NCBI GenBank assembly: GCA_040743155.1
Contig: JBFLJU010000001.1
Coordinates: forward strand, 2,229,144-2,293,143
Source: Cycloclasticus sp.
GTDB taxonomy: Bacteria > Pseudomonadota > Gammaproteobacteria > Methylococcales > Cycloclasticaceae
Length of the DNA stretch: 64,000 nucleotides
Direction of reading: 5' to 3'
Shown: piece after piece, positions 1 to 64,000 of the stretch
How the letters are laid out: the number at the start of each line of letters is the position of its first letter
Position numbering within the stretch: the first letter of the stretch is position 1
Notes under the pieces: model-generated
Told to the model about the DNA's origin: nothing
Database searches by the model: none
The model's input: the letters and a program-made list of their open reading frames with translations, nothing else
Program-made: the position numbers and the translations under genes

Positions 1-418
1 GCACAGGCTCCATCAACTCCCCCATCCCCAATATCTCTGAGGCAGATAAATGTTCCGCTGAAGAGCCATTTAGATATTCCGCCACCTTCCCTAGGTCTTT
101 TCCGTCTTCTTCAGCAATATCTAATAAGTATCCTTGCCCTAAGAGTCTAAAAAGAACTTTCTCTATCTCAACAATTGCCTCGCGAACATTAACGGGCTGT
201 TCGGCCGCCATCTTAAGATTTTGCCGAAGTGCTTGACGGCTCGCCATTGGCTTTTCCAGTTCATTAACTAGCAAGGTGACAGACACAACGTGTAAGCGCT
301 CGTAATATGCAAAGTCCGTTACCTTGCCCATTAAACGCACTCCAAAGAGCACCAACAGCACAACAACAAAGGCCACCACCGTTAATAAATTAAACCTGCT
401 TGCCAGCGTACCTTTCAT
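1..418 (-). CDS. Partial membrane-anchored sensor-like protein (N-terminal part)
   Basis: The frame opens with ATG at 416-418 and runs leftward off the window edge with no stop, so only about 139 N-terminal residues are visible. Residues 10-31 form one hydrophobic, Val/Leu-rich membrane segment. After it comes a soluble, mainly helical stretch rich in charged residues, beginning VTDFAYYERL. A purine-rich GGGGAG lies seven bases before the ATG. A single N-terminal anchor followed by a helical periplasmic region is typical of chemoreceptors, histidine kinases and diguanylate cyclases, but no output domain is visible, so the function is open. Confidence 0.6.
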   Translation of the reverse strand, partial: MKGTLASRFNLLTVVAFVVVLLVLFGVRLMGKVTDFAYYERLHVVSVTLLVNELEKPMASRQALRQNLKMAAEQPVNVREAIVEIEKVLFRLLGQGYLLDIAEEDGKDLGKVAEYLNGSSAEHLSASEILGMGELMEPV

Positions 419-513
419 AACTAACTCCCCTTCCCGAAAAATTTCCGTAGTAAGCTAAGTCTAGTAGGTATTATTAGTTTTCATATAGTAGGGGCGTTTT
501 ATTTTCAGAGTAT

Positions 514-900
514 TCAAAACACCTTTCCAGCCTTCGCCTTCAATATAAAATCATTTTTTTGAAGCACTTTGAGGCTTATCAAGAGCAATAGCGCCCCCAT
601 ACAGTCCGCCAACCAATCTAAAATATCTGCCTGACGACCATCTATAAATGACTGGTGCCATTCATCACTCATGCCATACAGCGCACAAAATAAAAATGAC
701 AAAACTAAAGCAGCATTAAATGTAAGACGTTGACACTTAAAACAATTGATCGCTAAGAAAGCCAATAAGCCATAGGCTGCTGCATGCAGTAACTTATCTT
801 GGTGGGGAAATAACGCCGGCACAGGTAATGACGGCTGACCTGATAAATAAAATATAAACGCGCTATAGGCTACCAGTAGAGCGAGCCAGACAAACCTCAA
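514..900 (-). CDS. VanZ-like family membrane protein
   Basis: This is a small integral membrane protein of about 128 residues with roughly four hydrophobic segments. The signature DKLLHAAAYGLLAFL near residue 35 and YGMSDEWHQSF followed by DILDW near residues 75-95 match the VanZ-like family, named after teicoplanin-resistance VanZ but of unknown role in most proteobacteria. The start is TTG, which overlaps the TGA stop of the upstream pyrK-like gene (TTGA), so translation is probably coupled. It is the last gene of the pyrR-pyrB-pyrX-pyrK run; I infer a hitch-hiker rather than a pyrimidine enzyme. Family assignment is fairly sure, function is not. Confidence 0.75.
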   Translation of the reverse strand: MRFVWLALLVAYSAFIFYLSGQPSLPVPALFPHQDKLLHAAAYGLLAFLAINCFKCQRLTFNAALVLSFLFCALYGMSDEWHQSFIDGRQADILDWLADCMGALLLLISLKVLQKNDFILKAKAGKVF

Positions 901-1772
901 GCAAATACCGTTTCCGCATCAAAAACAGGGCCGTCTACGCAAACACGCCTCATTACTTCGCCAGCTTCCGTAGTGACTTTAACTACACAGCCTGCGCAGC
1001 CGCCCACCGCACACGCCATGTATTCTTCAAGCGACACCTGACACGGAAGATTAAATTCTTTCGCTAAAGCTGCAACTGCCTTCAACATAGGCGTAGGGCC
1101 GCAAGAGTATATTACTACTTGCGAACGCTCTGCATCACTTAACGCATTTAACCAATCACGCGCAAGATCGGTAATGTAACCCTGATACACGCCGCTATAA
1201 TTTTGCAGGCTCGCTAACCTACTGGGGATATTCCACTCTTCAAGTAACGGCAGACCATCACTCACCGTGTCGGCAATACCATTAATCAATAACTTAGACT
1301 TTTCGCGCTCAAACGGGAACGGCACTTCTGAACCCATAAAGACCACTGGGTTAATGTTCTTATGCCCGTTTTTAATCAATTCTGACAAACAAATCATCGG
1401 TGGAATCCCCACACCGCCACCCAATAACAAGGCTTTTGGTCGGCTTTTATCCAGCTCAAATGGACGTCCAATGGGCCCCATTACGCTAACGCGCTCACCC
1501 ACTTGTCGTTTAGCCAACAGCGCCGTGCCTTCACCCACTGCTTTGTATAAAAAGTCTACCCAGCCTTCCGCGGCCGACACTCGCATAATGGATAACGGCC
1601 GTCGCATTAATCGCTGGGGGTCGCATTGAATATGCGCAAATTGTCCCGGCTCCGCCGTTGCCGCACACTTTGGCGCGCGCAACCTTAAAACAAATTGGCG
1701 CTCTTCAAACGCGTGCTGCGCTAAAATTTCTGCCTCTTCTATAAAGATGGTGTTTCTACTATTTTCTTGCAT
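897..1772 (-). CDS. pyrK: PyrK-like dihydroorotate dehydrogenase electron-transfer subunit
   Basis: This is a 291-residue ferredoxin-reductase-fold flavoprotein. The N-terminal FAD barrel carries RRPLSIMR (about residues 57-64). The NAD-binding part has the glycine-rich LLLGGGVGIPP. The C-terminus has a [2Fe-2S] motif, CAVGGCAGC followed by a fourth Cys in RRVC, which is the hallmark of PyrK. In the family it passes electrons from class 1B dihydroorotate dehydrogenase to NAD. Its ATG overlaps the pyrX stop (TAATG), so it belongs to the pyrimidine operon. Most gammaproteobacteria use the quinone-linked class 2 PyrD, which needs no PyrK. The real partner is therefore unknown, and a different NAD(P)H-linked oxidoreductase remains possible. 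Confidence 0.8.
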   Translation of the reverse strand: MQENSRNTIFIEEAEILAQHAFEERQFVLRLRAPKCAATAEPGQFAHIQCDPQRLMRRPLSIMRVSAAEGWVDFLYKAVGEGTALLAKRQVGERVSVMGPIGRPFELDKSRPKALLLGGGVGIPPMICLSELIKNGHKNINPVVFMGSEVPFPFEREKSKLLINGIADTVSDGLPLLEEWNIPSRLASLQNYSGVYQGYITDLARDWLNALSDAERSQVVIYSCGPTPMLKAVAALAKEFNLPCQVSLEEYMACAVGGCAGCVVKVTTEAGEVMRRVCVDGPVFDAETVFA

Positions 1773-3043
1773 TATTTCTCGAAAACTAAGCGGCCATTAA
1801 CCAATGTATGCGTTACTTTGCCTTTCATTTGATGCCCTAAAAAGGGCGTGTTCATGCCACGGCTGTGCCAATTATCTTCATTAACAAGCCATGTTTCATT
1901 CGGGTCAACTATGCAAATATTTGCTGCTGACTGACTGGATAAACCAGCCGTATCTAATCCCAACGCCTTAGCCGGCGCACAAGATAAACGGCTAACCAGT
2001 TGTGACAAATCAAGCAAGCCATCATCAACTAAGCTAAGCATAATAGGCAACACCGTTTCTAAACTTGAAATGCCCGACTGCGTTGATGGAAAAGGTGCCT
2101 GTTTTGCTTCATCCTCATGTGGCCGGTGACCAGAGCTGACACTAAAAACGCCTTTTGCTACACCCGCAATGAGCGCATCTCTATCTTCAGCCGCGCGTAA
2201 AGGGGGAGAGGTGTGGTAATTCGCATCAAAGGTCCCAACATCTAATTCCGTTAAATACAGCTGATGCGCGTGAACATCTGCGCTAATTCTTTTGTTATTG
2301 AATTGCGCCCGAGCAATCATGGTCACAGACCTAGCCGACGACACGCCGGTTAGATGAACGCGAGCATCTGTTTCTTCTGCTAATTCAAGAATCTGCGCAA
2401 TCGCAACTGTTTCAGCTGATGTGGGTATACCGGGCAGCCCCAATTTCGAACTAATCGCACCATCATGGATGCAGCCATCATCTTTTATCGCTAAATCTTC
2501 CGGCTTGAGCATGACTAAAATGTCGTAGGTGCTGGCATATTGCAGCGCGCGCCTCAGCACCTGATTGCTGATATTACTATTCGGCGCTTGGCAAGCTGCA
2601 ACACAACCCACCTGTTTTAGGGCATACAGCTCACTGAGCGTTTTCCCTTCCAAACCAACCGTTAAGGCAGCCAACGGTAACACCTTCGCATAACCTGCCG
2701 ACTCTGCTTTATCTAAAATCAATTGCGCAACCGATGGCGTATCTAAAACGGGTTGGGTATTAGGCAAACAACAAACTGCCGTATACCCCGCTGCTGCCGC
2801 AGCTTTTGTTTCACTATCAATCGTCGCTTTATGTTCGTAACCGGGCTCCCTTAAACTCGCGTTTAAATCCACGAAACCGGGCATAACCAGTTTATTGCTC
2901 GCATCTATCGTCAGCTCTGCTGAGAAGCCTTCTGGTGGTTCACCAATTTGCTGAATTTTACCGTCAGCAATATAGACGTTCTGACGAGTATCCTGCGCGT
3001 TTGCCGGATCAATAATTCGGCCATTCTTAATGAGTATATTCAT
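1772..3043 (-). CDS. pyrX: Inactive dihydroorotase homologue (PyrX / PyrC')
   Basis: This is a 423-residue amidohydrolase-fold protein of the dihydroorotase family. Active enzymes carry D-x-H-x-H-L-R near residue 60; here it reads DLNASLR, with both metal-binding His replaced by N61 and S63. The usual H-A-E-D is KPED (K180). The second His after VH230 is G233. The catalytic Asp of T-D-H is G305 in SSGH. The protein should therefore be catalytically dead. In Pseudomonas the equivalent PyrC' is a non-catalytic partner needed to assemble class A aspartate transcarbamoylase. Its position one base downstream of pyrB supports the same role. A working dihydroorotase must be encoded elsewhere. Confidence 0.9.
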   Translation of the reverse strand: MNILIKNGRIIDPANAQDTRQNVYIADGKIQQIGEPPEGFSAELTIDASNKLVMPGFVDLNASLREPGYEHKATIDSETKAAAAAGYTAVCCLPNTQPVLDTPSVAQLILDKAESAGYAKVLPLAALTVGLEGKTLSELYALKQVGCVAACQAPNSNISNQVLRRALQYASTYDILVMLKPEDLAIKDDGCIHDGAISSKLGLPGIPTSAETVAIAQILELAEETDARVHLTGVSSARSVTMIARAQFNNKRISADVHAHQLYLTELDVGTFDANYHTSPPLRAAEDRDALIAGVAKGVFSVSSGHRPHEDEAKQAPFPSTQSGISSLETVLPIMLSLVDDGLLDLSQLVSRLSCAPAKALGLDTAGLSSQSAANICIVDPNETWLVNEDNWHSRGMNTPFLGHQMKGKVTHTLVNGRLVFEK

Positions 3044-3044
3044 C

Positions 3045-4064
3045 TTAGCTAGCGGCCCTATTTTGACCTAGAGTAAGCGTCATCACCGCCATCCGAACGG
3101 CAATCCCGTTCGTCACCTGCTGCAAAATAACCGAATGTGGACCATCCGCTACCGCCGCCTCCATCTCCACACCTCGATTAATCGGGCCTGGGTGCATCAC
3201 CATGACATCCGGTTTGGCGTATTCCAACTTTTCTTCAGTTAAGCCAAAGCATTCAAAATATTCGTGCTCACTCGGCAACAAAGCCCCGCCCATTCTTTCA
3301 CGTTGCAAGCGCAACATGATAATCACATCCACATCCTTTAGCCCTGTGCGCAGATCACCATACACGTGAACACCTAGAGAATCGGTATCACTCGGTAATA
3401 ATGTTTTTGGCGCGATCACTCGAACTTCTTTCGTCCCCAAGGTATTTAGCGCATGAATTTGGGAACGGGCAACTCGTGAATGCAAAATATCGCCAATAAT
3501 AGCCACTTTTAAATCCGCAAAGTCTTTCTTTACTCGCCGAATAGTAAACATATCGAGCATCGCTTGAGTTGGGTGTGCATGGCTTCCATCACCGGCGTTG
3601 ATAACACTTACGTGTGGCGCAACATTACCTGCAATAAAGTGAGCAGCACCACTGTCTGAATGGCGCACCACAAACATATCCGCATGCATCGCCTCTAGTG
3701 TACGAATCGTGTCTAAAACACTTTCGCCTTTTGATGCTGCAGATGTCGCAATATTTAAATTAATAACGTCCGCCGATAGCCGTTTCGCCGCTAAGTCAAA
3801 GGTCGTTCGTGTCCGTGTACTGTTCTCGAAAAACAAGTTAACAATCGTTTTCCCACGTAACACAGGAACCTTTTTAACCGCCTGATTGCCAACGCTCGAA
3901 AAAGATTCAGCCACATCCATGATCTCAGTTAAGATTTCTTTGGATAGGCTTTCGGTCGTTAAAAAATGGCGGAGCCGTCCCTGTTCATCAAGCTGTAAAC
4001 GGGAACTATCGGGTGCTTTGAAGGACGTACTAGCAGGTTGCTTGCTAGAGCTCATATCAGTCAA
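3045..4064 (-). CDS. pyrB: Aspartate carbamoyltransferase catalytic subunit (class A type)
   Basis: PyrB condenses carbamoyl phosphate with aspartate in the first committed step of pyrimidine synthesis. The carbamoyl-phosphate motif [18 protein letters not shown] lies near residues 80-97 and the HPGPINRG loop near 292-299. At 339 residues it is longer than E. coli PyrB (about 311) and has an N-terminal extension like that of Pseudomonas, where class A enzymes bind regulatory nucleotides. No pyrI gene is present. The start ATG overlaps the pyrR stop (ATGA). A second Met at residue 4 is an alternative start. Its neighbours pyrR and the inactive dihydroorotase pyrX reproduce the Pseudomonas pyrR-pyrB-pyrC' order. 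Confidence 0.96.
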
Positions 4065-4573
4065 TTCCGGTTAGTTTCTAGCGCTAAAGGCGCCGGTCCG
4101 GTCAATTTTACCTGCTTTTCGGGTGATAAATCCAGTTTCAAGCCCACTATATCGGCATGAAGTGGTAGTTCTCGCGAACCACGATCTACTAAAACGGCCA
4201 ACGTAACGCTATCGGGCCGACCATAATCAAAAATCTCATTCAGTGCTGCGCGAATAGTTCGGCCTGTAAACAGCACATCATCAACCAAAATAATATGCTC
4301 ACTTTCAACGTCACCGGGAATATGACTGGGTTTCACCTGCGGGTTCAAGCCGATACGGGTGAAGTCATCGCGATAGAATGAGATGTCAATCTCACCCAAC
4401 GGCTTAGCGAGCCCAAGCTGTTGGTGCAGCTTTTCTGCCACCCAAAGCCCACCGGTGTGAACACCTATCATTAGAGGGTCGACCATATTGTTTCGCTTAA
4501 TATAGCGAGCCAAATCGTCGGCCATTGTTTCGATGACCGCATCAATATCTATCGCGGTTAATTCTTTATCCAT
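4061..4573 (-). CDS. pyrR: Pyrimidine operon regulator / uracil phosphoribosyltransferase
   Basis: This 170-residue type I phosphoribosyltransferase has the PRPP-binding loop [19 protein letters not shown] (about residues 92-110) and [10 protein letters not shown] near the N-terminus. In Bacillus PyrR binds pyr mRNA and causes attenuation. In Pseudomonas PyrR controls pyrB transcription, and the protein also has uracil phosphoribosyltransferase activity. It directly precedes pyrB with a 4-base ATGA overlap and follows ruvX by only two bases. I see no leader with an obvious anti-terminator because the upstream gene abuts it, so any PyrR control would have to act from inside ruvX or further upstream. 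Confidence 0.93.
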
Positions 4574-4575
4574 GT

Positions 4576-5001
4576 TTAATTACTATGTTGTTGTGTATTT
4601 AGCCAACTTTGTAAAATAAGCTGAGCGGCTACTTGGTCTTGCACTTCCCACAACTTATTTGCGCTGACTTGAACTTCATCAAACAATATTTGCTTGGCTT
4701 CAAAGGTCGTTAATGCCTCATCAAATAGTTCGACCGAACAGCGATATCGCCCCTCTAACTGACGCGCAAAACGTGTCATTTTGGGCGTCACCTCATTGTC
4801 GCTGCCGTCTTCTTGGCGTGAAATACCGACGATCATTTTTACTGGTTGCCACGTATCAATAATTTTCGTTATCTCGCTCCAGCCTGTTTTTTGATTAACC
4901 GCTCGAACTGTTGTTAAGGCGTTAGCTATATTTGTCTCCGTATCACCAACGGCCACACCTATCTTTTTTACGCCATAATCAAAGCCTAAACAAACCGCCA
5001 T
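4576..5001 (-). CDS. ruvX: Putative pre-16S rRNA nuclease / Holliday-junction resolvase-like (YqgF)
   Basis: RuvX/YqgF is an RNase H-fold nuclease implicated in 16S rRNA 5' maturation. The N-terminal LGFDYGVKKIGVAVGD contains the first catalytic Asp, and the C-terminal DEALTTFEA plus a further Asp in VQDQVAAQLIL complete the family pattern. I choose the ATG at 4999-5001, giving 141 residues. It overlaps the algH stop as TAATG, whereas the longer reading would need a TTG two codons earlier. The algH-ruvX-pyrR-pyrB order is common in gammaproteobacteria. Confidence 0.92.
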   Translation of the reverse strand: MAVCLGFDYGVKKIGVAVGDTETNIANALTTVRAVNQKTGWSEITKIIDTWQPVKMIVGISRQEDGSDNEVTPKMTRFARQLEGRYRCSVELFDEALTTFEAKQILFDEVQVSANKLWEVQDQVAAQLILQSWLNTQQHSN

Positions 5002-5564
5002 TAACAATGCCCAGAGTCTGAACTCATCAAAGCAATATCAACGCCAATTCTATGCGCCGCCAGTTCCCAGCGTTGCGCTACTGGCTCGTCAAAAATAATA
5101 TGTTGCTCGGCCTGACCGTGAAGCCATGAATTGTGTTGAATTTCTTGCTCCAGCTGCCCTGCACCCCAACCTGCATAGCCCAGCGCTACAAGCCATTTTT
5201 CAGGCCCCTTGTCTTCGGCTATCGCTTCTAAAATATCTTTTGAGCTGGTAAGCGCAAATTCATCATTCACCAGTAATGTAGAATCCCAGTTACCAACAGG
5301 CGTATGTAAAACAAAGCCTCGCTCTGGCTGTACAGGGCCGCCCATAAACAAAGGAATTTCAGCCACTTCGGGTCTAATCGCCGTAATCGATAGCTGATTA
5401 AAAATAACGCTCATTGTCATGGTATGAGGCTTGTTAATCACAATTCCTAACGCGCCCTCTCCATCATGCTGACACAAGTAAGTGACTGATTTCGAGAAAT
5501 CATCGCCTTGCATGCCGGGCATCGCAATCAAGAAGTTGTTACTTAAATAGCTTTTTTTATTCAT
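5001..5564 (-). CDS. algH: AlgH / YqgE family protein (DUF179)
   Basis: This 187-residue member of the UPF0301/YqgE family starts with FLIAMPGMQGDDFSKSVTYLC and GALGIVINKP near residue 42, with FMGGPVQPERGFVLH in the middle. AlgH was named as a positive regulator of alginate synthesis in Pseudomonas, but its biochemical role is unknown. The structure is a cytosolic alpha/beta fold with no cofactor motif. The gene sits between a TonB-like gene and ruvX in the order seen across pseudomonads. Confidence 0.93.
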   Translation of the reverse strand: MNKKSYLSNNFLIAMPGMQGDDFSKSVTYLCQHDGEGALGIVINKPHTMTMSVIFNQLSITAIRPEVAEIPLFMGGPVQPERGFVLHTPVGNWDSTLLVNDEFALTSSKDILEAIAEDKGPEKWLVALGYAGWGAGQLEQEIQHNSWLHGQAEQHIIFDEPVAQRWELAAHRIGVDIALMSSDSGHC

Positions 5565-5582
5565 CGCATATACTTTTTGCTC

Positions 5583-6431
5583 TTATCGAGTTCGTAAGGA
5601 GCCTTCGTTTAAAAATTGCCATGTTCGCGTGATCACTAAAATATCGATATCTTTCTGTAAATCAACCGGAAGCGGGGCAAATGGTGCTGACAGTTTAACA
5701 ATATTGATCGCAGCATCATCAATAATTTTATGCCCTGAACGGCGATTAATAATGATTTTCTTTAAATTTCCATCTGCATACAACTCAACGCTCATCACCA
5801 ATGTACCAGACAACCTTTTCCGTCGCACCTCGCCGGGGTAATTCAAATTACCCACCCGCTCAATTTTTCGCTGCCAAGCCGCTTCATAACTGGCCGCTTT
5901 ATATTTATGCGCATTAATCGAGTTAATGTGTAATTTCCGTGGCCGCCGTGAATAACTAGTGATTGCTTCATTAATTTCTGCCTGAAGCTTGGCAATTTCT
6001 TCGCTTTGCCGTAACAGATCGGCGGTTGTTAACGCCTCGCTTTCCTTAGGCACTTTTTTATTACTCGCATCAATCGCTACTTCCGCTTCCGCTTGCAGCA
6101 ATACCTTCTGCGCTTGGGCCTTTGCTTCTTGCTCTTTATCCGATTCCGAGATGGCCGAACGTTTTCTGGGCTGAGGTGCCGCTTGCTGCTGATTGATTGC
6201 CTTTTCTTCGGCCTCCCCGCTTCCCACTTGATCTTCTTGGGCTAAAAAATCCGCCTCATCGGGCCGCTCTTTATCGGCTGTTTTTACCAACACAATTTCC
6301 AGCGCCTTACTCACCGAGCGCGACATATCAATATCGAAACTGACGCCTAAAATAATCAGGGCGTGCACAATGCCCGCCATAAAAAGCGTTAAACCCAATC
6401 GATCCCCAGTAGAAATGGTCGACGAAGTCAC
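5583..6431 (-). CDS. TonB-family energy transducer-like protein
   Basis: This is a 282-residue protein with one N-terminal membrane helix (about residues 13-30). A charged, Gln/Lys/Glu-rich periplasmic linker (about 50-175) follows, then a C-terminal TonB-like domain (about 195-270) with YPGEVRRKRLSGTLVMSVEL and RRSGHKIID. TonB proteins pass proton-motive energy to outer-membrane receptors. The linker here is charged and helical rather than the Pro-rich rod of classical TonB, and no exbBD genes are nearby. This matches the stand-alone TonB paralogue found next to gshB in pseudomonads. Its ATG overlaps the gshB stop (ATGA). Confidence 0.85.
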   Translation of the reverse strand: MTSSTISTGDRLGLTLFMAGIVHALIILGVSFDIDMSRSVSKALEIVLVKTADKERPDEADFLAQEDQVGSGEAEEKAINQQQAAPQPRKRSAISESDKEQEAKAQAQKVLLQAEAEVAIDASNKKVPKESEALTTADLLRQSEEIAKLQAEINEAITSYSRRPRKLHINSINAHKYKAASYEAAWQRKIERVGNLNYPGEVRRKRLSGTLVMSVELYADGNLKKIIINRRSGHKIIDDAAINIVKLSAPFAPLPVDLQKDIDILVITRTWQFLNEGSLRTR

Positions 6432-7375
6432 CGTTGTGCTATTTTTTCCTCAATACTATCCATTAGTAAGCCACTGATATTTAAGCCATATAAATTATCT
6501 AATTCTTGTACGCAGGTTGGGCTGGTCACGTTAATTTCGGTTATGTAGTCGCCAATCACATCTAAGCCGACAAACATCAAGCCTTTTTCAACCAGTGTGG
6601 GACCAATTTGCTCACAAAGCCAATATTCCCTCTCTGTTAGCTCACGCCCCTCACCCGTTCCACCTGCGGCGAGATTACCACGCGTTTCACCTTCGGCAGG
6701 AATACGAGCCAGACCATAAGGCACCGGCTTACCATTAATAATCAGAATACGTTTATCGCCCTGCTTAATTTCTGGCAAGTAGCGCTGCGCCATCGTTAAT
6801 TTACGACCGTGATCCGTCATGGTTTCTAACACCACACCCAAATTATGATCTTGTTTCTTTAAACGGAAAATAGACGCACCACCCATGCCATCTAGCGGCT
6901 TAACAATAATGTCGCCGTGCTCAGATAAAAAACCCTTAATCCGCTGCGTTTGCGAAGTGACCAAGGTTGGCGAGCAACACTGAGGAAACCATGCAGTAAA
7001 CAACTTTTCATTCGCATCTCGTAACGATTGCGGCTTGTTCACCACCAATACGCCCGCTGTCTCGGCCCGCTCCAACACATACGTCGTGTAGATATAATCC
7101 ATATCGAACGGTGGATCGACGCGCATAAGAATCGCATCCAGCTCACTCAAAGGCTGGTCGACAGCATCGGCCAAATCAAACCAGCTATGCTCATTACGCT
7201 GAAGCGTCAACGGTTTACACAGCGCTTTTGCTTGCCCGTCGAGCAGGTAGAGGTCTTGTGGCTCCATGTAAAACAATTCCCAGCCACGGCTTTGAGCCTC
7301 TAACAGCATGGAAAATGTAGTGTCTTTTTTAATATTGATCGATCCGATCGGATCCATTACGACGCCTAAGCGCAT
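6428..7375 (-). CDS. gshB: Glutathione synthetase
   Basis: GshB ligates glycine to gamma-glutamylcysteine using ATP. The protein has 315 residues, the usual length. The N-terminal LGVVMDPIGSINIKKDTT is the conserved opening of proteobacterial GshB. The ATP-grasp core includes IIVKPLDGMGGASIFR (about residues 155-170), and NVTSPTCVQELD lies near the C-terminus. It is separated from rsmE by 92 bases and starts the gshB-tonB-algH-ruvX-pyr run, so a promoter may lie in that gap, although I see no strong one. Two glutathione S-transferase genes elsewhere in the window would use its product. Confidence 0.96.
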   Translation of the reverse strand: MRLGVVMDPIGSINIKKDTTFSMLLEAQSRGWELFYMEPQDLYLLDGQAKALCKPLTLQRNEHSWFDLADAVDQPLSELDAILMRVDPPFDMDYIYTTYVLERAETAGVLVVNKPQSLRDANEKLFTAWFPQCCSPTLVTSQTQRIKGFLSEHGDIIVKPLDGMGGASIFRLKKQDHNLGVVLETMTDHGRKLTMAQRYLPEIKQGDKRILIINGKPVPYGLARIPAEGETRGNLAAGGTGEGRELTEREYWLCEQIGPTLVEKGLMFVGLDVIGDYITEINVTSPTCVQELDNLYGLNISGLLMDSIEEKIAQR

Positions 7376-7467
7376 CTGCTACTCCAGAGTTAAATATAAT
7401 TAAGGCCTTTGACAAAAGAGCTGTCCTTAGGCAACGATCTATTAGCGTTTATATTAACACTGAATGT

Positions 7468-8199
7468 TTACCCCATATCACCCCAAAGTACTTGCATTGC
7501 CGCTATTGAGGCAATAGCAGCGGTTTCATTACGCACCACTCTTGGCCCAAAGCCTAGCGCACTAAAGCCGGTATCTTGCGCCTCAACAACTTCTTGCTCT
7601 GAAAATCCACCTTCTGGGCCAATCAACACAACGACGTTTCCATCCGGCTTTGCATAGTTTTTCAAGGTGTCGGTTTTTCCCGGCTCGAAGATAATGCGAC
7701 TGGACGGTAAGTCACTGTCTAGCCATTGCGCTAAATCGGCGGTTATATTCAATGTTGGAGGGACATTACGGCCACATTGTTCACAGGCTCTATAGACAAT
7801 ATTCTGCCAATGTTGATGACGCTGTAGCCGCCGTTCCTCCGTTAATTTAACGACGCAATGCTGCGTTATAACGGGGGTAATAACAGCCACCCCAAGTTCA
7901 GTGGCTTTCTGAATCGCCACATCCATACGCTCACCACGCGATACACTTAAACCTAGCTCAATGGCTAATGGCGATTCTAAATTCACCTCACCCCACTCAC
8001 CTATCGTCAAACTCACTAGTTTTCGGCTAACTTCATTGATTGTCGCCGAATATTCGCCGCCTTCGCCATTAAATATGGTTAGCTGAAAGCCTTTTTTCAA
8101 GCGCAACACATTGCGTAAATAATGCGCCGCATCCGACTCTAAAGTAATGGATGCATGTTCAGCCAACGTTTGCTCAACAAATAGGCGTGAAATGCGCAT
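7468..8199 (-). CDS. rsmE: 16S rRNA (uracil(1498)-N3)-methyltransferase
   Basis: RsmE methylates N3 of U1498 in 16S rRNA using SAM. The 243-residue protein has an N-terminal PUA-like region (HYLRNVLRLKKG, about residues 26-37) and a C-terminal SPOUT knot with VVLIGPEGGFSEQEV and LGPRVVRNETAAIA-type residues (GFGPRVVRNETAAI). It lies two bases downstream of ycgL and immediately upstream of gshB, so it is probably the last gene of the metK-ahcY-metF-ycgL-rsmE transcript. Confidence 0.95.
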   Translation of the reverse strand: MRISRLFVEQTLAEHASITLESDAAHYLRNVLRLKKGFQLTIFNGEGGEYSATINEVSRKLVSLTIGEWGEVNLESPLAIELGLSVSRGERMDVAIQKATELGVAVITPVITQHCVVKLTEERRLQRHQHWQNIVYRACEQCGRNVPPTLNITADLAQWLDSDLPSSRIIFEPGKTDTLKNYAKPDGNVVVLIGPEGGFSEQEVVEAQDTGFSALGFGPRVVRNETAAIASIAAMQVLWGDMG

Positions 8200-8201
8200 G
8201 T

Positions 8202-8498
8202 TTAGCCGTGAAGGCTATCCGGTAACGTAATGGTGTCAATCGGATCCTCAGTTTTAGGCGGCATTTGCAAATGGAAACCTTGTGTTTGCAAATTTTTAAT
8301 CACCAGCAAAACATCTTCACGCGCCAACGGTCTGCTGGCCGACAACTCCAAATCGAACACATGCTCAGGCGCTGGGAATTGCTGCATAACTTCATCCGGC
8401 ACATCTGAAAACTCATCTTGCTCTTTCACGTACAAATATAAACCGTCACGCTTTTTAGTTTTGTAAATAGCGCAGGCTATTTCTTGTTTCTCACTCAT
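8202..8498 (-). CDS. ycgL: YcgL domain protein
   Basis: This is a small soluble protein of 98 residues. The opening CAIYKTKKRDGLYLYVKEQDEF resembles E. coli YcgL, and the C-terminal QGFHLQMPPKTEDP matches the family's conserved QGYYLQLPPPPED. YcgL has a known fold but no established function. The gene overlaps metF by 4 bases (ATGA) and abuts rsmE. This places it in the SAM-cycle transcript, though I do not infer a metabolic role from position alone. Confidence 0.85.
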   Translation of the reverse strand: MSEKQEIACAIYKTKKRDGLYLYVKEQDEFSDVPDEVMQQFPAPEHVFDLELSASRPLAREDVLLVIKNLQTQGFHLQMPPKTEDPIDTITLPDSLHG

Positions 8499-9343
8499 GC
8501 GTTTTCAATTCCTAAATTACGACAAATAAGCAAACTCGCTTCAGCCTGATTCATACTGTAAAAGTGTAGCCCAGGACAACCATAATCAAGCAATGACTGG
8601 CATAGCTCGCTCACCACATCCGCACCAAACGCTTTGATGGATTCACGGTCATCTGCAAAACCTTCCAAACGTTTACGAATCCAGCGCGGGATTTCCGCAC
8701 CACACATATCGGAGAACCTTGCCAACTGCGAATAGTTCGTTATCGGCATAATTCCCGGCACGATTGGAACATTTACGCCCATTTTATCGCAATCTTCCAC
8801 AAAACGTATGTATGCTTCAAAGTTGAAAAAATATTGCGTAATAGCGCCATTAGCACCGGCCTCTACTTTTTGTTTAAAGTTGGCCAGATCAATTTGCGCA
8901 CTGCCTGCTTGCGGATGAATTTCTGGATACGCCGCCACTTCTATATGAAAATGATCGCCCGTTTCTTCACGGATAAAGCGCACTAACTCATTGGCATAAC
9001 GGAACTCGCCTACATCCAACGTACCTGAAGGAATATCTCCACGTAAGGCGACAATACGGCCTATGCCCTGTTGCTTGTAGTTCGCCAATATGTCACGAAT
9101 ATTTTCTTTGGTAGAGCCGACGCAAGACAAATGCGGCGCCGCTGAAAAACCCTGTTTTTTTAAATCTAAAACAGTGTTTATCGTGCCTTGCTGGGTGCTA
9201 CCGCCAGCGCCAAAGGTAACGGAAAAGTACGCTGGGGCAAGCTGTCCCAGCGTCTGACTAACCTTTAATAGTTTTTCTCTGCCTTCTTCTGTTTTAGGCG
9301 GGAAGAACTCAAAGCTTATCGGTTGATGTGATTCTAATGCCAT
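8495..9343 (-). CDS. metF: Methylenetetrahydrofolate reductase
   Basis: MetF reduces 5,10-methylene-THF to 5-methyl-THF, the methyl donor for methionine synthesis, using FAD and NADH. The 282-residue TIM-barrel protein begins ISFEFFPPKTEEGREKL and contains VTFGAGGST (about residues 43-51), ALRGDIP near 99 and QYFFNFEAYIRF near 175, all standard MetF signatures. It lies three bases after ahcY. With metK and ahcY upstream it would replenish methionine after SAH is hydrolysed, so one transcript holds most of the activated methyl cycle. Confidence 0.96.
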   Translation of the reverse strand: MALESHQPISFEFFPPKTEEGREKLLKVSQTLGQLAPAYFSVTFGAGGSTQQGTINTVLDLKKQGFSAAPHLSCVGSTKENIRDILANYKQQGIGRIVALRGDIPSGTLDVGEFRYANELVRFIREETGDHFHIEVAAYPEIHPQAGSAQIDLANFKQKVEAGANGAITQYFFNFEAYIRFVEDCDKMGVNVPIVPGIMPITNYSQLARFSDMCGAEIPRWIRKRLEGFADDRESIKAFGADVVSELCQSLLDYGCPGLHFYSMNQAEASLLICRNLGIENA

Positions 9344-9346
9344 CTT

Positions 9347-10750
9347 TTAATAACGGTAGTGGTTTGGTTTATAAGGGCCGTCAACTGGCACATTAATGTA
9401 GTCTGCCTGCTCTTGTGAAAGCTCAGTCAAATTAACGCCTATTTTCTCTAAATGTAAACGCGCGACTTTTTCGTCCAAGGTTTTTGGTAACACATACACT
9501 TCATTTTTGTAGGTATCGCCATTGCTGAAGAATTCCATTTGCGCCATCACTTGGTTGGTAAAAGATGCTGACATCACAAAACTTGGATGTCCCGTTGCAC
9601 AACCTAAGTTCACTAAGCGGCCTTTAGCCAATAACGTGATGCGTTTTCCATCAGGGAAAATAATGTGATCCACTTGCGGCTTCACTTCTTCCCATTCGTA
9701 TTGCTCCAATGATGCAATATCAATTTCTGAGTCAAAATGCCCAATATTACAAACAATCGCTTCATTTTTCATCGCCGCCATATGGTCGTGGTTAATCACG
9801 CCTAAGTTACCGGTTGTTGTAACAAAGATATCGCCTTGATTTGCGACTTCATCCATACGCACCACGCGATAGCCTTCCATCGCCGCCTGCAATGCACAAA
9901 TTGGATCAATTTCTGTCACCCAAACCGTTGCACCCATGCCTTTGAACGCTTGCGCACAACCTTTGCCCACATCGCCATAACCAATAACGATGGCAATCTT
10001 GCCAGCGATCATCACATCAGTTGCGCGTTTAATACCGTCTAATAAAGACTCACGGCAACCGTATAAGTTATCGAATTTGCTTTTTGTAACCGAATCATTC
10101 ACGTTCATTGCTGGGAACAGTAATTCACCCGCTTCTTGCATTTGGTATAAACGGTGTACGCCTGTTGTTGTTTCTTCTGTCACACCTTTTACGCTAGCCG
10201 CCATATCCTGCCATCTAGTTGGCGCAATAGGTAAGTTACGGCTCAATACTTCAAGGATAGCTACCCATTCTTCGTTGTCGCCTTCTTGTGCATCGGGCAC
10301 TGCGCCTGCTTTTTCAAATTCAACACCTTTGTGAAGCAATAACGTTGCATCACCGCCATCATCAAGGATCATATTGGCTTGCTGGCCTTCTGGCCATGTC
10401 ATCATTTTTTCGGTACACCACCAGTACTCTTCAATGGTTTCGCCTTTCCAAGCAAACACCGGAACACCTAAATCGGCAATCGCAGCGGCGGCATGATCTT
10501 GCGTTGAGTAGATATTACAAGAACACCAGCGCACTTCTGCACCCAGAGCCACTAGGGTTTTAATGAGTACCGCCGTTTGAATGGTCATGTGTAAGCTACC
10601 GGCCACACGTGCGCCCTTTAATGGCTTGCTGGCTGCAAACTCATCTTGCAAGGCCATAAGGCCAGGCATTTCCACCTCGGCAATGGCTATTTCTTTATGA
10701 CCCCATTCGGCCAACGATAAATCGGCCACTTTATAATCTGTAAAACTCAT
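9347..10750 (-). CDS. ahcY: Adenosylhomocysteinase (SAH hydrolase)
   Basis: AhcY cleaves SAH to adenosine and homocysteine with bound NAD+. The 467-residue protein has the NAD motif [20 protein letters not shown] (about residues 254-273). It also has the conserved [13 protein letters not shown] active-site stretch, with Lys and Asp, and the C-terminal PYKPNHYRY ending that contributes Lys/Tyr contacts to NAD. The length suits the longer bacterial form. The gene is 18 bases after metK behind the SAH riboswitch, so its expression should rise when its substrate accumulates. Confidence 0.97.
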
Positions 10751-10768
10751 CTGTCTACTCTCCTTAAA

Positions 10769-11935
10769 TTAAATACCGGCTGCATCACGTAGCAGCTCGG
10801 CTTTATCTGTTTTTTCCCATGTGAAATCAGCTAGTTCACGGCCAAAATGCCCGTATGCTGCTGTTTGTTGATAAATGGGGCGTTTTAAATCAAGTTCTGC
10901 GATCAAGGCTTTAGGGCGTAAGTCAAAGTGCTCATCGACTAACTTAGCGATTAAGTCATTATCTATCGCGCCTGTACCAAAGGTTTCAACACTGATAGAG
11001 GTGGGCTTTGCTACCCCAATTGCGTATGAAACTTGTATTTCACAGCGTTTCGCCAAACCCGCCGCAATGATGTTTTTAGCAACATATCGACTCATATACG
11101 CCGCAGATCGATCCACTTTGCTGGGGTCTTTGCCTGAAAAAGCGCCGCCACCATGACGCGCCATGCCACCGTAAGTATCTACAATAATTTTACGACCGGT
11201 TAAGCCACAATCACCCACAGGGCCGCCGATAATGAATTGTCCGGTTGGGTTAATATGAATATTTTCGGCTAAACAACTATCAAACCATTCGGTCGGCAAT
11301 ACAGGCTTTATGATTTCTTCAATCACAGCTTCTCTCAGGTTTGCTTCACTGATATCAGGCGAATGCTGGGTTGATAAAACCACTGCTTCAACCGCCACCG
11401 GCTTATCATTTTCATAGCGCAGCGTTAATTGGCTTTTAGCATCGGGCCGTAACCAAGGTAGAGTGCCGTTTTTACGCAACAATGCTTGTCGCTCAACTAA
11501 ACGGTGTGAATAGGTAATAGGGGCGGGCATCAGCACGTCCGTTTCATCACAGGCATAACCAAACATCAGCCCTTGATCTCCCGCACCTTGCTCGTGGTCG
11601 TCGCTGTCGTCCACACCGATTGCAATATCATGCGACTGTTTACCAATAGCATTTAGCACCGCACAACTTTGCCAATCAAAACCAATTTCGGGCTTGTCGT
11701 AGCCAATCTCTTTAACCACATTACGCACTAGTTCTTCGGTATCGACCCAAGCATCGGTGGTAACTTCACCAGCCAAAATAACCATGCCTGTTTTAACCAT
11801 GGTTTCTACCGCCACCCGAGATGTGGGGTCTTGCGTTAACAACGCGTCTAGCATCGCATCAGAGATTTGATCCGCAACTTTATCTGGGTGCCCCTCGGAC
11901 ACCGATTCAGATGTAAAAATAAAATTATTGCTCAT
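10769..11935 (-). CDS. metK: S-adenosylmethionine synthase
   Basis: MetK makes SAM from methionine and ATP. The start is set at ATG 11933-11935, giving 388 residues beginning [19 protein letters not shown]. This is the usual N-terminus, and GGAG sits about ten bases upstream. The open frame extends 13 codons further but without family similarity. Signatures are [13 protein letters not shown] (ATP/methionine site), [12 protein letters not shown] and [19 protein letters not shown] (the phosphate loop). It is the first gene of the metK-ahcY-metF operon, behind an SAH riboswitch and a sigma70-type promoter. Confidence 0.97.
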
Positions 11936-12055
11936 ATGGCATTCGCTCCATTTGTAAAAATAGAAACTGAGCATGGGATAGAGAGTTACCGGAAAACGGT
12001 AAAAAGTGATGATATCACTCTTTGCTCAACGCCCATTACTTCAGTTTCCTGTTAA

Positions 12056-12182
12056 TAATGAACGTCGTTAAAACTTTAGCTACGTTGAGATAAATTCGTC
12101 ACCTCAATTCAGCCAAATGGTCTGTGACCATGAATCTTGAATAAGCCTAACAGGGAAACCCTGCCGCAACGTTCCTTATCCA
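12056..12182 (-). ncRNA. SAH (S-adenosylhomocysteine) riboswitch in the metK-ahcY leader
   Basis: Read on the minus strand, the leader starts with GATAAG, which pairs with CTTATT to form P1. Inside P1 are GAACGTTGC, a P2 hairpin CAGGG-TTT-CCCTG and TTAGG. Downstream, AACGACGTTCA (ending near 12058) can pair through ACGTTC with GAACGT inside P1, forming the pseudoknot. The known SAH riboswitch has GAGCGC-TGC...CAGG...AACGGCGCTCA in the same order; here both pseudoknot arms differ from it in compensating positions. The linker before the pseudoknot arm is long, about 70 bases. It holds two possible hairpins, ATGGTC-ACA-GACCAT and TTGAG...CTCAA. SAH binding is known to activate ahcY-type operons. 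Confidence 0.82.
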
Positions 12183-12191
12183 AGTCGACGA

Positions 12192-12220
12192 ATTCTATTT
12201 CATAGCCGCAAAAAAATCAA
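12192..12220 (-). promoter_or_regulatory. Sigma70-type promoter of the metK operon
   Basis: On the minus strand TTGATT (12220-12215) is followed after exactly 17 bases by TAGAAT (12197-12192). The predicted transcription start near 12185 lies just before the first riboswitch helix at 12180, so the aptamer would be the very 5' end of the transcript. Spacing and position are good; no experimental evidence. Confidence 0.65.
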
Positions 12221-12243
12221 GAGGCCCCCTTAGGCACCCCTCT
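12213..12243 (-). terminator. Possible intrinsic terminator of the yghU-like gene
   Basis: On the minus strand AGAGG (12243-12239) pairs with CCTCT (12224-12220), enclosing a G/C-rich loop that can itself fold through CC-TAA-GG. A run TTGATTTTTTT follows. It lies 20 bases downstream of the glutathione transferase stop and its T-run overlaps the metK -35 element. The stem is short, so this is tentative. Confidence 0.45.
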
Positions 12244-12263
12244 ACAACTAAACTGTTATCGAG

Positions 12264-13097
12264 TTACAAGAAATCACTAGCATCATGGCGCTCTGGCAAC
12301 TGTTTTTCCTCTGTCCCCCATGTTTTATTAACCCGCTCGCCGCGCTGTACCGCGGGCCGCGCCTGAATTTCTTTTGCCCAACGAACGACGTGCTTATAGC
12401 TGCTTACATCAAGAAACTCTGCTGCCTCGTATAAATCCTTCAGCACTAGACTGCCATACCAAGCATAAACCGCAATATCTGCAATGTTGTAGTCTTCGCC
12501 ACACAAATAACGACGCTCAGCAAGGTTACGGTCCAATACATCGAGCTGACGCTTCACTTCCATCGTAAAACGATTAATGCAATATTCTATTTTTTCAGGA
12601 GCATAAGCATAAAAATGACCAAAGCCACCGCCTAGGTAGGGCGAGCTCCCCATCTGCCAAAATAACCACGACATGCATTCCGCGCGCGCCGATGCTTCTT
12701 GCGGCACCAATACCTTGAACTTTTCAGCCAGATACAACAATATTGCACCAGATTCAAATACGCGGGTTGTTGGTGACGTACTTTGATCAAGCAGGGCAGG
12801 AATTTTCGAATTTGGGTTAAGCCCCACAAAACCACTGCTAAACTGCTCACCGTCCATAATGGTGATTAGGTGGGCATCATATTCCGCTTCGCTATAACCC
12901 AGCGCCAGCAACTCTTCCAAAAGAATGGTTACTTTTATGCCATTAGGTGTCGCTAATGAATACAGCTGTATCGGGTGTATCCCCTGTGGAAGTTCTTTTT
13001 CATGCGTCGGGCCAGCAATCGGTCGATTGATGCTAGCAAACTTTCCTCCATTGTCGATATCCCAGCTCCAGACTTTAGGTGGTTTAAAACTCGTCAT
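12264..13097 (-). CDS. yghU: YghU-type glutathione S-transferase / disulfide reductase
   Basis: This is a 277-residue GST of the Nu class. The opening PPKVWSWDIDNGGKFASINRP and the segment LYSLATPNGIKVTILLEELL match E. coli YghU, which reduces organic peroxides and disulfide-linked glutathione adducts without a classic catalytic Tyr. The thioredoxin-like domain carries NPNSKIPALLD and the glutathione-binding ESGAILLYLAEKF (about residues 116-128), followed by a helical C-terminal domain. It is transcribed alone: a terminator-like hairpin follows and a 307-base gap with an AT-rich palindrome precedes it. Confidence 0.9.
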   Translation of the reverse strand: MTSFKPPKVWSWDIDNGGKFASINRPIAGPTHEKELPQGIHPIQLYSLATPNGIKVTILLEELLALGYSEAEYDAHLITIMDGEQFSSGFVGLNPNSKIPALLDQSTSPTTRVFESGAILLYLAEKFKVLVPQEASARAECMSWLFWQMGSSPYLGGGFGHFYAYAPEKIEYCINRFTMEVKRQLDVLDRNLAERRYLCGEDYNIADIAVYAWYGSLVLKDLYEAAEFLDVSSYKHVVRWAKEIQARPAVQRGERVNKTWGTEEKQLPERHDASDFL

Positions 13098-13404
13098 ATC
13101 GTTCCTTTGCTATTGTTTTAAAAAAATGAGCCCATCCTACTGCCCATTTAATGTTAATGGGCCGCTACCCTTTAATTTTATGAACACAAACCTACTGCCC
13201 GCGCCCCTTGTTTTTAACCAATATATTTACTATAAAATATATTGAACACAGCCGTAAATCAAATATTCCTTTACTTTTTACACCTGCAGCGCCGCCTTTA
13301 GTTTTATGCCTTGAACGCCCCATCAACTGCTGTGGAAGCGTGTTAATATGAGTACTTGCAACGCCCCACCCCCGATAGAGCCAAGACGTTAATTTACAAA
13401 CAGA
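13098..13404. other. Intergenic region between yghU and dinB with AT-rich palindrome
   Basis: This gap separates two divergently transcribed genes and must hold both promoters. It contains a perfect 10-bp inverted repeat, CAATATATTT-ACTATA-AAATATATTG (13219-13244), which could be an operator. It also holds a 7-bp hairpin GCCCATT-N7-AATGGGC near 13141-13161. I see no LexA-type CTGT-N8-ACAG site before dinB. No gene is supported here. Confidence 0.5.
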
Positions 13405-14493
13405 ATGCCAACTCAGCAACGAAAAATAATTCATGTCGACATGGATGCTTTTTTTGCATCAGTGGAGCAACGTGACCAGCCAGAACTACAGGGCAAGCCT
13501 GTCGTTGTAGGAGGCCAACCCAATAGCCGAGGCGTTGTTGCCGCGTGTAGTTATGAAGCTCGCCAATTTGGCATTCACTCCGCCATGCCATGCTCACGCG
13601 CCTACCGACTTTGCCCACAAGCCATTTTTGTGAAACCGCGTTTCGAGGCATATAAAGAGGTCTCAAAAAAAATTCGTGAGATTTTTTGGCGCTACGCATC
13701 CGATGTAGAGCCTTTATCACTAGATGAGGCTTATTTAGATGTCAGCCAAAACACGCAGTTTGAAGGCTCTGCGACACGTATTGCCCAAGCCATTAAACGG
13801 GATATTCAAACTGAAACGAACCTGGTTGCATCGGCAGGCGTTTCATACAATAAATTTTTGGCCAAGGTTGCTTCTGATATGGACAAACCCGATGGGCTTT
13901 ATGTGATTACGCCTGAACAAGGTGCTGGTTTTGTTGCCTCCTTACCCATTGGAAAATTCTATGGCGTAGGCCCCGTTACTGAAAAAAAGATGCATCAGCT
14001 AGGTATTAAAGTAGGTGCTGACTTACGGCAAAAAAGTTTGCTTGATTTAGCTACTCATTTTGGTAAATCTGGCGATTACTACTACCACATTGCTCGCGGC
14101 GTAGACCATCGCCCTGTACACAGCACCCGTGTTCGCAAATCACTCGGAAAAGAAACGACCTTTAAACAGGATGTTATAGGAATAGACGAACTTATTGACC
14201 AGCTTAACGTGCTGGCGGAAACTGTTTTCAGCAATTTACAAACAAACAACCTTATCGCTAAAACTATTACGCTAAAGGTAAAGTACTCAGATTTTCAAAC
14301 CGCCACGCGCGCGCATAGCAGCCCAAGCAATATAACCGAGCTATCACAAATACAGGCGCTCGTTCCTGAGCTTTTATCACGTACAAAAGCGGGCAAGCAA
14401 GGTATTCGACTTATTGGTATAACAGCCAGTAATTTTGCGCAAAAAAAAGCCCTTAAAAAAGGGCTTCAATTTGATTTGCCGTTAGGTTCTTAA
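13405..14493 (+). CDS. dinB: DNA polymerase IV (Y-family)
   Basis: DinB is an error-prone lesion-bypass polymerase. The 362-residue protein opens IIHVDMDAFFASVEQRD with the first metal-binding Asp, followed by PVVVGG and GVVAACSYEARQFGIHSAMP. The catalytic SLDEAYLDVS lies near residues 103-112. The palm/thumb continues with GVSYNKFLAKVASDMDKP. The helix-hairpin-helix GVGPVTEKKMHQLGI and little-finger domain are complete. The last 20 or so codons overlap a hairpin that acts as an intrinsic terminator for the gene converging from the other strand. Confidence 0.96.
   Translation: MPTQQRKIIHVDMDAFFASVEQRDQPELQGKPVVVGGQPNSRGVVAACSYEARQFGIHSAMPCSRAYRLCPQAIFVKPRFEAYKEVSKKIREIFWRYASDVEPLSLDEAYLDVSQNTQFEGSATRIAQAIKRDIQTETNLVASAGVSYNKFLAKVASDMDKPDGLYVITPEQGAGFVASLPIGKFYGVGPVTEKKMHQLGIKVGADLRQKSLLDLATHFGKSGDYYYHIARGVDHRPVHSTRVRKSLGKETTFKQDVIGIDELIDQLNVLAETVFSNLQTNNLIAKTITLKVKYSDFQTATRAHSSPSNITELSQIQALVPELLSRTKAGKQGIRLIGITASNFAQKKALKKGLQFDLPLGS
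14441..14466 (-). terminator. Intrinsic terminator for the MddA-like gene, inside dinB coding sequence
   Basis: On the minus strand AAGCCCTT-TTTT-AAGGGCTT is followed by a T-run of six or more. The 8-bp stem is at 14447-14454 and 14459-14466. It lies about 29 bases downstream of the stop of the minus-strand methyltransferase gene, yet is wholly within the last codons of dinB (KKALKKGL). The plus strand has no T-run after the stem, so it should work in one direction only. Confidence 0.85.
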
Positions 14494-14494
14494 C

Positions 14495-15217
14495 TTAATA
14501 AACCTTTGGAATAACCTTCTCGGTGCGTTTTTGATAATCCACATATGTTTGACCCAATGCTTTGGCCAAGCCTTTCTCTTCAAAGTGAATACCAATCAAT
14601 ACGTACAAAGACATGCCAATTGAGAACACTAAATGTCCGACTGTCATCGTTGGAAGAGCCCAAAAGGCAATCAACAAGCCCAACATCATCGGATGACGAA
14701 TCCAGCGATAAACTAAATTTTCAGCAAACGTAACATCTGTGTACGTTTTCTTAACGAAGTACAACCATGTTTGGCGCAAACCGAACAGATCAAAATGGTC
14801 GGTTAAAAAGGTAGAGGCAAAGATCAGCACCCAACCAAAACCAAACAAGGCCCACAGCACATTAATCGCCATTGGGTTTTCCACTTGCCAAATAATACCT
14901 TCCATCGGTTGCCAGTAATACATTAACGCCGCTAGCACGATCGCTGACGCTAACACATAGGTACTACGCTCAACCTGATGCGGCACCACAGACGCTATCA
15001 TTTCTTTAAACCAACCGCGCGCCATAACACTATGCTGGATGCCCCACATTAGCATCAAGCCGATATTAATCATCAACGCATTATCCGCATATTCGGCCAC
15101 CGCGCTTGAGATGGTTATGGGCACAAATATATCGCCAACAAAGGCCATAAAATAAACAAAAACAGCAAGAAATATAAAATAACTGACCACCCCGTACAAC
15201 ATCACCAACGCTCGCAT
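14495..15217 (-). CDS. Membrane methyltransferase, MddA/NnrU-like
   Basis: This is a 240-residue integral membrane protein with about six hydrophobic segments. The C-terminal half has the isoprenylcysteine-methyltransferase-like signature: FDLFGLRQTWLYF near residue 142, then YRWIRHPMMLGLLIAFW (about 170-186) with R-H-P, and HFEEKGLAKALG near the end. This pattern is seen in MddA (methanethiol S-methyltransferase, which makes dimethyl sulfide) and in related NnrU-like proteins. SAM-dependent methylation of a small thiol or lipid is inferred; the exact substrate cannot be read from the sequence. It is monocistronic and converges on dinB. Confidence 0.7.
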   Translation of the reverse strand: MRALVMLYGVVSYFIFLAVFVYFMAFVGDIFVPITISSAVAEYADNALMINIGLMLMWGIQHSVMARGWFKEMIASVVPHQVERSTYVLASAIVLAALMYYWQPMEGIIWQVENPMAINVLWALFGFGWVLIFASTFLTDHFDLFGLRQTWLYFVKKTYTDVTFAENLVYRWIRHPMMLGLLIAFWALPTMTVGHLVFSIGMSLYVLIGIHFEEKGLAKALGQTYVDYQKRTEKVIPKVY

Positions 15218-15352
15218 AAACTCTCCCTATTTTAATTAATAATTTTTTATTTTCTTATCGCTAAGGCATAATGCCCAACATCGTGGACATAAGTATAAAC
15301 ACAAAGTTCATTTGGTAACGCCTATAAATTTTAAGACTACTCATTGAATAAT

Positions 15353-15910
15353 ATGAACAGCCCATTAGAAAAAACCATACAACTCATCGACCAAGCAAAT
15401 GCGGCCGACCCACACGATGACAGGGAAGCCTTATACTCCAAACGCATGCTTGAAACGCTTCGATCATTTGATAAAGGCGCTTCCGACTCCCTGACACTGG
15501 CCTGTTACGCACAACACGTTTGTCGCTGGAAATTATCTCGTAAAGACTATCCTGAAGGGTTAAAAGGCTATTTAACATGGCGCACAGACCTAGCCAAACT
15601 ACACGCGAAGATACTGGCCGATGCAATGCGTGAGTCTGGTTATAGCGACGAAAAAATCGAGCAGGCTAGTCGCATTATTCAAAAGAAAAAACTAAAAACC
15701 AACGCCGAGTCACAAACGCTTGAAGATGTTTCATGCCTCGTCTTCTTAGGCTATTATTTCGAGCCGTTCGCCGACAAATACCCCGATGAGAAAGTAATCG
15801 ATATCGTACAAAAAACGTGGGGAAAAATGTCGCCTCAAGGGCATGAGGCTGCGCTGCAATTGACGCTACCGTCACGTCTTAACAGCTTAGTTGCTCAAGC
15901 TCTAAAATAG
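15353..15910 (+). CDS. DUF4202 domain-containing protein
   Basis: This soluble protein of 185 residues is related to the DUF4202 family. Visible family features are AQHVCRWKLSRKDYPEGLKGYLTWRTDLAKLHA, split here as HVCRWKLSRKDYP then GYLTWRTDLAKLHA. Also visible are LEDVSCLVFLGYYFEPFADK and a C-terminal KTWGKMSPQGHEAAL. The His/Asp residues in these motifs suggest an HD-like metal site, but no activity is known. I choose the ATG at 15353; a TTG three codons earlier (15344) is also possible. The gene stands alone between two divergently or separately transcribed genes. Confidence 0.8.
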   Translation: MNSPLEKTIQLIDQANAADPHDDREALYSKRMLETLRSFDKGASDSLTLACYAQHVCRWKLSRKDYPEGLKGYLTWRTDLAKLHAKILADAMRESGYSDEKIEQASRIIQKKKLKTNAESQTLEDVSCLVFLGYYFEPFADKYPDEKVIDIVQKTWGKMSPQGHEAALQLTLPSRLNSLVAQALK

Positions 15911-16079
15911 AGCTGGCACAGCGCCAACTTTTTAACAAAGTCTGCCTTTATTTAAATCCATACCGCTGACCATAGTTTTATTCACATACATGGTTACAGC
16001 CGCTTGAGCTGTGCTATCCTGCTTGGGCAGCAGCCCGAAAAAACATCTTTGAAAATGGATTTATTAATGGAGAATAAAC

Positions 16080-16988
16080 ATGCGGTTACACACTAAATTT
16101 TTCGCATTTCTTTTGACAGCCTTATTTAGCACGCAAAGCTTTGCAGGTTTTTTAGACCAAGACTTTTCTAAAATCTCATTAAAAACGACTCATGTACGTG
16201 GCAATATTTATATGCTCGAAGGTGTGGGTGGTTTCTCTGGCGGCAATATCGGTGTTTCAGCCGGTCCAGATGGTGTTCTGATGATTGATGACCAGCTTAG
16301 TCCCATGCCTGAGAAAATCAACGCGGCCTTAGCAAAAATTAATCCCGGCAAACTGCGGTTTATTCTAAACACCCACTGGCATGGAGATCACACCGGCAGC
16401 AACGCTCACTTTTCCAAGCATGCCACTATCATTTCACACAGCAATGTTAGAAAACGTTTAATGAGCGATCAAGAAAACTTTTTCGGCAAATCGCCTGCCA
16501 GCCCCAAAGAAGCATGGCCGCTGATTACATTTGAAGACGCTATCAACATCCATTTTAATGATGAAGATATCCAATTTATACATTACCCAAATGGTCACAC
16601 CGACGGTGATGGCGTTATTTACTTCCCTAAAAGCAAGGTAGCTCATTTAGGCGACCACTTTTTTAACGGTATCTTCCCTTTTGTTGATTTAGATACCGGC
16701 GGCAACGCCTTCAGTTTAACCCGCAACGTCAAAGCCATTATTGAGACCTTGCCAGACGATGCCCTTGTCATTCCTGGCCATGGCGCCTTATCTGATTTAC
16801 AAGGGCTTAAGGCTTACTACAATATGCTAGAAGCCACCACTTCATTTGTACAAAGCAAGGCTGCAACTGGCGAATCGTTAGAAGACATCCAATTGGGCGG
16901 CCTACCGAGTGAATGGACTGCATGGGGCGGCGGCTTTGTTAACGAAGCAAACTGGATTAAAATCATTTACCACAGTCTTCCAAAGTAA
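16080..16988 (+). CDS. Exported metallo-beta-lactamase-fold hydrolase
   Basis: The 302-residue protein has a signal peptide (about residues 1-22, ending SFA) and an MBL domain. The zinc motif HWHGDHTGSN spans residues 99-108 (H99, H101, D103, H104). NGHTDGDGVIYFP supplies the next His, and VIPGHG the last one. The mature protein should act in the periplasm. The family includes lactamases, lactonases and sulfatase-like hydrolases. The substrate is not deducible; it lacks the pattern that would make me call it an antibiotic-resistance enzyme. GGAG lies seven to eight bases before the ATG. msrB follows after 10 bases. Confidence 0.85.
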   Translation: MRLHTKFFAFLLTALFSTQSFAGFLDQDFSKISLKTTHVRGNIYMLEGVGGFSGGNIGVSAGPDGVLMIDDQLSPMPEKINAALAKINPGKLRFILNTHWHGDHTGSNAHFSKHATIISHSNVRKRLMSDQENFFGKSPASPKEAWPLITFEDAINIHFNDEDIQFIHYPNGHTDGDGVIYFPKSKVAHLGDHFFNGIFPFVDLDTGGNAFSLTRNVKAIIETLPDDALVIPGHGALSDLQGLKAYYNMLEATTSFVQSKAATGESLEDIQLGGLPSEWTAWGGGFVNEANWIKIIYHSLPK

Positions 16989-16998
16989 ACGACGCCGT

Positions 16999-17388
16999 AT
17001 GATTGAGAAATCCGAGCAAGACTGGCAAACGTTATTAACGCCTGAGGAATTCAGAATTTGCCGCCAACAAGGCACAGAACCCGCTTTTTCAGGCGTTTAT
17101 ACCGACTGCAAGACAGCCGGGGTATACCGCTGTAAATGTTGCCAATCAGCATTATTTGAATCTGACAGCAAATACGACTCGGGCAGTGGTTGGCCAAGTT
17201 TCTGGCAAGCGATCAGCCCCAGCAATATTAAAGAAAATCGGGACACCAGTCATGGTATGACTCGGGTTGAAGTGGTTTGCGCTAAATGCAATTGTCACTT
17301 AGGTCACGTATTTGAAGACGGCCCACAACCGACCGGCTTACGTTACTGCATAAACTCTGCATCCTTAAGCCTTGAGCCCAAGGCATAA
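16999..17388 (+). CDS. msrB: Peptide-methionine (R)-S-oxide reductase
   Basis: MsrB reduces methionine R-sulfoxide in oxidised proteins. Starting at ATG 16999 gives 130 residues, the usual length; a longer frame upstream overlaps the hydrolase gene and has no similarity. Zinc is held by C45/C48 (CKCC) and C94/C97 (CAKC). The signature YDSGSGWPSFW spans about residues 59-69. HLGHVFEDGP and the catalytic RYCINS (C117) follow. No MsrA domain is fused. It sits directly after the exported hydrolase and just before the aminopeptidase. Confidence 0.95.
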   Translation: MIEKSEQDWQTLLTPEEFRICRQQGTEPAFSGVYTDCKTAGVYRCKCCQSALFESDSKYDSGSGWPSFWQAISPSNIKENRDTSHGMTRVEVVCAKCNCHLGHVFEDGPQPTGLRYCINSASLSLEPKA

Positions 17389-17389
17389 C

Positions 17390-18688
17390 GTGTTGCCCGC
17401 TCAACAACACGCTCAGGCACTGCTTGATTATATCGATGCTAGCCCAAGCCCATGGCACGCCGTACAAACAACTGCTAAAGCTCTAAACAGCAGCGGGTTT
17501 AAGCAGCTGTTAGAAGGACAAGCGTGGTCATTGAAAGCTAATGGCCGCTACTTCGTTCAACGAGATGATTCATCCATCATTGCCTTCACTGTCGGTTCCT
17601 GCAACTTAGCAGAAAACGGCTTTCGGCTTATTGGCGCACACACTGACTCACCTGGCCTAAGAGTAAAACCAAAGCCTGACAACCAACAACAGAGCATTAA
17701 TCGTATTGGCGTTGAAGTATATGGCGGGGCCATTATCGCCACTTTTACCGATCGCGACCTAAGCCTAGCCGGTCGCGTGCATTTAGTAAAAAATGATCAA
17801 TTATCATCACAACTTGTGCACTTCAAAAAGCCTTTCTTACGGCTGCCCAATTTGGCCATTCATATGAATCCATCAGTCAATACTGACGGTCTAAAACTGA
17901 ACAAACAAACCGAACTCCCTCTATTGCTGTCTATCGCAGACAATCAAGGTGAGAGCCAACCGAAGATGGTCGATTTGTTGGCCGAAGAATTAAAAGTGAG
18001 TGTTGACGAAATTTCCACTTGGGAGCTACACGTCTGCGACACACAATCCGGCACACTTTACGGGCTTAATGACGAATTTTACGCCAACAGCCAGCTGGAT
18101 AACTTGGCCTCCTGCCATGCCGCTTTATCGGCTCTCATTTCCGAGGCATCATTACAATCCGATCAATTTAACGTCTGCGCATTTTTTGATCACGAAGAAA
18201 TTGGCAGCAATAGCCACAAAGGCGCCGATGGTAGTTTCTTGCCCGATGTTCTAGAGCGTATTAGCGACTCACTGAACGTATCTAATGAAGACTACAAACG
18301 CGCCTTATCCAATAGTTTTATGATCAGCGCTGATATGGCTCACGCCTATCAGCCAAATTTCCCAAACGCCTATGAGCCAGACCATAAAGTACTCGTTAAT
18401 AAGGGCCCGGTTATTAAGGTAAACGCGAATATTCGATACGCCTCTAATAGCGCCTCTCAAGCTAAATTTATACAGCTTTGCAAACAAGCCGACGTACCCT
18501 ACCAACAATACTCTCACCGCACGAACTTGGGTTGCGGTAGCACTATTGGACCAATGACCTCTGCCCAGCTGGGCATTAACACAGTCGATGTCGGTTGCCC
18601 CATGTGGGCGATGCACAGCATACGCGAAAGCGCAGGCGTGCAAGACCATCAGGACATAACTCGCGTATTCACTCAGTTTTTTAAATAA
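17390..18688 (+). CDS. apeB: M18 family aminopeptidase
   Basis: This is a two-zinc cytosolic aminopeptidase of about 432 residues. Family signatures are ALLDYIDASPSPWHAV at the N-terminus, LIGAHTDSPGLRVKP (first zinc His and Asp), DNLASCHAAL (bridging Asp), FDHEEIGSNSHKGA (catalytic Glu pair), and SADMAHA near the C-terminus. Such enzymes release acidic or neutral N-terminal residues and recycle peptides. I choose the GTG at 17390, just after the msrB stop with AAGG upstream. A TTG at 17372 overlapping msrB is the alternative. Confidence 0.92.
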   Translation: MLPAQQHAQALLDYIDASPSPWHAVQTTAKALNSSGFKQLLEGQAWSLKANGRYFVQRDDSSIIAFTVGSCNLAENGFRLIGAHTDSPGLRVKPKPDNQQQSINRIGVEVYGGAIIATFTDRDLSLAGRVHLVKNDQLSSQLVHFKKPFLRLPNLAIHMNPSVNTDGLKLNKQTELPLLLSIADNQGESQPKMVDLLAEELKVSVDEISTWELHVCDTQSGTLYGLNDEFYANSQLDNLASCHAALSALISEASLQSDQFNVCAFFDHEEIGSNSHKGADGSFLPDVLERISDSLNVSNEDYKRALSNSFMISADMAHAYQPNFPNAYEPDHKVLVNKGPVIKVNANIRYASNSASQAKFIQLCKQADVPYQQYSHRTNLGCGSTIGPMTSAQLGINTVDVGCPMWAMHSIRESAGVQDHQDITRVFTQFFK

Positions 18689-18696
18689 CCCACACC

Positions 18697-19545
18697 ATGA
18701 AATTTAAATTTACCCTTCTCGTTTTTGCTGTTGCCGCTATCGCTATATTCTTTGTGCGGCAAGAAAATTTTATACCGCGAACATCGCTAGATATTTACCA
18801 CCACTATCTTGACGCAACAGAAGCACAAGCCATTCCCGGACTAACAGCCGAGTCTGCAACAGAAATTCAAAAACAGGTGGTTTATGCCTTATCAGAAAAC
18901 TGGGGGGGCATCGCTGGTTACAAAGCAGCTATAACAAACCCCGATATCCAGCAAAAAATGAACATTAACAAGCCGCTATTGGGCATCTTTTTAAACAAAA
19001 TGCTGCTACAAAGCCCCGCGACCATCAACACACAATCAACCACCCACCCGTTCGCAGAGGCTGACCTATTGGTGCGCGTTAAAAGCGCCGCCATAAACGA
19101 GGCAAAAACTGACGACGAGATATTGGCTTCTATTGACCAAGTCATTCCCTTTATAGAAATTCCAGACCGGCTTTTTTCAGTCGACAAGCCATTGACGGCT
19201 GACATGCTCACGGCGATCAATACAGGCGCACGTTATGGGGTTATGGGTGAACCCATCCCGATGGACGCCATAGAGCACTTGAACCTTTGCCAAGTTGGCA
19301 TTGTGTATGATGACCGCAGTCATTTAAAAACAGGGCATTGCTCGTCGTTAATGGGCAACCCCGTTAATGTAATTCGTTGGTTACGGGACGAGCTATTGGC
19401 GCTAAACTACCCCTTAAAACCCGGTACTTATTTATCGCTGGGTAGTTTAACCTCACCTATTCCGATAAAAAAAGGACGGCTAACCGCTGTCTACAGCGGG
19501 CTGGGAGAGCAACAACACGTCACCGTCTCTGTTACTTTTAAATAA
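18697..19545 (+). CDS. Exported protein with 2-keto-4-pentenoate hydratase-like fold
   Basis: This is a 282-residue protein with an N-terminal hydrophobic segment (residues 4-19) that should act as signal or anchor. The rest resembles the MhpD/FAH-type hydratase family: GGIAGYKAAI (about 69-78), a middle AEADLLVRV, and a C-terminal GNPVNVIRWLRDELLAL followed by GTYLSLGSLTSPIPIKKG. Enzymes of this fold normally act in the cytosol on ring-cleavage products. Some metal-ligand acidic residues seem altered (FIEIPD in place of the usual EPE pattern). Activity is therefore uncertain, and a binding role is possible. It follows apeB by 8 bases. Confidence 0.65.
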   Translation: MKFKFTLLVFAVAAIAIFFVRQENFIPRTSLDIYHHYLDATEAQAIPGLTAESATEIQKQVVYALSENWGGIAGYKAAITNPDIQQKMNINKPLLGIFLNKMLLQSPATINTQSTTHPFAEADLLVRVKSAAINEAKTDDEILASIDQVIPFIEIPDRLFSVDKPLTADMLTAINTGARYGVMGEPIPMDAIEHLNLCQVGIVYDDRSHLKTGHCSSLMGNPVNVIRWLRDELLALNYPLKPGTYLSLGSLTSPIPIKKGRLTAVYSGLGEQQHVTVSVTFK

Positions 19546-19559
19546 TTAGAAGGCATAAA

Positions 19560-19581
19560 AAAGGGGCTAAAACGCCCCTTT
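19560..19581. terminator. Bidirectional intrinsic terminator
   Basis: AAAGGGGC-TAAAAC-GCCCCTTT forms an 8-bp stem between the convergent hydratase-like gene and cytochrome b561 gene. Both strands have an A/T run beside the stem (AAAAAA on the left, TTTAAT on the right). Confidence 0.8.
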
Positions 19582-19586
19582 AATCA

Positions 19587-20147
19587 CTAGTCAATACGTT
19601 TGCCGAGCATTCTTTTCAGAGTGCCATCTTTATCCATAAAGTGATGCTTTAGCGCACCCGTCAAGTGTAGGAGAAATGCTACGAACATCACCTTGCCCGC
19701 GATTTCATGCGTTTCGTGTGCAGCACCTGCTGCAGGACCATTAATCGCTATCATTTTGCCAACTTCGTCAGGATTTGGTGTTGCGGCTAAAAACTCTAAG
19801 CCAAAAATAGCGAGGCCATATCCGCCCAAACCAGACATTAACATGCCGGAAATAGGCATCACCACTGTTGCAGTAATAAGCAGCCAATGAACCAATTTAG
19901 AAAGCTTTTGTTCCCATGATTTGTAGGTACTAGCAGCTTCAGGCCAGCCTTGTTTTACTCGCCAAATCACCCGCATAAATATCACTACAAAAATAATCAT
20001 ACCCACAGACTTATGAATTGGATATAAGGCATATTCTTCAAAATCTGTCATATACACACCAACCGTCACCATAATAATCATCGTAATACCTACAACCCAA
20101 TGTAATGCGACCGAAACACACGATAATTTAACCTTTGAATCACTCAT
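19587..20147 (-). CDS. Cytochrome b561 family protein
   Basis: This is a 186-residue di-haem b membrane protein with four transmembrane helices. It begins SCVSVALHWVVGITMIIMV with the first haem His (ALHW). YPIHKSVGMIIF carries the second, KLVHWLLITATVVMPISGMLMSG the third, and LHLTGALKHHFMDKDGTL the last. Family members move electrons between quinol and acceptors such as superoxide. It is divergent from the DODA-type gene, with a 12-bp palindrome ATGATATATCAT between them at 20184-20195. Confidence 0.92.
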   Translation of the reverse strand: MSDSKVKLSCVSVALHWVVGITMIIMVTVGVYMTDFEEYALYPIHKSVGMIIFVVIFMRVIWRVKQGWPEAASTYKSWEQKLSKLVHWLLITATVVMPISGMLMSGLGGYGLAIFGLEFLAATPNPDEVGKMIAINGPAAGAAHETHEIAGKVMFVAFLLHLTGALKHHFMDKDGTLKRMLGKRID

Positions 20148-20183
20148 TCTAAATCTCCAATTTTTAGCTTACTTAAGCATTAG

Positions 20184-20195
20184 ATGATATATCAT
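20184..20195. promoter_or_regulatory. Perfect 12-bp palindrome between cytb561 and DODA-type genes
   Basis: ATGATATATCAT is a perfect dyad in the 79-base gap between two divergently transcribed genes. Its place suggests a shared operator, but no known regulator motif is recognised with confidence. Confidence 0.35.
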
Positions 20196-20226
20196 ATCTG
20201 CCCATATTTAAAAAATATTTGATCCT

Positions 20227-21036
20227 ATGTCCAACAATCCTTTCCCCTCTATTTACATCCCGCATGGCGGCGGCCCGTGCTTTTTTATGGACTGGACTCG
20301 TGGACCAGCAAACACTTGGGATAATATGGCCTCATGGCTTACTGAACTGCCATTAACATGGCGCAAAAAACCGAAAGCTATTATTATATTTTCCGCACAC
20401 TGGGAAATGGATGTCGTACATATTAATAGCAATGCCGCACCAGAGCTTATATACGATTATTACGGCTTTCCCGAGCATACATACCAGCTCACCTATCCAG
20501 CACCAGGCTCACCAGAACTTGCCAAAGAAATTCAGGCCTTATTTTCAACAGCAGGAATTAAAAGTCAACTCGATCCTGACCACGGTTTTGACCACGGTAC
20601 ATTTGTTCCCTTAAAAGTAATGTTGCCGGATGCCGACATTCCTGTTGTACAGGTTTCATTACACTCAAGTTTAGACCCTGACTTTCACCTGCAAATGGGG
20701 GCCGCACTTCAGTCTCTAAGAAATGAAAATGTACTCATTCTAGGTAGCGGTATGAGCTTCCATAACATGCAAATCCTGATGCAAGGCTCTGATTCTGGGA
20801 ACCATGCACAACATTTTGATGCCTGGCTTACTGACGCTTGCACTCAAGCTAGTCAGGAACGAAATGAACAGTTAACAAACTGGCAAAGCGCACCGTCGGC
20901 AATCACCTGTCACCCACGTGAAGAACATCTAATACCTCTTATGGTTGCCGCAGGTGCCGCAGGTTATGATAAAGGTGAAAATATATTTACGGACGTTGTT
21001 ATGGGCGCTACTGTCTCGGCTTATCAATTTGGATAG
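20227..21036 (+). CDS. DODA-type extradiol aromatic dioxygenase
   Basis: The 269-residue protein belongs to the class III extradiol (LigB/DODA) family, like E. coli YgiD. It has IPHGGGPCFF at residues 12-21 (metal His), IFSAHWEMD (second His, about 58), DHGFDHGTFVPLKVMLP with conserved His/Asp, and HPREEHLIPLMVA near the C-terminus. These enzymes open catechol rings using non-haem Fe(II) or Zn. The family acts on 4,5-DOPA-like catechols, but the physiological substrate is unknown here. Given the catabolic genes nearby a ring-cleavage role is possible, though YgiD homologues are widespread in bacteria that lack aromatic catabolism. Confidence 0.88.
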   Translation: MSNNPFPSIYIPHGGGPCFFMDWTRGPANTWDNMASWLTELPLTWRKKPKAIIIFSAHWEMDVVHINSNAAPELIYDYYGFPEHTYQLTYPAPGSPELAKEIQALFSTAGIKSQLDPDHGFDHGTFVPLKVMLPDADIPVVQVSLHSSLDPDFHLQMGAALQSLRNENVLILGSGMSFHNMQILMQGSDSGNHAQHFDAWLTDACTQASQERNEQLTNWQSAPSAITCHPREEHLIPLMVAAGAAGYDKGENIFTDVVMGATVSAYQFG

Positions 21037-21457
21037 CTAGCCATCATTAACAACAGGGAACTTGTATTACATAAAGGCAAATTTCCGACAAAAACAACAA
21101 TACTAATTTTTACTAAACCTTCAGTAGCGGCAGCACGACTTCACAGCGAAGCTACTTGGGCTGAAGGTCAACACACTTGTTATAAACTCATTATACCTAA
21201 CGAGGAAATAGCCTTAGCCTATGCCAAGTTAGCTTATAGAAAATGATAAAGGGAAAAGAGTATTAGATACTTGAAGCTGTATTACGTAAAAATGAAATTC
21301 ATTCAACGTTGCCAAACATTAAAAAACCGCCCAATTTAGCAGTCTGTTGAACAAAAACCCTAACGCTTTTTCTAGCATTTCTTTAGCTTATTCAAAATAC
21401 ACCGCACTTATTTGACATATAAGTGCGGTGTGTTTATATAACCTTAACTAATCCGTT
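21037..21457. other. Gene-poor region with a start-less 69-codon open frame and a terminator
   Basis: Directly after the DODA-type stop the same frame stays open for 69 codons (21037-21243, stop TGA at 21244-21246). It encodes plausible protein text such as KPSVAAARLHSEATWAEG, but no ATG, GTG or TTG is available. It may be the tail of a deleted gene. The remainder to 21398 shows nothing recognisable. TTAGCAGTCTGTTGAAC near 21337 vaguely resembles an insertion-sequence end, but no partner repeat is visible. Confidence 0.35.
21399..21431. terminator. Strong bidirectional terminator hairpin downstream of first DUF1329 gene
   Basis: A perfect 12-bp stem ACACCGCACTTA / TAAGTGCGGTGT encloses a 9-base loop (21411-21419). 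On the minus strand it lies 27 bases beyond the DUF1329 stop and is followed by ATTTTGAATAAG. It closes catabolic cluster A. Confidence 0.85.
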
Positions 21458-22921
21458 TTATCGGCGACCAAACTTCCGTAAACCTTGCGGTGTAAAGACG
21501 TCAACACTGAAACTCAGATCTTCATCCCCAGATATAGTAAACTTTGGAGCTCCAAAGCCCATCTCTTTTCCAGCTTGGTGCTGCCAATAAGGGTACGTGG
21601 CATATCGTCCATTGATTAAGTCAACATGGACATCACCTATCGCTCTACTGATATTAGGGCCGTAGAAGAAAACATTATGTTGTTCAGCTACACGCCAAAG
21701 CCTTCCTTTCCCATCATATGCTTCACTTGCTAAACCTAACCACGTGTCTTCATCAAAGTACGCGACTTGCCTTTCATATAAATCTCGAAAACCTTCCTTG
21801 ATGTTTTTCTCAACCACCCAAACCCTATGTAACTCATAACGCACCAAGTCTTGGTTTAAATGTTCTTCACCAAAGATCTCATCAAAGCTTGTTTCTGCGT
21901 TTGTTAGCTTATAGTTGTTATATGGAACATAAATTTCTTTCTTAACTGGTTTTGAAAAGCTGTGTCTTGGATGTAAACCACCAAACCACATCATCCAGCG
22001 ATCTTCTGATGTTACTTGACCATCCGCCCCAAAAGCAGAGCTATCATGAAAACCAATTTCAGGCGCTTTCCTCACTCGACGTTGACCAGGAATATAAAGG
22101 TAAGCATGCGTACTGATATCAGCTGCGTATAAACATGCGCCAAAAACTAGACCTGCAGAACGAGGAGGGGTTTCGATTAATTGCGAACCACAGTAAATAG
22201 AACCGCCATGAAGGTTTAAGTATTCTTCCTGCTTAAGCTTGCTTGAGCCCTTTGCCCACCAAGGCCAAAGATGACGAAGGCGCGTGATAACATCTGTTCT
22301 ATGTCCGTTAGAGTCAATCAGCGCACCATTCACCATTGCATCCATCGACACTTCTCGAAAAGCTAACAAATGATTCCAAACCGCTTCCTCACCTGTCTCA
22401 GGGATCGGAAAAGGAATACCACCACCATCTACCTGATCAACTAGGCAAATCTTTCCTTCTGTTTGGTATTCAGGGCATACTTTTACTTTTTTGGCTTGCT
22501 CCAAGGTTGCGTCATAAACCCATTGGTCATACGAACCAGTCCTATGCGTGGGAAAGATATTCATCTTAAAACTATCGGGATACTGCTTAAACATTGCAAT
22601 CTGCCCCGGCGTCAACTTGTCTTGATGATCAGTATAGTTAGCCGCAGTAATCGTAAATAAAGGTTTTTCATTTACAAAAGGATCGGCTAGTGACTCTCCA
22701 TTTCCACCTTCAACTCCTTTAATTGGCTGACTACTCCACTCAGGGATAGTACCTTCCGCATTACCTGCACGAATCGCCCCCATTGGAGTGAGCTCTGTTC
22801 CTTCGACACCTAACTTTTTTAAGCTTTCCGAGTCTAGTTTTGCCAGTGCTAGCACCGGTGATAAGAGAACCGACAAACAAACAACTATCAAGCTCAGGTT
22901 CTTTTTATTTAATATTATCAT
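21458..22921 (-). CDS. DUF1329 periplasmic protein (cluster A copy)
   Basis: This is a 487-residue exported protein with a signal peptide (about residues 1-27, cleavage near LALA). The mature part begins with GVEGTELTPMGAIRAGNAEGTIPEW, seen here as TELTPMGAIRAGNA and typical of DUF1329. It contains GGGIPFPIP, YIPGQRRVRKAPEIGFHDS and NGRYATYPYWQ, and ends FTPQGLRKFGRR. DUF1329 proteins have a LolB-like lipid-binding fold and are almost always paired with DUF1302 genes. A role in carrying hydrophobic compounds across the periplasm is inferred. It is a clear paralogue of the protein at 44397-45857, and both pairs have the same gene order. Confidence 0.88.
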   Translation of the reverse strand: MIILNKKNLSLIVVCLSVLLSPVLALAKLDSESLKKLGVEGTELTPMGAIRAGNAEGTIPEWSSQPIKGVEGGNGESLADPFVNEKPLFTITAANYTDHQDKLTPGQIAMFKQYPDSFKMNIFPTHRTGSYDQWVYDATLEQAKKVKVCPEYQTEGKICLVDQVDGGGIPFPIPETGEEAVWNHLLAFREVSMDAMVNGALIDSNGHRTDVITRLRHLWPWWAKGSSKLKQEEYLNLHGGSIYCGSQLIETPPRSAGLVFGACLYAADISTHAYLYIPGQRRVRKAPEIGFHDSSAFGADGQVTSEDRWMMWFGGLHPRHSFSKPVKKEIYVPYNNYKLTNAETSFDEIFGEEHLNQDLVRYELHRVWVVEKNIKEGFRDLYERQVAYFDEDTWLGLASEAYDGKGRLWRVAEQHNVFFYGPNISRAIGDVHVDLINGRYATYPYWQHQAGKEMGFGAPKFTISGDEDLSFSVDVFTPQGLRKFGRR

Positions 22922-22966
22922 TCTATTTCCTTGAATTTTAATGGTATTACGTTAGTGTGCTGCCAC

Positions 22967-24601
22967 TTAAAAAGAGTAGCTAATATTGGCCTGCACAAAA
23001 TCTCTATCAGTTGAATCATTTAAGCGACCTCCACCTTGATTCAGTAGATGCTTTTCTCCATAAAATGCTGTCCAGCTAATGCCACCCGTGATCGTCTCAC
23101 TGCCATAGCTAAAATTAACACCTAACGTTAAGGCCTTTCTATCCTCAACAAATACAGGTGCAATTTCATTTGAGATGCCATCCACATCGTACTTAAAAGC
23201 GATGTAAGGAAGTACATTCACAACTTTAAAGAGCGCTGCGTTATACGTTAAGTTATGCAGTAGTTGAAACCCTGAGAAATTATCAGTCACATGGGGGTTA
23301 AATAGCGACCTAGCCCCGAAGCCTAAATCCCTGTCTTTTGGTATACCGTCAACCCAACCATATGCAACTTCAATCAGAGTTGAGCTATCGTCTGCACCAA
23401 TCATGTGATTAACACCCCAAACACGTTGAAAAGTTACTTGAATTTGGTGCCTATCAACAACGTCATAACCCTGAATCTTTTGTCCTGGCGCACATGCTGT
23501 AGTAGCACAAGCACCAACAGGTAAACCAAAACCATTAAGAATAGACTCCGTCAGCTGAATAGGCGAATCTTTACGTAGACTGTATTCACCACCAATCGCC
23601 CAACTTGCTATATTCGTGTTAAATGACGCTCCAAATCGTTCAATATTGTCAGGGTATTCCAAAAAGAATTGTCCTGTCCCAAAATAACTGGAGATAATGG
23701 GCACATGGTCATGCAAGTTTTGATAGTAAAGCGCAAACTCTGTTCCATTGAACAAGCCTGGGAAAAACTTCCGAACAGCAAGCCCATACTGACCGCCCCC
23801 TGGCTGCTCATTACTGGTCCTAACAAGACCTATATCACAAGGCACTCCATCAGGTGATATACAAGCACCATCAATTACCCCGTTACCGGCATGATCGTAA
23901 CCGCCCCCCTCACCAATAGCATCAAGCGTTGCAAAAAAACTTCCAGCTGGATCCAGTTCGATTCTGTCAAAATCAAACAAATAGAACGACTCAATTGTCC
24001 AATTATTATCAGAATTCCACGACACATAAAATGCATTACTACCAATAAAGGCATCCTTCAAAGCAAGCCCAGGTTGCCTTAATTTATTTACATCTACGGT
24101 ATTTATGTCATTAAGCGCACCTTGAATAAAAGTATTTTCTCCCCAACTGATCACTTGTTGCCCAAGCCTAATATTGAATTGCTCATTATCACCAAAATAA
24201 CCATAAACAAAGGCATCGGTTAGTGTCACATCTGACACAAGCTTATCCTCAGCATCTGAAGCTAACTTTAAATCCGCATATTCAAAATCATGAAAATAAT
24301 TCCCGCGTACCAATAGGCCTACATTTTTATAATCCAATGTGAGCGTGCTTGAGCCACGAATAGCATTACTAAAAATGTCTCCCTTATCTTGAAAAGATCT
24401 ATTACCGTAAGATGATCCTAAATTTGCTTTATCAGCATTTTCAGTTCTCGCTGAAATACCGTACGTTATATCTGTATCAAATGAGCCTTTAAGCTGCCCT
24501 GAATAAAATTTAAACGCATAGGCCCCTGTCGATTGTGACAGTAACACCGCACAGCCGAGCGCAATACCGGCGTTTGATTTAAGAAATAATTTCCATTTCA
24601 T
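22967..24601 (-). CDS. DUF1302 outer-membrane beta-barrel protein (cluster A copy)
   Basis: This is a 544-residue protein with a signal peptide (about residues 1-30, ending AYA). The mature protein is rich in alternating beta segments and ends DFVQANISYSF, with the terminal Phe that marks outer-membrane barrels for BAM assembly. DUF1302 signatures include GSFDTDITYGISARTE and IRLGQQVISWGENTF (about 145-160), with NDINTVDVNKLRQPG. The family is found in bacteria that degrade hydrocarbons, terpenes and steroids; a channel or receptor for lipophilic substrates is likely but unproven. It is the first gene of the DUF1302-DUF1329 pair and lies 87 bases after an SDR gene. Confidence 0.88.
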   Translation of the reverse strand: MKWKLFLKSNAGIALGCAVLLSQSTGAYAFKFYSGQLKGSFDTDITYGISARTENADKANLGSSYGNRSFQDKGDIFSNAIRGSSTLTLDYKNVGLLVRGNYFHDFEYADLKLASDAEDKLVSDVTLTDAFVYGYFGDNEQFNIRLGQQVISWGENTFIQGALNDINTVDVNKLRQPGLALKDAFIGSNAFYVSWNSDNNWTIESFYLFDFDRIELDPAGSFFATLDAIGEGGGYDHAGNGVIDGACISPDGVPCDIGLVRTSNEQPGGGQYGLAVRKFFPGLFNGTEFALYYQNLHDHVPIISSYFGTGQFFLEYPDNIERFGASFNTNIASWAIGGEYSLRKDSPIQLTESILNGFGLPVGACATTACAPGQKIQGYDVVDRHQIQVTFQRVWGVNHMIGADDSSTLIEVAYGWVDGIPKDRDLGFGARSLFNPHVTDNFSGFQLLHNLTYNAALFKVVNVLPYIAFKYDVDGISNEIAPVFVEDRKALTLGVNFSYGSETITGGISWTAFYGEKHLLNQGGGRLNDSTDRDFVQANISYSF

Positions 24602-24688
24602 TTATAATTCTCCTTATTTATTATTTACAACCTTTTTAATAAAATACTAAGTTAGCTCCTTCCTAAATATACCTCCCCCTTAAGTTAC

Positions 24689-25507
24689 TTACCAAGCCGT
24701 CCAACCGCCATCATGTGCTATCACCTGCCCCGTCATAAATGATGCAGCGTCACTGGCTAAATACACTAGCAGTCCAGCCAGCTCTTCTGGATCGCCCGTT
24801 CTATTCATCGGTGTTAATTCTTGTAGCTTAGCTAGCAATGCATTAATTTCTGCCTCTGATGACGGTAGTGCTTCTTTACCTAACTGCGTGCCTAAATGCC
24901 AACCCGGTGCTATCGCATTGCAACGGATACCATCACGGCCATACTCCACCGCTATTTGTTTAGTAAATGTTGCCACCGCGCCTTTAGATGCGGAATAGTT
25001 TGCAGCAATGGCTGACAAGTCATTTGACACGCCAGCTAAGCCAGCTATAGATGAAATATTAATAATGGAGCCTTTTTTCTGCTCCATCATTTGCGGTAAA
25101 ACGGCTTTAGCGCATAAGAAAACACCGCGAGTATTAATAGCATCAACTCGATCCCAGTCACTGACCAACATCTCATGCACGCGATGCGCAGGACTTGCAA
25201 TACCGGCATTATTTATCAGAATATCTAAGCGCCCGTGCTCCTTAATCGTGCCGTTGACCATCGCCGAAACAGAGTCGGGATTACTAACATCAACTATAAG
25301 CGAAGTTGCCTTACCACCGGCATTGCGAATCTCTTCAGCCGTGCTTTCAGCCGATACGGCATCAATATCTGCTGAAACAACCGTTGCACCCGCCACGGCC
25401 AAAGCGCGAGCAAATACATTACCTAAACCTGAGCCCGAACCAGTAACAAGCGCGACCTGCCCATCTAAGCGAAATAGCTCTAATGAAAACGCTGGAAACT
25501 GACTCAT
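24689..25507 (-). CDS. Short-chain dehydrogenase/reductase
   Basis: This 272-residue classical SDR has the NAD(P)-binding TGSGSGLG (about residues 22-29), NNAG near residue 99, ISSIAG with the catalytic Ser, and YSASK with the catalytic Tyr/Lys. It ends GQVIAHDGGWTAW. An Asp after the second strand (ADIDA) favours NAD over NADP. The ATG overlaps the stop of the next SDR by 4 bases, so the two are translated together. In this setting it may oxidise a dihydrodiol or secondary alcohol made by the dioxygenase upstream; the substrate is not readable. Confidence 0.9.
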   Translation of the reverse strand: MSQFPAFSLELFRLDGQVALVTGSGSGLGNVFARALAVAGATVVSADIDAVSAESTAEEIRNAGGKATSLIVDVSNPDSVSAMVNGTIKEHGRLDILINNAGIASPAHRVHEMLVSDWDRVDAINTRGVFLCAKAVLPQMMEQKKGSIINISSIAGLAGVSNDLSAIAANYSASKGAVATFTKQIAVEYGRDGIRCNAIAPGWHLGTQLGKEALPSSEAEINALLAKLQELTPMNRTGDPEELAGLLVYLASDAASFMTGQVIAHDGGWTAW

Positions 25508-26262
25508 TGCGCCGTGTAGCCGCCATCAATGGGAATAATCGCACCCGTGATAAACCTTGATTCGTCACTAGAAAGAAAGGACACTAAATTAGCTATTTCT
25601 TCTGGCTCCGCACCACGACCTAGAGGCGTCATGCTGGAAGCCGCCTCAATAAACTCTGGTCCAATCCGCTTCACCATCGGCGTTAATACTAAGCCCGGAC
25701 AAATGGCGTTAGCACGAATATTGTGCGGCGCATAAGTCACCGCCCACGCTTTCGTTAATGAGATAACCGCTCCCTTTGAAGCACAGTAAGAATGCAAACC
25801 ACCCGGTGTACCAATCAGCCCACCAATTGAAGATGTGGTCGTGATTGAACCGCCTTTACCACCTGCGATCATACTTTTTAGTGCGTATTTGGCCGCTAGA
25901 AATACGCCACGGCTATTAATATTTTGAATTTTATCCCAAGCATCCACATCCAGTTCGTCGGTAGAGGCATCACCGTCTTCAAACCCTGCGTTATTAAATA
26001 GGATAGAAACCGGCCCAAATACAGCCTCAGCCGCTTCGGTCATTTTCTTCACTAAGGCTTCGTCGGACACGTCACAATATTCGGCAATCGCTTGCCCGCC
26101 CTGTTGCTTAATGAGCTCCAGCGTTTCTGCATTACCTTCTTTATTAATATCTGCAAGGCACACACTCGCTCCCTCAGATGCTAAACGAATTGCTGTTGCA
26201 CGGCCCATGCCAGATGATGAACCGGTTACTATGGCGTGATGTCCTTCCATTCGTGCTGTCAT
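25504..26262 (-). CDS. Short-chain dehydrogenase/reductase
   Basis: This 252-residue classical SDR has TGSSSGMG at about residues 14-21, LADINKEG (Asp for NAD), NNAG near 90, a catalytic TSSIGG Ser and YCASK, and ends TGAIIPIDGGYTAQ. It lies 39 bases after the dioxygenase beta-subunit gene and overlaps the next SDR gene (ATGA). The alpha-beta-SDR-SDR order fits oxidation of a dioxygenase product, such as a cis-dihydrodiol or a hydroxylated side chain, but this is inference from position. Confidence 0.9.
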   Translation of the reverse strand: MTARMEGHHAIVTGSSSGMGRATAIRLASEGASVCLADINKEGNAETLELIKQQGGQAIAEYCDVSDEALVKKMTEAAEAVFGPVSILFNNAGFEDGDASTDELDVDAWDKIQNINSRGVFLAAKYALKSMIAGGKGGSITTTSSIGGLIGTPGGLHSYCASKGAVISLTKAWAVTYAPHNIRANAICPGLVLTPMVKRIGPEFIEAASSMTPLGRGAEPEEIANLVSFLSSDESRFITGAIIPIDGGYTAQ

Positions 26263-26301
26263 TTTTTCCCCTTGCCTGTAAATTTCTGTTTGTTCTTATC
26301 G

Positions 26302-26841
26302 TTAAAAGAACATATTTAAGTTTTTATCAACAATCACCCGCTCTGGAAGGAAAACCATTCTCGAAATAAGCTTCAACCCCTCTTCGCTGTCCCGCACAAA
26401 ATCTTGCCGCGTACCGCTATGACTTATATGATCTTTATCTCGCCTTGAGCGCAATAAGGTAAATTTACTTCGAACATCGTAAACACCTTCCTCATCGGTA
26501 CAAAAAGATTCAATATTCGTTATTGTGCGAATGTGCCTAGTGGCTGGGTCATTAAGCCAAACCATACCGGTATCTTCACGCGCCGCTCTTTGCTTTAGCT
26601 TCTCAAAGCTTTCGTCATAAATCATTGTTTCGCAGATTGTGCTACTACCGGGCCTGTTACGCCGGTAGGTATTCATCGGGATAGGCATTTTATAAGTGAT
26701 ACTTTCATCCAACATCGACAACCAATCGTCGTAACGTTCCTCGTCTAAAACTCTCGCTTCAGCCGCTAAAAACCGTTCGATTCGATAAGCTGTTTCCATG
26801 CTCGTATCTTTGCCAACTGCTGCTATTTTTTTCTTAGCCAT
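26302..26841 (-). CDS. Aromatic-ring-hydroxylating dioxygenase beta subunit (cluster A)
   Basis: This is the small subunit (179 residues) of a Rieske oxygenase, a cone-shaped SnoaL-like fold that stabilises the alpha3beta3 hexamer. Features are RIERFLAAEARVLDEERYDDWLSML (seen as EARVLDEERYDDWL), ITYKMPIP, a long helix-turn with RHIRTITNIE, and a C-terminal SRMVFLPERVIVDKNLNMFF type ending (ISRMVFLPERV). The start is MAKKK at 26839-26841. The reading frame continues upstream inside the alpha gene, but that part is a shadow. The start overlaps the alpha stop by 8 bases (ATGGCTAA), consistent with coupled 1:1 synthesis. Confidence 0.9.
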   Translation of the reverse strand: MAKKKIAAVGKDTSMETAYRIERFLAAEARVLDEERYDDWLSMLDESITYKMPIPMNTYRRNRPGSSTICETMIYDESFEKLKQRAAREDTGMVWLNDPATRHIRTITNIESFCTDEEGVYDVRSKFTLLRSRRDKDHISHSGTRQDFVRDSEEGLKLISRMVFLPERVIVDKNLNMFF

Positions 26842-28189
26842 TAGCCGCCTCCTTCTGTTCAATCTTCTCAGGTAAAATTTCGCTTGTGGTCTCAGCCAAC
26901 ATGGTTCGTTGCCACTGCGCATAAAATTCACGCTGGCAAAGCTCATTAACAATACCCGGAGAAGCATCACCCGGGCCTTCCCAATCCATTGTTCGACCTG
27001 CCGCCATCCCAAGCCAGCCTTTCATTTGACGAGTTGCATAACCGTTTGGTGAATGCGTAATCGCTTCAGTAAAGTCGCCATCATCGCCTTCTAAAATCCC
27101 TGCTGAACCAAACGTTTGACCCACGTGTTTAACAATAATTTCTTTTACGTGGGCAGGGGTGTTCTTATCTGCCATAGAGTAGGTCGCCACTTCAAAAGAG
27201 CCCGGGCCCTTGGGGTGAATAACGCGAAGTAGATTTAACCCTTGAATAATTTGTAGGTTAGGGAAAACACCCATATGCATTTCTGAGCCCAATAGTTGCT
27301 TACCGCGAACTTCGCCTAAACGCTCAATAGCGCTGGGTCTAAATTTTTCAAGGTGCTCAATGCAGGGCTCAGGGTTATCGTACAAGGCATAACCCGATTG
27401 CCCATCGAGCGTTGATAAAACGGTATGCGGTGGTATTGCAACGTGCATTTGCCCTGAGTCGTCATAACCGGTGTTGTCTTTACCAATGCCGAGCACTGTT
27501 TCTGCACGACCTTGACCGATCGTACCCACTACGCGCATGGCACCGGCATGTGCCCAAGCGACGTGATAGCCATCACCAATTGCATTTTCAACCGGTAGTT
27601 TCCAGTTGCCTGGAATTTCTACGCGGAAGGGCGTGCCAATAAGCTCCATCCCCTCGGGAGAAGCATCAAGTATCACATCTAGGTAATAGGTCATATCGCC
27701 CAAATATTCGACAAGGTCGGGGCCTTCTTCTGCAAAGGTGCCAAAGATCATGCCCTTGTAATTCTGCACACGAGCAACCGGCACTAAGCCCAATTTGCTG
27801 CGGTCAAAGTTGTCATATACTTCTTCTTCGAGCGGAACAGCCGCTAACTCACCCATATTGTCAAATGCCCAACCATGGTATGAACAGGTGAAGGCTTTAG
27901 TTTTACCCCATTCGGCTTGGCAAACTTTATTACCACGGTGACTGCATGCGTTAAGAAAGGCTCTTACTTCATTGTCTTCGCCACGAACAACAATAACGTC
28001 ATCCTCGCCCATATAGGTACGCAAAAAATCACCCGCTTCGGGTATTTGGCTATCGTGCCCTAAAAAAAGCCAGCAACGATTAAATATCTGTTTTAACTCA
28101 TCTTGATAAATATCAGGATCCCAAAAGATGCTTCGTGATTGAAGCATTGTTTCGTTATCTATCAATTCATTGTAATCAAACTTACTCAT
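26834..28189 (-). CDS. Aromatic-ring-hydroxylating dioxygenase alpha subunit (cluster A)
   Basis: This 451-residue catalytic subunit has the Rieske [2Fe-2S] ligands C82-x-H84 and C102-x2-H105 (CSHRGN, CSYHGW). The mononuclear iron site is ENAIGDGYHVAWAHAG, giving bridging D206 with H209 and H214. The third iron ligand is in EGDDGD near 369-370. This pattern is close to that of naphthalene/biphenyl-type dioxygenases (ENFVGDAYHVGWTH), which favours an aromatic hydrocarbon substrate. No ferredoxin or reductase gene is adjacent, so electrons must come from components encoded elsewhere. It leads the alpha-beta-SDR-SDR group and follows a GST gene by 49 bases. Confidence 0.93.
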   Translation of the reverse strand: MSKFDYNELIDNETMLQSRSIFWDPDIYQDELKQIFNRCWLFLGHDSQIPEAGDFLRTYMGEDDVIVVRGEDNEVRAFLNACSHRGNKVCQAEWGKTKAFTCSYHGWAFDNMGELAAVPLEEEVYDNFDRSKLGLVPVARVQNYKGMIFGTFAEEGPDLVEYLGDMTYYLDVILDASPEGMELIGTPFRVEIPGNWKLPVENAIGDGYHVAWAHAGAMRVVGTIGQGRAETVLGIGKDNTGYDDSGQMHVAIPPHTVLSTLDGQSGYALYDNPEPCIEHLEKFRPSAIERLGEVRGKQLLGSEMHMGVFPNLQIIQGLNLLRVIHPKGPGSFEVATYSMADKNTPAHVKEIIVKHVGQTFGSAGILEGDDGDFTEAITHSPNGYATRQMKGWLGMAAGRTMDWEGPGDASPGIVNELCQREFYAQWQRTMLAETTSEILPEKIEQKEAANG

Positions 28190-28238
28190 CTCTCACCCTC
28201 CTTAAGGTCTCTCTTCAGTTACTACCACCGTATTTGCA

Positions 28239-28898
28239 TTAACCTATTTGCTCTTTGCCTGCATCCATATCTGACATGACTGCTGCTGCCGCTTGCCATG
28301 ATGGTTTTTCGCGCAAACGAGCTAACCAACTTAAAATATTGGGGTAGGGCATTAGGTCCAGACCAAGAAGAAATGACAGTGAAGTAATCCCGCCATTCGC
28401 GATATCTGCAATGGAATAATCACCCGCAATATAATCTTGCCCCGCTAATTGCTTATTAAGAATATTTAACGTGCCTAAAAAAGCCTCTTTGGTGCTGGCG
28501 ACCGTTGCCTCATCAGGCTCAGGCGCTGTCATCGCAAAAAAGAAATTTAATAGCGCCGGTGCAAAACTTGCTCCTTCCCACGCCACCCATTGCTGCACTT
28601 TTGCCCGTTCTTTTGGGTCTGTTGGTAATAAACCCGTTGCAGGGTTTGCCTCCGCAAGGTATTGAAGAATAGCCCCGGATTCCCAAAGAACAAAGCCATT
28701 GTCATCTATTGTTGGCGTCACACCATTCGGGTTTATTTGTCGGTAAGGCGCATCGGCAGGTCGGCAGTCAGCCATCCGGTCTAGCGCGTTGATTTCGTAC
28801 TCAACCCCCATTTCTTCTAGCGCAATGACGGCTTTACAGCCATTACGAGAACCACCAAATGGATCGCCTTCTGCTTGTATGTGATAAAGCTTAATCAT
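28239..28898 (-). CDS. Glutathione S-transferase
   Basis: This is a 219-residue cytosolic GST. The thioredoxin-like domain has RNGCKAVIALEEMGVEYE, NPNGVTPTIDD (cis-Pro loop) and the glutathione-binding WESGAILQYLAEA (about residues 72-84). The helical domain has the conserved YSIADIANGG motif near residue 165. In aromatic degraders such GSTs often remove reactive epoxides or isomerise ring-cleavage products, and a GST inside the PAH gene clusters is common. It sits between an SDR and the dioxygenase alpha subunit in the same orientation. Confidence 0.9.
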   Translation of the reverse strand: MIKLYHIQAEGDPFGGSRNGCKAVIALEEMGVEYEINALDRMADCRPADAPYRQINPNGVTPTIDDNGFVLWESGAILQYLAEANPATGLLPTDPKERAKVQQWVAWEGASFAPALLNFFFAMTAPEPDEATVASTKEAFLGTLNILNKQLAGQDYIAGDYSIADIANGGITSLSFLLGLDLMPYPNILSWLARLREKPSWQAAAAVMSDMDAGKEQIG

Positions 28899-28925
28899 GT
28901 TCTCTTTCCTTATGTGATTATTAAA

Positions 28926-29705
28926 TTAGATGGCTGTTAGGCCGCCATCGATACAAAAGTTTTGCCCTGTTGCGAAGCGAGACTCTTCCGACGCGAGATA
29001 CAGTGCGCAGTAGGCAATATCTTCTGGCTGACCTAAAACATCCATCAACTGCAATTTCATGATGTCCTCAATCATTTGTTTTAAGACCTCTTTATCTGGG
29101 AAGACAGCAAACGCCGGTGTTTCAATCAAGCCAGGGGAAATACTGTTGACGCGAATTTTGGCATCAGCGAATTCAGCCGCCAGCGTTCTTGTCATCGCAA
29201 TCACGCCACCTTTGGTCATTGAGTGTGCAAATTGATGAATATGCCCCGCAAAGGTCGAACCGATAACACCCGCAGCAGACGCCGTATTAATAATTGAGCC
29301 TCCACCACGCCGTTTCATAATGGGGAAGGCGTGCTTGATGGCGTAATACACCAAATCTAGTTCATTGCGTACTAGCCAATGCCAATCTTCGGTTGAGAAC
29401 TCATCAATCTTGCCGTAGCGCACCGCTGAGGCGTTGTTGTATAAAATATCGAAGTCACCGTAGGTTTCTACTGCAAAATCAACCCAGCTTTTGACTTCAT
29501 CTTCATCGCCAAGATCAACGATACGGCTGACCATTTCACCGCCCGCATCAATAACTCGCTGAACTGTTTCTTCACTCTCGGCTTGTTTCACGTCGCAACC
29601 AACAATTTTGGCGCCTTGTGCGGCAAACATTTCTGCTGCCGCCCGACCTTGGCCACCAGCCGTTCCTGTGATGAGAGCGACCTTCCCCGCTAAACGCCCA
29701 GTCAT
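28926..29705 (-). CDS. Short-chain dehydrogenase/reductase family protein with His in place of the catalytic Tyr
   Basis: This 259-residue SDR has TGTAGGQGRA (cofactor loop), CDVK after the second strand, NNAS instead of NNAG, and a Ser in NTASAAG. The usual YxxxK is AHSMTK, so His stands four residues before the catalytic Lys. I recall related SDR subfamilies with HxxxK. The residue is probably real, and the activity may differ from a classical dehydrogenase. The C-terminus GQNFCIDGGLTAI is normal. It overlaps the upstream small gene by 4 bases (ATGA), as part of the Rieske-small protein-SDR group. Confidence 0.85.
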   Translation of the reverse strand: MTGRLAGKVALITGTAGGQGRAAAEMFAAQGAKIVGCDVKQAESEETVQRVIDAGGEMVSRIVDLGDEDEVKSWVDFAVETYGDFDILYNNASAVRYGKIDEFSTEDWHWLVRNELDLVYYAIKHAFPIMKRRGGGSIINTASAAGVIGSTFAGHIHQFAHSMTKGGVIAMTRTLAAEFADAKIRVNSISPGLIETPAFAVFPDKEVLKQMIEDIMKLQLMDVLGQPEDIAYCALYLASEESRFATGQNFCIDGGLTAI

Positions 29706-30052
29706 AAGATAGTCCTGTCGCTAAAACCTGTTTTTTTAACCATTCTAAGCAGGTCAATGCCTGTGCCTAAAACCGGTGCTTTCCATTTGTACACCGCATT
29801 ATCAACCTCGCACATGGCAAGAGCCGCTCTAGATAACTTCAGATCTTCGCCGGTCAAATCAGATAATTTGAATTGGTTTAAGTATTCAATAATAGCCGGC
29901 AGTTTTGGCAACATTGCATAATGAAAAGAATTGATCTCATCCATTGTGCTGTTCATACGTTTAACCAATCTATCTTCGGTCGTTTCCAAAGCCCACTGGT
30001 TAATTTCCGCTTCGATCTCACTGGTATCTGGACGTGCTATAGCTTCGCTCAT
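29702..30052 (-). CDS. Small helical protein of unknown function in the Rieske operon
   Basis: This protein of 116 residues is not one I recognise. It appears all-helical: INQWALETTEDRLVKRM near the N-terminus, MLPKLPAIIEYLNQF in the middle, and YKWKAPVLGTGIDLLRM toward the C-terminus. There is no signal peptide, no cysteine pair and no metal motif. It is tightly coupled on both sides: its ATG overlaps the Rieske oxygenase stop (ATGA) and its stop overlaps the next SDR start (ATGA). Such packing suggests it is an accessory subunit or chaperone of the Rieske enzyme or of the SDR, but this is inference only. Confidence 0.75.
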   Translation of the reverse strand: MSEAIARPDTSEIEAEINQWALETTEDRLVKRMNSTMDEINSFHYAMLPKLPAIIEYLNQFKLSDLTGEDLKLSRAALAMCEVDNAVYKWKAPVLGTGIDLLRMVKKTGFSDRTIL

Positions 30053-31278
30053 TTCAACTCTCCCGTTCCTTTCATTGCGCTCATTAGGCGATGATAATAA
30101 GCACGTATAACGTTTTCCTGCTTATTGATATAAACCTCTTTAATAACACCTGCATTAAAATTCATTTGAATTCCTTCCGCGGTGTATAAATCTTCAGTTA
30201 GCACATCTCGAATCTGGATTCGGCCTTGTTCAGAGTTAAACTGTTGCCCAAAGTCCTCCACTTCCCCCGTGTGAAAGAAATCAACCTCCCAAAAACATTC
30301 TCCTGGAGCAATTGGGAGTGTTCTTTGAACTAAAATTTGTCCTTTCTGGATAAATAACACAACGTTGGGGAATAATAAGTAAGCATCAAAAATCCATAAT
30401 GGGTGGTCTTCATTTAAAACACCCTCACCATCATTTGCAGTAAACTCATTTTCTGATTTTGTGTATAAGGATGTCGCCCCGTGTTTAGCTGCTAGTAGCG
30501 CCACATCAGTTTGTATTCCAGCCATCTGTTCTGGGCGATATGCACAAACTCTTCCAGGAATGCCGATACTATCGGGGTAAACATCAGAAGGTGCGTGCGT
30601 CCCAGGAATTGCACCGGCGATTGTGTTTCGGTGTGTTTGGTCAACGTGGTAGCCTTCAATTTGCGCATCAACTAATAATTTCCAGTTGGCATTAAATTTA
30701 GCTCGCCAACCATAACTCCAAGTCCAATCTTTATTGCCTAGATACTTGTCAAATGAATCATTAAGCGGTTCTAGGTACTTTCTCAATGAAACGCTGGGCT
30801 CTAGGTCTAAGTTAATAAACACAAATCCGCCCCACACATCGACAGACACTTTCTTAAGGCCTAATTTGCTTTTATCAAGATCGCTAAAAAGTTCTTCGCC
30901 CGGCACATCTGCTAATTTTCCTTCTGAATCAAATACCCAACCATGAAAACCACAGGTCATGAATTTTGCTTTGCCACAAGGCTCGTTCAAAACATGTGCA
31001 CCACGGTGGGTACACGCATTGTAAAAAGCGTTTACCTGCCCATGCTTATCTCTAGTAATAATGATTGATGTTTCTAAGGCATCAATAAAAAAAGTAAAAA
31101 AATCACCATGCTCGGCAACGTCGCTTTCCCTGCCCGCCATTAACCATGTTTTCTTGAATATCTGCTCTTTTTCCTGCTCAAAAAAGGCTTGCGATGAATA
31201 ATGATCAGACGGAATAGCATCCGTTCCAAGTTCATGCGAGCCAAGTGGCGGTATTGCCATAACATCTACATTTCCCAT
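30049..31278 (-). CDS. Stand-alone Rieske non-haem iron oxygenase
   Basis: This is a 409-residue Rieske oxygenase without a beta-subunit gene beside it. Rieske ligands are C89-x-H91 and C109-x2-H112 (CTHRGA, CGFHGW). The iron site reads QIEGYHVDQTH, with H211 and H216; the bridging position is E208 rather than the usual Asp, and EDLYTAEGIQ supplies the C-terminal motif. The combination suggests an alpha-only (homotrimeric) oxygenase, or one whose partner is the 116-residue protein immediately downstream. It begins cluster A, divergent from azoR across a 345-base gap. A Met at residue 7 is an alternative start. Confidence 0.9.
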   Translation of the reverse strand: MGNVDVMAIPPLGSHELGTDAIPSDHYSSQAFFEQEKEQIFKKTWLMAGRESDVAEHGDFFTFFIDALETSIIITRDKHGQVNAFYNACTHRGAHVLNEPCGKAKFMTCGFHGWVFDSEGKLADVPGEELFSDLDKSKLGLKKVSVDVWGGFVFINLDLEPSVSLRKYLEPLNDSFDKYLGNKDWTWSYGWRAKFNANWKLLVDAQIEGYHVDQTHRNTIAGAIPGTHAPSDVYPDSIGIPGRVCAYRPEQMAGIQTDVALLAAKHGATSLYTKSENEFTANDGEGVLNEDHPLWIFDAYLLFPNVVLFIQKGQILVQRTLPIAPGECFWEVDFFHTGEVEDFGQQFNSEQGRIQIRDVLTEDLYTAEGIQMNFNAGVIKEVYINKQENVIRAYYHRLMSAMKGTGELK

Positions 31279-31623
31279 CTTCTATTCCCCATTTCAATTA
31301 ATCAATTTTGACGAGATATATTAATACCGTCATCTTCACCTTCATTACATAACGAATGTTAGTTAGTGAAGCAGAGTATTCGAAACCTGTCTATAAGAAT
31401 TTGCTTATGTTATGCATCTTGTCACATATGGTGAATTTAAGCCGTCAACATGCTTTTCTTAAACGCTCACCTCTTGGCTTATTTTTTTACCATAGGGCTC
31501 AAATAATTCACACAAGATCCGCCCGACAATAGGCACTATCCGACACCACCAATGAATGAAAAATTCACAGCTTGGCTATTCGATGTTACGGTAAGTGTCA
31601 ACTAAATAAGTTAGGAAGAAACA
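31279..31623. other. Divergent promoter region between Rieske oxygenase and azoR
   Basis: No gene is supported here. It separates divergently transcribed units, so both promoters should lie inside. The motif AATTCAC occurs twice on the plus strand (near 31507 and 31563) and once inverted as GTGAATT near 31430. That could be a weak operator set, but it is short enough to be chance. Confidence 0.4.
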
Positions 31624-32247
31624 ATGAGTAGACTACTTTATATCCAAGCTTCTCCACGTAGCGACCGCTCAAACTCTACCGATATAGCAAATACCTATAT
31701 CGATGTATTTAAAGCCGCTTCCACAGACAATACCGTCACCACGCTGAATGTTTGGGATATGAACTTGCCCGAATTCGATGGTGACCACCTGAATGCCAAG
31801 TACAATTTTTTACACGGCCAAAATCCTAGTGACGCTGAAGCTGCTGCTTGGCAAGAAATTGTTTCTATTGCCGACCAGTTTAAAGCCGCTGACCGCTATT
31901 TATTTAGCGTGCCCATGTGGAATTTTTCAATTCCATACAAACTAAAGCATTTTATTGATGTTATTACACAACCAGGGCTTACGTTTAGTTTCTCACCGGA
32001 AACTGGCTTTCAAGGTTTGCTCACTGGCAAACCCGTTACTGCCATTTATTCACGTGGTGTCGAGTACGATAACGACGAGGCAAGGAGCATGGACTTCCAA
32101 AAACCTTATCTCGAGACGGCACTTAGGTTTATTGGCTTTAGCGACATAAATAGCATAATAGTTGAACCAACCTTAGCTGACCCAGATAGCCTGACCAACA
32201 CCATAAAAACCGCAAAGGTGGCGGCGGCAGCTTTTGCAAACAAATAA
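31624..32247 (+). CDS. azoR: FMN-dependent NADH:quinone reductase / azoreductase
   Basis: This is a 207-residue flavodoxin-like protein. The opening LLYIQASPRSDRSNST is the AzoR phosphate-binding loop. SVPMWNFSIPYKLKHFIDVI (about residues 99-118) matches the conserved MPMYNFsiPs-type FMN contact, and YSRGV appears later. AzoR enzymes reduce quinones and azo dyes by two-electron transfer and protect against quinone stress, which makes sense in an aromatic degrader. Its stop overlaps the ATG of a truncated SDR remnant (TAATG), so it once led an operon. Confidence 0.9.
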   Translation: MSRLLYIQASPRSDRSNSTDIANTYIDVFKAASTDNTVTTLNVWDMNLPEFDGDHLNAKYNFLHGQNPSDAEAAAWQEIVSIADQFKAADRYLFSVPMWNFSIPYKLKHFIDVITQPGLTFSFSPETGFQGLLTGKPVTAIYSRGVEYDNDEARSMDFQKPYLETALRFIGFSDINSIIVEPTLADPDSLTNTIKTAKVAAAAFANK

Positions 32248-32371
32248 TGGATTTACGATTAAAAGATAAAATTGCCTTTGTCTCCAGTTCTAGCCAAGCA
32301 TTGGCTTTGTCATCACCAACATTGGTGCTTCAATACGTGTGGAGGGAGGGGTGGTAAAACCCTATGTTTAA
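32247..32371 (+). pseudogene. Deleted SDR gene remnant
   Basis: The ATG overlaps the azoR stop and opens MDLRLKDKIAFVSSSSQ, the usual start of a 3-oxoacyl-ACP-reductase-like SDR. After about 17 codons the frame changes, and the other frame gives ITNIGASIRVEGGVVKPYV followed by TAA at 32371. This looks like the normal SDR C-terminus (G-x-S-I-R-V-D-G-G). The 200 or so codons between are missing, so the gene has an internal deletion fusing its two ends out of frame. Confidence 0.7.
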
Positions 32372-32937
32372 TACTGGTTAAGCCGCTACTACATTTTTCA
32401 CGCCACGGACCTAATAGCTAAGTTATTTTGCTAGTGCTACGTGACGATGTGCCCAACACGAAATTAACTGTTATCGCTCAGTCAATGACTGATTGCCGTT
32501 CTTAACCTTTCTTGTGTGTTCTTCGCTGCCGGTATTGCTGTATCCACGAAAAAATAAATCTGTGTGTTTTTACTCCTTCTCGCTTTCGCAGGTGCTTTAC
32601 TGGCTACTTTTCCCGTTGGAAATATGGGGCACGTTTTCTACCAATCGGGCTCACGGGGTGGGCCCTAATAGTGACATATACACAATGAATCAATAGGTTG
32701 CCGGCTATCTGCCTCATTACACCTGAGCTAGGCTTTGGAATTCTCATGGTAGTGGGTACGCAATTTATATTAGAAGGTGAGTATCTACTACGGACTTTTT
32801 TATTGCTGCTACCCTCTTTTTACCGACCAACAATCTTCTACTACTCAATACCCCGATATTCAGGCTGATGCTAAAGTAGGAGGGCGACAGCCAGTATCTA
32901 AAGCCGCCCTTCACTCTAATTAAAGGGTAATCGTTCT
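32372..32937. other. Degenerate gene debris
   Basis: No intact gene is present. One frame (about 32490-32665) encodes hydrophobic text, FFAAGIAVSTKK, a stop, then FLLLLAFAGALLATFPVG. A second (about 32710-32870) gives TPELGFGILMVVGTQFILEG. They look like remains of one or more membrane-protein genes, but I cannot name the family. There is a 7-bp palindrome TCAGTCA-A-TGACTGA at 32478-32492. Near 32880-32915 a GGGCG/CGCCC hairpin lies downstream of the acyl-CoA synthetase but lacks a T-run. Confidence 0.4.
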
Positions 32938-34518
32938 TTATTGGCTTGGGAAATCCCAAGGCACTGACAAGCGACCGTCCTTAAACATTGCTTGAATATC
33001 TTTTTTGAGCACTTTACCCGTTAAACCTTTTGGCAAATCATCTACGAGTACTAGTGCCTTTGGCACTTCAAATTTAGCCATGCGTGTTTTGCTAAAAGCG
33101 ATAACCTCATCGGAGTCAAATGCATCCGCATTCTTTGCAATAATAACCGCTACAACCGCTTCATCCCACTCTGGGTGCGGCACGCCAACGACTGCTACCT
33201 CCGTAATATTTTCATGCTCATCCAATACATTTTCAACCATACTAGGGAAAACGTTAGCAGAGCCGGTGATAATAAGATTATTTTTTCTATCCGTTAAATA
33301 GAGGAAGCCTTCCTCATCAATATAGCCGAGGTCATTGGTACATAACCAACCACCTTGTAGTGCTGCATTAGTTTGCTCTTCCAGCCCTAAGTAACCCGTC
33401 ATCACAGAGTCTGACCTTAGCCAGATTTCACCTATGGTGTCTGGTGGACAAACAACATCCTTATCATCACGTATCTCAACATCAAAGTGTAGCGTTGGTC
33501 TGCCACAAGAACGCAGCAAGTGTTCTTCACCAGCCAACCCCCTTCTAGTATCTTCCGGTGACATCACACATATCCAACCGCCTGTTGCTTCGGTCACGCC
33601 ATATAACTGTGACATATCACAGCCAAACGCCTCGGTTGCTCTACGAATAAGCTCAGGGGTGCTAGGAGAAGACCCATAGGTAATCAAACGCAACGAGGGT
33701 AGTTCAATCCCTTTTTCTTCTTTTAATTGAATAAGGCGGCGCATCATTATCGGCACCATAATAGTAACCGTTACTTTATGCTTGTTAATATGTGCAAAGT
33801 ATTCATCAGGGTCGAAGTCACCTTCGGGTAACACTGAGGTCATTCCATTAACCGTATTCATCGTAATTAACACGAATGTTATCCACGCAGAAGACGTTGG
33901 CGCATACCAAACATCATTAGGTGCCAAACCTAAGTTCAACACTGTATTCATCATCGCTTCGCGTAATGCGACCTGGGATAATAAAACGCCTTTAGGCGAA
34001 CCCGTAGTCCCTGATGTATAGCTAATCGCCGCTAAATCATCATTATGTATTTCTGGTAAGGTCACATCTATATCGCTACTACTTAGCAGCTTTTCATAAT
34101 CATAGGGCAGCTCGTGCTCGCCACCATAGCCGATCAGAATGATGCCTTCGGATGCTAATTTTTCGGGCAGATCACCCATTAACTCAACACAATTTGCTTG
34201 CACTAGCACAACTTTTGCATTTGAGTCTTTGATCACATACAGCATTTCTTTAGGAGAGAAACGCCAGTTGATACCGACACGAGGCGCGCCTAATTTAAGG
34301 CACCCATGGAAAGCTTCATATATTTCTATATGCTCATGTGAAAGTATGCCAACGACATCACCTTTACCAATACCTTCTTTTTGTAATGCTTTTGCAAAGA
34401 GATTAGCCCTTTGATTTAGCGTAGCCCAATCTATTGAACGGTCTCCTTCATAAAACGCAATCTTTTTGGGCATCGCTTTTGCTGCACGCAGCAAAAAATC
34501 CCTAACCAATGCTGTCAT
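32938..34518 (-). CDS. Acyl-CoA synthetase (AMP-forming)
   Basis: This 526-residue ANL-superfamily ligase activates a carboxylic acid to its CoA thioester via an acyl-AMP. Motifs are the P-loop YTSGTTGSPKGVLL (about residues 167-180), LYGVTEATGG, and the hinge DRKNNLIITGSANVFP. The C-terminal Lys is in TGKVLKKDI. The carboxylate substrate is not readable. Its partners, a thiolase-like protein and a DUF35 protein immediately upstream, suggest CoA-dependent shortening of a side chain or ring-derived acid. It is the last gene of cluster B and abuts the DUF35 stop (TAA then ATG). Confidence 0.92.
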   Translation of the reverse strand: MTALVRDFLLRAAKAMPKKIAFYEGDRSIDWATLNQRANLFAKALQKEGIGKGDVVGILSHEHIEIYEAFHGCLKLGAPRVGINWRFSPKEMLYVIKDSNAKVVLVQANCVELMGDLPEKLASEGIILIGYGGEHELPYDYEKLLSSSDIDVTLPEIHNDDLAAISYTSGTTGSPKGVLLSQVALREAMMNTVLNLGLAPNDVWYAPTSSAWITFVLITMNTVNGMTSVLPEGDFDPDEYFAHINKHKVTVTIMVPIMMRRLIQLKEEKGIELPSLRLITYGSSPSTPELIRRATEAFGCDMSQLYGVTEATGGWICVMSPEDTRRGLAGEEHLLRSCGRPTLHFDVEIRDDKDVVCPPDTIGEIWLRSDSVMTGYLGLEEQTNAALQGGWLCTNDLGYIDEEGFLYLTDRKNNLIITGSANVFPSMVENVLDEHENITEVAVVGVPHPEWDEAVVAVIIAKNADAFDSDEVIAFSKTRMAKFEVPKALVLVDDLPKGLTGKVLKKDIQAMFKDGRLSVPWDFPSQ

Positions 34519-34944
34519 TTACTCTTCCCCGTCTTTTAATTTAAAAAATAGCAGCTCATTTTTTTTATCTATTGTTTTAAAGCTTGCTACGACTGCTGAA
34601 CCGACCTTGTATTCTTGGTTCTCTTTTACTTCTATATGTCCCATAACCCGGGGCCCTTCTTCCAATTCAATTAAAGCAACCGTGTAGGGGATTTTGTCAT
34701 TGAAATAAGGGTGAAAACTACGATGAAAAACAACATAGCTATAAATCACACCCCTGCCTTTCGATGCCAGCCATTCAAGTTTATTAGACCCACACTCGTC
34801 GCACACAACCTGCGCTGGCGGGAGAAAAGTCTGGCAAGCCTGACACTGTTGAATCAACACCTTGTGTTGTTCCATCCCATCATAGAATGGCTTTGCAACA
34901 TCAATAATGGTTGGCCAAATCACACCTTCTTTTGGATATTCCAT
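34519..34944 (-). CDS. DUF35 zinc-ribbon / OB-fold protein
   Basis: This 141-residue protein has an N-terminal rubredoxin-like zinc ribbon with C34, C37, C48 and C51 (CQAC, CDEC), followed by an OB-fold (GRGVIYSYVVFHR, then ALIELEEGPRVMGHI). DUF35 proteins bind acyl-CoA and partner thiolase-superfamily enzymes. Known pairs are ChsH2-DUF35 with Ltp2 in steroid side-chain retro-aldol cleavage, and archaeal HMG-CoA synthase complexes. Here it lies 8 bases after a thiolase-like gene, the expected partner. The joint activity is inferred, not shown. Confidence 0.9.
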   Translation of the reverse strand: MEYPKEGVIWPTIIDVAKPFYDGMEQHKVLIQQCQACQTFLPPAQVVCDECGSNKLEWLASKGRGVIYSYVVFHRSFHPYFNDKIPYTVALIELEEGPRVMGHIEVKENQEYKVGSAVVASFKTIDKKNELLFFKLKDGEE

Positions 34945-34952
34945 AACGCCCT

Positions 34953-36116
34953 CTATTGCCCCATTATTAATGCTGCGTGATACTGCATTCGTCCACCGTA
35001 TCCGGTAACTAGTACATTATCTAGTTTACTTAATTGCCGTTCGCCCGCCTTATTTCGCAATTGCATAATAGCTTCTGATACAGCTGTAGCACCCTGCATA
35101 TAATAGCCAGATAAATGCCCGCCACCTGTATTCACAGGTAATTGACCACCTGGGCCTATGCCTTTTTCGACAATGAACTCAGCTGCTGTGCCTGGCTCAC
35201 AAAAACCACACATCTCGAGGTTTATCAGCGTTGAAATACTAAACGCATCATAAAATTCACAGGCATCAATATCATTGGCTGAAACACCTGCCATTTTATA
35301 GGCTGTTTCTGCGGCTTTTTTAGCCCCTGTTTCTATCTCTGGTTGAAAGCCTCTGCGGTTGGTATTTCCCTTGTGACCTTGCCCCATACCATAAATAAAC
35401 GCCGCTGGCTCCGGTTGATCGGCCGCTGATGCAGCATCACTCACCACCACAGCAATTGAACCATTAACAGGGTATGCACAATCCAACATTCGCAACGGCT
35501 CTACTAACCAAGGTGATGCATGATGGTCTTCCATCGTCATTGGTTTTTTGATTTTCGCAAGAGGATTCAATTTTGCCCACTCACGATTTGCCATTGCTAC
35601 TAACGCTAAGTCGTCTGTTGTTCGGCCATACACCGCTAAGTATCGCTGAGCCGCCATCGCATAGGCGGCTATTGCACTGTAAAAGCCATTCGCTATTTCG
35701 ATGCCTAACTTACCCATCATCGGCATGGCAATAGCAAACGATTCCGCTGCTGAGCTATCCGGCTGTATAGGTGTATCTGCAAAAACACAAACTACTTTCG
35801 TGGCCAAGCCTGACTGAATAGCCATGGTTGCTTGCTGCAGCGTTTGAATCATCGAACTGCCTTCTGCCTCGACCACATTCAACAAGCCCAAGTTTTTTAA
35901 TCCGGCATAATCTTGAAGATCCATCGGCATTGCCGATAAATCTTCAATAGGGCTTTTATTGATAAGCAAACCATCGATATCTGAATGCTTTAAACCTGCA
36001 TCATCAATTGCCAAGCCAATAGCTTCTACCGCTAATTGCCAAGATGTCGCCGAGTATTCACGGCTTAACTCGGTCATACCCAAGCCTGTAACAGCTGATA
36101 AAGGTGTCCTTTTCAT
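34953..36116 (-). CDS. Thiolase-like (SCP-x/lipid-transfer) protein lacking the nucleophilic Cys
   Basis: This is a 387-residue thiolase-superfamily protein, the length of Ltp2-type retro-aldolases. The position of the acyl-accepting Cys reads AEGSSMIQ, with Ser 87/88. FYDAFS (about 288-293) and GGGHLSGYYMQGA (His334) are present, but the usual GHP and C-x-G ends are not. It therefore should not perform thiolysis in the classical way. Together with the DUF35 protein downstream, an aldolase-type C-C cleavage of a CoA ester is the best guess. It starts 4 bases after the dioxygenase beta subunit. Confidence 0.85.
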   Translation of the reverse strand: MKRTPLSAVTGLGMTELSREYSATSWQLAVEAIGLAIDDAGLKHSDIDGLLINKSPIEDLSAMPMDLQDYAGLKNLGLLNVVEAEGSSMIQTLQQATMAIQSGLATKVVCVFADTPIQPDSSAAESFAIAMPMMGKLGIEIANGFYSAIAAYAMAAQRYLAVYGRTTDDLALVAMANREWAKLNPLAKIKKPMTMEDHHASPWLVEPLRMLDCAYPVNGSIAVVVSDAASAADQPEPAAFIYGMGQGHKGNTNRRGFQPEIETGAKKAAETAYKMAGVSANDIDACEFYDAFSISTLINLEMCGFCEPGTAAEFIVEKGIGPGGQLPVNTGGGHLSGYYMQGATAVSEAIMQLRNKAGERQLSKLDNVLVTGYGGRMQYHAALIMGQ

Positions 36117-36120
36117 CCGA

Positions 36121-36657
36121 CTAAATTAGAAACGACAAGGTTGGGATTGGCTGCAATCCATTCACAAGAATGATTTTCTTCATGTGCATTTGGAAAGCGT
36201 CATCTCGTCGGCTTAAAATATAAACTAAGCGACCTGACCAAATTCTAAATGTATTGGTTGCTTGAGCAGAAAACTCCGGTAAATAAAAGTTAGCTTCAAC
36301 TTTATATCGCCCATCCGCTTCTTCTGAATACTCATAATTAGAAATGACTCGGCGTAAACCCGATACAGGCAATTGACTATACCGATAGCCTGTTTTGAGT
36401 TGGCGAATTCGTGTAGCAATCCGAGTACGGTTATCGTACAAATGAGATACTTTTTTAGCTGGATCGTCACCTTCTTTAAGCGGCACCCAATACACTGCAT
36501 CATCAGCCCAAAGGTCTTCCCACTCTTGGTATTGAGACTCATCCGCTAACCTAGCCTCGCGAACTATAAATGCTTCAAGCTCTAACGCAATATCATGTGA
36601 TACGCTTCCCATTGTTTTCTCCCCGTCCTTACAAGACGATAGTGATACGTTTCCCAT
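36121..36657 (-). CDS. Aromatic-ring-hydroxylating dioxygenase beta subunit (cluster B)
   Basis: This is the small structural subunit of the second dioxygenase (178 residues from the first ATG, 163 from the second). It shows FIVREARLADESQYQEWEDLW (ARLADESQYQEWEDLW), DAVYWVPL, and the C-terminal MHMKKIILVNG typical of the family. Two starts are credible. The ATG at 36655-36657 overlaps the alpha stop (TAATG) with AGGAG before it. A second ATG at 36610-36612 has GGGGAG six bases upstream. The two start regions are near-identical in sequence, as if duplicated. Confidence 0.88.
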   Translation of the reverse strand: MGNVSLSSCKDGEKTMGSVSHDIALELEAFIVREARLADESQYQEWEDLWADDAVYWVPLKEGDDPAKKVSHLYDNRTRIATRIRQLKTGYRYSQLPVSGLRRVISNYEYSEEADGRYKVEANFYLPEFSAQATNTFRIWSGRLVYILSRRDDAFQMHMKKIILVNGLQPIPTLSFLI

Positions 36658-36675
36658 TACTTCACTCCTGTCATT
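36605..36675 (-). repeat. Tandemly duplicated translation start of the cluster B beta subunit
   Basis: On the minus strand GACAGGAGTGAAGTAATGGG (ATG at 36657) and GACGGGGAGAAAACAATGGG (ATG at 36612) lie 45 bases apart in the same frame. Both continue into nearly the same bases (AAACGTATCAC and AAGCGTATCAC), so both encode MG(N/S)VS. Each copy has its own purine-rich ribosome-binding site. Confidence 0.75.
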
Positions 36676-37898
36676 ACGTCACGGTAGTGAAACCAAAACC
36701 CTCGATTAGATGTTTCATCTGTCATATGAGACGTGATGACACCATCTTTATCACTCGTTTCGCGATTTAAGCCTCGGCTTAAATCGCACCAAGGATCACC
36801 CGACAACAACGCTATTTGCGCTCTTTCTGCAATGCTTGCATCATCCGCTAGCAAGAAAGCTGCTGGACCTAAGGCACCCTCACTTTGTCTCAGTAATTTA
36901 AAGTCTAATTCTGGAGCGCCATCAAGAAACATTGGCGTACTCCACTGAACCGCTGAATTCGTGCCTGTTGGTTGAAAAATAACAATATTCATCTCACCCA
37001 AAAACAGATTAGGAAAAATACAGGCGTGCGGTGGACCAGCGTATAAAATTTTATCCGCCTTTTCCTGCCCATAAGCCTCTCGCATACTATCGACGTATGA
37101 TTTAACCTTCTCAGGTGTTGAGCCTAACCAGTCCAGTGTTTTCGCATAACCCGCTGAGAAGTCAATTTCAGTATGCCCATTACCCCAGTCTTTTATAACG
37201 CCCTGAATACTATCCTCGGCACCGACAAACTCTCCATACTGAGAGTCAATTGCCATAACAAAAGATTGATGCACATAATTAACGTGATAGCCATCAGTGT
37301 CATTTTCAGGCAGCATCTTCCAGTTCGCGTCAAAGTGCTGACGAACCCAACCACCTCGCAAATCAATTTTCCCAGTTGGCGACATTTCACAAGAACGGTC
37401 AATTAACGATTTTGCATTACCGAGGTAATCATCAAAACTGAGTTCTGGTTGGACAAACGAGGCAAAAACAAAACCACGATAACTATCACTCACCAATGTT
37501 TGCAGACCCAGCTCCGCTAACGGCTTCTCAAAGCCACCGGGGTAAGCTACGTCCATCAAGGTACCATCTAAACCAAACACCCAACCATGATACGGGCAAG
37601 TAAAGTTACGCTTATTACCCTCTGCTTCATTACACAGCATATTGCCTCGGTGCATACAGCGGTTAGCATGCACCTTTATAGAACCATCTTTATCACGAAC
37701 CATGATCACGGATGAACGGCCAATTTCTCGAACTAAGTAATCGCCCCTTTCTTTTATTTCACTTTCATGGCCGACATACACCCAGCTCTTATGAAAAATC
37801 TTTTCCAACTCATCTGCGTATATTTCATCCGAAGTATACAAAGACCCATGTACTTTATCCGATTGAATAAGGTGGTTATAATCAATTTCTGTTGTCAT
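36657..37898 (-). CDS. Aromatic-ring-hydroxylating dioxygenase alpha subunit (cluster B)
   Basis: The start is the ATG at 37896-37898 with AAGGAG upstream, giving 413 residues beginning MTTEIDYNHL; the frame extends 12 codons further without similarity. Rieske ligands are C81-x-H83 and C101-x2-H104 (CMHRGN, CPYHGW). The iron site is ENDTDGYHVNYVH, with D202, H205 and H210, and LLADDASIAERAQIALL supplies the C-terminal carboxylate region. It differs clearly from the cluster A subunit, suggesting a different substrate. It lies between a membrane methyltransferase and its own beta-subunit gene. Confidence 0.92.
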   Translation of the reverse strand: MTTEIDYNHLIQSDKVHGSLYTSDEIYADELEKIFHKSWVYVGHESEIKERGDYLVREIGRSSVIMVRDKDGSIKVHANRCMHRGNMLCNEAEGNKRNFTCPYHGWVFGLDGTLMDVAYPGGFEKPLAELGLQTLVSDSYRGFVFASFVQPELSFDDYLGNAKSLIDRSCEMSPTGKIDLRGGWVRQHFDANWKMLPENDTDGYHVNYVHQSFVMAIDSQYGEFVGAEDSIQGVIKDWGNGHTEIDFSAGYAKTLDWLGSTPEKVKSYVDSMREAYGQEKADKILYAGPPHACIFPNLFLGEMNIVIFQPTGTNSAVQWSTPMFLDGAPELDFKLLRQSEGALGPAAFLLADDASIAERAQIALLSGDPWCDLSRGLNRETSDKDGVITSHMTDETSNRGFWFHYRDVMTGVK

Positions 37899-37973
37899 TT
37901 TGACTCCTTCAGTTATTTCCCTCAGCCTAAGCATTTACTTTCTTCATTTCAATGACTTAGGTCAGTTTTATCA

Positions 37974-38438
37974 TTAAATCCATCGCCTTACTTGCGAACA
38001 AAAAAGGCTGTATTCATTCTCAAACAGTGTTGTTAAGGCTCTCTCTTCTGGCTTAATTTGGAACTGGTTCATATAAGCTACATATATTACTAAGCAAATA
38101 AAACCATACGGCGAACCAAGCCAAACCAGCCACGCTATCAAAAAAATTAAGTTTCCAACATACATTGGATTTCTTGTGTATTGGTAAATTCCACTTGTTA
38201 CCAGGCTTGATGCATTATTTGGCTTGATCGGGTTAACCGTCGTTTTTGCTTGCATAAACAACCACAGCGCAGCGAAGTCCACCAATAAACCCAGTGCTAC
38301 AAACACACCGCAAACAATTGACTTATAGGGCACCTCAACAGCTGGCGTCCCAAGTTTGCTAGCCAACAGCCACATAAGAGCGGCCATTACTAATGCTACA
38401 ACTGGTGGTGGTATTTTTCGCTCTAAACTAGATAGCAT
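37974..38438 (-). CDS. Isoprenylcysteine-methyltransferase-like membrane protein
   Basis: This is a 154-residue membrane protein with four or so hydrophobic segments. The motif GIYQYTRNPMYVGNLIFLIAW (YTRNPMYVGN, about residues 89-98) and a C-terminal PEERALTTLFENEYSLFC stretch (EERALTTLFENEY) are characteristic of the PEMT/ICMT family of SAM-dependent membrane methyltransferases. It overlaps nothing and sits 4 bases after the AlkB-like hydroxylase gene. A methyltransferase directly after a hydroxylase hints at O-methylation or carboxyl methylation of the product, but many such proteins have unknown substrates. Confidence 0.82.
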   Translation of the reverse strand: MLSSLERKIPPPVVALVMAALMWLLASKLGTPAVEVPYKSIVCGVFVALGLLVDFAALWLFMQAKTTVNPIKPNNASSLVTSGIYQYTRNPMYVGNLIFLIAWLVWLGSPYGFICLVIYVAYMNQFQIKPEERALTTLFENEYSLFCSQVRRWI

Positions 38439-38442
38439 TCAG

Positions 38443-39675
38443 TTATTTAATATCTGCAATAACAGCCCTTTCCACAAACCTTTCTGGCAAGGTGTTTGGC
38501 AGGGCATAAGGAATAATATCCGCCGTATCATAAAACTCCTCGATAATTGGGTGCATCATTTTTCGCCATAAAGACGGCACCAACGCTACAAATAAAATAT
38601 TCAGGTAGCCAAGGGGCAAACGCGGTGCTTTATCCATCACTCTCAACACCTGATAAGGGCGTCCAACGTTAGCGTGGTGATCTGAATGCCGATCTATTTG
38701 ACACATAAAAAAGCTGCTAATAATCATGCTGTCATCCCAGGCATGTTCAGGGCGAATTTTTTCATAAGTACCGTCCGCGTTTTGTTTACGCATTAAACCA
38801 TAATGCTCCGCAAAATCTGCCGTCGCCAACAACATCCTTGGAAATAGGTACTGCAAAATAAATAGCGGCAAACTTAACCAGCCAAAAAGGTAGACCAAGA
38901 AAGAGAACCAAGCCACTTGCGCTAACGTAATCTTAATCATTTTGTTATCGAAGTTTAGCCAGCTTAGACCCTTTCGAGTTAAACGTTTTGCTTCAACCTG
39001 CCAAGCACAAATTGATTTTCTAATCGTACTGCGCAAAGCAAAGCGCCAGAAATTCTCACCATAGGGTGCTGTCGCATGATCTTCTGGTGTAGCAACAGTT
39101 AAGTGGTGGTGGAAATTATGATACACATAAAAGTCGGCCATACTAATCGGAGTCATTAGTGCTTGCCCCATAAATCGGTCAAACTGATTACCGTGGTGAC
39201 AAAGCTCATGACCTGGCGTAGCGCCAAAGCCTGTTACCAAACCCAGCGACAAAGCCAAACCAATAATTTCACCTTGGGTTAGTGGCTGATAAGTAATACC
39301 CAATACCGTGAACATATCCATCGGCGTATTCGTTATTAATGAATAACAAAATAATGTAATCAAAAATTGCACCGGTATATACGCCCATAACATCACGCGA
39401 TAAAACAGACTTTGCTCCAGTTCTTGTTCCATTTCAGCTGGTGCGTTAATAGGATCATCACCCACGATAGGGTCTAGAATCATACAAATAACAAATGCCC
39501 CCACTGTTAACCAATACCAATGCCCACCTCCTAAAAAGTGCGCCACGACTGGCGTGGTTGCAAATAACAATATCGGTATCGTCGTGAAGCGGGTAACGAT
39601 ACTAACCTTTCTCTTAATATTCTCTGGGGCGTTTACAGCTGGAAACATTGTCTTTCCTTTACTCAAATTACTCAT
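38443..39675 (-). CDS. AlkB/XylM-like membrane hydroxylase (non-haem di-iron)
   Basis: This is a 410-residue integral membrane protein with about six hydrophobic helices. The eight or more His ligands of the fatty-acid-desaturase/hydroxylase family are present: H156-ELC-HH (160-161), H186-NF-HHH (189-191), EHYGL with H291, and DRHSDHHAN (H330, H333, H334). AlkB and XylM put oxygen on terminal methyl groups of alkanes or alkyl-aromatics using rubredoxin or a reductase. None is encoded beside it. The ATG at 39675 starts MSNLSKGKTM; an internal ATG at 39648, with AAAGGAAAG upstream, is an equally good start. It leads cluster B. Confidence 0.9.
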   Translation of the reverse strand: MSNLSKGKTMFPAVNAPENIKRKVSIVTRFTTIPILLFATTPVVAHFLGGGHWYWLTVGAFVICMILDPIVGDDPINAPAEMEQELEQSLFYRVMLWAYIPVQFLITLFCYSLITNTPMDMFTVLGITYQPLTQGEIIGLALSLGLVTGFGATPGHELCHHGNQFDRFMGQALMTPISMADFYVYHNFHHHLTVATPEDHATAPYGENFWRFALRSTIRKSICAWQVEAKRLTRKGLSWLNFDNKMIKITLAQVAWFSFLVYLFGWLSLPLFILQYLFPRMLLATADFAEHYGLMRKQNADGTYEKIRPEHAWDDSMIISSFFMCQIDRHSDHHANVGRPYQVLRVMDKAPRLPLGYLNILFVALVPSLWRKMMHPIIEEFYDTADIIPYALPNTLPERFVERAVIADIK

Positions 39676-39855
39676 TAAATTTAATTATAAACTTTTATTT
39701 ATAACAGTCAGTAGTTAGATTAAATCATTTTAAGACAATAATCACTTTTCCTAATATTTAAGTATGATTTTCAATAAAAGTTACTTATCATCCTTAATTG
39801 CTCTCTTGGCCATTTTAATAACGGCCCTTACAACAGCCTAATCATCAGGAAAACC
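39676..39855. promoter_or_regulatory. Divergent promoter region with shared 14-base motif
   Basis: This gap lies between the AlkB-like gene (minus) and the C-C hydrolase gene (plus). It contains TTAAATCATTTTAA at 39719-39732. The same 14 bases occur upstream of the second DUF1302 gene at 47700-47713, in the same orientation relative to the gene. It is a nearly palindromic, AT-rich candidate operator for cluster B and the transport cluster. Confidence 0.4.
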
Positions 39856-40707
39856 ATGCAAAAATCTAATATTCAAACAGGCTCTTTTCAAACTTTTTTA
39901 AATGAAGCAGGAGAAGATAACGATACCGCTATTTTATTACTGCATGGCTCTGGCCCCGGTGCCAACGCCATGTCTAACTGGCAGTTTGCGCTACCTTTCT
40001 TAGCTGAAAATTATCATTGCCTTGCTCCAGATATCGCGGGTTTTGGCCTCAGCCAACATAATTCACCTCCAAGTGGCACTAGTGAATGGATTGATATTTG
40101 GGTGCAACAACAAATTGATTTATTAGATGCGAAAGGTATCGAGCAAGCTCATATTGTGGGTAATTCCATGGGCGGCGGCGTGACTTTACACCTGCTTAGC
40201 AGACACCCTGAGCGCTTCAAAAAAGCAGTTCTTATGGGCCCGGTTGGCGCTCCATTTAAACCGACCGAAGGGTTAACCAAAGGTTGGGAGTTCTACAAGA
40301 ACCCTTCTCAAGACGCCTTGGAATATTTGATCACCAAGTTCCTATACGACCCTAGTTTATTAGGTGCGGATATTGCGAAAATTGCCGCGCAGCGATTCGA
40401 AAATGTGATGAAAGATGAGGTTCGCGTCCAATTTGAAGCGATGTTCAGCGGTGGAACAAAAAAAGGTATCGACGCCTTTGTCTTATCAGATGAAGCATTG
40501 AACAATATCCCTCACCAAATGCTCATCACCCATGCACGGGAAGATTTCTTTATCCCCCTTAATAATGCCTATCACCTGATTGAAAGAATCCCTCAGGCAC
40601 AATTACATGTCTTCGACCATTGCGGTCATTGGATACAAATCGAAAAGAAAGTCGCCTTTAATAACCTAACAAAGTTCTTCTTTGATGGGCTCTTAGACGA
40701 CGAATAG
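39856..40707 (+). CDS. Alpha/beta-hydrolase, meta-cleavage-product C-C hydrolase type
   Basis: This 283-residue alpha/beta-hydrolase has an oxyanion region LLLHGSGPGANAMSNW (HGSGPGA, about residues 30-36) and the nucleophile elbow GNSMGG (S104). The acid is in HAREDFF (D230) and the base in DHCGHW (H258). The HGSGPGA motif and overall pattern match BphD/MhpC-type hydrolases that cut vinylogous diketones after ring meta-cleavage. It could act downstream of an extradiol dioxygenase, but no classical meta-cleavage dioxygenase gene lies next to it. It is the only plus-strand gene among clusters A-C apart from azoR and its remnant. Confidence 0.88.
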   Translation: MQKSNIQTGSFQTFLNEAGEDNDTAILLLHGSGPGANAMSNWQFALPFLAENYHCLAPDIAGFGLSQHNSPPSGTSEWIDIWVQQQIDLLDAKGIEQAHIVGNSMGGGVTLHLLSRHPERFKKAVLMGPVGAPFKPTEGLTKGWEFYKNPSQDALEYLITKFLYDPSLLGADIAKIAAQRFENVMKDEVRVQFEAMFSGGTKKGIDAFVLSDEALNNIPHQMLITHAREDFFIPLNNAYHLIERIPQAQLHVFDHCGHWIQIEKKVAFNNLTKFFFDGLLDDE

Positions 40708-40986
40708 GCTAAAAACCATCGGTTGTCAAAGGCATTTAAACGTATCGTCCAGCAAACCACTATTAGCGCCAACCTTCCGTTCTAACCACTACGTTCAGAG
40801 CCACTACACTCATTAAAAATACATTCAACGATGACCGTCATTTGGCGGTCATCTTGCATCAGAAAATATAGATTTTGGTCAACGCTTAAACCCTTCCAAC
40901 TGTTCCGTTATCAAGCTCAAATCCGGTCCACGCAGTCAACGAGCTGATTGCGCTCGATAACTGCGTGGGCTGAAAAGATATTTGGT
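40708..40986. repeat. Convergent intergenic region with two strong hairpins
   Basis: No gene is present. A perfect 8-bp stem GATGACCG/CGGTCATC (40830-40853) is followed by a larger one. CCACGCAGT/ACTGCGTGG (40928-40936 with 40960-40968) encloses an inner CGAGC/GCTCG stem (40940-40944 with 40952-40956). Neither has a T-run for classical termination. They lie between the convergent hydrolase and RND genes. A REP-like element or RNA-processing structure is possible; only one copy is seen here. Confidence 0.55.
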
Positions 40987-43341
40987 CTAGCTAATTTCCT
41001 TAGTTTTTTGCGGGTAAAGAAAACTTGCCAACGCTGGTATTAAAATAATCGCTCCCAACATGTTCACAAAAAACATATAGGCCAGCAATATGCCCATATC
41101 TGCTTGGAACTTGAGGTCAGAAAAGTACCATGTAGCAACACCAAGTGTCATGGTCACTGATGTAAATACAACACCCGTTCCCACTTCTCTTAACGACTCA
41201 TAATACGACTGCAGTAACGTCTGCCCCGCGCCCATATGTGCACGCATGCGAGCAAACAGATAGATACCGTAATCGACACCAACACCCACGCCCATTGCTA
41301 AAACGGGCAAGGTTGATACTTTCAAGCCTATGCCTAAGTACACCATAACGGCGTTTGCCAAGTAAGCAACCAAAGCTAATGGTACGACGATACAGATGGT
41401 CGCCCTGATAGACATAAACGTTAAGAAGCAAAACAAACCAACCGCAGCAAAAAGAATCAGTTCAATTCTTGTTTGCGCTTTTGCAACAATCTCGTTAGTT
41501 GCCGCCATAATGCCGGCATTGCCCATTGCAGGTACAAAAGTAACACTCTCGTTTTTATTCTGCTCTTCAAATACATTAACCGCTGCCATAACACGGTCTA
41601 AGGTTTCAGCCCTATGGTCCGTTAAATAAATCGTAACCGGCATAACCGTACAGTCATTTGAGAAAAGCGCCTGTGACATTTCCACCCTGTAAATATTGGC
41701 TGAAATCATCTTCTCATTTCGAGGAATGCCCAAAAATTTGGGATTGGCTTCATAGTTACCAACATTTCGTTCACGAATAACTTGGGATAGGGCTTTAACT
41801 GATTGAACGCCTTCAACATTTTGAAGTTGCCAAACAAAGTCATCAATTGTTTGCATAACACCAAAGTTTACACAAGCACCTTTGATATCTGACTTTGCCA
41901 ATATGACCATTTCATCAAGGCCCACCGAAAAGTTCGATTGAATTGCGTTGGCGTCCTGATTGTAGCGTGCATCCGGCCAAAACTCTGGCGCACCTGCCTC
42001 TACGTCACCAACAATCAACTGATCTTGTACCGACATGGCATAGACGCCTAAACCAACCGCAAGCGACAGCACGATTGCCGCGCTTTTTCTATTCGTTAAA
42101 GTCGCCAAACTTTTCCAAAAAGCATGGTCAGTCCCTTTTATACTATCTTGCGCTCTCTTAACTTCACTATCATTCAACTTAATGTAGGACAACAGTATCG
42201 GTAAAATGATTTTATTCGTCAGCAACATCACTGCCACCCCGATACTGGCAATAATTCCCAGCTCCCTAATAATAGGAATATCAATCAACACAATAACGCC
42301 AAAACCAACGGCGTCCGATATCAGCGCCGTTGCGCCTGGTATAAAAAGCTTGTAAAACGCCTGACGCGCTGCACCTACTGAGTTCTCACCACTGACGATA
42401 CCGATACGCCAAACATTCGTCATCTGAATAGCGTGACTCACACCAATTGCTAAAATCAAAAAGGGCACCAAGATAGACATTGGGTCAACCCCAAAGCCCA
42501 GTAGTTTAACCAAGCCTAATTGCCAACTCACCGAAATTAACGCAGTCGCAATAACTGCCAGTGCAAGTTTTATAGAGCCTGCGAAAAAAATCAACAATAC
42601 AAATGTAATAATTAAGGTGATGACAAAAAATCCAACAACCCCTTCAGCACCATCAATCACATCGCCAATAAAAGGCGCGAAACCAATAATATGAATTGAG
42701 ATACCGTTCGTTTCATAGGTATCTCTAATTTTGCTTAACCTCTCAGCAAACACTTCATAATCGATTTTCTGCTTGGTTACCGGGTCAAGCTCAACCAGAT
42801 CCGCAATCACTAGCGCACCCGACAGATCTTTGGCAACCGTCTTGCCTATTTCAGACGATTTAAACAGATTACTTTTAACCTCTTCAATTCGTTCAGGCGT
42901 TGCAATAAAGTCGGCCGGGACAATCTTTGATCCCGTAAAGCCTTCTTCACTAACCGCCACATAGTTAACATTGGGGGTAAACAATGACGTTACAGTACGC
43001 GCATCGACTCCATCCATCACCAACACTTCTGATGTGATCTTTTCCAATACTGTAAAAAACTCGGGGGTAAACATGTCGCCCTCCTTGTTTTCTACAAAGA
43101 TTGTTACGCGGTTAGCACCACCGAATTCATCACGGTGTTCTGTAAACGTCTTCATGTACGGATGAGACAATGGAATAGCCTTGTCAAACCCAGGAGAAAG
43201 CTGCTGATTAACGCCTTGATATGTTAAAAATACTGTTATCAATAATCCAATGATTAAAAATAATAAGCGGTGCTTTAACAGCGCATCTGCCATAAAGTCA
43301 GATACCTTGTGCACAAAATTTGATTCATGTTTCATAGTCAT
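40987..43341 (-). CDS. MMPL/RND-superfamily membrane protein
   Basis: This is a 784-residue inner-membrane protein with two repeats of an RND-type layout. Each has one helix, a large periplasmic loop (about residues 50-225 and 430-600) and five more helices. The second repeat has the proton-relay-like GVGVDYGIYLFARM (D690, Y691). The equivalent place in the first repeat is AIGVSHAIQ, without the Asp, so coupling may be asymmetric. It is shorter than three-part efflux RND pumps and lacks adaptor or TolC genes, resembling MmpL/HpnN-type lipid exporters or importers. It follows the Ycf48-like gene by 17 bases, in the order DUF1302-DUF1329-Ycf48-RND. Confidence 0.9.
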   Translation of the reverse strand: MTMKHESNFVHKVSDFMADALLKHRLLFLIIGLLITVFLTYQGVNQQLSPGFDKAIPLSHPYMKTFTEHRDEFGGANRVTIFVENKEGDMFTPEFFTVLEKITSEVLVMDGVDARTVTSLFTPNVNYVAVSEEGFTGSKIVPADFIATPERIEEVKSNLFKSSEIGKTVAKDLSGALVIADLVELDPVTKQKIDYEVFAERLSKIRDTYETNGISIHIIGFAPFIGDVIDGAEGVVGFFVITLIITFVLLIFFAGSIKLALAVIATALISVSWQLGLVKLLGFGVDPMSILVPFLILAIGVSHAIQMTNVWRIGIVSGENSVGAARQAFYKLFIPGATALISDAVGFGVIVLIDIPIIRELGIIASIGVAVMLLTNKIILPILLSYIKLNDSEVKRAQDSIKGTDHAFWKSLATLTNRKSAAIVLSLAVGLGVYAMSVQDQLIVGDVEAGAPEFWPDARYNQDANAIQSNFSVGLDEMVILAKSDIKGACVNFGVMQTIDDFVWQLQNVEGVQSVKALSQVIRERNVGNYEANPKFLGIPRNEKMISANIYRVEMSQALFSNDCTVMPVTIYLTDHRAETLDRVMAAVNVFEEQNKNESVTFVPAMGNAGIMAATNEIVAKAQTRIELILFAAVGLFCFLTFMSIRATICIVVPLALVAYLANAVMVYLGIGLKVSTLPVLAMGVGVGVDYGIYLFARMRAHMGAGQTLLQSYYESLREVGTGVVFTSVTMTLGVATWYFSDLKFQADMGILLAYMFFVNMLGAIILIPALASFLYPQKTKEIS

Positions 43342-43358
43342 TTATTGCTACCTTTACC

Positions 43359-44306
43359 TTATTCCATTAGCTCACTAATTGAAATTTTTGTGATTCCACC
43401 TGCCATCGACGATAGATAGGCGTTATCGCCTTGAATCGCTACCGCGGTATAGTCCACACGGCTCTTATTCTCTATCTTTTTAATCAATTGCCCCTTCTCA
43501 TCAACCGCTAGGATAATGCCACCACGTCCTACAATTAATACACTTTTCGCATCAGCTGTTGTTGCGGAGTCGAGTAAGAATTGATCTGTTTGCGTATCAA
43601 TCTTGCTCCATTCTAGTGATTCAGAATTAATCTGATATAAATTACCGCTCATGCCGAACGCTATAAATTGCTCGGCCACACTAGAAACGCCAAAGAAAGA
43701 TCCCTCGTAAGGAGAAGGCACAACTTGCCAATCGCTCATTCCATCTTTTGAATAAAAAACACCGCCACGCTCTGCCACAACAAGTGAAGCATTGCCGACC
43801 TTCTCGAGTGCAAATAAATGGTTCTGGTACCAATCTTCCACCGCCAGTAAAGTGACGTTCCAAGACTCACCAGCATTTTCAGTTATCCACAACTCACCAT
43901 CGGTTCCTAGTACATAACCAACTTGCGGGCTAACAAAGTTTACCGACATATAAAAGCGTTCTTCTTCTGGCTTATAATTATCGACAACCCAAGTCGCCCC
44001 ACCGTCAGTGCTATGTAAAATGGTCGACTCATGGCCGACAATCCAACCTTCCGTTTTCGAAGCAAATGATATCCCCGTTAAGGTGACATCGACTGGTGAT
44101 TTAATCTGTTGCCATGAATCACCATTATCGCTCGAGCTGAGTATGATACCCCTCTCACCCACTGCATAAACCTTAGCTTCATGCACCTCTAAGTCGAGGA
44201 AAATTGCTTTCGTTGATAAAGGCAGCTCTAACGCAGGCCGAGGCAATGTTTCTGCAAAGGCAGAACTTCCCATCATCAAAGATAAGCAAAAAATAATTCT
44301 GAACAT
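43359..44306 (-). CDS. Ycf48-like exported beta-propeller protein
   Basis: The 315-residue protein has a signal peptide (about residues 1-18, ending AFA). The mature part is built from repeats carrying BNR/Asp-box motifs: SSDNGDSWQQI, STDGGATWVVD, TENAGESWNVT and SKDGMSDWQVV, plus VGERGIIL and VGRGGIIL strands. Together they predict a six- or seven-bladed beta-propeller related to photosystem assembly factor Ycf48. In non-photosynthetic bacteria these genes accompany DUF1302, DUF1329 and MMPL genes, and the role is unknown. A periplasmic docking or assembly factor for the RND protein is a reasonable inference. Confidence 0.87.
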   Translation of the reverse strand: MFRIIFCLSLMMGSSAFAETLPRPALELPLSTKAIFLDLEVHEAKVYAVGERGIILSSSDNGDSWQQIKSPVDVTLTGISFASKTEGWIVGHESTILHSTDGGATWVVDNYKPEEERFYMSVNFVSPQVGYVLGTDGELWITENAGESWNVTLLAVEDWYQNHLFALEKVGNASLVVAERGGVFYSKDGMSDWQVVPSPYEGSFFGVSSVAEQFIAFGMSGNLYQINSESLEWSKIDTQTDQFLLDSATTADAKSVLIVGRGGIILAVDEKGQLIKKIENKSRVDYTAVAIQGDNAYLSSMAGGITKISISELME

Positions 44307-44327
44307 CGTGTTATTCCCTATGAATTT

Positions 44328-44363
44328 AAAAAAAAAACCGAGGCTAACATGAGCTAGCCCCGG
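44328..44363 (-). terminator. Intrinsic terminator after the second DUF1329 gene
   Basis: On the minus strand CCGGGGCTA...TAGCCTCGG forms a stem of eight paired bases with one A-C mismatch (44338-44363). A run of nine or ten T follows. It lies between DUF1329 (ends 44397) and the Ycf48-like gene, so the upstream pair may be made in larger amounts than the downstream genes. Confidence 0.7.
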
Positions 44364-44396
44364 CCTTAATCTAATTACTTAATATGACGTTTGATC

Positions 44397-45857
44397 TTAT
44401 CTACGACCAAATTTTCTTAAGCCTTGAGGCGTAAAGATATCGATATTGAAACCAATATCTGCTTCTTTAGAAGTGATTTTTGGTGCGCCAAAGCCCATTT
44501 CTTCACCCGCTTGGAACATCCAGTAAGGGAAAGTTGTATAACGACCATTAATCAAATCCTGCTGCATATCACCAACCGGTGTAGTGATGTTTGCGCCTGG
44601 GAAGAAGACGTTATATTGCTCACCAACTCTCCATAAACGGTCTTTTGCATCATAAGCTTCAAAGCCTAGACCAACCCAAGTGTCTTCATCAAAATAAGAT
44701 GTATGACGTTTATAAAGATGACGTTGCCCTGATTTTAGCGTTGAATCCACAGCCCAAACACGGTGTAATTCATAACGAATCATGTCTTGATTAACGTGAT
44801 CTTCGCCAAAAATTGCATCAAATTCTGTGTCTTTATTGGTCAACTTATAGTTGTTATAAGGCACAAACATTTCTTTTCTGACTGGCGCTTTAAAGTCAAA
44901 CCTTGTGTTCTTGCCGCCAAAATAATGCATCCAACGACTCGCTACCGTACGCTGACCATCCGAAGCAAACGAAGGGCTATCGTGGAAACCAATTTCAGGT
45001 GCTTTACGCACACGACGTTGACCTGGGATATACAGGTAAGTTTGGAAGTCAAAGTTTTGGATAGAGTTACAACCACCGAAAATCAAACCTGATGAGCGAG
45101 GTGGCTTTTCAACCTGCCATGAATCACAAAGAGCCGCAACACCTTCACGGTTAAACCACTTAATGCTTCTAACTTTAGAGTCTGCAGGGAACCAATACGG
45201 AAAGATTTGGCGCTGACGCATAATTACGTCAGTACGGTTACCGTTAGAATCAATTAACGCACCATTGATCATTTGATCGACAGAAATACCTTTAAATGCA
45301 AAATAGTGGTTATACGCTGCTTCTGCACCTGTTTTAGGAATTGGAAAAGGAATACCGCCACCAGCGATTTCATCCTTCAAACAAACCCTACTTTCTGTGC
45401 CAAACTCATCGCACATCTGTACATTTTTCGCTTGCGCTAAAGTCGCATCATATACCCAAGAATCGTATGCACCCGTTCTATGACTTGGGTATACATTCAT
45501 TTTGTAGGTATCAGGGTACTGCTTAAACAAACCAATTTGACCCGGCGATAACTTATCCGCATATTCCGTATAGTTAGACGCTGTGATGGTAAACAACGGC
45601 TTTTCATCCGCAAAAGGGTCTGCCAGACTATTGCTCTCTGTTGCGTCTGCGCCTTTCATCGGCACACTGCTCCACGCTGGGATAGTGCCATCAGCATTTC
45701 CTGCACGAATCGCACCCATTGGCGTCAATTCAGTCCCTTCTATGCCTACCTTAGCCTGCTCAGTTGCATCTAGTTGTGCAAAAGCAATGCTGGGTAATAA
45801 AGCTGCAGACAGAACAAGCGCTGAAGCTTTTTTTACGTTAAAACTTAATAAATTCAT
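44397..45857 (-). CDS. DUF1329 periplasmic protein (cluster C copy)
   Basis: This is a 486-residue exported protein with a signal peptide (about residues 1-27). It shares the DUF1329 signatures of its paralogue at 21458-22921: TELTPMGAIRAGNADGTIP, GGGIPFPIPKTG, YIPGQRRVRKAPEIGFHDS and FTPQGLRKFGRR at the C-terminus. The two copies can be aligned along their whole length by eye. A LolB-like hydrophobic-ligand carrier in the periplasm is the likely fold. It is preceded by its DUF1302 partner and followed, past a terminator, by the Ycf48-like gene. Confidence 0.88.
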   Translation of the reverse strand: MNLLSFNVKKASALVLSAALLPSIAFAQLDATEQAKVGIEGTELTPMGAIRAGNADGTIPAWSSVPMKGADATESNSLADPFADEKPLFTITASNYTEYADKLSPGQIGLFKQYPDTYKMNVYPSHRTGAYDSWVYDATLAQAKNVQMCDEFGTESRVCLKDEIAGGGIPFPIPKTGAEAAYNHYFAFKGISVDQMINGALIDSNGNRTDVIMRQRQIFPYWFPADSKVRSIKWFNREGVAALCDSWQVEKPPRSSGLIFGGCNSIQNFDFQTYLYIPGQRRVRKAPEIGFHDSPSFASDGQRTVASRWMHYFGGKNTRFDFKAPVRKEMFVPYNNYKLTNKDTEFDAIFGEDHVNQDMIRYELHRVWAVDSTLKSGQRHLYKRHTSYFDEDTWVGLGFEAYDAKDRLWRVGEQYNVFFPGANITTPVGDMQQDLINGRYTTFPYWMFQAGEEMGFGAPKITSKEADIGFNIDIFTPQGLRKFGRR

Positions 45858-45904
45858 TATTATCTCCTTAAACTACTTTTTATATTGTCAATGCTAAGCG
45901 ACTC

Positions 45905-47593
45905 TTAGAAAGAGTAACTTATGTTAGCTTGAACAAAGTCACGATCAGAACGGCCATTTAGACGACCACCCGCTTGGTTAGCCATCGCCTCTGCACCGTC
46001 AAACATGGTCCAGCTGACGCCACCTACCCACGTGCCACCACCGTAACCAAAATTCACACCCAGTGTTAATGCTTTTCTATCATCCACAAACAAAGGAACG
46101 ATCTCGTTAGACACACCTTCCACATCATATTTAAACGCCACAAAAGGTGAAACTGACGCCACATTAAACAAAGCTGCTTCATATGTAAGTGATTGTTTCA
46201 CTTGGAAGCCCCAGAAGTGTTCAGTAACCTGCGGATTAAAAACTGTTCTAAACGGCCCAACCAGTGCTTCATTCTTTTTAGGTAAGCCATCAATCCAGCC
46301 ATAAGCGACTTCTGCTAAGGTGCTATTCGCATCGGCACCCATGAAGCCAACACCCCAAATACGCTGAAAGGTCATTTGTAATTGATGTCGGTCAACTTCG
46401 TCATAACCTTTTATTGCATCACCTTGAACACATGTTCCACAATTCACATTAAAAAATGGCCCTGCACCTAGACCATTTAAAACAGGTCCTGTCATTTGAA
46501 TAGGCGCATCTTTTCTTACGTGGTATTCACCCGCAATTACCCAGCCTTCGACATTAGTATTAAAGGAAACACCATAGCGTTCGATATTCTCCTTATACTC
46601 CAAAAAGAAAGTGCCTGTATTGTAATAGGTTGAAATCATTGGCACATGGTCATGAAGGTTTTGGTAATAGAAAGCTATTTCACTACCGTTGAACAGGCCT
46701 GGAATGAATTTCCTTATAGCCAAACCATACTGGCCACCTTCGGCAAATTTATCACCTACCCTAACTAGGGAACCGCCAACCAAACCACAATCATCAAGCC
46801 CATCAGGCGCAATACAAGCACCTCCAGGCGCACCAAATGGAAGCGTTGCTGCTCCTGATGCAATTCCACCCACAGCTCCATCTCCTGCAGTATCAAATCC
46901 ACCGCCTGCACCTACAGCATCCAAAGTGGTAAAGAATGAACCCGCTGGATCTAACTGAATTTGGTCAAACTCAAACAGATAAAAAGACTCAACGGTCCAC
47001 TCATCACCTATATTCCATGAAATGTAGGCAGCATTTGTACCAATAAAAGCATCTTTAAGCGCTCGACCTGGCTGTCTTAATTTATTTAAGTCAACGGTAT
47101 TAATGTCATTAATTGAACCTTGAATAAAGGTATTTTCACCCCAACTAATAACTTGCTTACCAAGCCTTATATTGACTTGATCATTATCACCGAAATAGCC
47201 ATAGACCATTAAATCTGTGAGTGAAAAATCTCTAGCTAATTTATCATGCGCTTGATCAGCTAAATCTTTATTATCATAAACATGATCGTAAAAATAGTTG
47301 CCCCGCGCCAGCATGCCATAGTCGCCATACTCTACACTTAGAGTACTAGAGCCACGAATAGCGTTACTGAATATATCACCTGCATCTTTAGAAATTCTAT
47401 TTCCGTGCGCGCCCATTTTGTCATGGTCCGCATCTTCTGTACGCGCCGCAATAGCGTATGTTATATCGGTATCAAGCGACCCACGAATGTCTCCATGATG
47501 GAAACTAAACGCTTGCGCCGTACCGGCTTGCGATAATAAAAGCGCGGTACCTAGAGCAGCACCGACGCCTGATTTTATAAATGGTTTTTTCAT
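45905..47593 (-). CDS. DUF1302 outer-membrane beta-barrel protein (cluster C copy)
   Basis: The start is set at ATG 47591-47593 (MKKPFIKSG, with AGGGGGAA upstream), giving 562 residues. The open frame extends ten codons further but those do not belong to a signal peptide. Residues 1-29 form the signal peptide, ending AQA. It shares GSLDTDITYAIAARTE, RLGKQVISWGENTF and NDINTVDLNKLRQPG with the first DUF1302 protein and ends DFVQANISYSF. It has an extra Gly/Ala-rich loop near residue 240-270 (FGAPGGACIAPDG). A barrel for hydrophobic substrates in the outer membrane is inferred. Confidence 0.88.
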   Translation of the reverse strand: MKKPFIKSGVGAALGTALLLSQAGTAQAFSFHHGDIRGSLDTDITYAIAARTEDADHDKMGAHGNRISKDAGDIFSNAIRGSSTLSVEYGDYGMLARGNYFYDHVYDNKDLADQAHDKLARDFSLTDLMVYGYFGDNDQVNIRLGKQVISWGENTFIQGSINDINTVDLNKLRQPGRALKDAFIGTNAAYISWNIGDEWTVESFYLFEFDQIQLDPAGSFFTTLDAVGAGGGFDTAGDGAVGGIASGAATLPFGAPGGACIAPDGLDDCGLVGGSLVRVGDKFAEGGQYGLAIRKFIPGLFNGSEIAFYYQNLHDHVPMISTYYNTGTFFLEYKENIERYGVSFNTNVEGWVIAGEYHVRKDAPIQMTGPVLNGLGAGPFFNVNCGTCVQGDAIKGYDEVDRHQLQMTFQRIWGVGFMGADANSTLAEVAYGWIDGLPKKNEALVGPFRTVFNPQVTEHFWGFQVKQSLTYEAALFNVASVSPFVAFKYDVEGVSNEIVPLFVDDRKALTLGVNFGYGGGTWVGGVSWTMFDGAEAMANQAGGRLNGRSDRDFVQANISYSF

Positions 47594-47758
47594 AAACTTC
47601 CCCCTGTTAGATTTTGTACACACCTTTTTACATTAGTGTTGCAAGAAAGCTACACCCAGTTCAGGAGAAGCCGTAACAGAATTTGTTCAAAAAATTGACT
47701 TAAATCATTTTAAACTTGCACTTTTTTAAAGCAAGTTTGGTAAGGAGGGGCTTATAAC
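47594..47758. promoter_or_regulatory. Intergenic region before DUF1302 (cluster C) with glmS terminator and shared motif
   Basis: On the minus strand, beyond the glmS stop, AAACTTGC/GCAAGTTT (47712-47719 with 47731-47738) forms an 8-bp hairpin followed by TTTAAAATG, a weak terminator. The same stretch carries TTAAATCATTTTAA (47700-47713), identical to a 14-base motif upstream of the AlkB-like gene. Confidence 0.5.
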
Positions 47759-49591
47759 TTATTCAACTGTCACTGATTTAGCTAAGTTTCGAGGCTGGTC
47801 AACATCCGTACCCTTCAATAAAGCCACATGATAAGCCAGTAGTTGAAGTGGCACTGTATAGATAATCGGCGCCACTATTTCACTTATTTCTGAAACTCGG
47901 ATAATCCTTAAACCTTCAGCTTCTTCAAAGGCAGCGTGTACGTCGGCAAACACAAAAAGTTCACCACCTCGAGCTTGCACCTCTTGCAGGTTCGATTTAA
48001 GTTTTTCGAGTAAATCATTATTCGGCGCTACTGCGACCACCGGCATTTGCTCATCGACCAACGCTAACGGCCCGTGTTTTAACTCGCCTGCAGGATAGGC
48101 TTCTGCATGAATATATGAGATTTCTTTTAGCTTTAGAGCGCCCTCCATTGCAACCGGGTATTGTTCACCACGGCCTAAAAACAGCGCGTTATTTTTATCG
48201 CCAAACTTTTTTGCGAACTCAATGATTTCTGGTTCCAGTCGCAGTACTTCGGCAACTTGCTCAGGTAATACTTCCAACTGTTTGACAATCTCAACTTGTT
48301 TCTTGTCATCAATTTTATGGTGCTTACCCAACGCAATCACCAGTAGTAAAAGCGCCGTTAATTGTGTCGTAAAGGCCTTGGTGGAGGCAACGCCAATTTC
48401 TGGCCCCGCTTTCGTCATTAGTGCCCACTCCGACTCTCGAACCAACGAACTTTCCGGCACGTTACAGATTGTTAAAGTATGCGCGTAACCCAGTTCGGCC
48501 GATGCCTGAAGTGCGGCTAAGGTATCGGCTGTTTCACCTGATTGTGAAATCGTTACAAACAATGTTTTATGGTTGACGATATGTGGGCGATACCTAAACT
48601 CACTCGCCACCTCAATATGACATGGTAAGCCTGCGACAGATTCAAACCAATACTTTGCAACTAGTCCTGCGTGATAACTGGTTCCACAAGCCACTATTTG
48701 CACTTCCTGAATACTTTTAAATGCCTCTTCTGCCTCTTCTCCAAAACAACTTGTTAATACACGGCCATTTGCAATACGACCATCTAACGTATGTTTAAGT
48801 ACAGCTGCCTGCTCAAAAATTTCTTTTTGCATATAATGATCATATTCACCCAGACCCGTTATATCAGCTTGTAATTTCGTTTTATTGATTTTACGCGTGA
48901 CCTTTTTGCCGACGGCATTGTATATAGTGACATTCGCATGACTAATATCTGCCACATCACCATCTTCTAAATAGATAAACCGTTCTGCCTCACCTAATAA
49001 CGCAAATACATCCGAGGCGATAAAGTGTTCCTTATCACCAATACCAATAACTAAGGGGCTGCCCTTTCTCACCGCAATCAGGCGGTCTGTATTTCCATTT
49101 TCTACTACACCCAATGCATAGGCACCATCCAATAACTTTACCGTATCTTGGACCGCCGCCAGTAAATCGTTGTTATTTTTGTACGCGTCATATACCGCAT
49201 GGACGATCACTTCGCTATCTGTTTCTGAGTCAAACGAATGTCCGCGTTCCAATTGTTGCTTACGCAGCAACTCGTGATTTTCAATAATACCGTTATGGAC
49301 TAACGCTATGTTTTCACACACGTGCGGGTGCGCATTAACTTCCGAGGGCACGCCGTGTGTTGCCCAACGTGTATGCGCGATACCACAAAAGCCGGATAGG
49401 GGTTTTTGTTCAATCAACTTCTCAAGGTTGTTGACCTTGCCTTCTGTTCGACGCCTCGCTATTTCAGCATTATTTTCTGAAATGACTGCGACACCAGCCG
49501 AGTCATAGCCTCGATACTCTAGCCTTTGTAAGCCCTTTACAAGAACATCTGTAATATCTCTTTGCGCTACTGCACCAACTATTCCGCACAT
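47759..49591 (-). CDS. glmS: Glutamine-fructose-6-phosphate aminotransferase
   Basis: GlmS makes glucosamine-6-phosphate, the first step to UDP-GlcNAc. The 610-residue protein starts MCGIVGAVAQRD with the catalytic Cys right after Met, has the N-terminal glutaminase domain with HTRWATHG, then two SIS domains (SQSGETADTLAAL; STKAFTTQ) and ends LAKSVTVE as usual. It lies 11 bases after glmU, so the two last steps of the pathway flank one another. No glmS ribozyme is visible; that is expected only in Gram-positive relatives. Confidence 0.97.
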   Translation of the reverse strand: MCGIVGAVAQRDITDVLVKGLQRLEYRGYDSAGVAVISENNAEIARRRTEGKVNNLEKLIEQKPLSGFCGIAHTRWATHGVPSEVNAHPHVCENIALVHNGIIENHELLRKQQLERGHSFDSETDSEVIVHAVYDAYKNNNDLLAAVQDTVKLLDGAYALGVVENGNTDRLIAVRKGSPLVIGIGDKEHFIASDVFALLGEAERFIYLEDGDVADISHANVTIYNAVGKKVTRKINKTKLQADITGLGEYDHYMQKEIFEQAAVLKHTLDGRIANGRVLTSCFGEEAEEAFKSIQEVQIVACGTSYHAGLVAKYWFESVAGLPCHIEVASEFRYRPHIVNHKTLFVTISQSGETADTLAALQASAELGYAHTLTICNVPESSLVRESEWALMTKAGPEIGVASTKAFTTQLTALLLLVIALGKHHKIDDKKQVEIVKQLEVLPEQVAEVLRLEPEIIEFAKKFGDKNNALFLGRGEQYPVAMEGALKLKEISYIHAEAYPAGELKHGPLALVDEQMPVVAVAPNNDLLEKLKSNLQEVQARGGELFVFADVHAAFEEAEGLRIIRVSEISEIVAPIIYTVPLQLLAYHVALLKGTDVDQPRNLAKSVTVE

Positions 49592-49602
49592 ATAAGTCCT
49601 TT

Positions 49603-50961
49603 TTAACCCTTCGTTGGCTTCTTCCAGCCATTTAATGTTATTTGTTTCGCTCGAGTAACCGTTAGCGCATCGGCTGGAGCGTTCTTTGATAGCGTTGTAC
49701 CTGCGCCTAATGTTGCCCCAGAGCCAATGGTAATAGGCGCAACTAATTGTGTTCCTGAACCAATAAATGCACCGTCTTCGATGTCGGTTTTATGTTTATT
49801 AACGCCGTCATAATTACAAGTGATGGTGCCAGCACCAATATTCACATTTTTACCGACCTGCGCATCACCTATATAACTCAAGTGATTAATTTTAGAGCCA
49901 TCACCTACGGTTGTTTTTTTGACCTCAACAAAGTTTCCAATATGAACGTTTTTCGCAAGTTCCGCACCCGGCCTAAGTCTCGCAAAAGGCCCAATTGTAC
50001 TGCCTTTACCAACCACGCAATCTTCTAAAACAGAGTTCGCTTTAATCACAACTCCATCGCCAATTACTGCATTTTGTATCACACAATTTGGCCCAATATG
50101 AACATCACTACCAATGCTTACACAGCCTTCAAATACATTATTTATATCAATATAAATGTCTGTCCCCGTTAAATTTAATTCACCACGAACGTCAATTCTT
50201 GCCTTATCTGCCAGCGTTACGCCTAAATCCATCAATTCATCAGCCTTAATAAGCTGGTAGTGCCTTTCCAGTTCATTAAGCTGTACTTTAGAATTAACAC
50301 CTTGCACTTCAAATTCATTTTCTGGCTGTATAGTATTAATGTAAATACCATCGTTAACAGCCATTTCGATAATATCTGTTAAATAGTATTCAGCTTGCGC
50401 ATTGTTATTGTTTAGCTTATCCAGCCAGCCTAGCAATAACTCGCCATTTACCGCCATGATACCCGTATTTACTTCATCAATTAACAGTTCGGCTGCGGAG
50501 GCGTCTTTTTGCTCTACTATTTTAGTGACCTTGTCACCCACCCTGACAATTCGCCCATACCCTGTTGGATCATCAAGGGTTACAGTTAGCAGTGACATAG
50601 CGCTGTTATCGATATTTTCTATCATTTCAGCCAGTGTTTTCTTCTTCAGAAGCGGAACATCGCCGTATAAAATTAAGACAATATCATCGTGATGAATATA
50701 ATCAGCTGCCTGTTTTACCGCGTGTCCCGTGCCTAATTGCTCTACTTGTTCAACCCATGTGATATCAAACTGTGAATGTGCTTGCTTGACTTGCTCACCA
50801 TCATGGCCGTAAACCACAACAGTATTACTGTTTAAGTCTGCTACTGATTCAACGACGTGTTGCAGCATCGGTTTCCCGGCTATTTTATGTAGCACCTTAG
50901 CTTTGGTTGACTTCATCCGCGTGCCTTTACCAGCGGCAAGTATGATTGTTTTTATATTCAT
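49603..50961 (-). CDS. glmU: Bifunctional GlcNAc-1-P uridyltransferase / GlcN-1-P acetyltransferase
   Basis: GlmU makes UDP-GlcNAc for cell wall and LPS. The 452-residue protein has the N-terminal pyrophosphorylase domain with LAAGKGTRMKS (residues 8-18) and the C-terminal left-handed beta-helix with hexapeptide repeats (VHIGPNCVIQ, IGPFARLRPGAEL, NHLSYIGDAQVG). It ends VTRAKQITLNGWKKP. It lies beyond the atp operon terminator in the same direction, the standard atp-glmU-glmS order. Its own promoter would lie in the 50962-51000 gap. Confidence 0.97.
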   Translation of the reverse strand: MNIKTIILAAGKGTRMKSTKAKVLHKIAGKPMLQHVVESVADLNSNTVVVYGHDGEQVKQAHSQFDITWVEQVEQLGTGHAVKQAADYIHHDDIVLILYGDVPLLKKKTLAEMIENIDNSAMSLLTVTLDDPTGYGRIVRVGDKVTKIVEQKDASAAELLIDEVNTGIMAVNGELLLGWLDKLNNNNAQAEYYLTDIIEMAVNDGIYINTIQPENEFEVQGVNSKVQLNELERHYQLIKADELMDLGVTLADKARIDVRGELNLTGTDIYIDINNVFEGCVSIGSDVHIGPNCVIQNAVIGDGVVIKANSVLEDCVVGKGSTIGPFARLRPGAELAKNVHIGNFVEVKKTTVGDGSKINHLSYIGDAQVGKNVNIGAGTITCNYDGVNKHKTDIEDGAFIGSGTQLVAPITIGSGATLGAGTTLSKNAPADALTVTRAKQITLNGWKKPTKG

Positions 50962-51002
50962 TTTTGTGCTTATTTTAGTTTTTACTAGTTTAACAGGTAT
51001 AA

Positions 51003-51029
51003 AAAAACCCGCCTAATGAGCGGGTTTTT
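51003..51029 (-). terminator. Intrinsic terminator of the atp operon
   Basis: On the minus strand AAAAACCCGC-N7-GCGGGTTTTT forms a 10-bp stem (51003-51012 with 51020-51029) followed by a T-run. It sits 21 bases beyond the atpC stop. Confidence 0.9.
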
Positions 51030-51049
51030 AATTTTTTCAACAACTAGCT

Positions 51050-51466
51050 TTATCGCGTTTTTCTTAAACGACTTATCGCTTGTAATTGTGCAGCGGCTTC
51101 CGCTAATTCTGCTTGTGCCTTTGCAAAGTCAATATCTGATGATTTATCAGCCAACGCCTCTTCTGCACGTTTTTTAGCTTCTAGTGCTTTCGCTTCATCA
51201 AGGTCATCGGCTCTAATCGCAGTATCTGCTAATACTGTAACTATGTGCGGTTGCACTTCAAGTATTCCACCTGAAATAAAGAAATCCAACTCTTCTTTAC
51301 CGGTATTAACTCGAACTTCACCTGGCTTTAAGCGCGTAACAAGCGGTGCGTGGCGTGGTGCAATACCAAGTTCCCCCATCACACCCGGCGCAAAAACCAT
51401 TTCTGCAAGCCCAGAGTATATTGAAGCTTCAGCACTTACGATGTCTACATGGATTGTCATGCTCAT
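51050..51466 (-). CDS. atpC: ATP synthase F1 epsilon subunit
   Basis: This 138-residue subunit of the F1 central stalk inhibits ATP hydrolysis through its C-terminal helices. It begins [16 protein letters not shown], carries [26 protein letters not shown] ([14 protein letters not shown]) in the beta-sandwich and a charged helical tail rich in Ala/Lys/Glu. It is the last gene of the atp operon and lies 14 bases after atpD. Confidence 0.95.
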
Positions 51467-51480
51467 TTTAGACCCTTAAC

Positions 51481-52872
<1,392 letters not shown>

Positions 52873-52902
52873 TCAATAGTCTTAATTTAAATTCTTTTAT
52901 TA

Positions 52903-52915
52903 CCCTCAAAGAGGG
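52903..52915 (-). other. Small hairpin in the atpG-atpD gap
   Basis: CCCTC-TTT-GAGGG (5-bp stem, 3-base loop on the minus strand) is followed by TAATAAAAG, not a T-run. It may be an mRNA-processing or expression-tuning structure in the atp operon, but the evidence is only its shape. Confidence 0.35.
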
Positions 52916-52924
52916 AAATATTCT

Positions 52925-53788
52925 TTAAACCGCTGCTGCGCCAGCAACGATCTCCGATAGTTCTTGTGTAATTGATGCTTGCCTTGCTTTGTTATATATC
53001 AACTGCAATTCATCAATTAGCGTACCTGCGTTGTCAGACGCACTCTTCATAGCAACCATTCGTGCCGCTTGCTCACAAGCATTGTTTTCAAGCACCCCTT
53101 GGTAAACAAGAGACTCGATGTATCTGATCAATAATTGATCCAATACTTCTTTCGCATCAGGCTCATAAATATAATCCCAATGATGCGTTAAATGCTCGTC
53201 TAACTCTTCTGTGTAAACAGGTAACAACTGCGTCACTTCTGGTATTTGAGTCATCGTATTTACATAATCGTTATGGGCTATGTAAAAACGATCAATCTTA
53301 CCTTCGTCATACTCATTGAGCATGGTTTTAACAACGCCAATAATTTCTTCAATTGACGGCGTTTCACCTAAATGAGTGACAGAACCCAGTACATTGCCAC
53401 CTAATCGACCTAAAAAGCCTTCGCCTTTTGAACCGATAGAAGCCATAACAACTTCTGTTCCTTCTGCATCCCACTGTTTAAGCTGGCCTACAAATTTACG
53501 AAACAAATTAGAGTTCAAACCACCGCATAAGCCCCGATCACTGCTGATGAGAATAATGCCAACTCGTTTACACTCTCTGTCTGCTAAATAAGGGTGCTTA
53601 TACTCCGATCTAGCTTGCGCCAAATGACGAATAACCTGACCCATTTTTTTAGCATATGGACGAGCAGCCAAAACGCGTTCTTGTGTCTTACGCATTTTAC
53701 TTGCAGCGACCATTTCCATCGCACGCGTAATCTTCTGTGTACTTTGTACACTCGCGATTTTGGTTTTTATCTCTTTTCCGACTGCCAT
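52925..53788 (-). CDS. atpG: ATP synthase F1 gamma subunit
   Basis: This is the rotor shaft of F1 (287 residues). It has the long N-terminal helix [25 protein letters not shown] ([17 protein letters not shown]), the central [15 protein letters not shown] loop, and the C-terminal helix ending [20 protein letters not shown] ([15 protein letters not shown]). It lies 12 bases downstream of atpA. Confidence 0.96.
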
Positions 53789-53800
53789 AGCTTTTCTCGC

Positions 53801-55342
53801 TTACCAGGTTTGTGTTTTTACAAACTCTTCGATAGAAGATCTCAATTCAGCAATGATGTCGTCGTTATAGTTACCTTCATCGCCAATTGATGCAACAAGA
53901 TCAGCCTTCTCTCTTTCCATGAAGCTATGCAAAGCTGCTTCGAAATCCAGCACTTTTTCAACTTCAATGCCGTCTAAAAAGCCTTCGTTGGCAGAAAATA
54001 ATGAAATTGACATCTGCGGCACACTTAATGGTGCATATTGATTTTGTTTCATCAATTCAGTCACCCGAATACCACGATCAATCTGTGCTTTCGTTGCGGC
54101 ATCCAAATCAGATGCAAACTGAGCAAACGCTGCTAATTCACGATATTGAGCCAAATCAAGACGTGTACCACCACCCAGCTTTTTAACTGATTTCGTTTGT
54201 GCAGCACCACCCACTCGTGACACTGATAAACCTGCGTTTACAGCAGGGCGAATACCGGCGTTAAACAAATCTGTTTCTAAGAAGATTTGCCCATCAGTAA
54301 TAGAAATTACGTTAGTTGGGATAAACGCTGATACGTCACCTGCTTGCGTTTCAATAATTGGCAAGGCCGTTAAAGAACCTGTTTTGCCTTTAACTTTACC
54401 GTTGGTCAGTTTTTCAACTTCAGCAACGTTAATACGCGCAGCACGTTCTAGCAATCTTGAGTGAAGATAAAACACATCACCCGGGTATGCTTCACGACCT
54501 GGAGGACGGCGCAATAGTAATGATATTTGACGGTATGCCCATGCTTGCTTTGTTAAATCATCATAAATGATTAACGCGTCTTCACCTTTATCACGGAAGT
54601 ACTCACCCATCGCACAACCAGCGTATGGAGCGATAAATTGTAGCGCTGGAGAATCAGCCGCGCCAGCACACACAACAATGGTGTGAGCCATCGCGCCGTG
54701 CTCTTCAAGCTTTCTTACAACGTTTGAAACAGAAGATTGTTTTTGACCAATCGCCACGTAGATACATTTAACGCCTGTACCTTTTTGGTTGATGATGGCG
54801 TCAATCGCAATCGCTGTTTTACCGGTTTGTCTATCACCAATAATCAACTCACGTTGACCACGGCCTAAAGGAATCATCGCATCAATTGATTTCAGGCCTG
54901 TTTGTACTGGCTCATCAACTGATTGACGGGCAATAACGCCCGGTGCGATTCTTTCAACAGGAGATGATGATTCAGCATCAATTGCGCCTTTACCATCAAT
55001 CGGTGCGCCTAACGCATCAACGACTCGACCTAACAGCGCTTCACCTGTTGGAACTTCTAAAATACGCCCTGTACATTTGACGCTATCACCTTCGGAAAGG
55101 TGTAAATAAGAGCCCATAATAACAACACCAACGGAATCTCTTTCTAAGTTAAGTGCCATACCAAAAGTTCCACCTGGGAACTCTAACATTTCACCTTGCA
55201 TAGCATCTGACAAGCCGTGCACTCGAGCAATGCCGTCTGTTAATGAAACGATAGTACCTTCTGTTTTCGCTTCTACGTCTGCATCGAAGTTTTCGATTTT
55301 TTTCTTGATAAGATCACTTATCTCGGATGGATTTAGTTGCAT
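53801..55342 (-). CDS. atpA: ATP synthase F1 alpha subunit
   Basis: This is the non-catalytic nucleotide-binding subunit, 513 residues. It shows the Walker [39 protein letters not shown] and the arginine-finger region [19 protein letters not shown]. The N-terminal [17 protein letters not shown] binds the delta subunit. It follows atpH by 14 bases. Confidence 0.97.
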
Positions 55343-55356
55343 CGTTTTTACCTTTG

Positions 55357-55890
55357 CTATTTTAGCTGTTTAGCTAATTGTTGAATCTGTCCACTCAAAG
55401 AGCCGTCAATAACTTTATCACCAGCACGTATAACCATGCCGCCAATTAAGCTCGCGTCCTCTTCAACACTTATTTTTACTTGTTTACCGAATGTGCCCGA
55501 CAACGAACCGGCTAGCTCGTCTCTATCATGGTCTGACATTGGAAAAGCTGACGTTACTACGACATCGAGTATTCCACTTTTTTCAGCTTTTTTAACCTCG
55601 AATTGCTGAGCAATCTCACCTGCTAATTGCAAGCGGTTATTTTTGATAAGCAACTTAACCAAGTTCAAGCCCTGCTCATCCATCTGCCCTTGGCAAATGT
55701 CAACTATGCCGCCTTCTAGCGCCTTTTTTGACACTTTTGGGTTATTGGTGATTTTCTCGATCAGTTCATTTGACGTAACTTGATTTACAAAATCCAGCAT
55801 CTCTGACCATTTCTCAAGCTGGTCTTTTTCTTCCGCCATTAAGAAAGCAGCTTCTGCATAGGGCCTTGCAAGCGCTGCTAACTCAGCCAT
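55357..55890 (-). CDS. atpH: ATP synthase F1 delta subunit
   Basis: This 177-residue peripheral-stalk protein has an N-terminal six-helix bundle ([19 protein letters not shown]) and the C-terminal [21 protein letters not shown] signature. It overlaps atpF by one base (55890). Confidence 0.95.
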
Positions 55891-56369
55891 TAAGCTGCAC
55901 CTAACTTGCCACTGATATCATCAATGATAGCTTTGTGTTTAGACGCATCAATTTCGCTCTTGATGATTTGTTCTGCCGCTGATACGGCTAAAACTGACAC
56001 CTGTTCACGAAGAACCTCACGTGCACTAGCTACTTCCTGCTCAATCTCAGCTTCTGCACCTTTTTTCACTTTAGCGGCTTCATCAACAGCTTTGCTTTTT
56101 GCTTCTTCAACCATTTCGCCAGCACGTACATTGGCTAAGTTAATGATATCTGACGCTTCCGCACGAGCTTCTTGCAACACTTCTTTAGCGCGTTTCTCTG
56201 CTAATTCATGTTCCTTTTGACCACGTTCACCAGCGGCTAAACCTTCAGCGATTTTGCTTTTTCGTTCTTCCATGGCTGCCATTAGCGGCGGCCACACATA
56301 TTTCATGCAGAACCAAACAAACATAAAGAATGCTATCGTTTGGCCTATTAGGGTTGCATTAATATTCAT
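55890..56369 (-). CDS. atpF: ATP synthase Fo b subunit
   Basis: This 159-residue protein has an N-terminal membrane helix (residues 5-25) containing the [23 protein letters not shown] region, here [19 protein letters not shown] long charged coiled coil follows and dimerises as the peripheral stalk. The N-terminus begins [10 protein letters not shown] as in other gammaproteobacteria. It follows atpE by 35 bases. Confidence 0.95.
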
Positions 56370-56404
56370 TATTAAACCTTAAGTTAGGGTTAATCTTCGT
56401 TTTA

Positions 56405-56659
<255 letters not shown>

Positions 56660-56677
56660 TTACTAATTAATAAAAAT

Positions 56678-57875
<1,198 letters not shown>

Positions 57876-57905
57876 TTTACTACCTTCAGCTCATTTATCG
57901 CGATC

Positions 57906-57934
57906 ATTATAAATTTGCTGCACTGCACAGTCAA
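57906..57934 (-). promoter_or_regulatory. Near-consensus sigma70 promoter of the atp operon
   Basis: On the minus strand TTGACT (57934-57929), a 17-base spacer and TATAAT (57911-57906) precede atpI by 30 bases. It starts just after the parB stop, so atpIBEFHAGDC should have its own strong promoter in addition to any read-through from parAB. Confidence 0.82.
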
Positions 57935-57936
57935 GT

Positions 57937-58785
57937 CTATTTGAAATGCTCTAATACACCTTCCAACTCATCTAACGAAGAATATTGTATAACTATCTTG
58001 CCATCCCCTTTACTAGAATGACTGATGCTCACTTGTGCACCGAGCTTTTCTGAAATATTTTGCTGCAAGCGTTCTATATCAGGGTCCTTCATCAACGTGG
58101 CGCGCTTTCCAACCGAGCCCTTTAACACCTGTTTTACCAACGCTTCCGTTGCGCGTACTGATAAGCCACGTGCCGCCACCTTCTTTGCAACCGCAACCTG
58201 TTGTGCTTCGTCCAAGGCTAATAACGCCCGACCATGACCCATTTCAAGCGCCCCAGCCCTCAAAAACTCTTTCGCTTCCGGGCCCAAATCCAACATACGT
58301 AGTAAATTACTAACGGCTGCTCGCGAGCGACCCACGGCATCTGCTGCTTGCTGGTGAGTCATCTCAAACTCACTAATTAAGCGCTGCAATGCTTCCGATT
58401 CATCGAGTGTATTTAGATCTTCCCGCTGAATATTCTCAATCAAGGAAATGGCAATTGCCGCACGGTCATCCACATCATTGATAACCACACCGACCTCTTG
58501 CAAGCCGGCTAATTGCGCTGCACGCCAACGACGCTCACCCGCTAAAATTTCGTAATTATTATCGCCAATAGGGCGCACAATGATGGGCTGAATAATCCCT
58601 TGCGCACTAATTGAGTCGGCCAATTCTTGCAACTGCACCGAATCAAATTCGGTTCTTGGCTGATATTTCCCTCTTTGCAACAAATCTATAGGCAACTTAT
58701 TTGCTTCTTTAAAAGTGTCAACAGCCTTTGATTGACTCAGTAGCGCATCTAAACCTCGACCCAAGCCTCTTTTCTTTATAACCAT
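57937..58785 (-). CDS. parB: Chromosome partitioning protein ParB
   Basis: ParB binds parS sites and acts as a CTP-dependent clamp. The 282-residue protein begins KKRGLGRGLDALLS, as usual. It has the CTP-binding GERRWRAAQLAGL (about residues 85-97) and ENIQREDLNTLDEAE-type motif (ENIQREDLNTLDESEAL). A helix-turn-helix TMQQAADAVGRSRAAVSNLLRM (HQQAADAVGRSRAAVSNLLR) and a C-terminal dimer domain follow. It lies 6 bases after parA. No complete parS (TGTTTCACGTGAAACA) was found in this window. Confidence 0.96.
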   Translation of the reverse strand: MVIKKRGLGRGLDALLSQSKAVDTFKEANKLPIDLLQRGKYQPRTEFDSVQLQELADSISAQGIIQPIIVRPIGDNNYEILAGERRWRAAQLAGLQEVGVVINDVDDRAAIAISLIENIQREDLNTLDESEALQRLISEFEMTHQQAADAVGRSRAAVSNLLRMLDLGPEAKEFLRAGALEMGHGRALLALDEAQQVAVAKKVAARGLSVRATEALVKQVLKGSVGKRATLMKDPDIERLQQNISEKLGAQVSISHSSKGDGKIVIQYSSLDELEGVLEHFK

Positions 58786-58791
58786 GATTTA

Positions 58792-59562
58792 TTAACCCTG
58801 ATAATATTTTTCATCTAACTCACGCGCCAAGGCCATGTAAGCCTGTGCACCTCGGGAGCTTTTATCGTAAATAATCGCGGGTAAGCCAAAACTTGGAGCC
58901 TCGGCAAGCCTTATATTTCTTGGTACGACCGTTTCAAACACTCTATCCGCAAAATGCGTCATCAGTTGCTCGCTGACATCACGCGTCAAGCGACTACGGC
59001 CATCAAACATCGTTCTTAACAAGCCCTCTAGGCCCAATTTCTTATTTACGCTTTCCTGAACTTGCTTAAGCGTATCCATTAAAGATGACAATCCTTCTAG
59101 AGCGAAGTACTCGCACTGCATGGGCACTAATACGCTATCCGCTGCGACGAGCGCATTGATGGTTAACATATTCATTGAAGGAGGGCAGTCAATAAAGACA
59201 TAATCATATTCGCCTGCCAGCTCGCCAATTGCTTTTTTCAATCGACTTTCCCGGTTATCGGCCTCTAACAAATGCACCTCGGCACCAGCAAGATCCATAT
59301 TGCTAGGCAACACATCATGCTTAATATTATCCGAACTGACTACTGCCCGAAAAGGGTCGCAATCCTCCAACAGCACATCGTAGCAAGACAGCTCAACATC
59401 CTTCTTATCCACACCGGAACCCATCGTCGCATTACCCTGAGGATCCATATCGACCAACAATACGCGCCTGCCTAGCTCGGCCGTTGATGCAGCCAAGTTT
59501 ATACTCGTTGTTGTTTTACCAACACCGCCTTTTTGATTAGCAACCGCTATTATTCTTGCCAC
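58792..59562 (-). CDS. parA: Chromosome partitioning ATPase ParA (Soj)
   Basis: This is a 256-residue Walker-type ATPase with NQKGGVGKTTTSINLA (deviant Walker A, residues 9-24), VDMDPQGNATMGSG, DYVFIDCPPS (Walker B) and the EAPSFGLPAI region. It moves ParB-bound origins over the nucleoid. It lies 33 bases after rsmG in the conserved mnmG-rsmG-parA-parB order close to oriC. A single DnaA-box-like TTATCCACA is inside at 59405-59413. Confidence 0.97.
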   Translation of the reverse strand: MARIIAVANQKGGVGKTTTSINLAASTAELGRRVLLVDMDPQGNATMGSGVDKKDVELSCYDVLLEDCDPFRAVVSSDNIKHDVLPSNMDLAGAEVHLLEADNRESRLKKAIGELAGEYDYVFIDCPPSMNMLTINALVAADSVLVPMQCEYFALEGLSSLMDTLKQVQESVNKKLGLEGLLRTMFDGRSRLTRDVSEQLMTHFADRVFETVVPRNIRLAEAPSFGLPAIIYDKSSRGAQAYMALARELDEKYYQG

Positions 59563-59595
59563 TAAAACTATCCTTTATTTGTAATTTTCTTACTG

Positions 59596-60219
59596 TTAAA
59601 TCGCCGTGTAAATAACTAGATTTCGCTCTGCCTCAAGCTCAGGTATCATCAGCGACTGCACACCATCAAACTGGAAGTCATCGCGCTCTAAGGCATCCGT
59701 TTCTTTTGATTTCATTGCCAACAATTTACCACCGCTTGTCAATAAATGTCGTGTTTTTGACAGCAGATCAGGCATCGCCGTAAACGCCCGCGCCGTTACC
59801 GTATCAAATTTTTGCTCTGGCTGATACGTTTCCACACGCTCATGCAGAGGGGAGACATTTTTCAGCCCTAACTCTATACAAGCCTGTTGAATGAAGCGCG
59901 TTTTTTTAGAGTTACTGTCCAATAAAGCAAAGCGCATATCCGGCCTCGCAATCGCTAATGGTATGCCTGGCAAGCCAGCGCCGGTACCCACATCTATGCA
60001 GCTTTTACCAAATAAATAAGGAAGCACCGCCAAGCTATCCAGTAAATGCAGGCTCACCATTTGCTCCGGCTCTTTTATCGCCGATAAATTGTATACGCGA
60101 TTCCATTTCACCATCATACGAAGGAAATCAATCAATTCGCCCGTACTTTCTGGCGGCAAATCAAGCCCCATTTCTTTCAGGCCTCGCTCTAATTGGGCCC
60201 TATGCGATTCATTAAACAT
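59596..60219 (-). CDS. rsmG: 16S rRNA (guanine(527)-N7)-methyltransferase
   Basis: RsmG makes m7G527 in 16S rRNA; loss gives low-level streptomycin resistance. The 207-residue protein has the SAM loop CIDVGTGAGLPGIPLAIARPD (DVGTGAGLPGIPLAI) near residue 73, and KVEEYQP-type residues (RVETYQPEQKFDTVTARAF). I use ATG 60217-60219; a GTG directly before it (60222) is possible. It lies 6 bases after mnmG. Confidence 0.95.
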   Translation of the reverse strand: MFNESHRAQLERGLKEMGLDLPPESTGELIDFLRMMVKWNRVYNLSAIKEPEQMVSLHLLDSLAVLPYLFGKSCIDVGTGAGLPGIPLAIARPDMRFALLDSNSKKTRFIQQACIELGLKNVSPLHERVETYQPEQKFDTVTARAFTAMPDLLSKTRHLLTSGGKLLAMKSKETDALERDDFQFDGVQSLMIPELEAERNLVIYTAI

Positions 60220-60225
60220 CACTGA

Positions 60226-62100
60226 CTACGCACTTTTCTTCTTCAAATACACCAACAGCAGCGAGATGGCTGCCGGTGTTACACCCTGTATTCGACCTGC
60301 CTGGCCCAATGTTTCTGGTTGATGCCTGGCTAATTTTTCGATGACTTCAGAGGATAAGCCAGGAACCTGCTGATAATTCATCTGCGCTGGCAGGGCAAAT
60401 TCTTCATAACGCAGCGCTCGCGCAATTTCTGTTTGCTGACGATCGATATATCCTGCATATTTTGCTTGAATTTCAACTTGCTCACGCACCACGCCGTCAT
60501 CAACTGGGCTTTCAAAACCCGATAAATTAGCAATATTTTCATACTTCACCTCGGGGCGACGTAATAAGTCCAAAAGTTTTGCCTCTCGCTGTAACGGCTT
60601 TTTCAAAAAGCCATCCGCCTGCTTTGTCGCCTCTGTATTTGGCTGCAACCATGCTGAGCCCAGACGCGCCTGCTCTGCTTCTATCGCCTCTCGTTTTACA
60701 CTAAATTTCTGCCACTGCGCCTCACTCACAAGGCCCATTTTGTAAGCTATTTCGGTCAACCGTAAGTCCGCATTATCTTCCCTTAGCAATAGCCGATATT
60801 CTGCGCGACTGGTAAACATACGGTAAGGTTCTAACGTACCGTTAGTCACCAAGTCGTCAATCATTACACCTATATAGGCCTCGTTTCGGCGAGGACACCA
60901 CGGTTCCAAATCTTGCGATTGACGCGCCGCGTTTAAACCCGCAATAAGACCTTGCGCCGCCGCCTCTTCATAGCCTGTCGTGCCATTGATTTGCCCCGCG
61001 AAAAATAGACCGGGCATGTGTTTGGTCTCTAACGATGACTTTAAGTCCCTAGGGTCAAAAAAATCATATTCAATTGCATAGCCTGGGCGCACAATATGCG
61101 CGTTTTCGAAGCCTTTAATCGTTCTAATAAAGGCGTATTGAATATCGAACGGCAAGCTTGTGGATATGCCGTTTGGATAAACCTCGGTGGTGGTCAAGCC
61201 TTCTGGCTCGACAAAAATTTGGTGTGAATCCTTGTCCGAAAAACGCATCACCTTATCTTCAATAGATGGGCAGTAACGCGGCCCAACACCTTCAATAACG
61301 CCCGTATACATGGGTGAACGATCTAAGCCCGAACGAATAATATCGTGCCCTTGCTCGTTGGTTCTGGTGATATAGCAAGCGATTTGTTTTGGATGATCCT
61401 CTACAGAGCCCATAAAGGAGAATACCGGCAATGGCGTATCGCCAGGCTGTTTTTCCATCACGCTAAAATCGATACTACGTCCATCTATTCGCGGCGGCGT
61501 CCCAGTTTTCAATCTGTCCACATTAAAGGGCAGGGCGCGTAAGCGCTGAGATAACGCATTAGATGGCGCGTCACCGGCACGACCGCCTTCGTAATTCTCT
61601 AAGCCAATATGAATTCTGCCACCCAAAAACGTACCGACCGTTAAAACAACGGTCGGCGCCATAAATTCAAGGCCCATCTGGGTCACTACACCCCGCACAC
61701 AACCATTCTCAACCACAAGGTCTGAAACCGTTTGCTGAAACAGACTAAGGTTTGACTGGTTTTCTAAAACCTCTCTAACGGCTTGCTTATATAACACGCG
61801 GTCGGCTTGTGCTCGCGTTGCTCGTACCGCCGGGCCTTTGCTCGAGTTTAGCGTACGAAATTGGATACCGGCTTTGTCCGTCGCTTTCGCCATGAGCCCG
61901 CCCAACGCATCCACTTCTTTAACTAAGTGCCCTTTGCCAATGCCACCAATCGCCGGGTTGCAACTCATCTGCCCCAGGGTTTCAATATTTTGGGTTAACA
62001 ACAGAGTCTTAACGCCCGTGCGCGCAGCCGCCAACGCCGCTTCTGTTCCTGCGTGCCCGCCACCAACGACGATGACATCAAATTTTTGGGGATGTTGCAT
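60226..62100 (-). CDS. mnmG: tRNA uridine-5-carboxymethylaminomethyl modification enzyme
   Basis: MnmG (GidA), with MnmE, modifies the wobble uridine of some tRNAs using FAD. The 624-residue protein begins with [20 protein letters not shown], the FAD loop, followed by [23 protein letters not shown] and [11 protein letters not shown]. It ends [14 protein letters not shown]. Catalytic Cys regions are present. The 93-base gap to the moxR-like gene, divergent, should hold its promoter. Confidence 0.97.
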
Positions 62101-62193
62101 AGCTCTAACGATTAAATGTAAGCCGTTAATTTTAACACCATTCGACGAATTTAGTTATTCGCTTCAAAACACTCACTAAATCTATTTGCTAGA

Positions 62194-63147
62194 ATGAGTT
62201 CTTTAGTCAATCAACCCTTACCGTTAATAGACATCATGCATCATCCCATTGAGACTTTTTTAGAGCAGGCAAATTCCATTATCCTGGGCAAAGAAAAAAC
62301 CATAAAATTAGCACTTGCCTGCATTCTAGCTAAGGGCCATTTATTAATAGAAGATATTCCTGGCGTTGGCAAAACCACGCTGGCTCATACTTTCGCGACG
62401 TTACTTGGCCTCGATTTCCAACGCATTCAATTTACCAGTGACTTATTACCCGCCGACATTGTGGGCTCTAGTGTTTTTGACCGCGATAACAACACCTTTG
62501 AATTCCACTCTGGACCCATTTTTTCTAATTTCATATTGGCCGATGAAATTAATCGTGCGACACCAAAAACGCAAAGCGCCTTACTTGAGGCAATGGAAGA
62601 GCACCAAGTAACCATTGAGAAAAAAACACACCCAATGACAAACCCTTTCATTGTGATGGCCACTCAAAACCCTGGCTATCAAGTCGGCACCTTTCCTCTA
62701 CCGGAATCTCAACTAGATCGATTCTTAATGCGCCTCTCCATCGGTTATCCTGATACCGAGTCGGAGAAAAAATTACTTAATGGCACAAATACTCGTCGCC
62801 AGCTCGAGTCTAGCAAACCCGTTATCAGCTCTGATCAGCTGGTTTCTCTACAACAGCAGGTGCTAGATATTAATGCTGCCGAACCACTCATTGCCTACGT
62901 ACAAGCGCTACTTGAATTTTCACGAAGTTCGCCCTTGTTCACTCAAGGCTTATCGCCTAGAGCGGGCATTGCCTTAATCCAAGCTGCAAAGGCATGGGCG
63001 CTAATTGATGGCCGTGACAGTGTTTACCCAGAAGACATACAAGCCTTACTGCCTTCCATCACCGAGCACCGGTTACAGCTTCAAAATAATGTTGCTGCAA
63101 ACCAAGGGGCATCCAGCACATTACTCAACGAGGTTGCCATCCCATAG
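62194..63147 (+). CDS. MoxR-family AAA+ ATPase
   Basis: This 317-residue AAA+ protein has Walker A GVGKTTLAH (near residue 57) and Walker B ILADEINRATPKTQSALLEAMEE (ADEINRATPKTQSALLEAME). It carries sensor-1 ATQNPGYQVGTFPLPESQLDRFL (MATQNP, then FPLPESQLDRF) and sensor-2. MoxR proteins act as chaperones that help install metals or cofactors, often with von Willebrand proteins; none is visible downstream in this window. The ATG at 62194 is used; a Met at residue 15 (62236) is an alternative. Confidence 0.9.
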   Translation: MSSLVNQPLPLIDIMHHPIETFLEQANSIILGKEKTIKLALACILAKGHLLIEDIPGVGKTTLAHTFATLLGLDFQRIQFTSDLLPADIVGSSVFDRDNNTFEFHSGPIFSNFILADEINRATPKTQSALLEAMEEHQVTIEKKTHPMTNPFIVMATQNPGYQVGTFPLPESQLDRFLMRLSIGYPDTESEKKLLNGTNTRRQLESSKPVISSDQLVSLQQQVLDINAAEPLIAYVQALLEFSRSSPLFTQGLSPRAGIALIQAAKAWALIDGRDSVYPEDIQALLPSITEHRLQLQNNVAANQGASSTLLNEVAIP

Positions 63148-63578
63148 TGCTAAGCTTTAGATTAAAAACAGGCTCTTGGGATGAACTTAAGGAATTTTGC
63201 ACGCCTGTCCGACTCTCTGTTTTTATCACGGAGCAAAACGTTCCCAGCACATTGGAATTAGACGACCGCGATAATAGCTGTCAGCACCTTGTTATTTTTG
63301 ATGTCAATGACAAACCAATCGCCACGGCAAGATTGGCCAACAACGGTAAGTTTGGCAGAATGGCTGTGCTAAAGGCATATCGTCGACAAGGACTAGGGGC
63401 TGAACTGCTAAAACACCTCACAAAACTGGCCGTCGATCTCAAACTTAAACAGTTATTTTGCCACGCTCAAGCTGATGCCCGCCCATTTTATGAAAAAAAT
63501 GGCTTCCAAATAATAGGGAAGCCATTTGAAGAAGCCAATATTTCTCATATCAAAATGATAAAAGCTCTGGCCGCTTAG
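63147..63578 (+). CDS. GNAT-family N-acetyltransferase
   Basis: This protein of 143 residues begins at GTG overlapping the moxR stop (TAGTG). The fold is GNAT: RLSVFITEQNVP at the N-terminus, ATARLANNGKFGRMAVLKAYRRQGLGAELLKHL with the acetyl-CoA loop RRQGLG (about residues 80-85), and FCHAQADARPFYEKNGFQIIG. It is of the YjcF/ElaA-like type with unknown acceptor. The hairpin inside its coding region near 63497-63527 serves as terminator for the convergent gene. Confidence 0.88.
   Translation: MLSFRLKTGSWDELKEFCTPVRLSVFITEQNVPSTLELDDRDNSCQHLVIFDVNDKPIATARLANNGKFGRMAVLKAYRRQGLGAELLKHLTKLAVDLKLKQLFCHAQADARPFYEKNGFQIIGKPFEEANISHIKMIKALAA
63497..63527 (-). terminator. Intrinsic terminator inside the GNAT gene, serving the convergent gene
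   Basis: On the minus strand AAATGGCTTCC-N9-GGAAGCCATTT (11-bp perfect stem, loop at 63508-63516) is followed by TTTTTCAT-type T-run (ATTTTTTTC). It lies 61 bases beyond the stop of the isomerase-like gene but entirely within the GNAT coding sequence (NGFQIIGKPF). Confidence 0.85.
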
Positions 63579-63587
63579 CATCTAAAC

Positions 63588-64000
63588 TTATCGTTGCTGT
63601 AGATACTCTTCAATAAATGCAAAACGGTCATTACCCCACCACGCCTGGTCATCCAGCATCATAATAGGTGCGCCGAATACGCCGCTTTGATGCGCTTCAA
63701 CGCACGCTTTGCGAAAACGAGTTCTGCCCTCATTTGATTGCACATAAGCAATAAATTCATCAGCATCCCAACCTAAAGCCTTTGCCACCTGTGATAACTC
63801 AGCCATATCTGTTGGGTCACAACCTTCACCCCAAATTTTTGCATATGCTGCATCTACATACGCTTCTGCCTGGTCTTTATCATTGGCATAAAGCACAGCG
63901 ACGTTCCAAGGCTCAACGTCTAAGTTTGGCGGGAACGTGAAGGGAACTTTATAGTGGGCAGCCCAGCGCTTTATATCGGCCATCATGATTTTTATTTTAG
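63588..64000 (-). CDS. 2-hydroxychromene-2-carboxylate isomerase / DsbA-like protein (C-terminal part)
   Basis: The frame is open past the right edge, so only the C-terminal 138 or so residues are visible; the Met at 63986 is internal. The sequence MADIKRWAAHYKVPFTFP followed by LGWDADEFIAYVQS and GVFGAPIMMLDDQAWWGNDR (GVFGAPIMML, WWGNDR) fits the HCCA isomerase subgroup of the DsbA fold. Family members need glutathione and convert 2-hydroxychromene-2-carboxylate to trans-O-hydroxybenzylidenepyruvate in naphthalene degradation. The glutathione-binding N-terminus is outside the window, so the DsbA-like alternative cannot be excluded. Confidence 0.8.
   Translation of the reverse strand, partial: KIKIMMADIKRWAAHYKVPFTFPPNLDVEPWNVAVLYANDKDQAEAYVDAAYAKIWGEGCDPTDMAELSQVAKALGWDADEFIAYVQSNEGRTRFRKACVEAHQSGVFGAPIMMLDDQAWWGNDRFAFIEEYLQQR

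What the first reader, a model, noticed from the sequence alone, without database searches (positions are those of the whole stretch)
40987..47593. Candidate trans-envelope transport system: DUF1302 barrel, DUF1329, Ycf48-like propeller and MMPL/RND protein
Seen: four same-strand genes in order, each with an address. The DUF1302 protein has a signal peptide and a BAM-type terminal Phe (outer membrane). DUF1329 and the Ycf48-like propeller have signal peptides (periplasm). The MMPL/RND protein spans the inner membrane. Known: DUF1302/DUF1329 pairs are common in degraders of steroids, terpenes and hydrocarbons, and DUF1329 has a LolB-like fold. Inferred: together they could form a complete lipophile conduit, with no adaptor or TolC. 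I know of no defined mechanism for such a machine.
Basis: partly seen in the sequence, partly recalled or inferred. Interest (0 to 1): 0.75.

Follow-up and report, generated by a model that had tools for sequence, protein, structure and literature searches.

The report
Two-module transporter for oily molecules
These four neighbouring genes belong to a known type of machine, already studied in a terpene-eating bacterium, that appears to move oily molecules across both bacterial membranes; the new clue is that one inner motor may serve several exchangeable outer gates.

Summary
The four genes are real, correctly addressed and co-directional. The set is not undefined: it is the AmeABCD type of Castellaniella defragrans (same order, similar sizes, deletion mutant published), reported also in P. 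putida, a benzene degrader and betaproteobacterial regulons. What I add: the set behaves as two modules, an inner 'engine' (Ycf48-RND) and an outer 'front-end' (DUF1302-DUF1329). In 15 genomes that I chose for having many candidates there are 37 RNDs, 38 Ycf48, 97 DUF1302 and 116 DUF1329, and many front-ends lie far from any engine. The window holds a second front-end 16 kb from the engine. Module order is swapped among this genome's four cassettes, and a terminator-like hairpin separates the modules here. Models support a LolA-type carrier and an 18-stranded barrel. Many outer gates per inner engine is the TonB-like ratio and hints at uptake; the published reading is efflux. Direction is unsettled.

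The parts
40987..43341 (-). RND/MMPL inner-membrane protein, 784 aa (AmeD-like); engine module
   Evidence: Pfam MMPL E 6.4e-30; best NCBIfam model HAE3 TIGR00921 134.6 bits, below its cut-off of 351.9; invariant S302-H303-Q306 and D690-Y691 in 13 of 13 aligned relatives, three of them from this genome
43359..44306 (-). Ycf48-like propeller, 315 aa (AmeC-like), signal-peptide-like N-terminus; engine module
   Evidence: PSII_BNR E 1.2e-21; solved Ycf48 relatives, best E 5.4e-24; next to the RND in 36 of 37 cases in 15 chosen genomes
44334..44367 (-). terminator-like hairpin with T run between the two modules
   Evidence: 15 pairs, loop of 4, then T run; -25.2 kcal/mol for the 90-base gap, z -4.55; a similar hairpin in the same gap of 8 of 50 related cassettes
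44397..45857 (-). DUF1329 LolA-fold carrier, 486 aa (AmeB-like); front-end module
   Evidence: DUF1329 E 9e-104; model pLDDT 81.7, Foldseek best match LolA3 E 1.2e-13
45905..47593 (-). DUF1302 outer-membrane barrel, 562 aa (AmeA-like); front-end module
   Evidence: DUF1302 E 1.5e-116; model pLDDT 77.4, 18 long strands by my count, Foldseek matches AlgE and porins
21458..22921 (-). second DUF1329 of the window (front-end F), 61% identical to the first
   Evidence: sister of 44397-45857 on the tree with full support
22967..24601 (-). second DUF1302 of the window (front-end F), 65% identical to the first
   Evidence: 16,385 bases from the RND gene

Best explanation
An Ame-type envelope transporter for hydrophobic growth substrates, built from two modules. 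Engine: the RND protein in the inner membrane with the Ycf48-like propeller, presumably its periplasmic scaffold or docking piece. Front-end: the DUF1302 outer-membrane barrel with the DUF1329 LolA-fold carrier. Barrel and carrier give substrate choice; the engine supplies proton-motive energy and is shared by several front-ends, here the 47593-44397 pair and probably the 24601-21458 pair. The carrier would shuttle the lipophile in its groove between barrel and RND, as LolA does for lipoproteins. Shown here: the set, its folds, its co-occurrence, its modularity and the surplus of front-ends. Inferred: energy source, sharing, hand-off and direction. I lean to net uptake because one inner engine with many outer gates, several of them beside catabolic genes, is the ratio of TonB systems and the reverse of TolC efflux, where many inner pumps share one outer channel (both recalled).
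For: Co-occurrence: RND 52, DUF1302 56, DUF1329 53, Ycf48 53 of 398 genomes; all four in 51, any in 58. Modules: in 15 chosen genomes Ycf48 lies within 4 kb of 36 of 37 RNDs and DUF1329 within 4 kb of 90 of 97 DUF1302; 59 of these 90 pairs have no RND within 20 kb, 21 of 35 in the six one-contig genomes. Module order is swapped between cassette A and cassettes B-D of this genome. Median gaps in 50 related cassettes are 17 (barrel-carrier), 66.5 (carrier-propeller) and 3 (propeller-RND), with terminator-like hairpins in 0, 8 and 1. Of 28 DUF1329 labelled unlinked, 27 group with the type beside the main engine. Among 12 such pairs, 6 lie beside CoA-ligase, thiolase, CoA-transferase, hydrolase or oxygenase genes. 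In P. putida, unlinked front-end and engine-type genes share a Tween-20 phenotype (PMC10866462). Folds.
Against: The AmeABCD deletion accumulated slightly more Nile Red under CCCP and tolerated monoterpenes less, read by its authors as efflux. RND-LolA-LolB-type sets such as the E. coli aryl polyene cluster and other HAE3 members are exporters (recalled). In many genomes of the sample only one barrel and one RND were seen, so sharing is not general. The 15 genomes were picked for many candidates. No interaction was tested here. By the 20-kb rule pair F, 16 kb from the engine, would count as linked. Half of the 12 unlinked pairs show no clear catabolic neighbour.
Confidence: 0.5

Rival explanations
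1. A tetrapartite efflux pump, as published for AmeABCD: the RND takes lipophiles from the inner membrane or periplasm and expels them through DUF1329 and Ycf48, acting as adaptors, and the DUF1302 barrel, protecting degraders from their own substrates.
For: Reduced monoterpene tolerance and higher Nile Red accumulation of the ameABCD deletion; partial rescue by acetate. RND and LolA-type precedents are exporters (also recalled). Regulation with aromatic pathways was read as coping with toxic concentrations (PMC6449761).
Against: In the same paper Nile Red efflux kinetics were almost identical in mutant and wild type, and the growth defect on limonene but not on perillyl alcohol also fits failed uptake. 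One inner engine with up to 16 barrels is the reverse of known shared-channel efflux.
Confidence: 0.35
2. An envelope-building or lipid-homeostasis system: the RND exports a lipid made in the cell, the LolA-fold carrier takes it to the outer membrane, and growth on oily substrates suffers only because the surface is changed.
For: LolA fold of DUF1329; weak HpnN and BstA similarity of the RND; the aryl polyene cluster has LolA-like, RND and LolB-like genes; DUF1302 and DUF1329 proteins were found in outer-membrane-vesicle nanopods of Delftia (PMC3110197).
Against: Porin-like barrels and many unlinked copies, half of those examined beside catabolic genes, suggest substrate-specific gates rather than one lipid route.
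Confidence: 0.1
3. Four genes that merely share an operon, without a joint function.
For: DUF1302-DUF1329 and Ycf48-RND also occur apart.
Against: 51 of 58 genomes with any of the four have all four, and the set stays together across phyla.
Confidence: 0.03

Closest known systems
AmeABCD of Castellaniella defragrans 65Phen (PMC6394551; text parts 1-3 of 5 read)
   Same: Same four families in the same order; sizes 605/451/316/787 aa there and 562/486/315/784 here; set in a hydrocarbon-degradation region.
   Different: Substrate here unknown; this genome has four such cassettes, three with module order swapped, plus an extra front-end pair. No Ame sequence was at hand for direct comparison.
P. 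putida PP_0765/PP_0766 with PP_2018/PP_2019 (PMC10866462; passages only)
   Same: DUF1302 and DUF1329 with an RND-type transporter and a periplasmic protein; shared Tween-20 phenotype; predicted contacts.
   Different: The two modules lie at separate loci there; that PP_2018 is the Ycf48-like protein is my inference.
'Nanopod' cluster of the benzene degrader ORM2a (PMC13101534; passages and section 13)
   Same: Porin-like protein, DUF1329, YCF48-related and MMPL genes; direction left open by the authors.
   Different: Desulfobacterota; extra stress-protein genes in between.
LolA/LolB lipoprotein carriers and RND-LolA sets such as the E. coli aryl polyene cluster (PMC8253772; passages only)
   Same: LolA-fold carrier beside an RND protein.
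   Different: No DUF1302 barrel and no Ycf48-like propeller among the listed genes; cargo made in the cell.
TonB-ExbBD with its receptors (recalled)
   Same: One inner-membrane energiser for many outer barrels.
   Different: No homology claimed; a periplasmic lipid carrier would stand in for the TonB rod.

Membership tests
AmeABCD type (tetrapartite HAE3-like system) | Cassette of DUF1302, DUF1329, Ycf48/COG4447-type and RND genes in the order A-B-C-D | tested here: met
   against the description
AmeABCD type (tetrapartite HAE3-like system) | RND in the AmeD lineage of HAE3 | tested here: inconclusive
   Best NCBIfam model is HAE3 (TIGR00921), 134.6 bits against a cut-off of 351.9; no AmeD sequence was available for a tree
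AmeABCD type (tetrapartite HAE3-like system) | Needed for growth on, or tolerance of, apolar compounds | not testable with these tools
   Needs mutants
HAE1 tripartite efflux pump | Membrane fusion protein and TolC-type outer channel beside the RND | tested here: not met
   Neither is among the four genes or the neighbours scanned; the barrel model matches AlgE and porins, and no TolC is among the 50 best rows
HpnN hopanoid transporter | Meets the HpnN model cut-off | tested here: not met
   TIGR03480 78.2 bits against a cut-off of 751.85
LolA superfamily (for DUF1329) | LolA/LolB-type fold | tested here: met
   Model pLDDT 81.7; Foldseek E 1.2e-13 to LolA3 and 3.9e-12 to a DUF1329 crystal structure; query TM-scores only 0.32-0.41 for the first six rows because the protein is longer than its targets
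TonB-like shared-engine import | More outer receptors than inner engines, and receptors dependent on an engine in the genome | tested here: inconclusive
   Barrels equal or exceed RNDs in 15 of 15 chosen genomes; 52 of 56 genomes with DUF1302 have the RND; dependence and direction not tested

The most novel reading that the evidence does not exclude
The Ycf48-RND pair is a shared, proton-driven import engine for many exchangeable DUF1302-DUF1329 gates: a second, TonB-independent way for Gram-negative bacteria to pull in hydrophobic nutrients, with substrate choice in the outer membrane and a LolA-fold carrier instead of a rod.
Probability: 0.35. Interest if true: 0.85.

Novelty: new member of a known kind. 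Interest (0 to 1): 0.5.

Why it matters
How Gram-negative bacteria move oils, terpenes and aromatics across two membranes and the periplasm is poorly understood. If one engine powers many outer gates, a few knockouts in P. putida would test it, and front-ends beside catabolic genes would tell which substrate each gate serves. It would also reopen the direction of a system now described as an efflux pump.

Tried and rejected
A fixed four-part complex was considered and dropped because of the copy numbers. Independent function of the four genes was rejected on co-occurrence. A TolC-like outer channel was rejected on the barrel model and its matches. By sequence, DUF1302 had no credible solved relative and DUF1329 only a marginal one, 9tp6 at E 0.079, which later was the best fold match. 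The hydrolase at 39856-40707 lies on the other strand and was not treated as part of the set. The papers on nanopods and on LolA3 gave no mechanism for this set (passages only).

Limits. In the 398-genome searches only the best 2 (RND), 3 (DUF1302), 4 (DUF1329) or 5 (Ycf48) candidates per genome were scored, so copy numbers come only from 15 genomes chosen for many candidates, plus the window's own. Thresholds for 'present' were set by eye at gaps in the score lists: RND 630 bits, DUF1302 85, DUF1329 180, Ycf48 95. Below them lies a weaker layer that I left out of the counts: in all, 135 genomes match the RND alignment at E 1e-30, 108 DUF1302 and 114 DUF1329 at E 1e-5, 65 Ycf48 at E 1e-10. Fisher p-values of 1e-55 or smaller ignore kinship; the 52 genomes fall in 15 family codes, 15 in one and 14 in another. 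Exceptions: DUF1302 without the RND in G069 (97% complete), G185 (8% contamination), G153 and G169 (76% and 71% complete); DUF1329 and Ycf48 with only a partial RND in G394; Ycf48 alone in G345; no Ycf48 in G193. The 97 DUF1302 matches include one short fragment and two weak matches under 55 bits; the 38 Ycf48 include one weak partial match. Contig ends inflate the 59 unlinked pairs. The first neighbourhood scan lost true genes to overlapping false ORFs and was redone. Tree labels for G304 and for the contig-split pair of G387 are my judgement, and pair F was labelled unlinked although it lies 16 kb from engine A. The odd unlinked copy (L152) is sister to the pair nearest another engine of G304. 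Trees used the quick method, with several weak forks and flagged long branches. The hairpin count uses a simple rule of mine and letter shuffles as control (mean 0.02 of 50), and that gap is also the longest. Neighbour genes of unlinked pairs were chosen by third-position G+C and are incomplete. Structures were predicted for two of the four proteins; no complex could be modelled.
Full report
What is there. The window lies at 2229144-2293143 of a 2.56 Mb single-contig genome. Its RND is 82-83% identical to two Cycloclasticus MAGs, so a Cycloclasticus or close relative is likely. Rieske oxygenase genes follow at 36121-37934.

Prior work. A paper search for both DUF names gave 7 papers; each name alone gave 10 and 13; 'YCF48' with 'MMPL' gave 1; PF06980, PF07044 or COG4447 gave 2; AmeABCD and P. 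putida locus names gave 25, most of them unrelated; two further searches gave 11 and 3. The set is published as AmeABCD of Castellaniella defragrans (PMC6394551, parts 1-3 of 5 read). The deletion mutant grows poorly on limonene and other non-functionalised monoterpenes but normally on acetate and perillyl alcohol, and accumulates slightly more Nile Red under CCCP, while efflux kinetics were almost identical to wild type. The authors place AmeD in HAE3 and state that all members of its lineage lie in cassettes of the same four genes. P. putida (PMC10866462, passages), a benzene degrader (PMC13101534, passages and section 13) and betaproteobacterial regulons (PMC6449761, passages) show the set or its parts. 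In what these searches showed me I saw no description of two modules with more front-ends than engines; the listed papers were not all opened, and subscription papers and preprints are not held.

Own genome. There are 4 DUF1302 matches, 10 DUF1329 matches (the weakest in a LolA-like protein) and four RNDs of this kind, the other three 23-28% identical to the first. A fifth DUF1302, in cassette B, appears only at 28.6 bits in the direct scan. They form four four-gene cassettes: A in the window (DUF1302-DUF1329-Ycf48-RND), and B, C and D with the halves swapped (Ycf48-RND-DUF1302-DUF1329). B carries two DUF1329 genes, and D has a further one 2.4 kb downstream. The propeller of D is below Pfam's cut-off (23.1 against 27 bits). 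Downstream of B and C lie ring-hydroxylating oxygenase alpha and beta genes. The window holds a second front-end pair, F (21458-24601), 16 kb from the RND of A with many genes between.

Other genomes. Of 80 related loci kept from 555 found, 67 hold at least 6 kb upstream of the RND: 52 have all three partners near it, 6 only Ycf48, 3 Ycf48 and DUF1302, 2 DUF1302 and DUF1329, and 4 none; 13 loci are cut by contig ends. By record titles the 52 include Gamma-, Beta- and Alphaproteobacteria, Desulfuromonas/Desulfobacter-type groups, Opitutae and other Verrucomicrobia, and a Nitrospirota MAG. In an even draw of 398 genomes of the phylum the strict counts are RND 52, DUF1302 56, DUF1329 53 and Ycf48 53; all four in 51, any in 58. 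The exceptions are listed under Tried and rejected.

Two modules. In 15 genomes chosen for many candidates there are 37 RND, 38 Ycf48, 97 DUF1302 and 116 DUF1329. Copy numbers correlate at 0.99 for RND with Ycf48, 0.97 for DUF1302 with DUF1329 and 0.76 for RND with DUF1302. Ycf48 sits within 4 kb of 36 of 37 RNDs and DUF1302 within 12 kb of 30 of 37; DUF1329 sits within 4 kb of 90 of 97 DUF1302; 59 of these 90 pairs have no RND within 20 kb (21 of 35 in the six one-contig genomes). Extremes are 1 RND with 9 barrels (one of them weak) and 4 with 16. Barrels were never fewer than RNDs in the 15. Gene spacing points the same way: in 50 complete related cassettes the median gaps are 17 bases (barrel-carrier), 66.5 (carrier-propeller) and 3 (propeller-RND), with terminator-like hairpins in 0, 8 and 1. 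In the window the middle gap holds a 15-pair hairpin with a T run.

Which front-ends are unlinked. I built a tree of 56 DUF1329 from the window's genome, five genomes of family code f6 and one of f30, each copy labelled by its nearest engine. Of 28 copies labelled unlinked, 27 lie with the type that accompanies the main engine; copies beside secondary engines of the f6 genomes mostly form their own clade. Linked-to-secondary against all others needs two changes on the best tree, in which several forks are weak. Five f6 main RNDs and seven f6 secondary RNDs form two clades with full support. F is sister to A with full support. Of 12 such pairs examined for neighbours (11 in G054 and G372, plus F), 6 lie beside thiolase, CoA-ligase, CoA-transferase, FAA hydrolase, alpha/beta hydrolase, SDR, Rieske or LigB genes (L107, L115, L109, L111, L117, F); the others lie by regulators, transporters or general metabolism. 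The main engine of G054 and of G372 lies by a peptidase M1 gene and an ETF-QO gene, and has its own front-end.

Folds. DUF1329: mean pLDDT 81.7, best matches LolA3 of Porphyromonas gingivalis, a DUF1329 crystal structure and LolA superfamily proteins. DUF1302: mean pLDDT 77.4, 18 long strands by my count, best matches AlgE and porins. TM-scores normalised by the query are modest (0.32-0.41 for the first six rows; 0.34-0.46 for the barrel's 50 rows), so these are statements of fold class. The RND keeps D690-Y691 in its second half and S302-H303-Q306, at the matching place of the first half by my eye, in 13 of 13 sequences. That such D-Y pairs carry protons in MmpL3 is recalled, not tested.

Mechanism. 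Shown: families, folds, linkage and copy numbers. Inferred: a LolA-fold carrier hands a lipophile between barrel and RND, the propeller docks it, and one engine serves several front-ends. On direction two facts pull apart. The published phenotype and most RND kin favour export. The ratio of parts favours import: where one inner energiser serves many outer proteins (TonB, recalled) substrates are chosen from outside, while in TolC systems (recalled) many inner pumps share one outer channel. I put the shared-engine reading, leaning to uptake, at 0.5 and efflux at 0.35.

Verdict. The module logic is the part worth following.

Noticed in passing
L024 5430-9712 (own genome 2115429-2119711): A shorter three-gene relative: RND (765 aa), LolA_like protein (258 aa, PF17131) and a 402-aa protein without a Pfam match that looks like an outer-membrane barrel.
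   Followed up: partly
These were left out of the strict counts.
   Followed up: no
L025 7675-8913; L026 7545-8951; L128, L134, L144 and L146: DUF1329 genes with no DUF1302 found beside them; L128, L134 and L146, from three different genomes, form one clade.
   Followed up: partly
L107 7387-10203, L109 7194-9881, L115 1007-3811, L116 1040-3748: Large LuxR/MalT-type regulators lie next to four unlinked front-end pairs and may tell their inducers.
   Followed up: no
window 37974-39675: A PEMT-type methyltransferase and a fatty-acid-desaturase-family (possibly hydrocarbon monooxygenase) gene stand between the Rieske genes and the divergent hydrolase.
   Followed up: no
L021 3171-5201 (own genome 2312170-2314200): A PQQ-type dehydrogenase with a cytochrome c domain lies between cassette B and a ring-hydroxylating oxygenase pair.
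   Followed up: no
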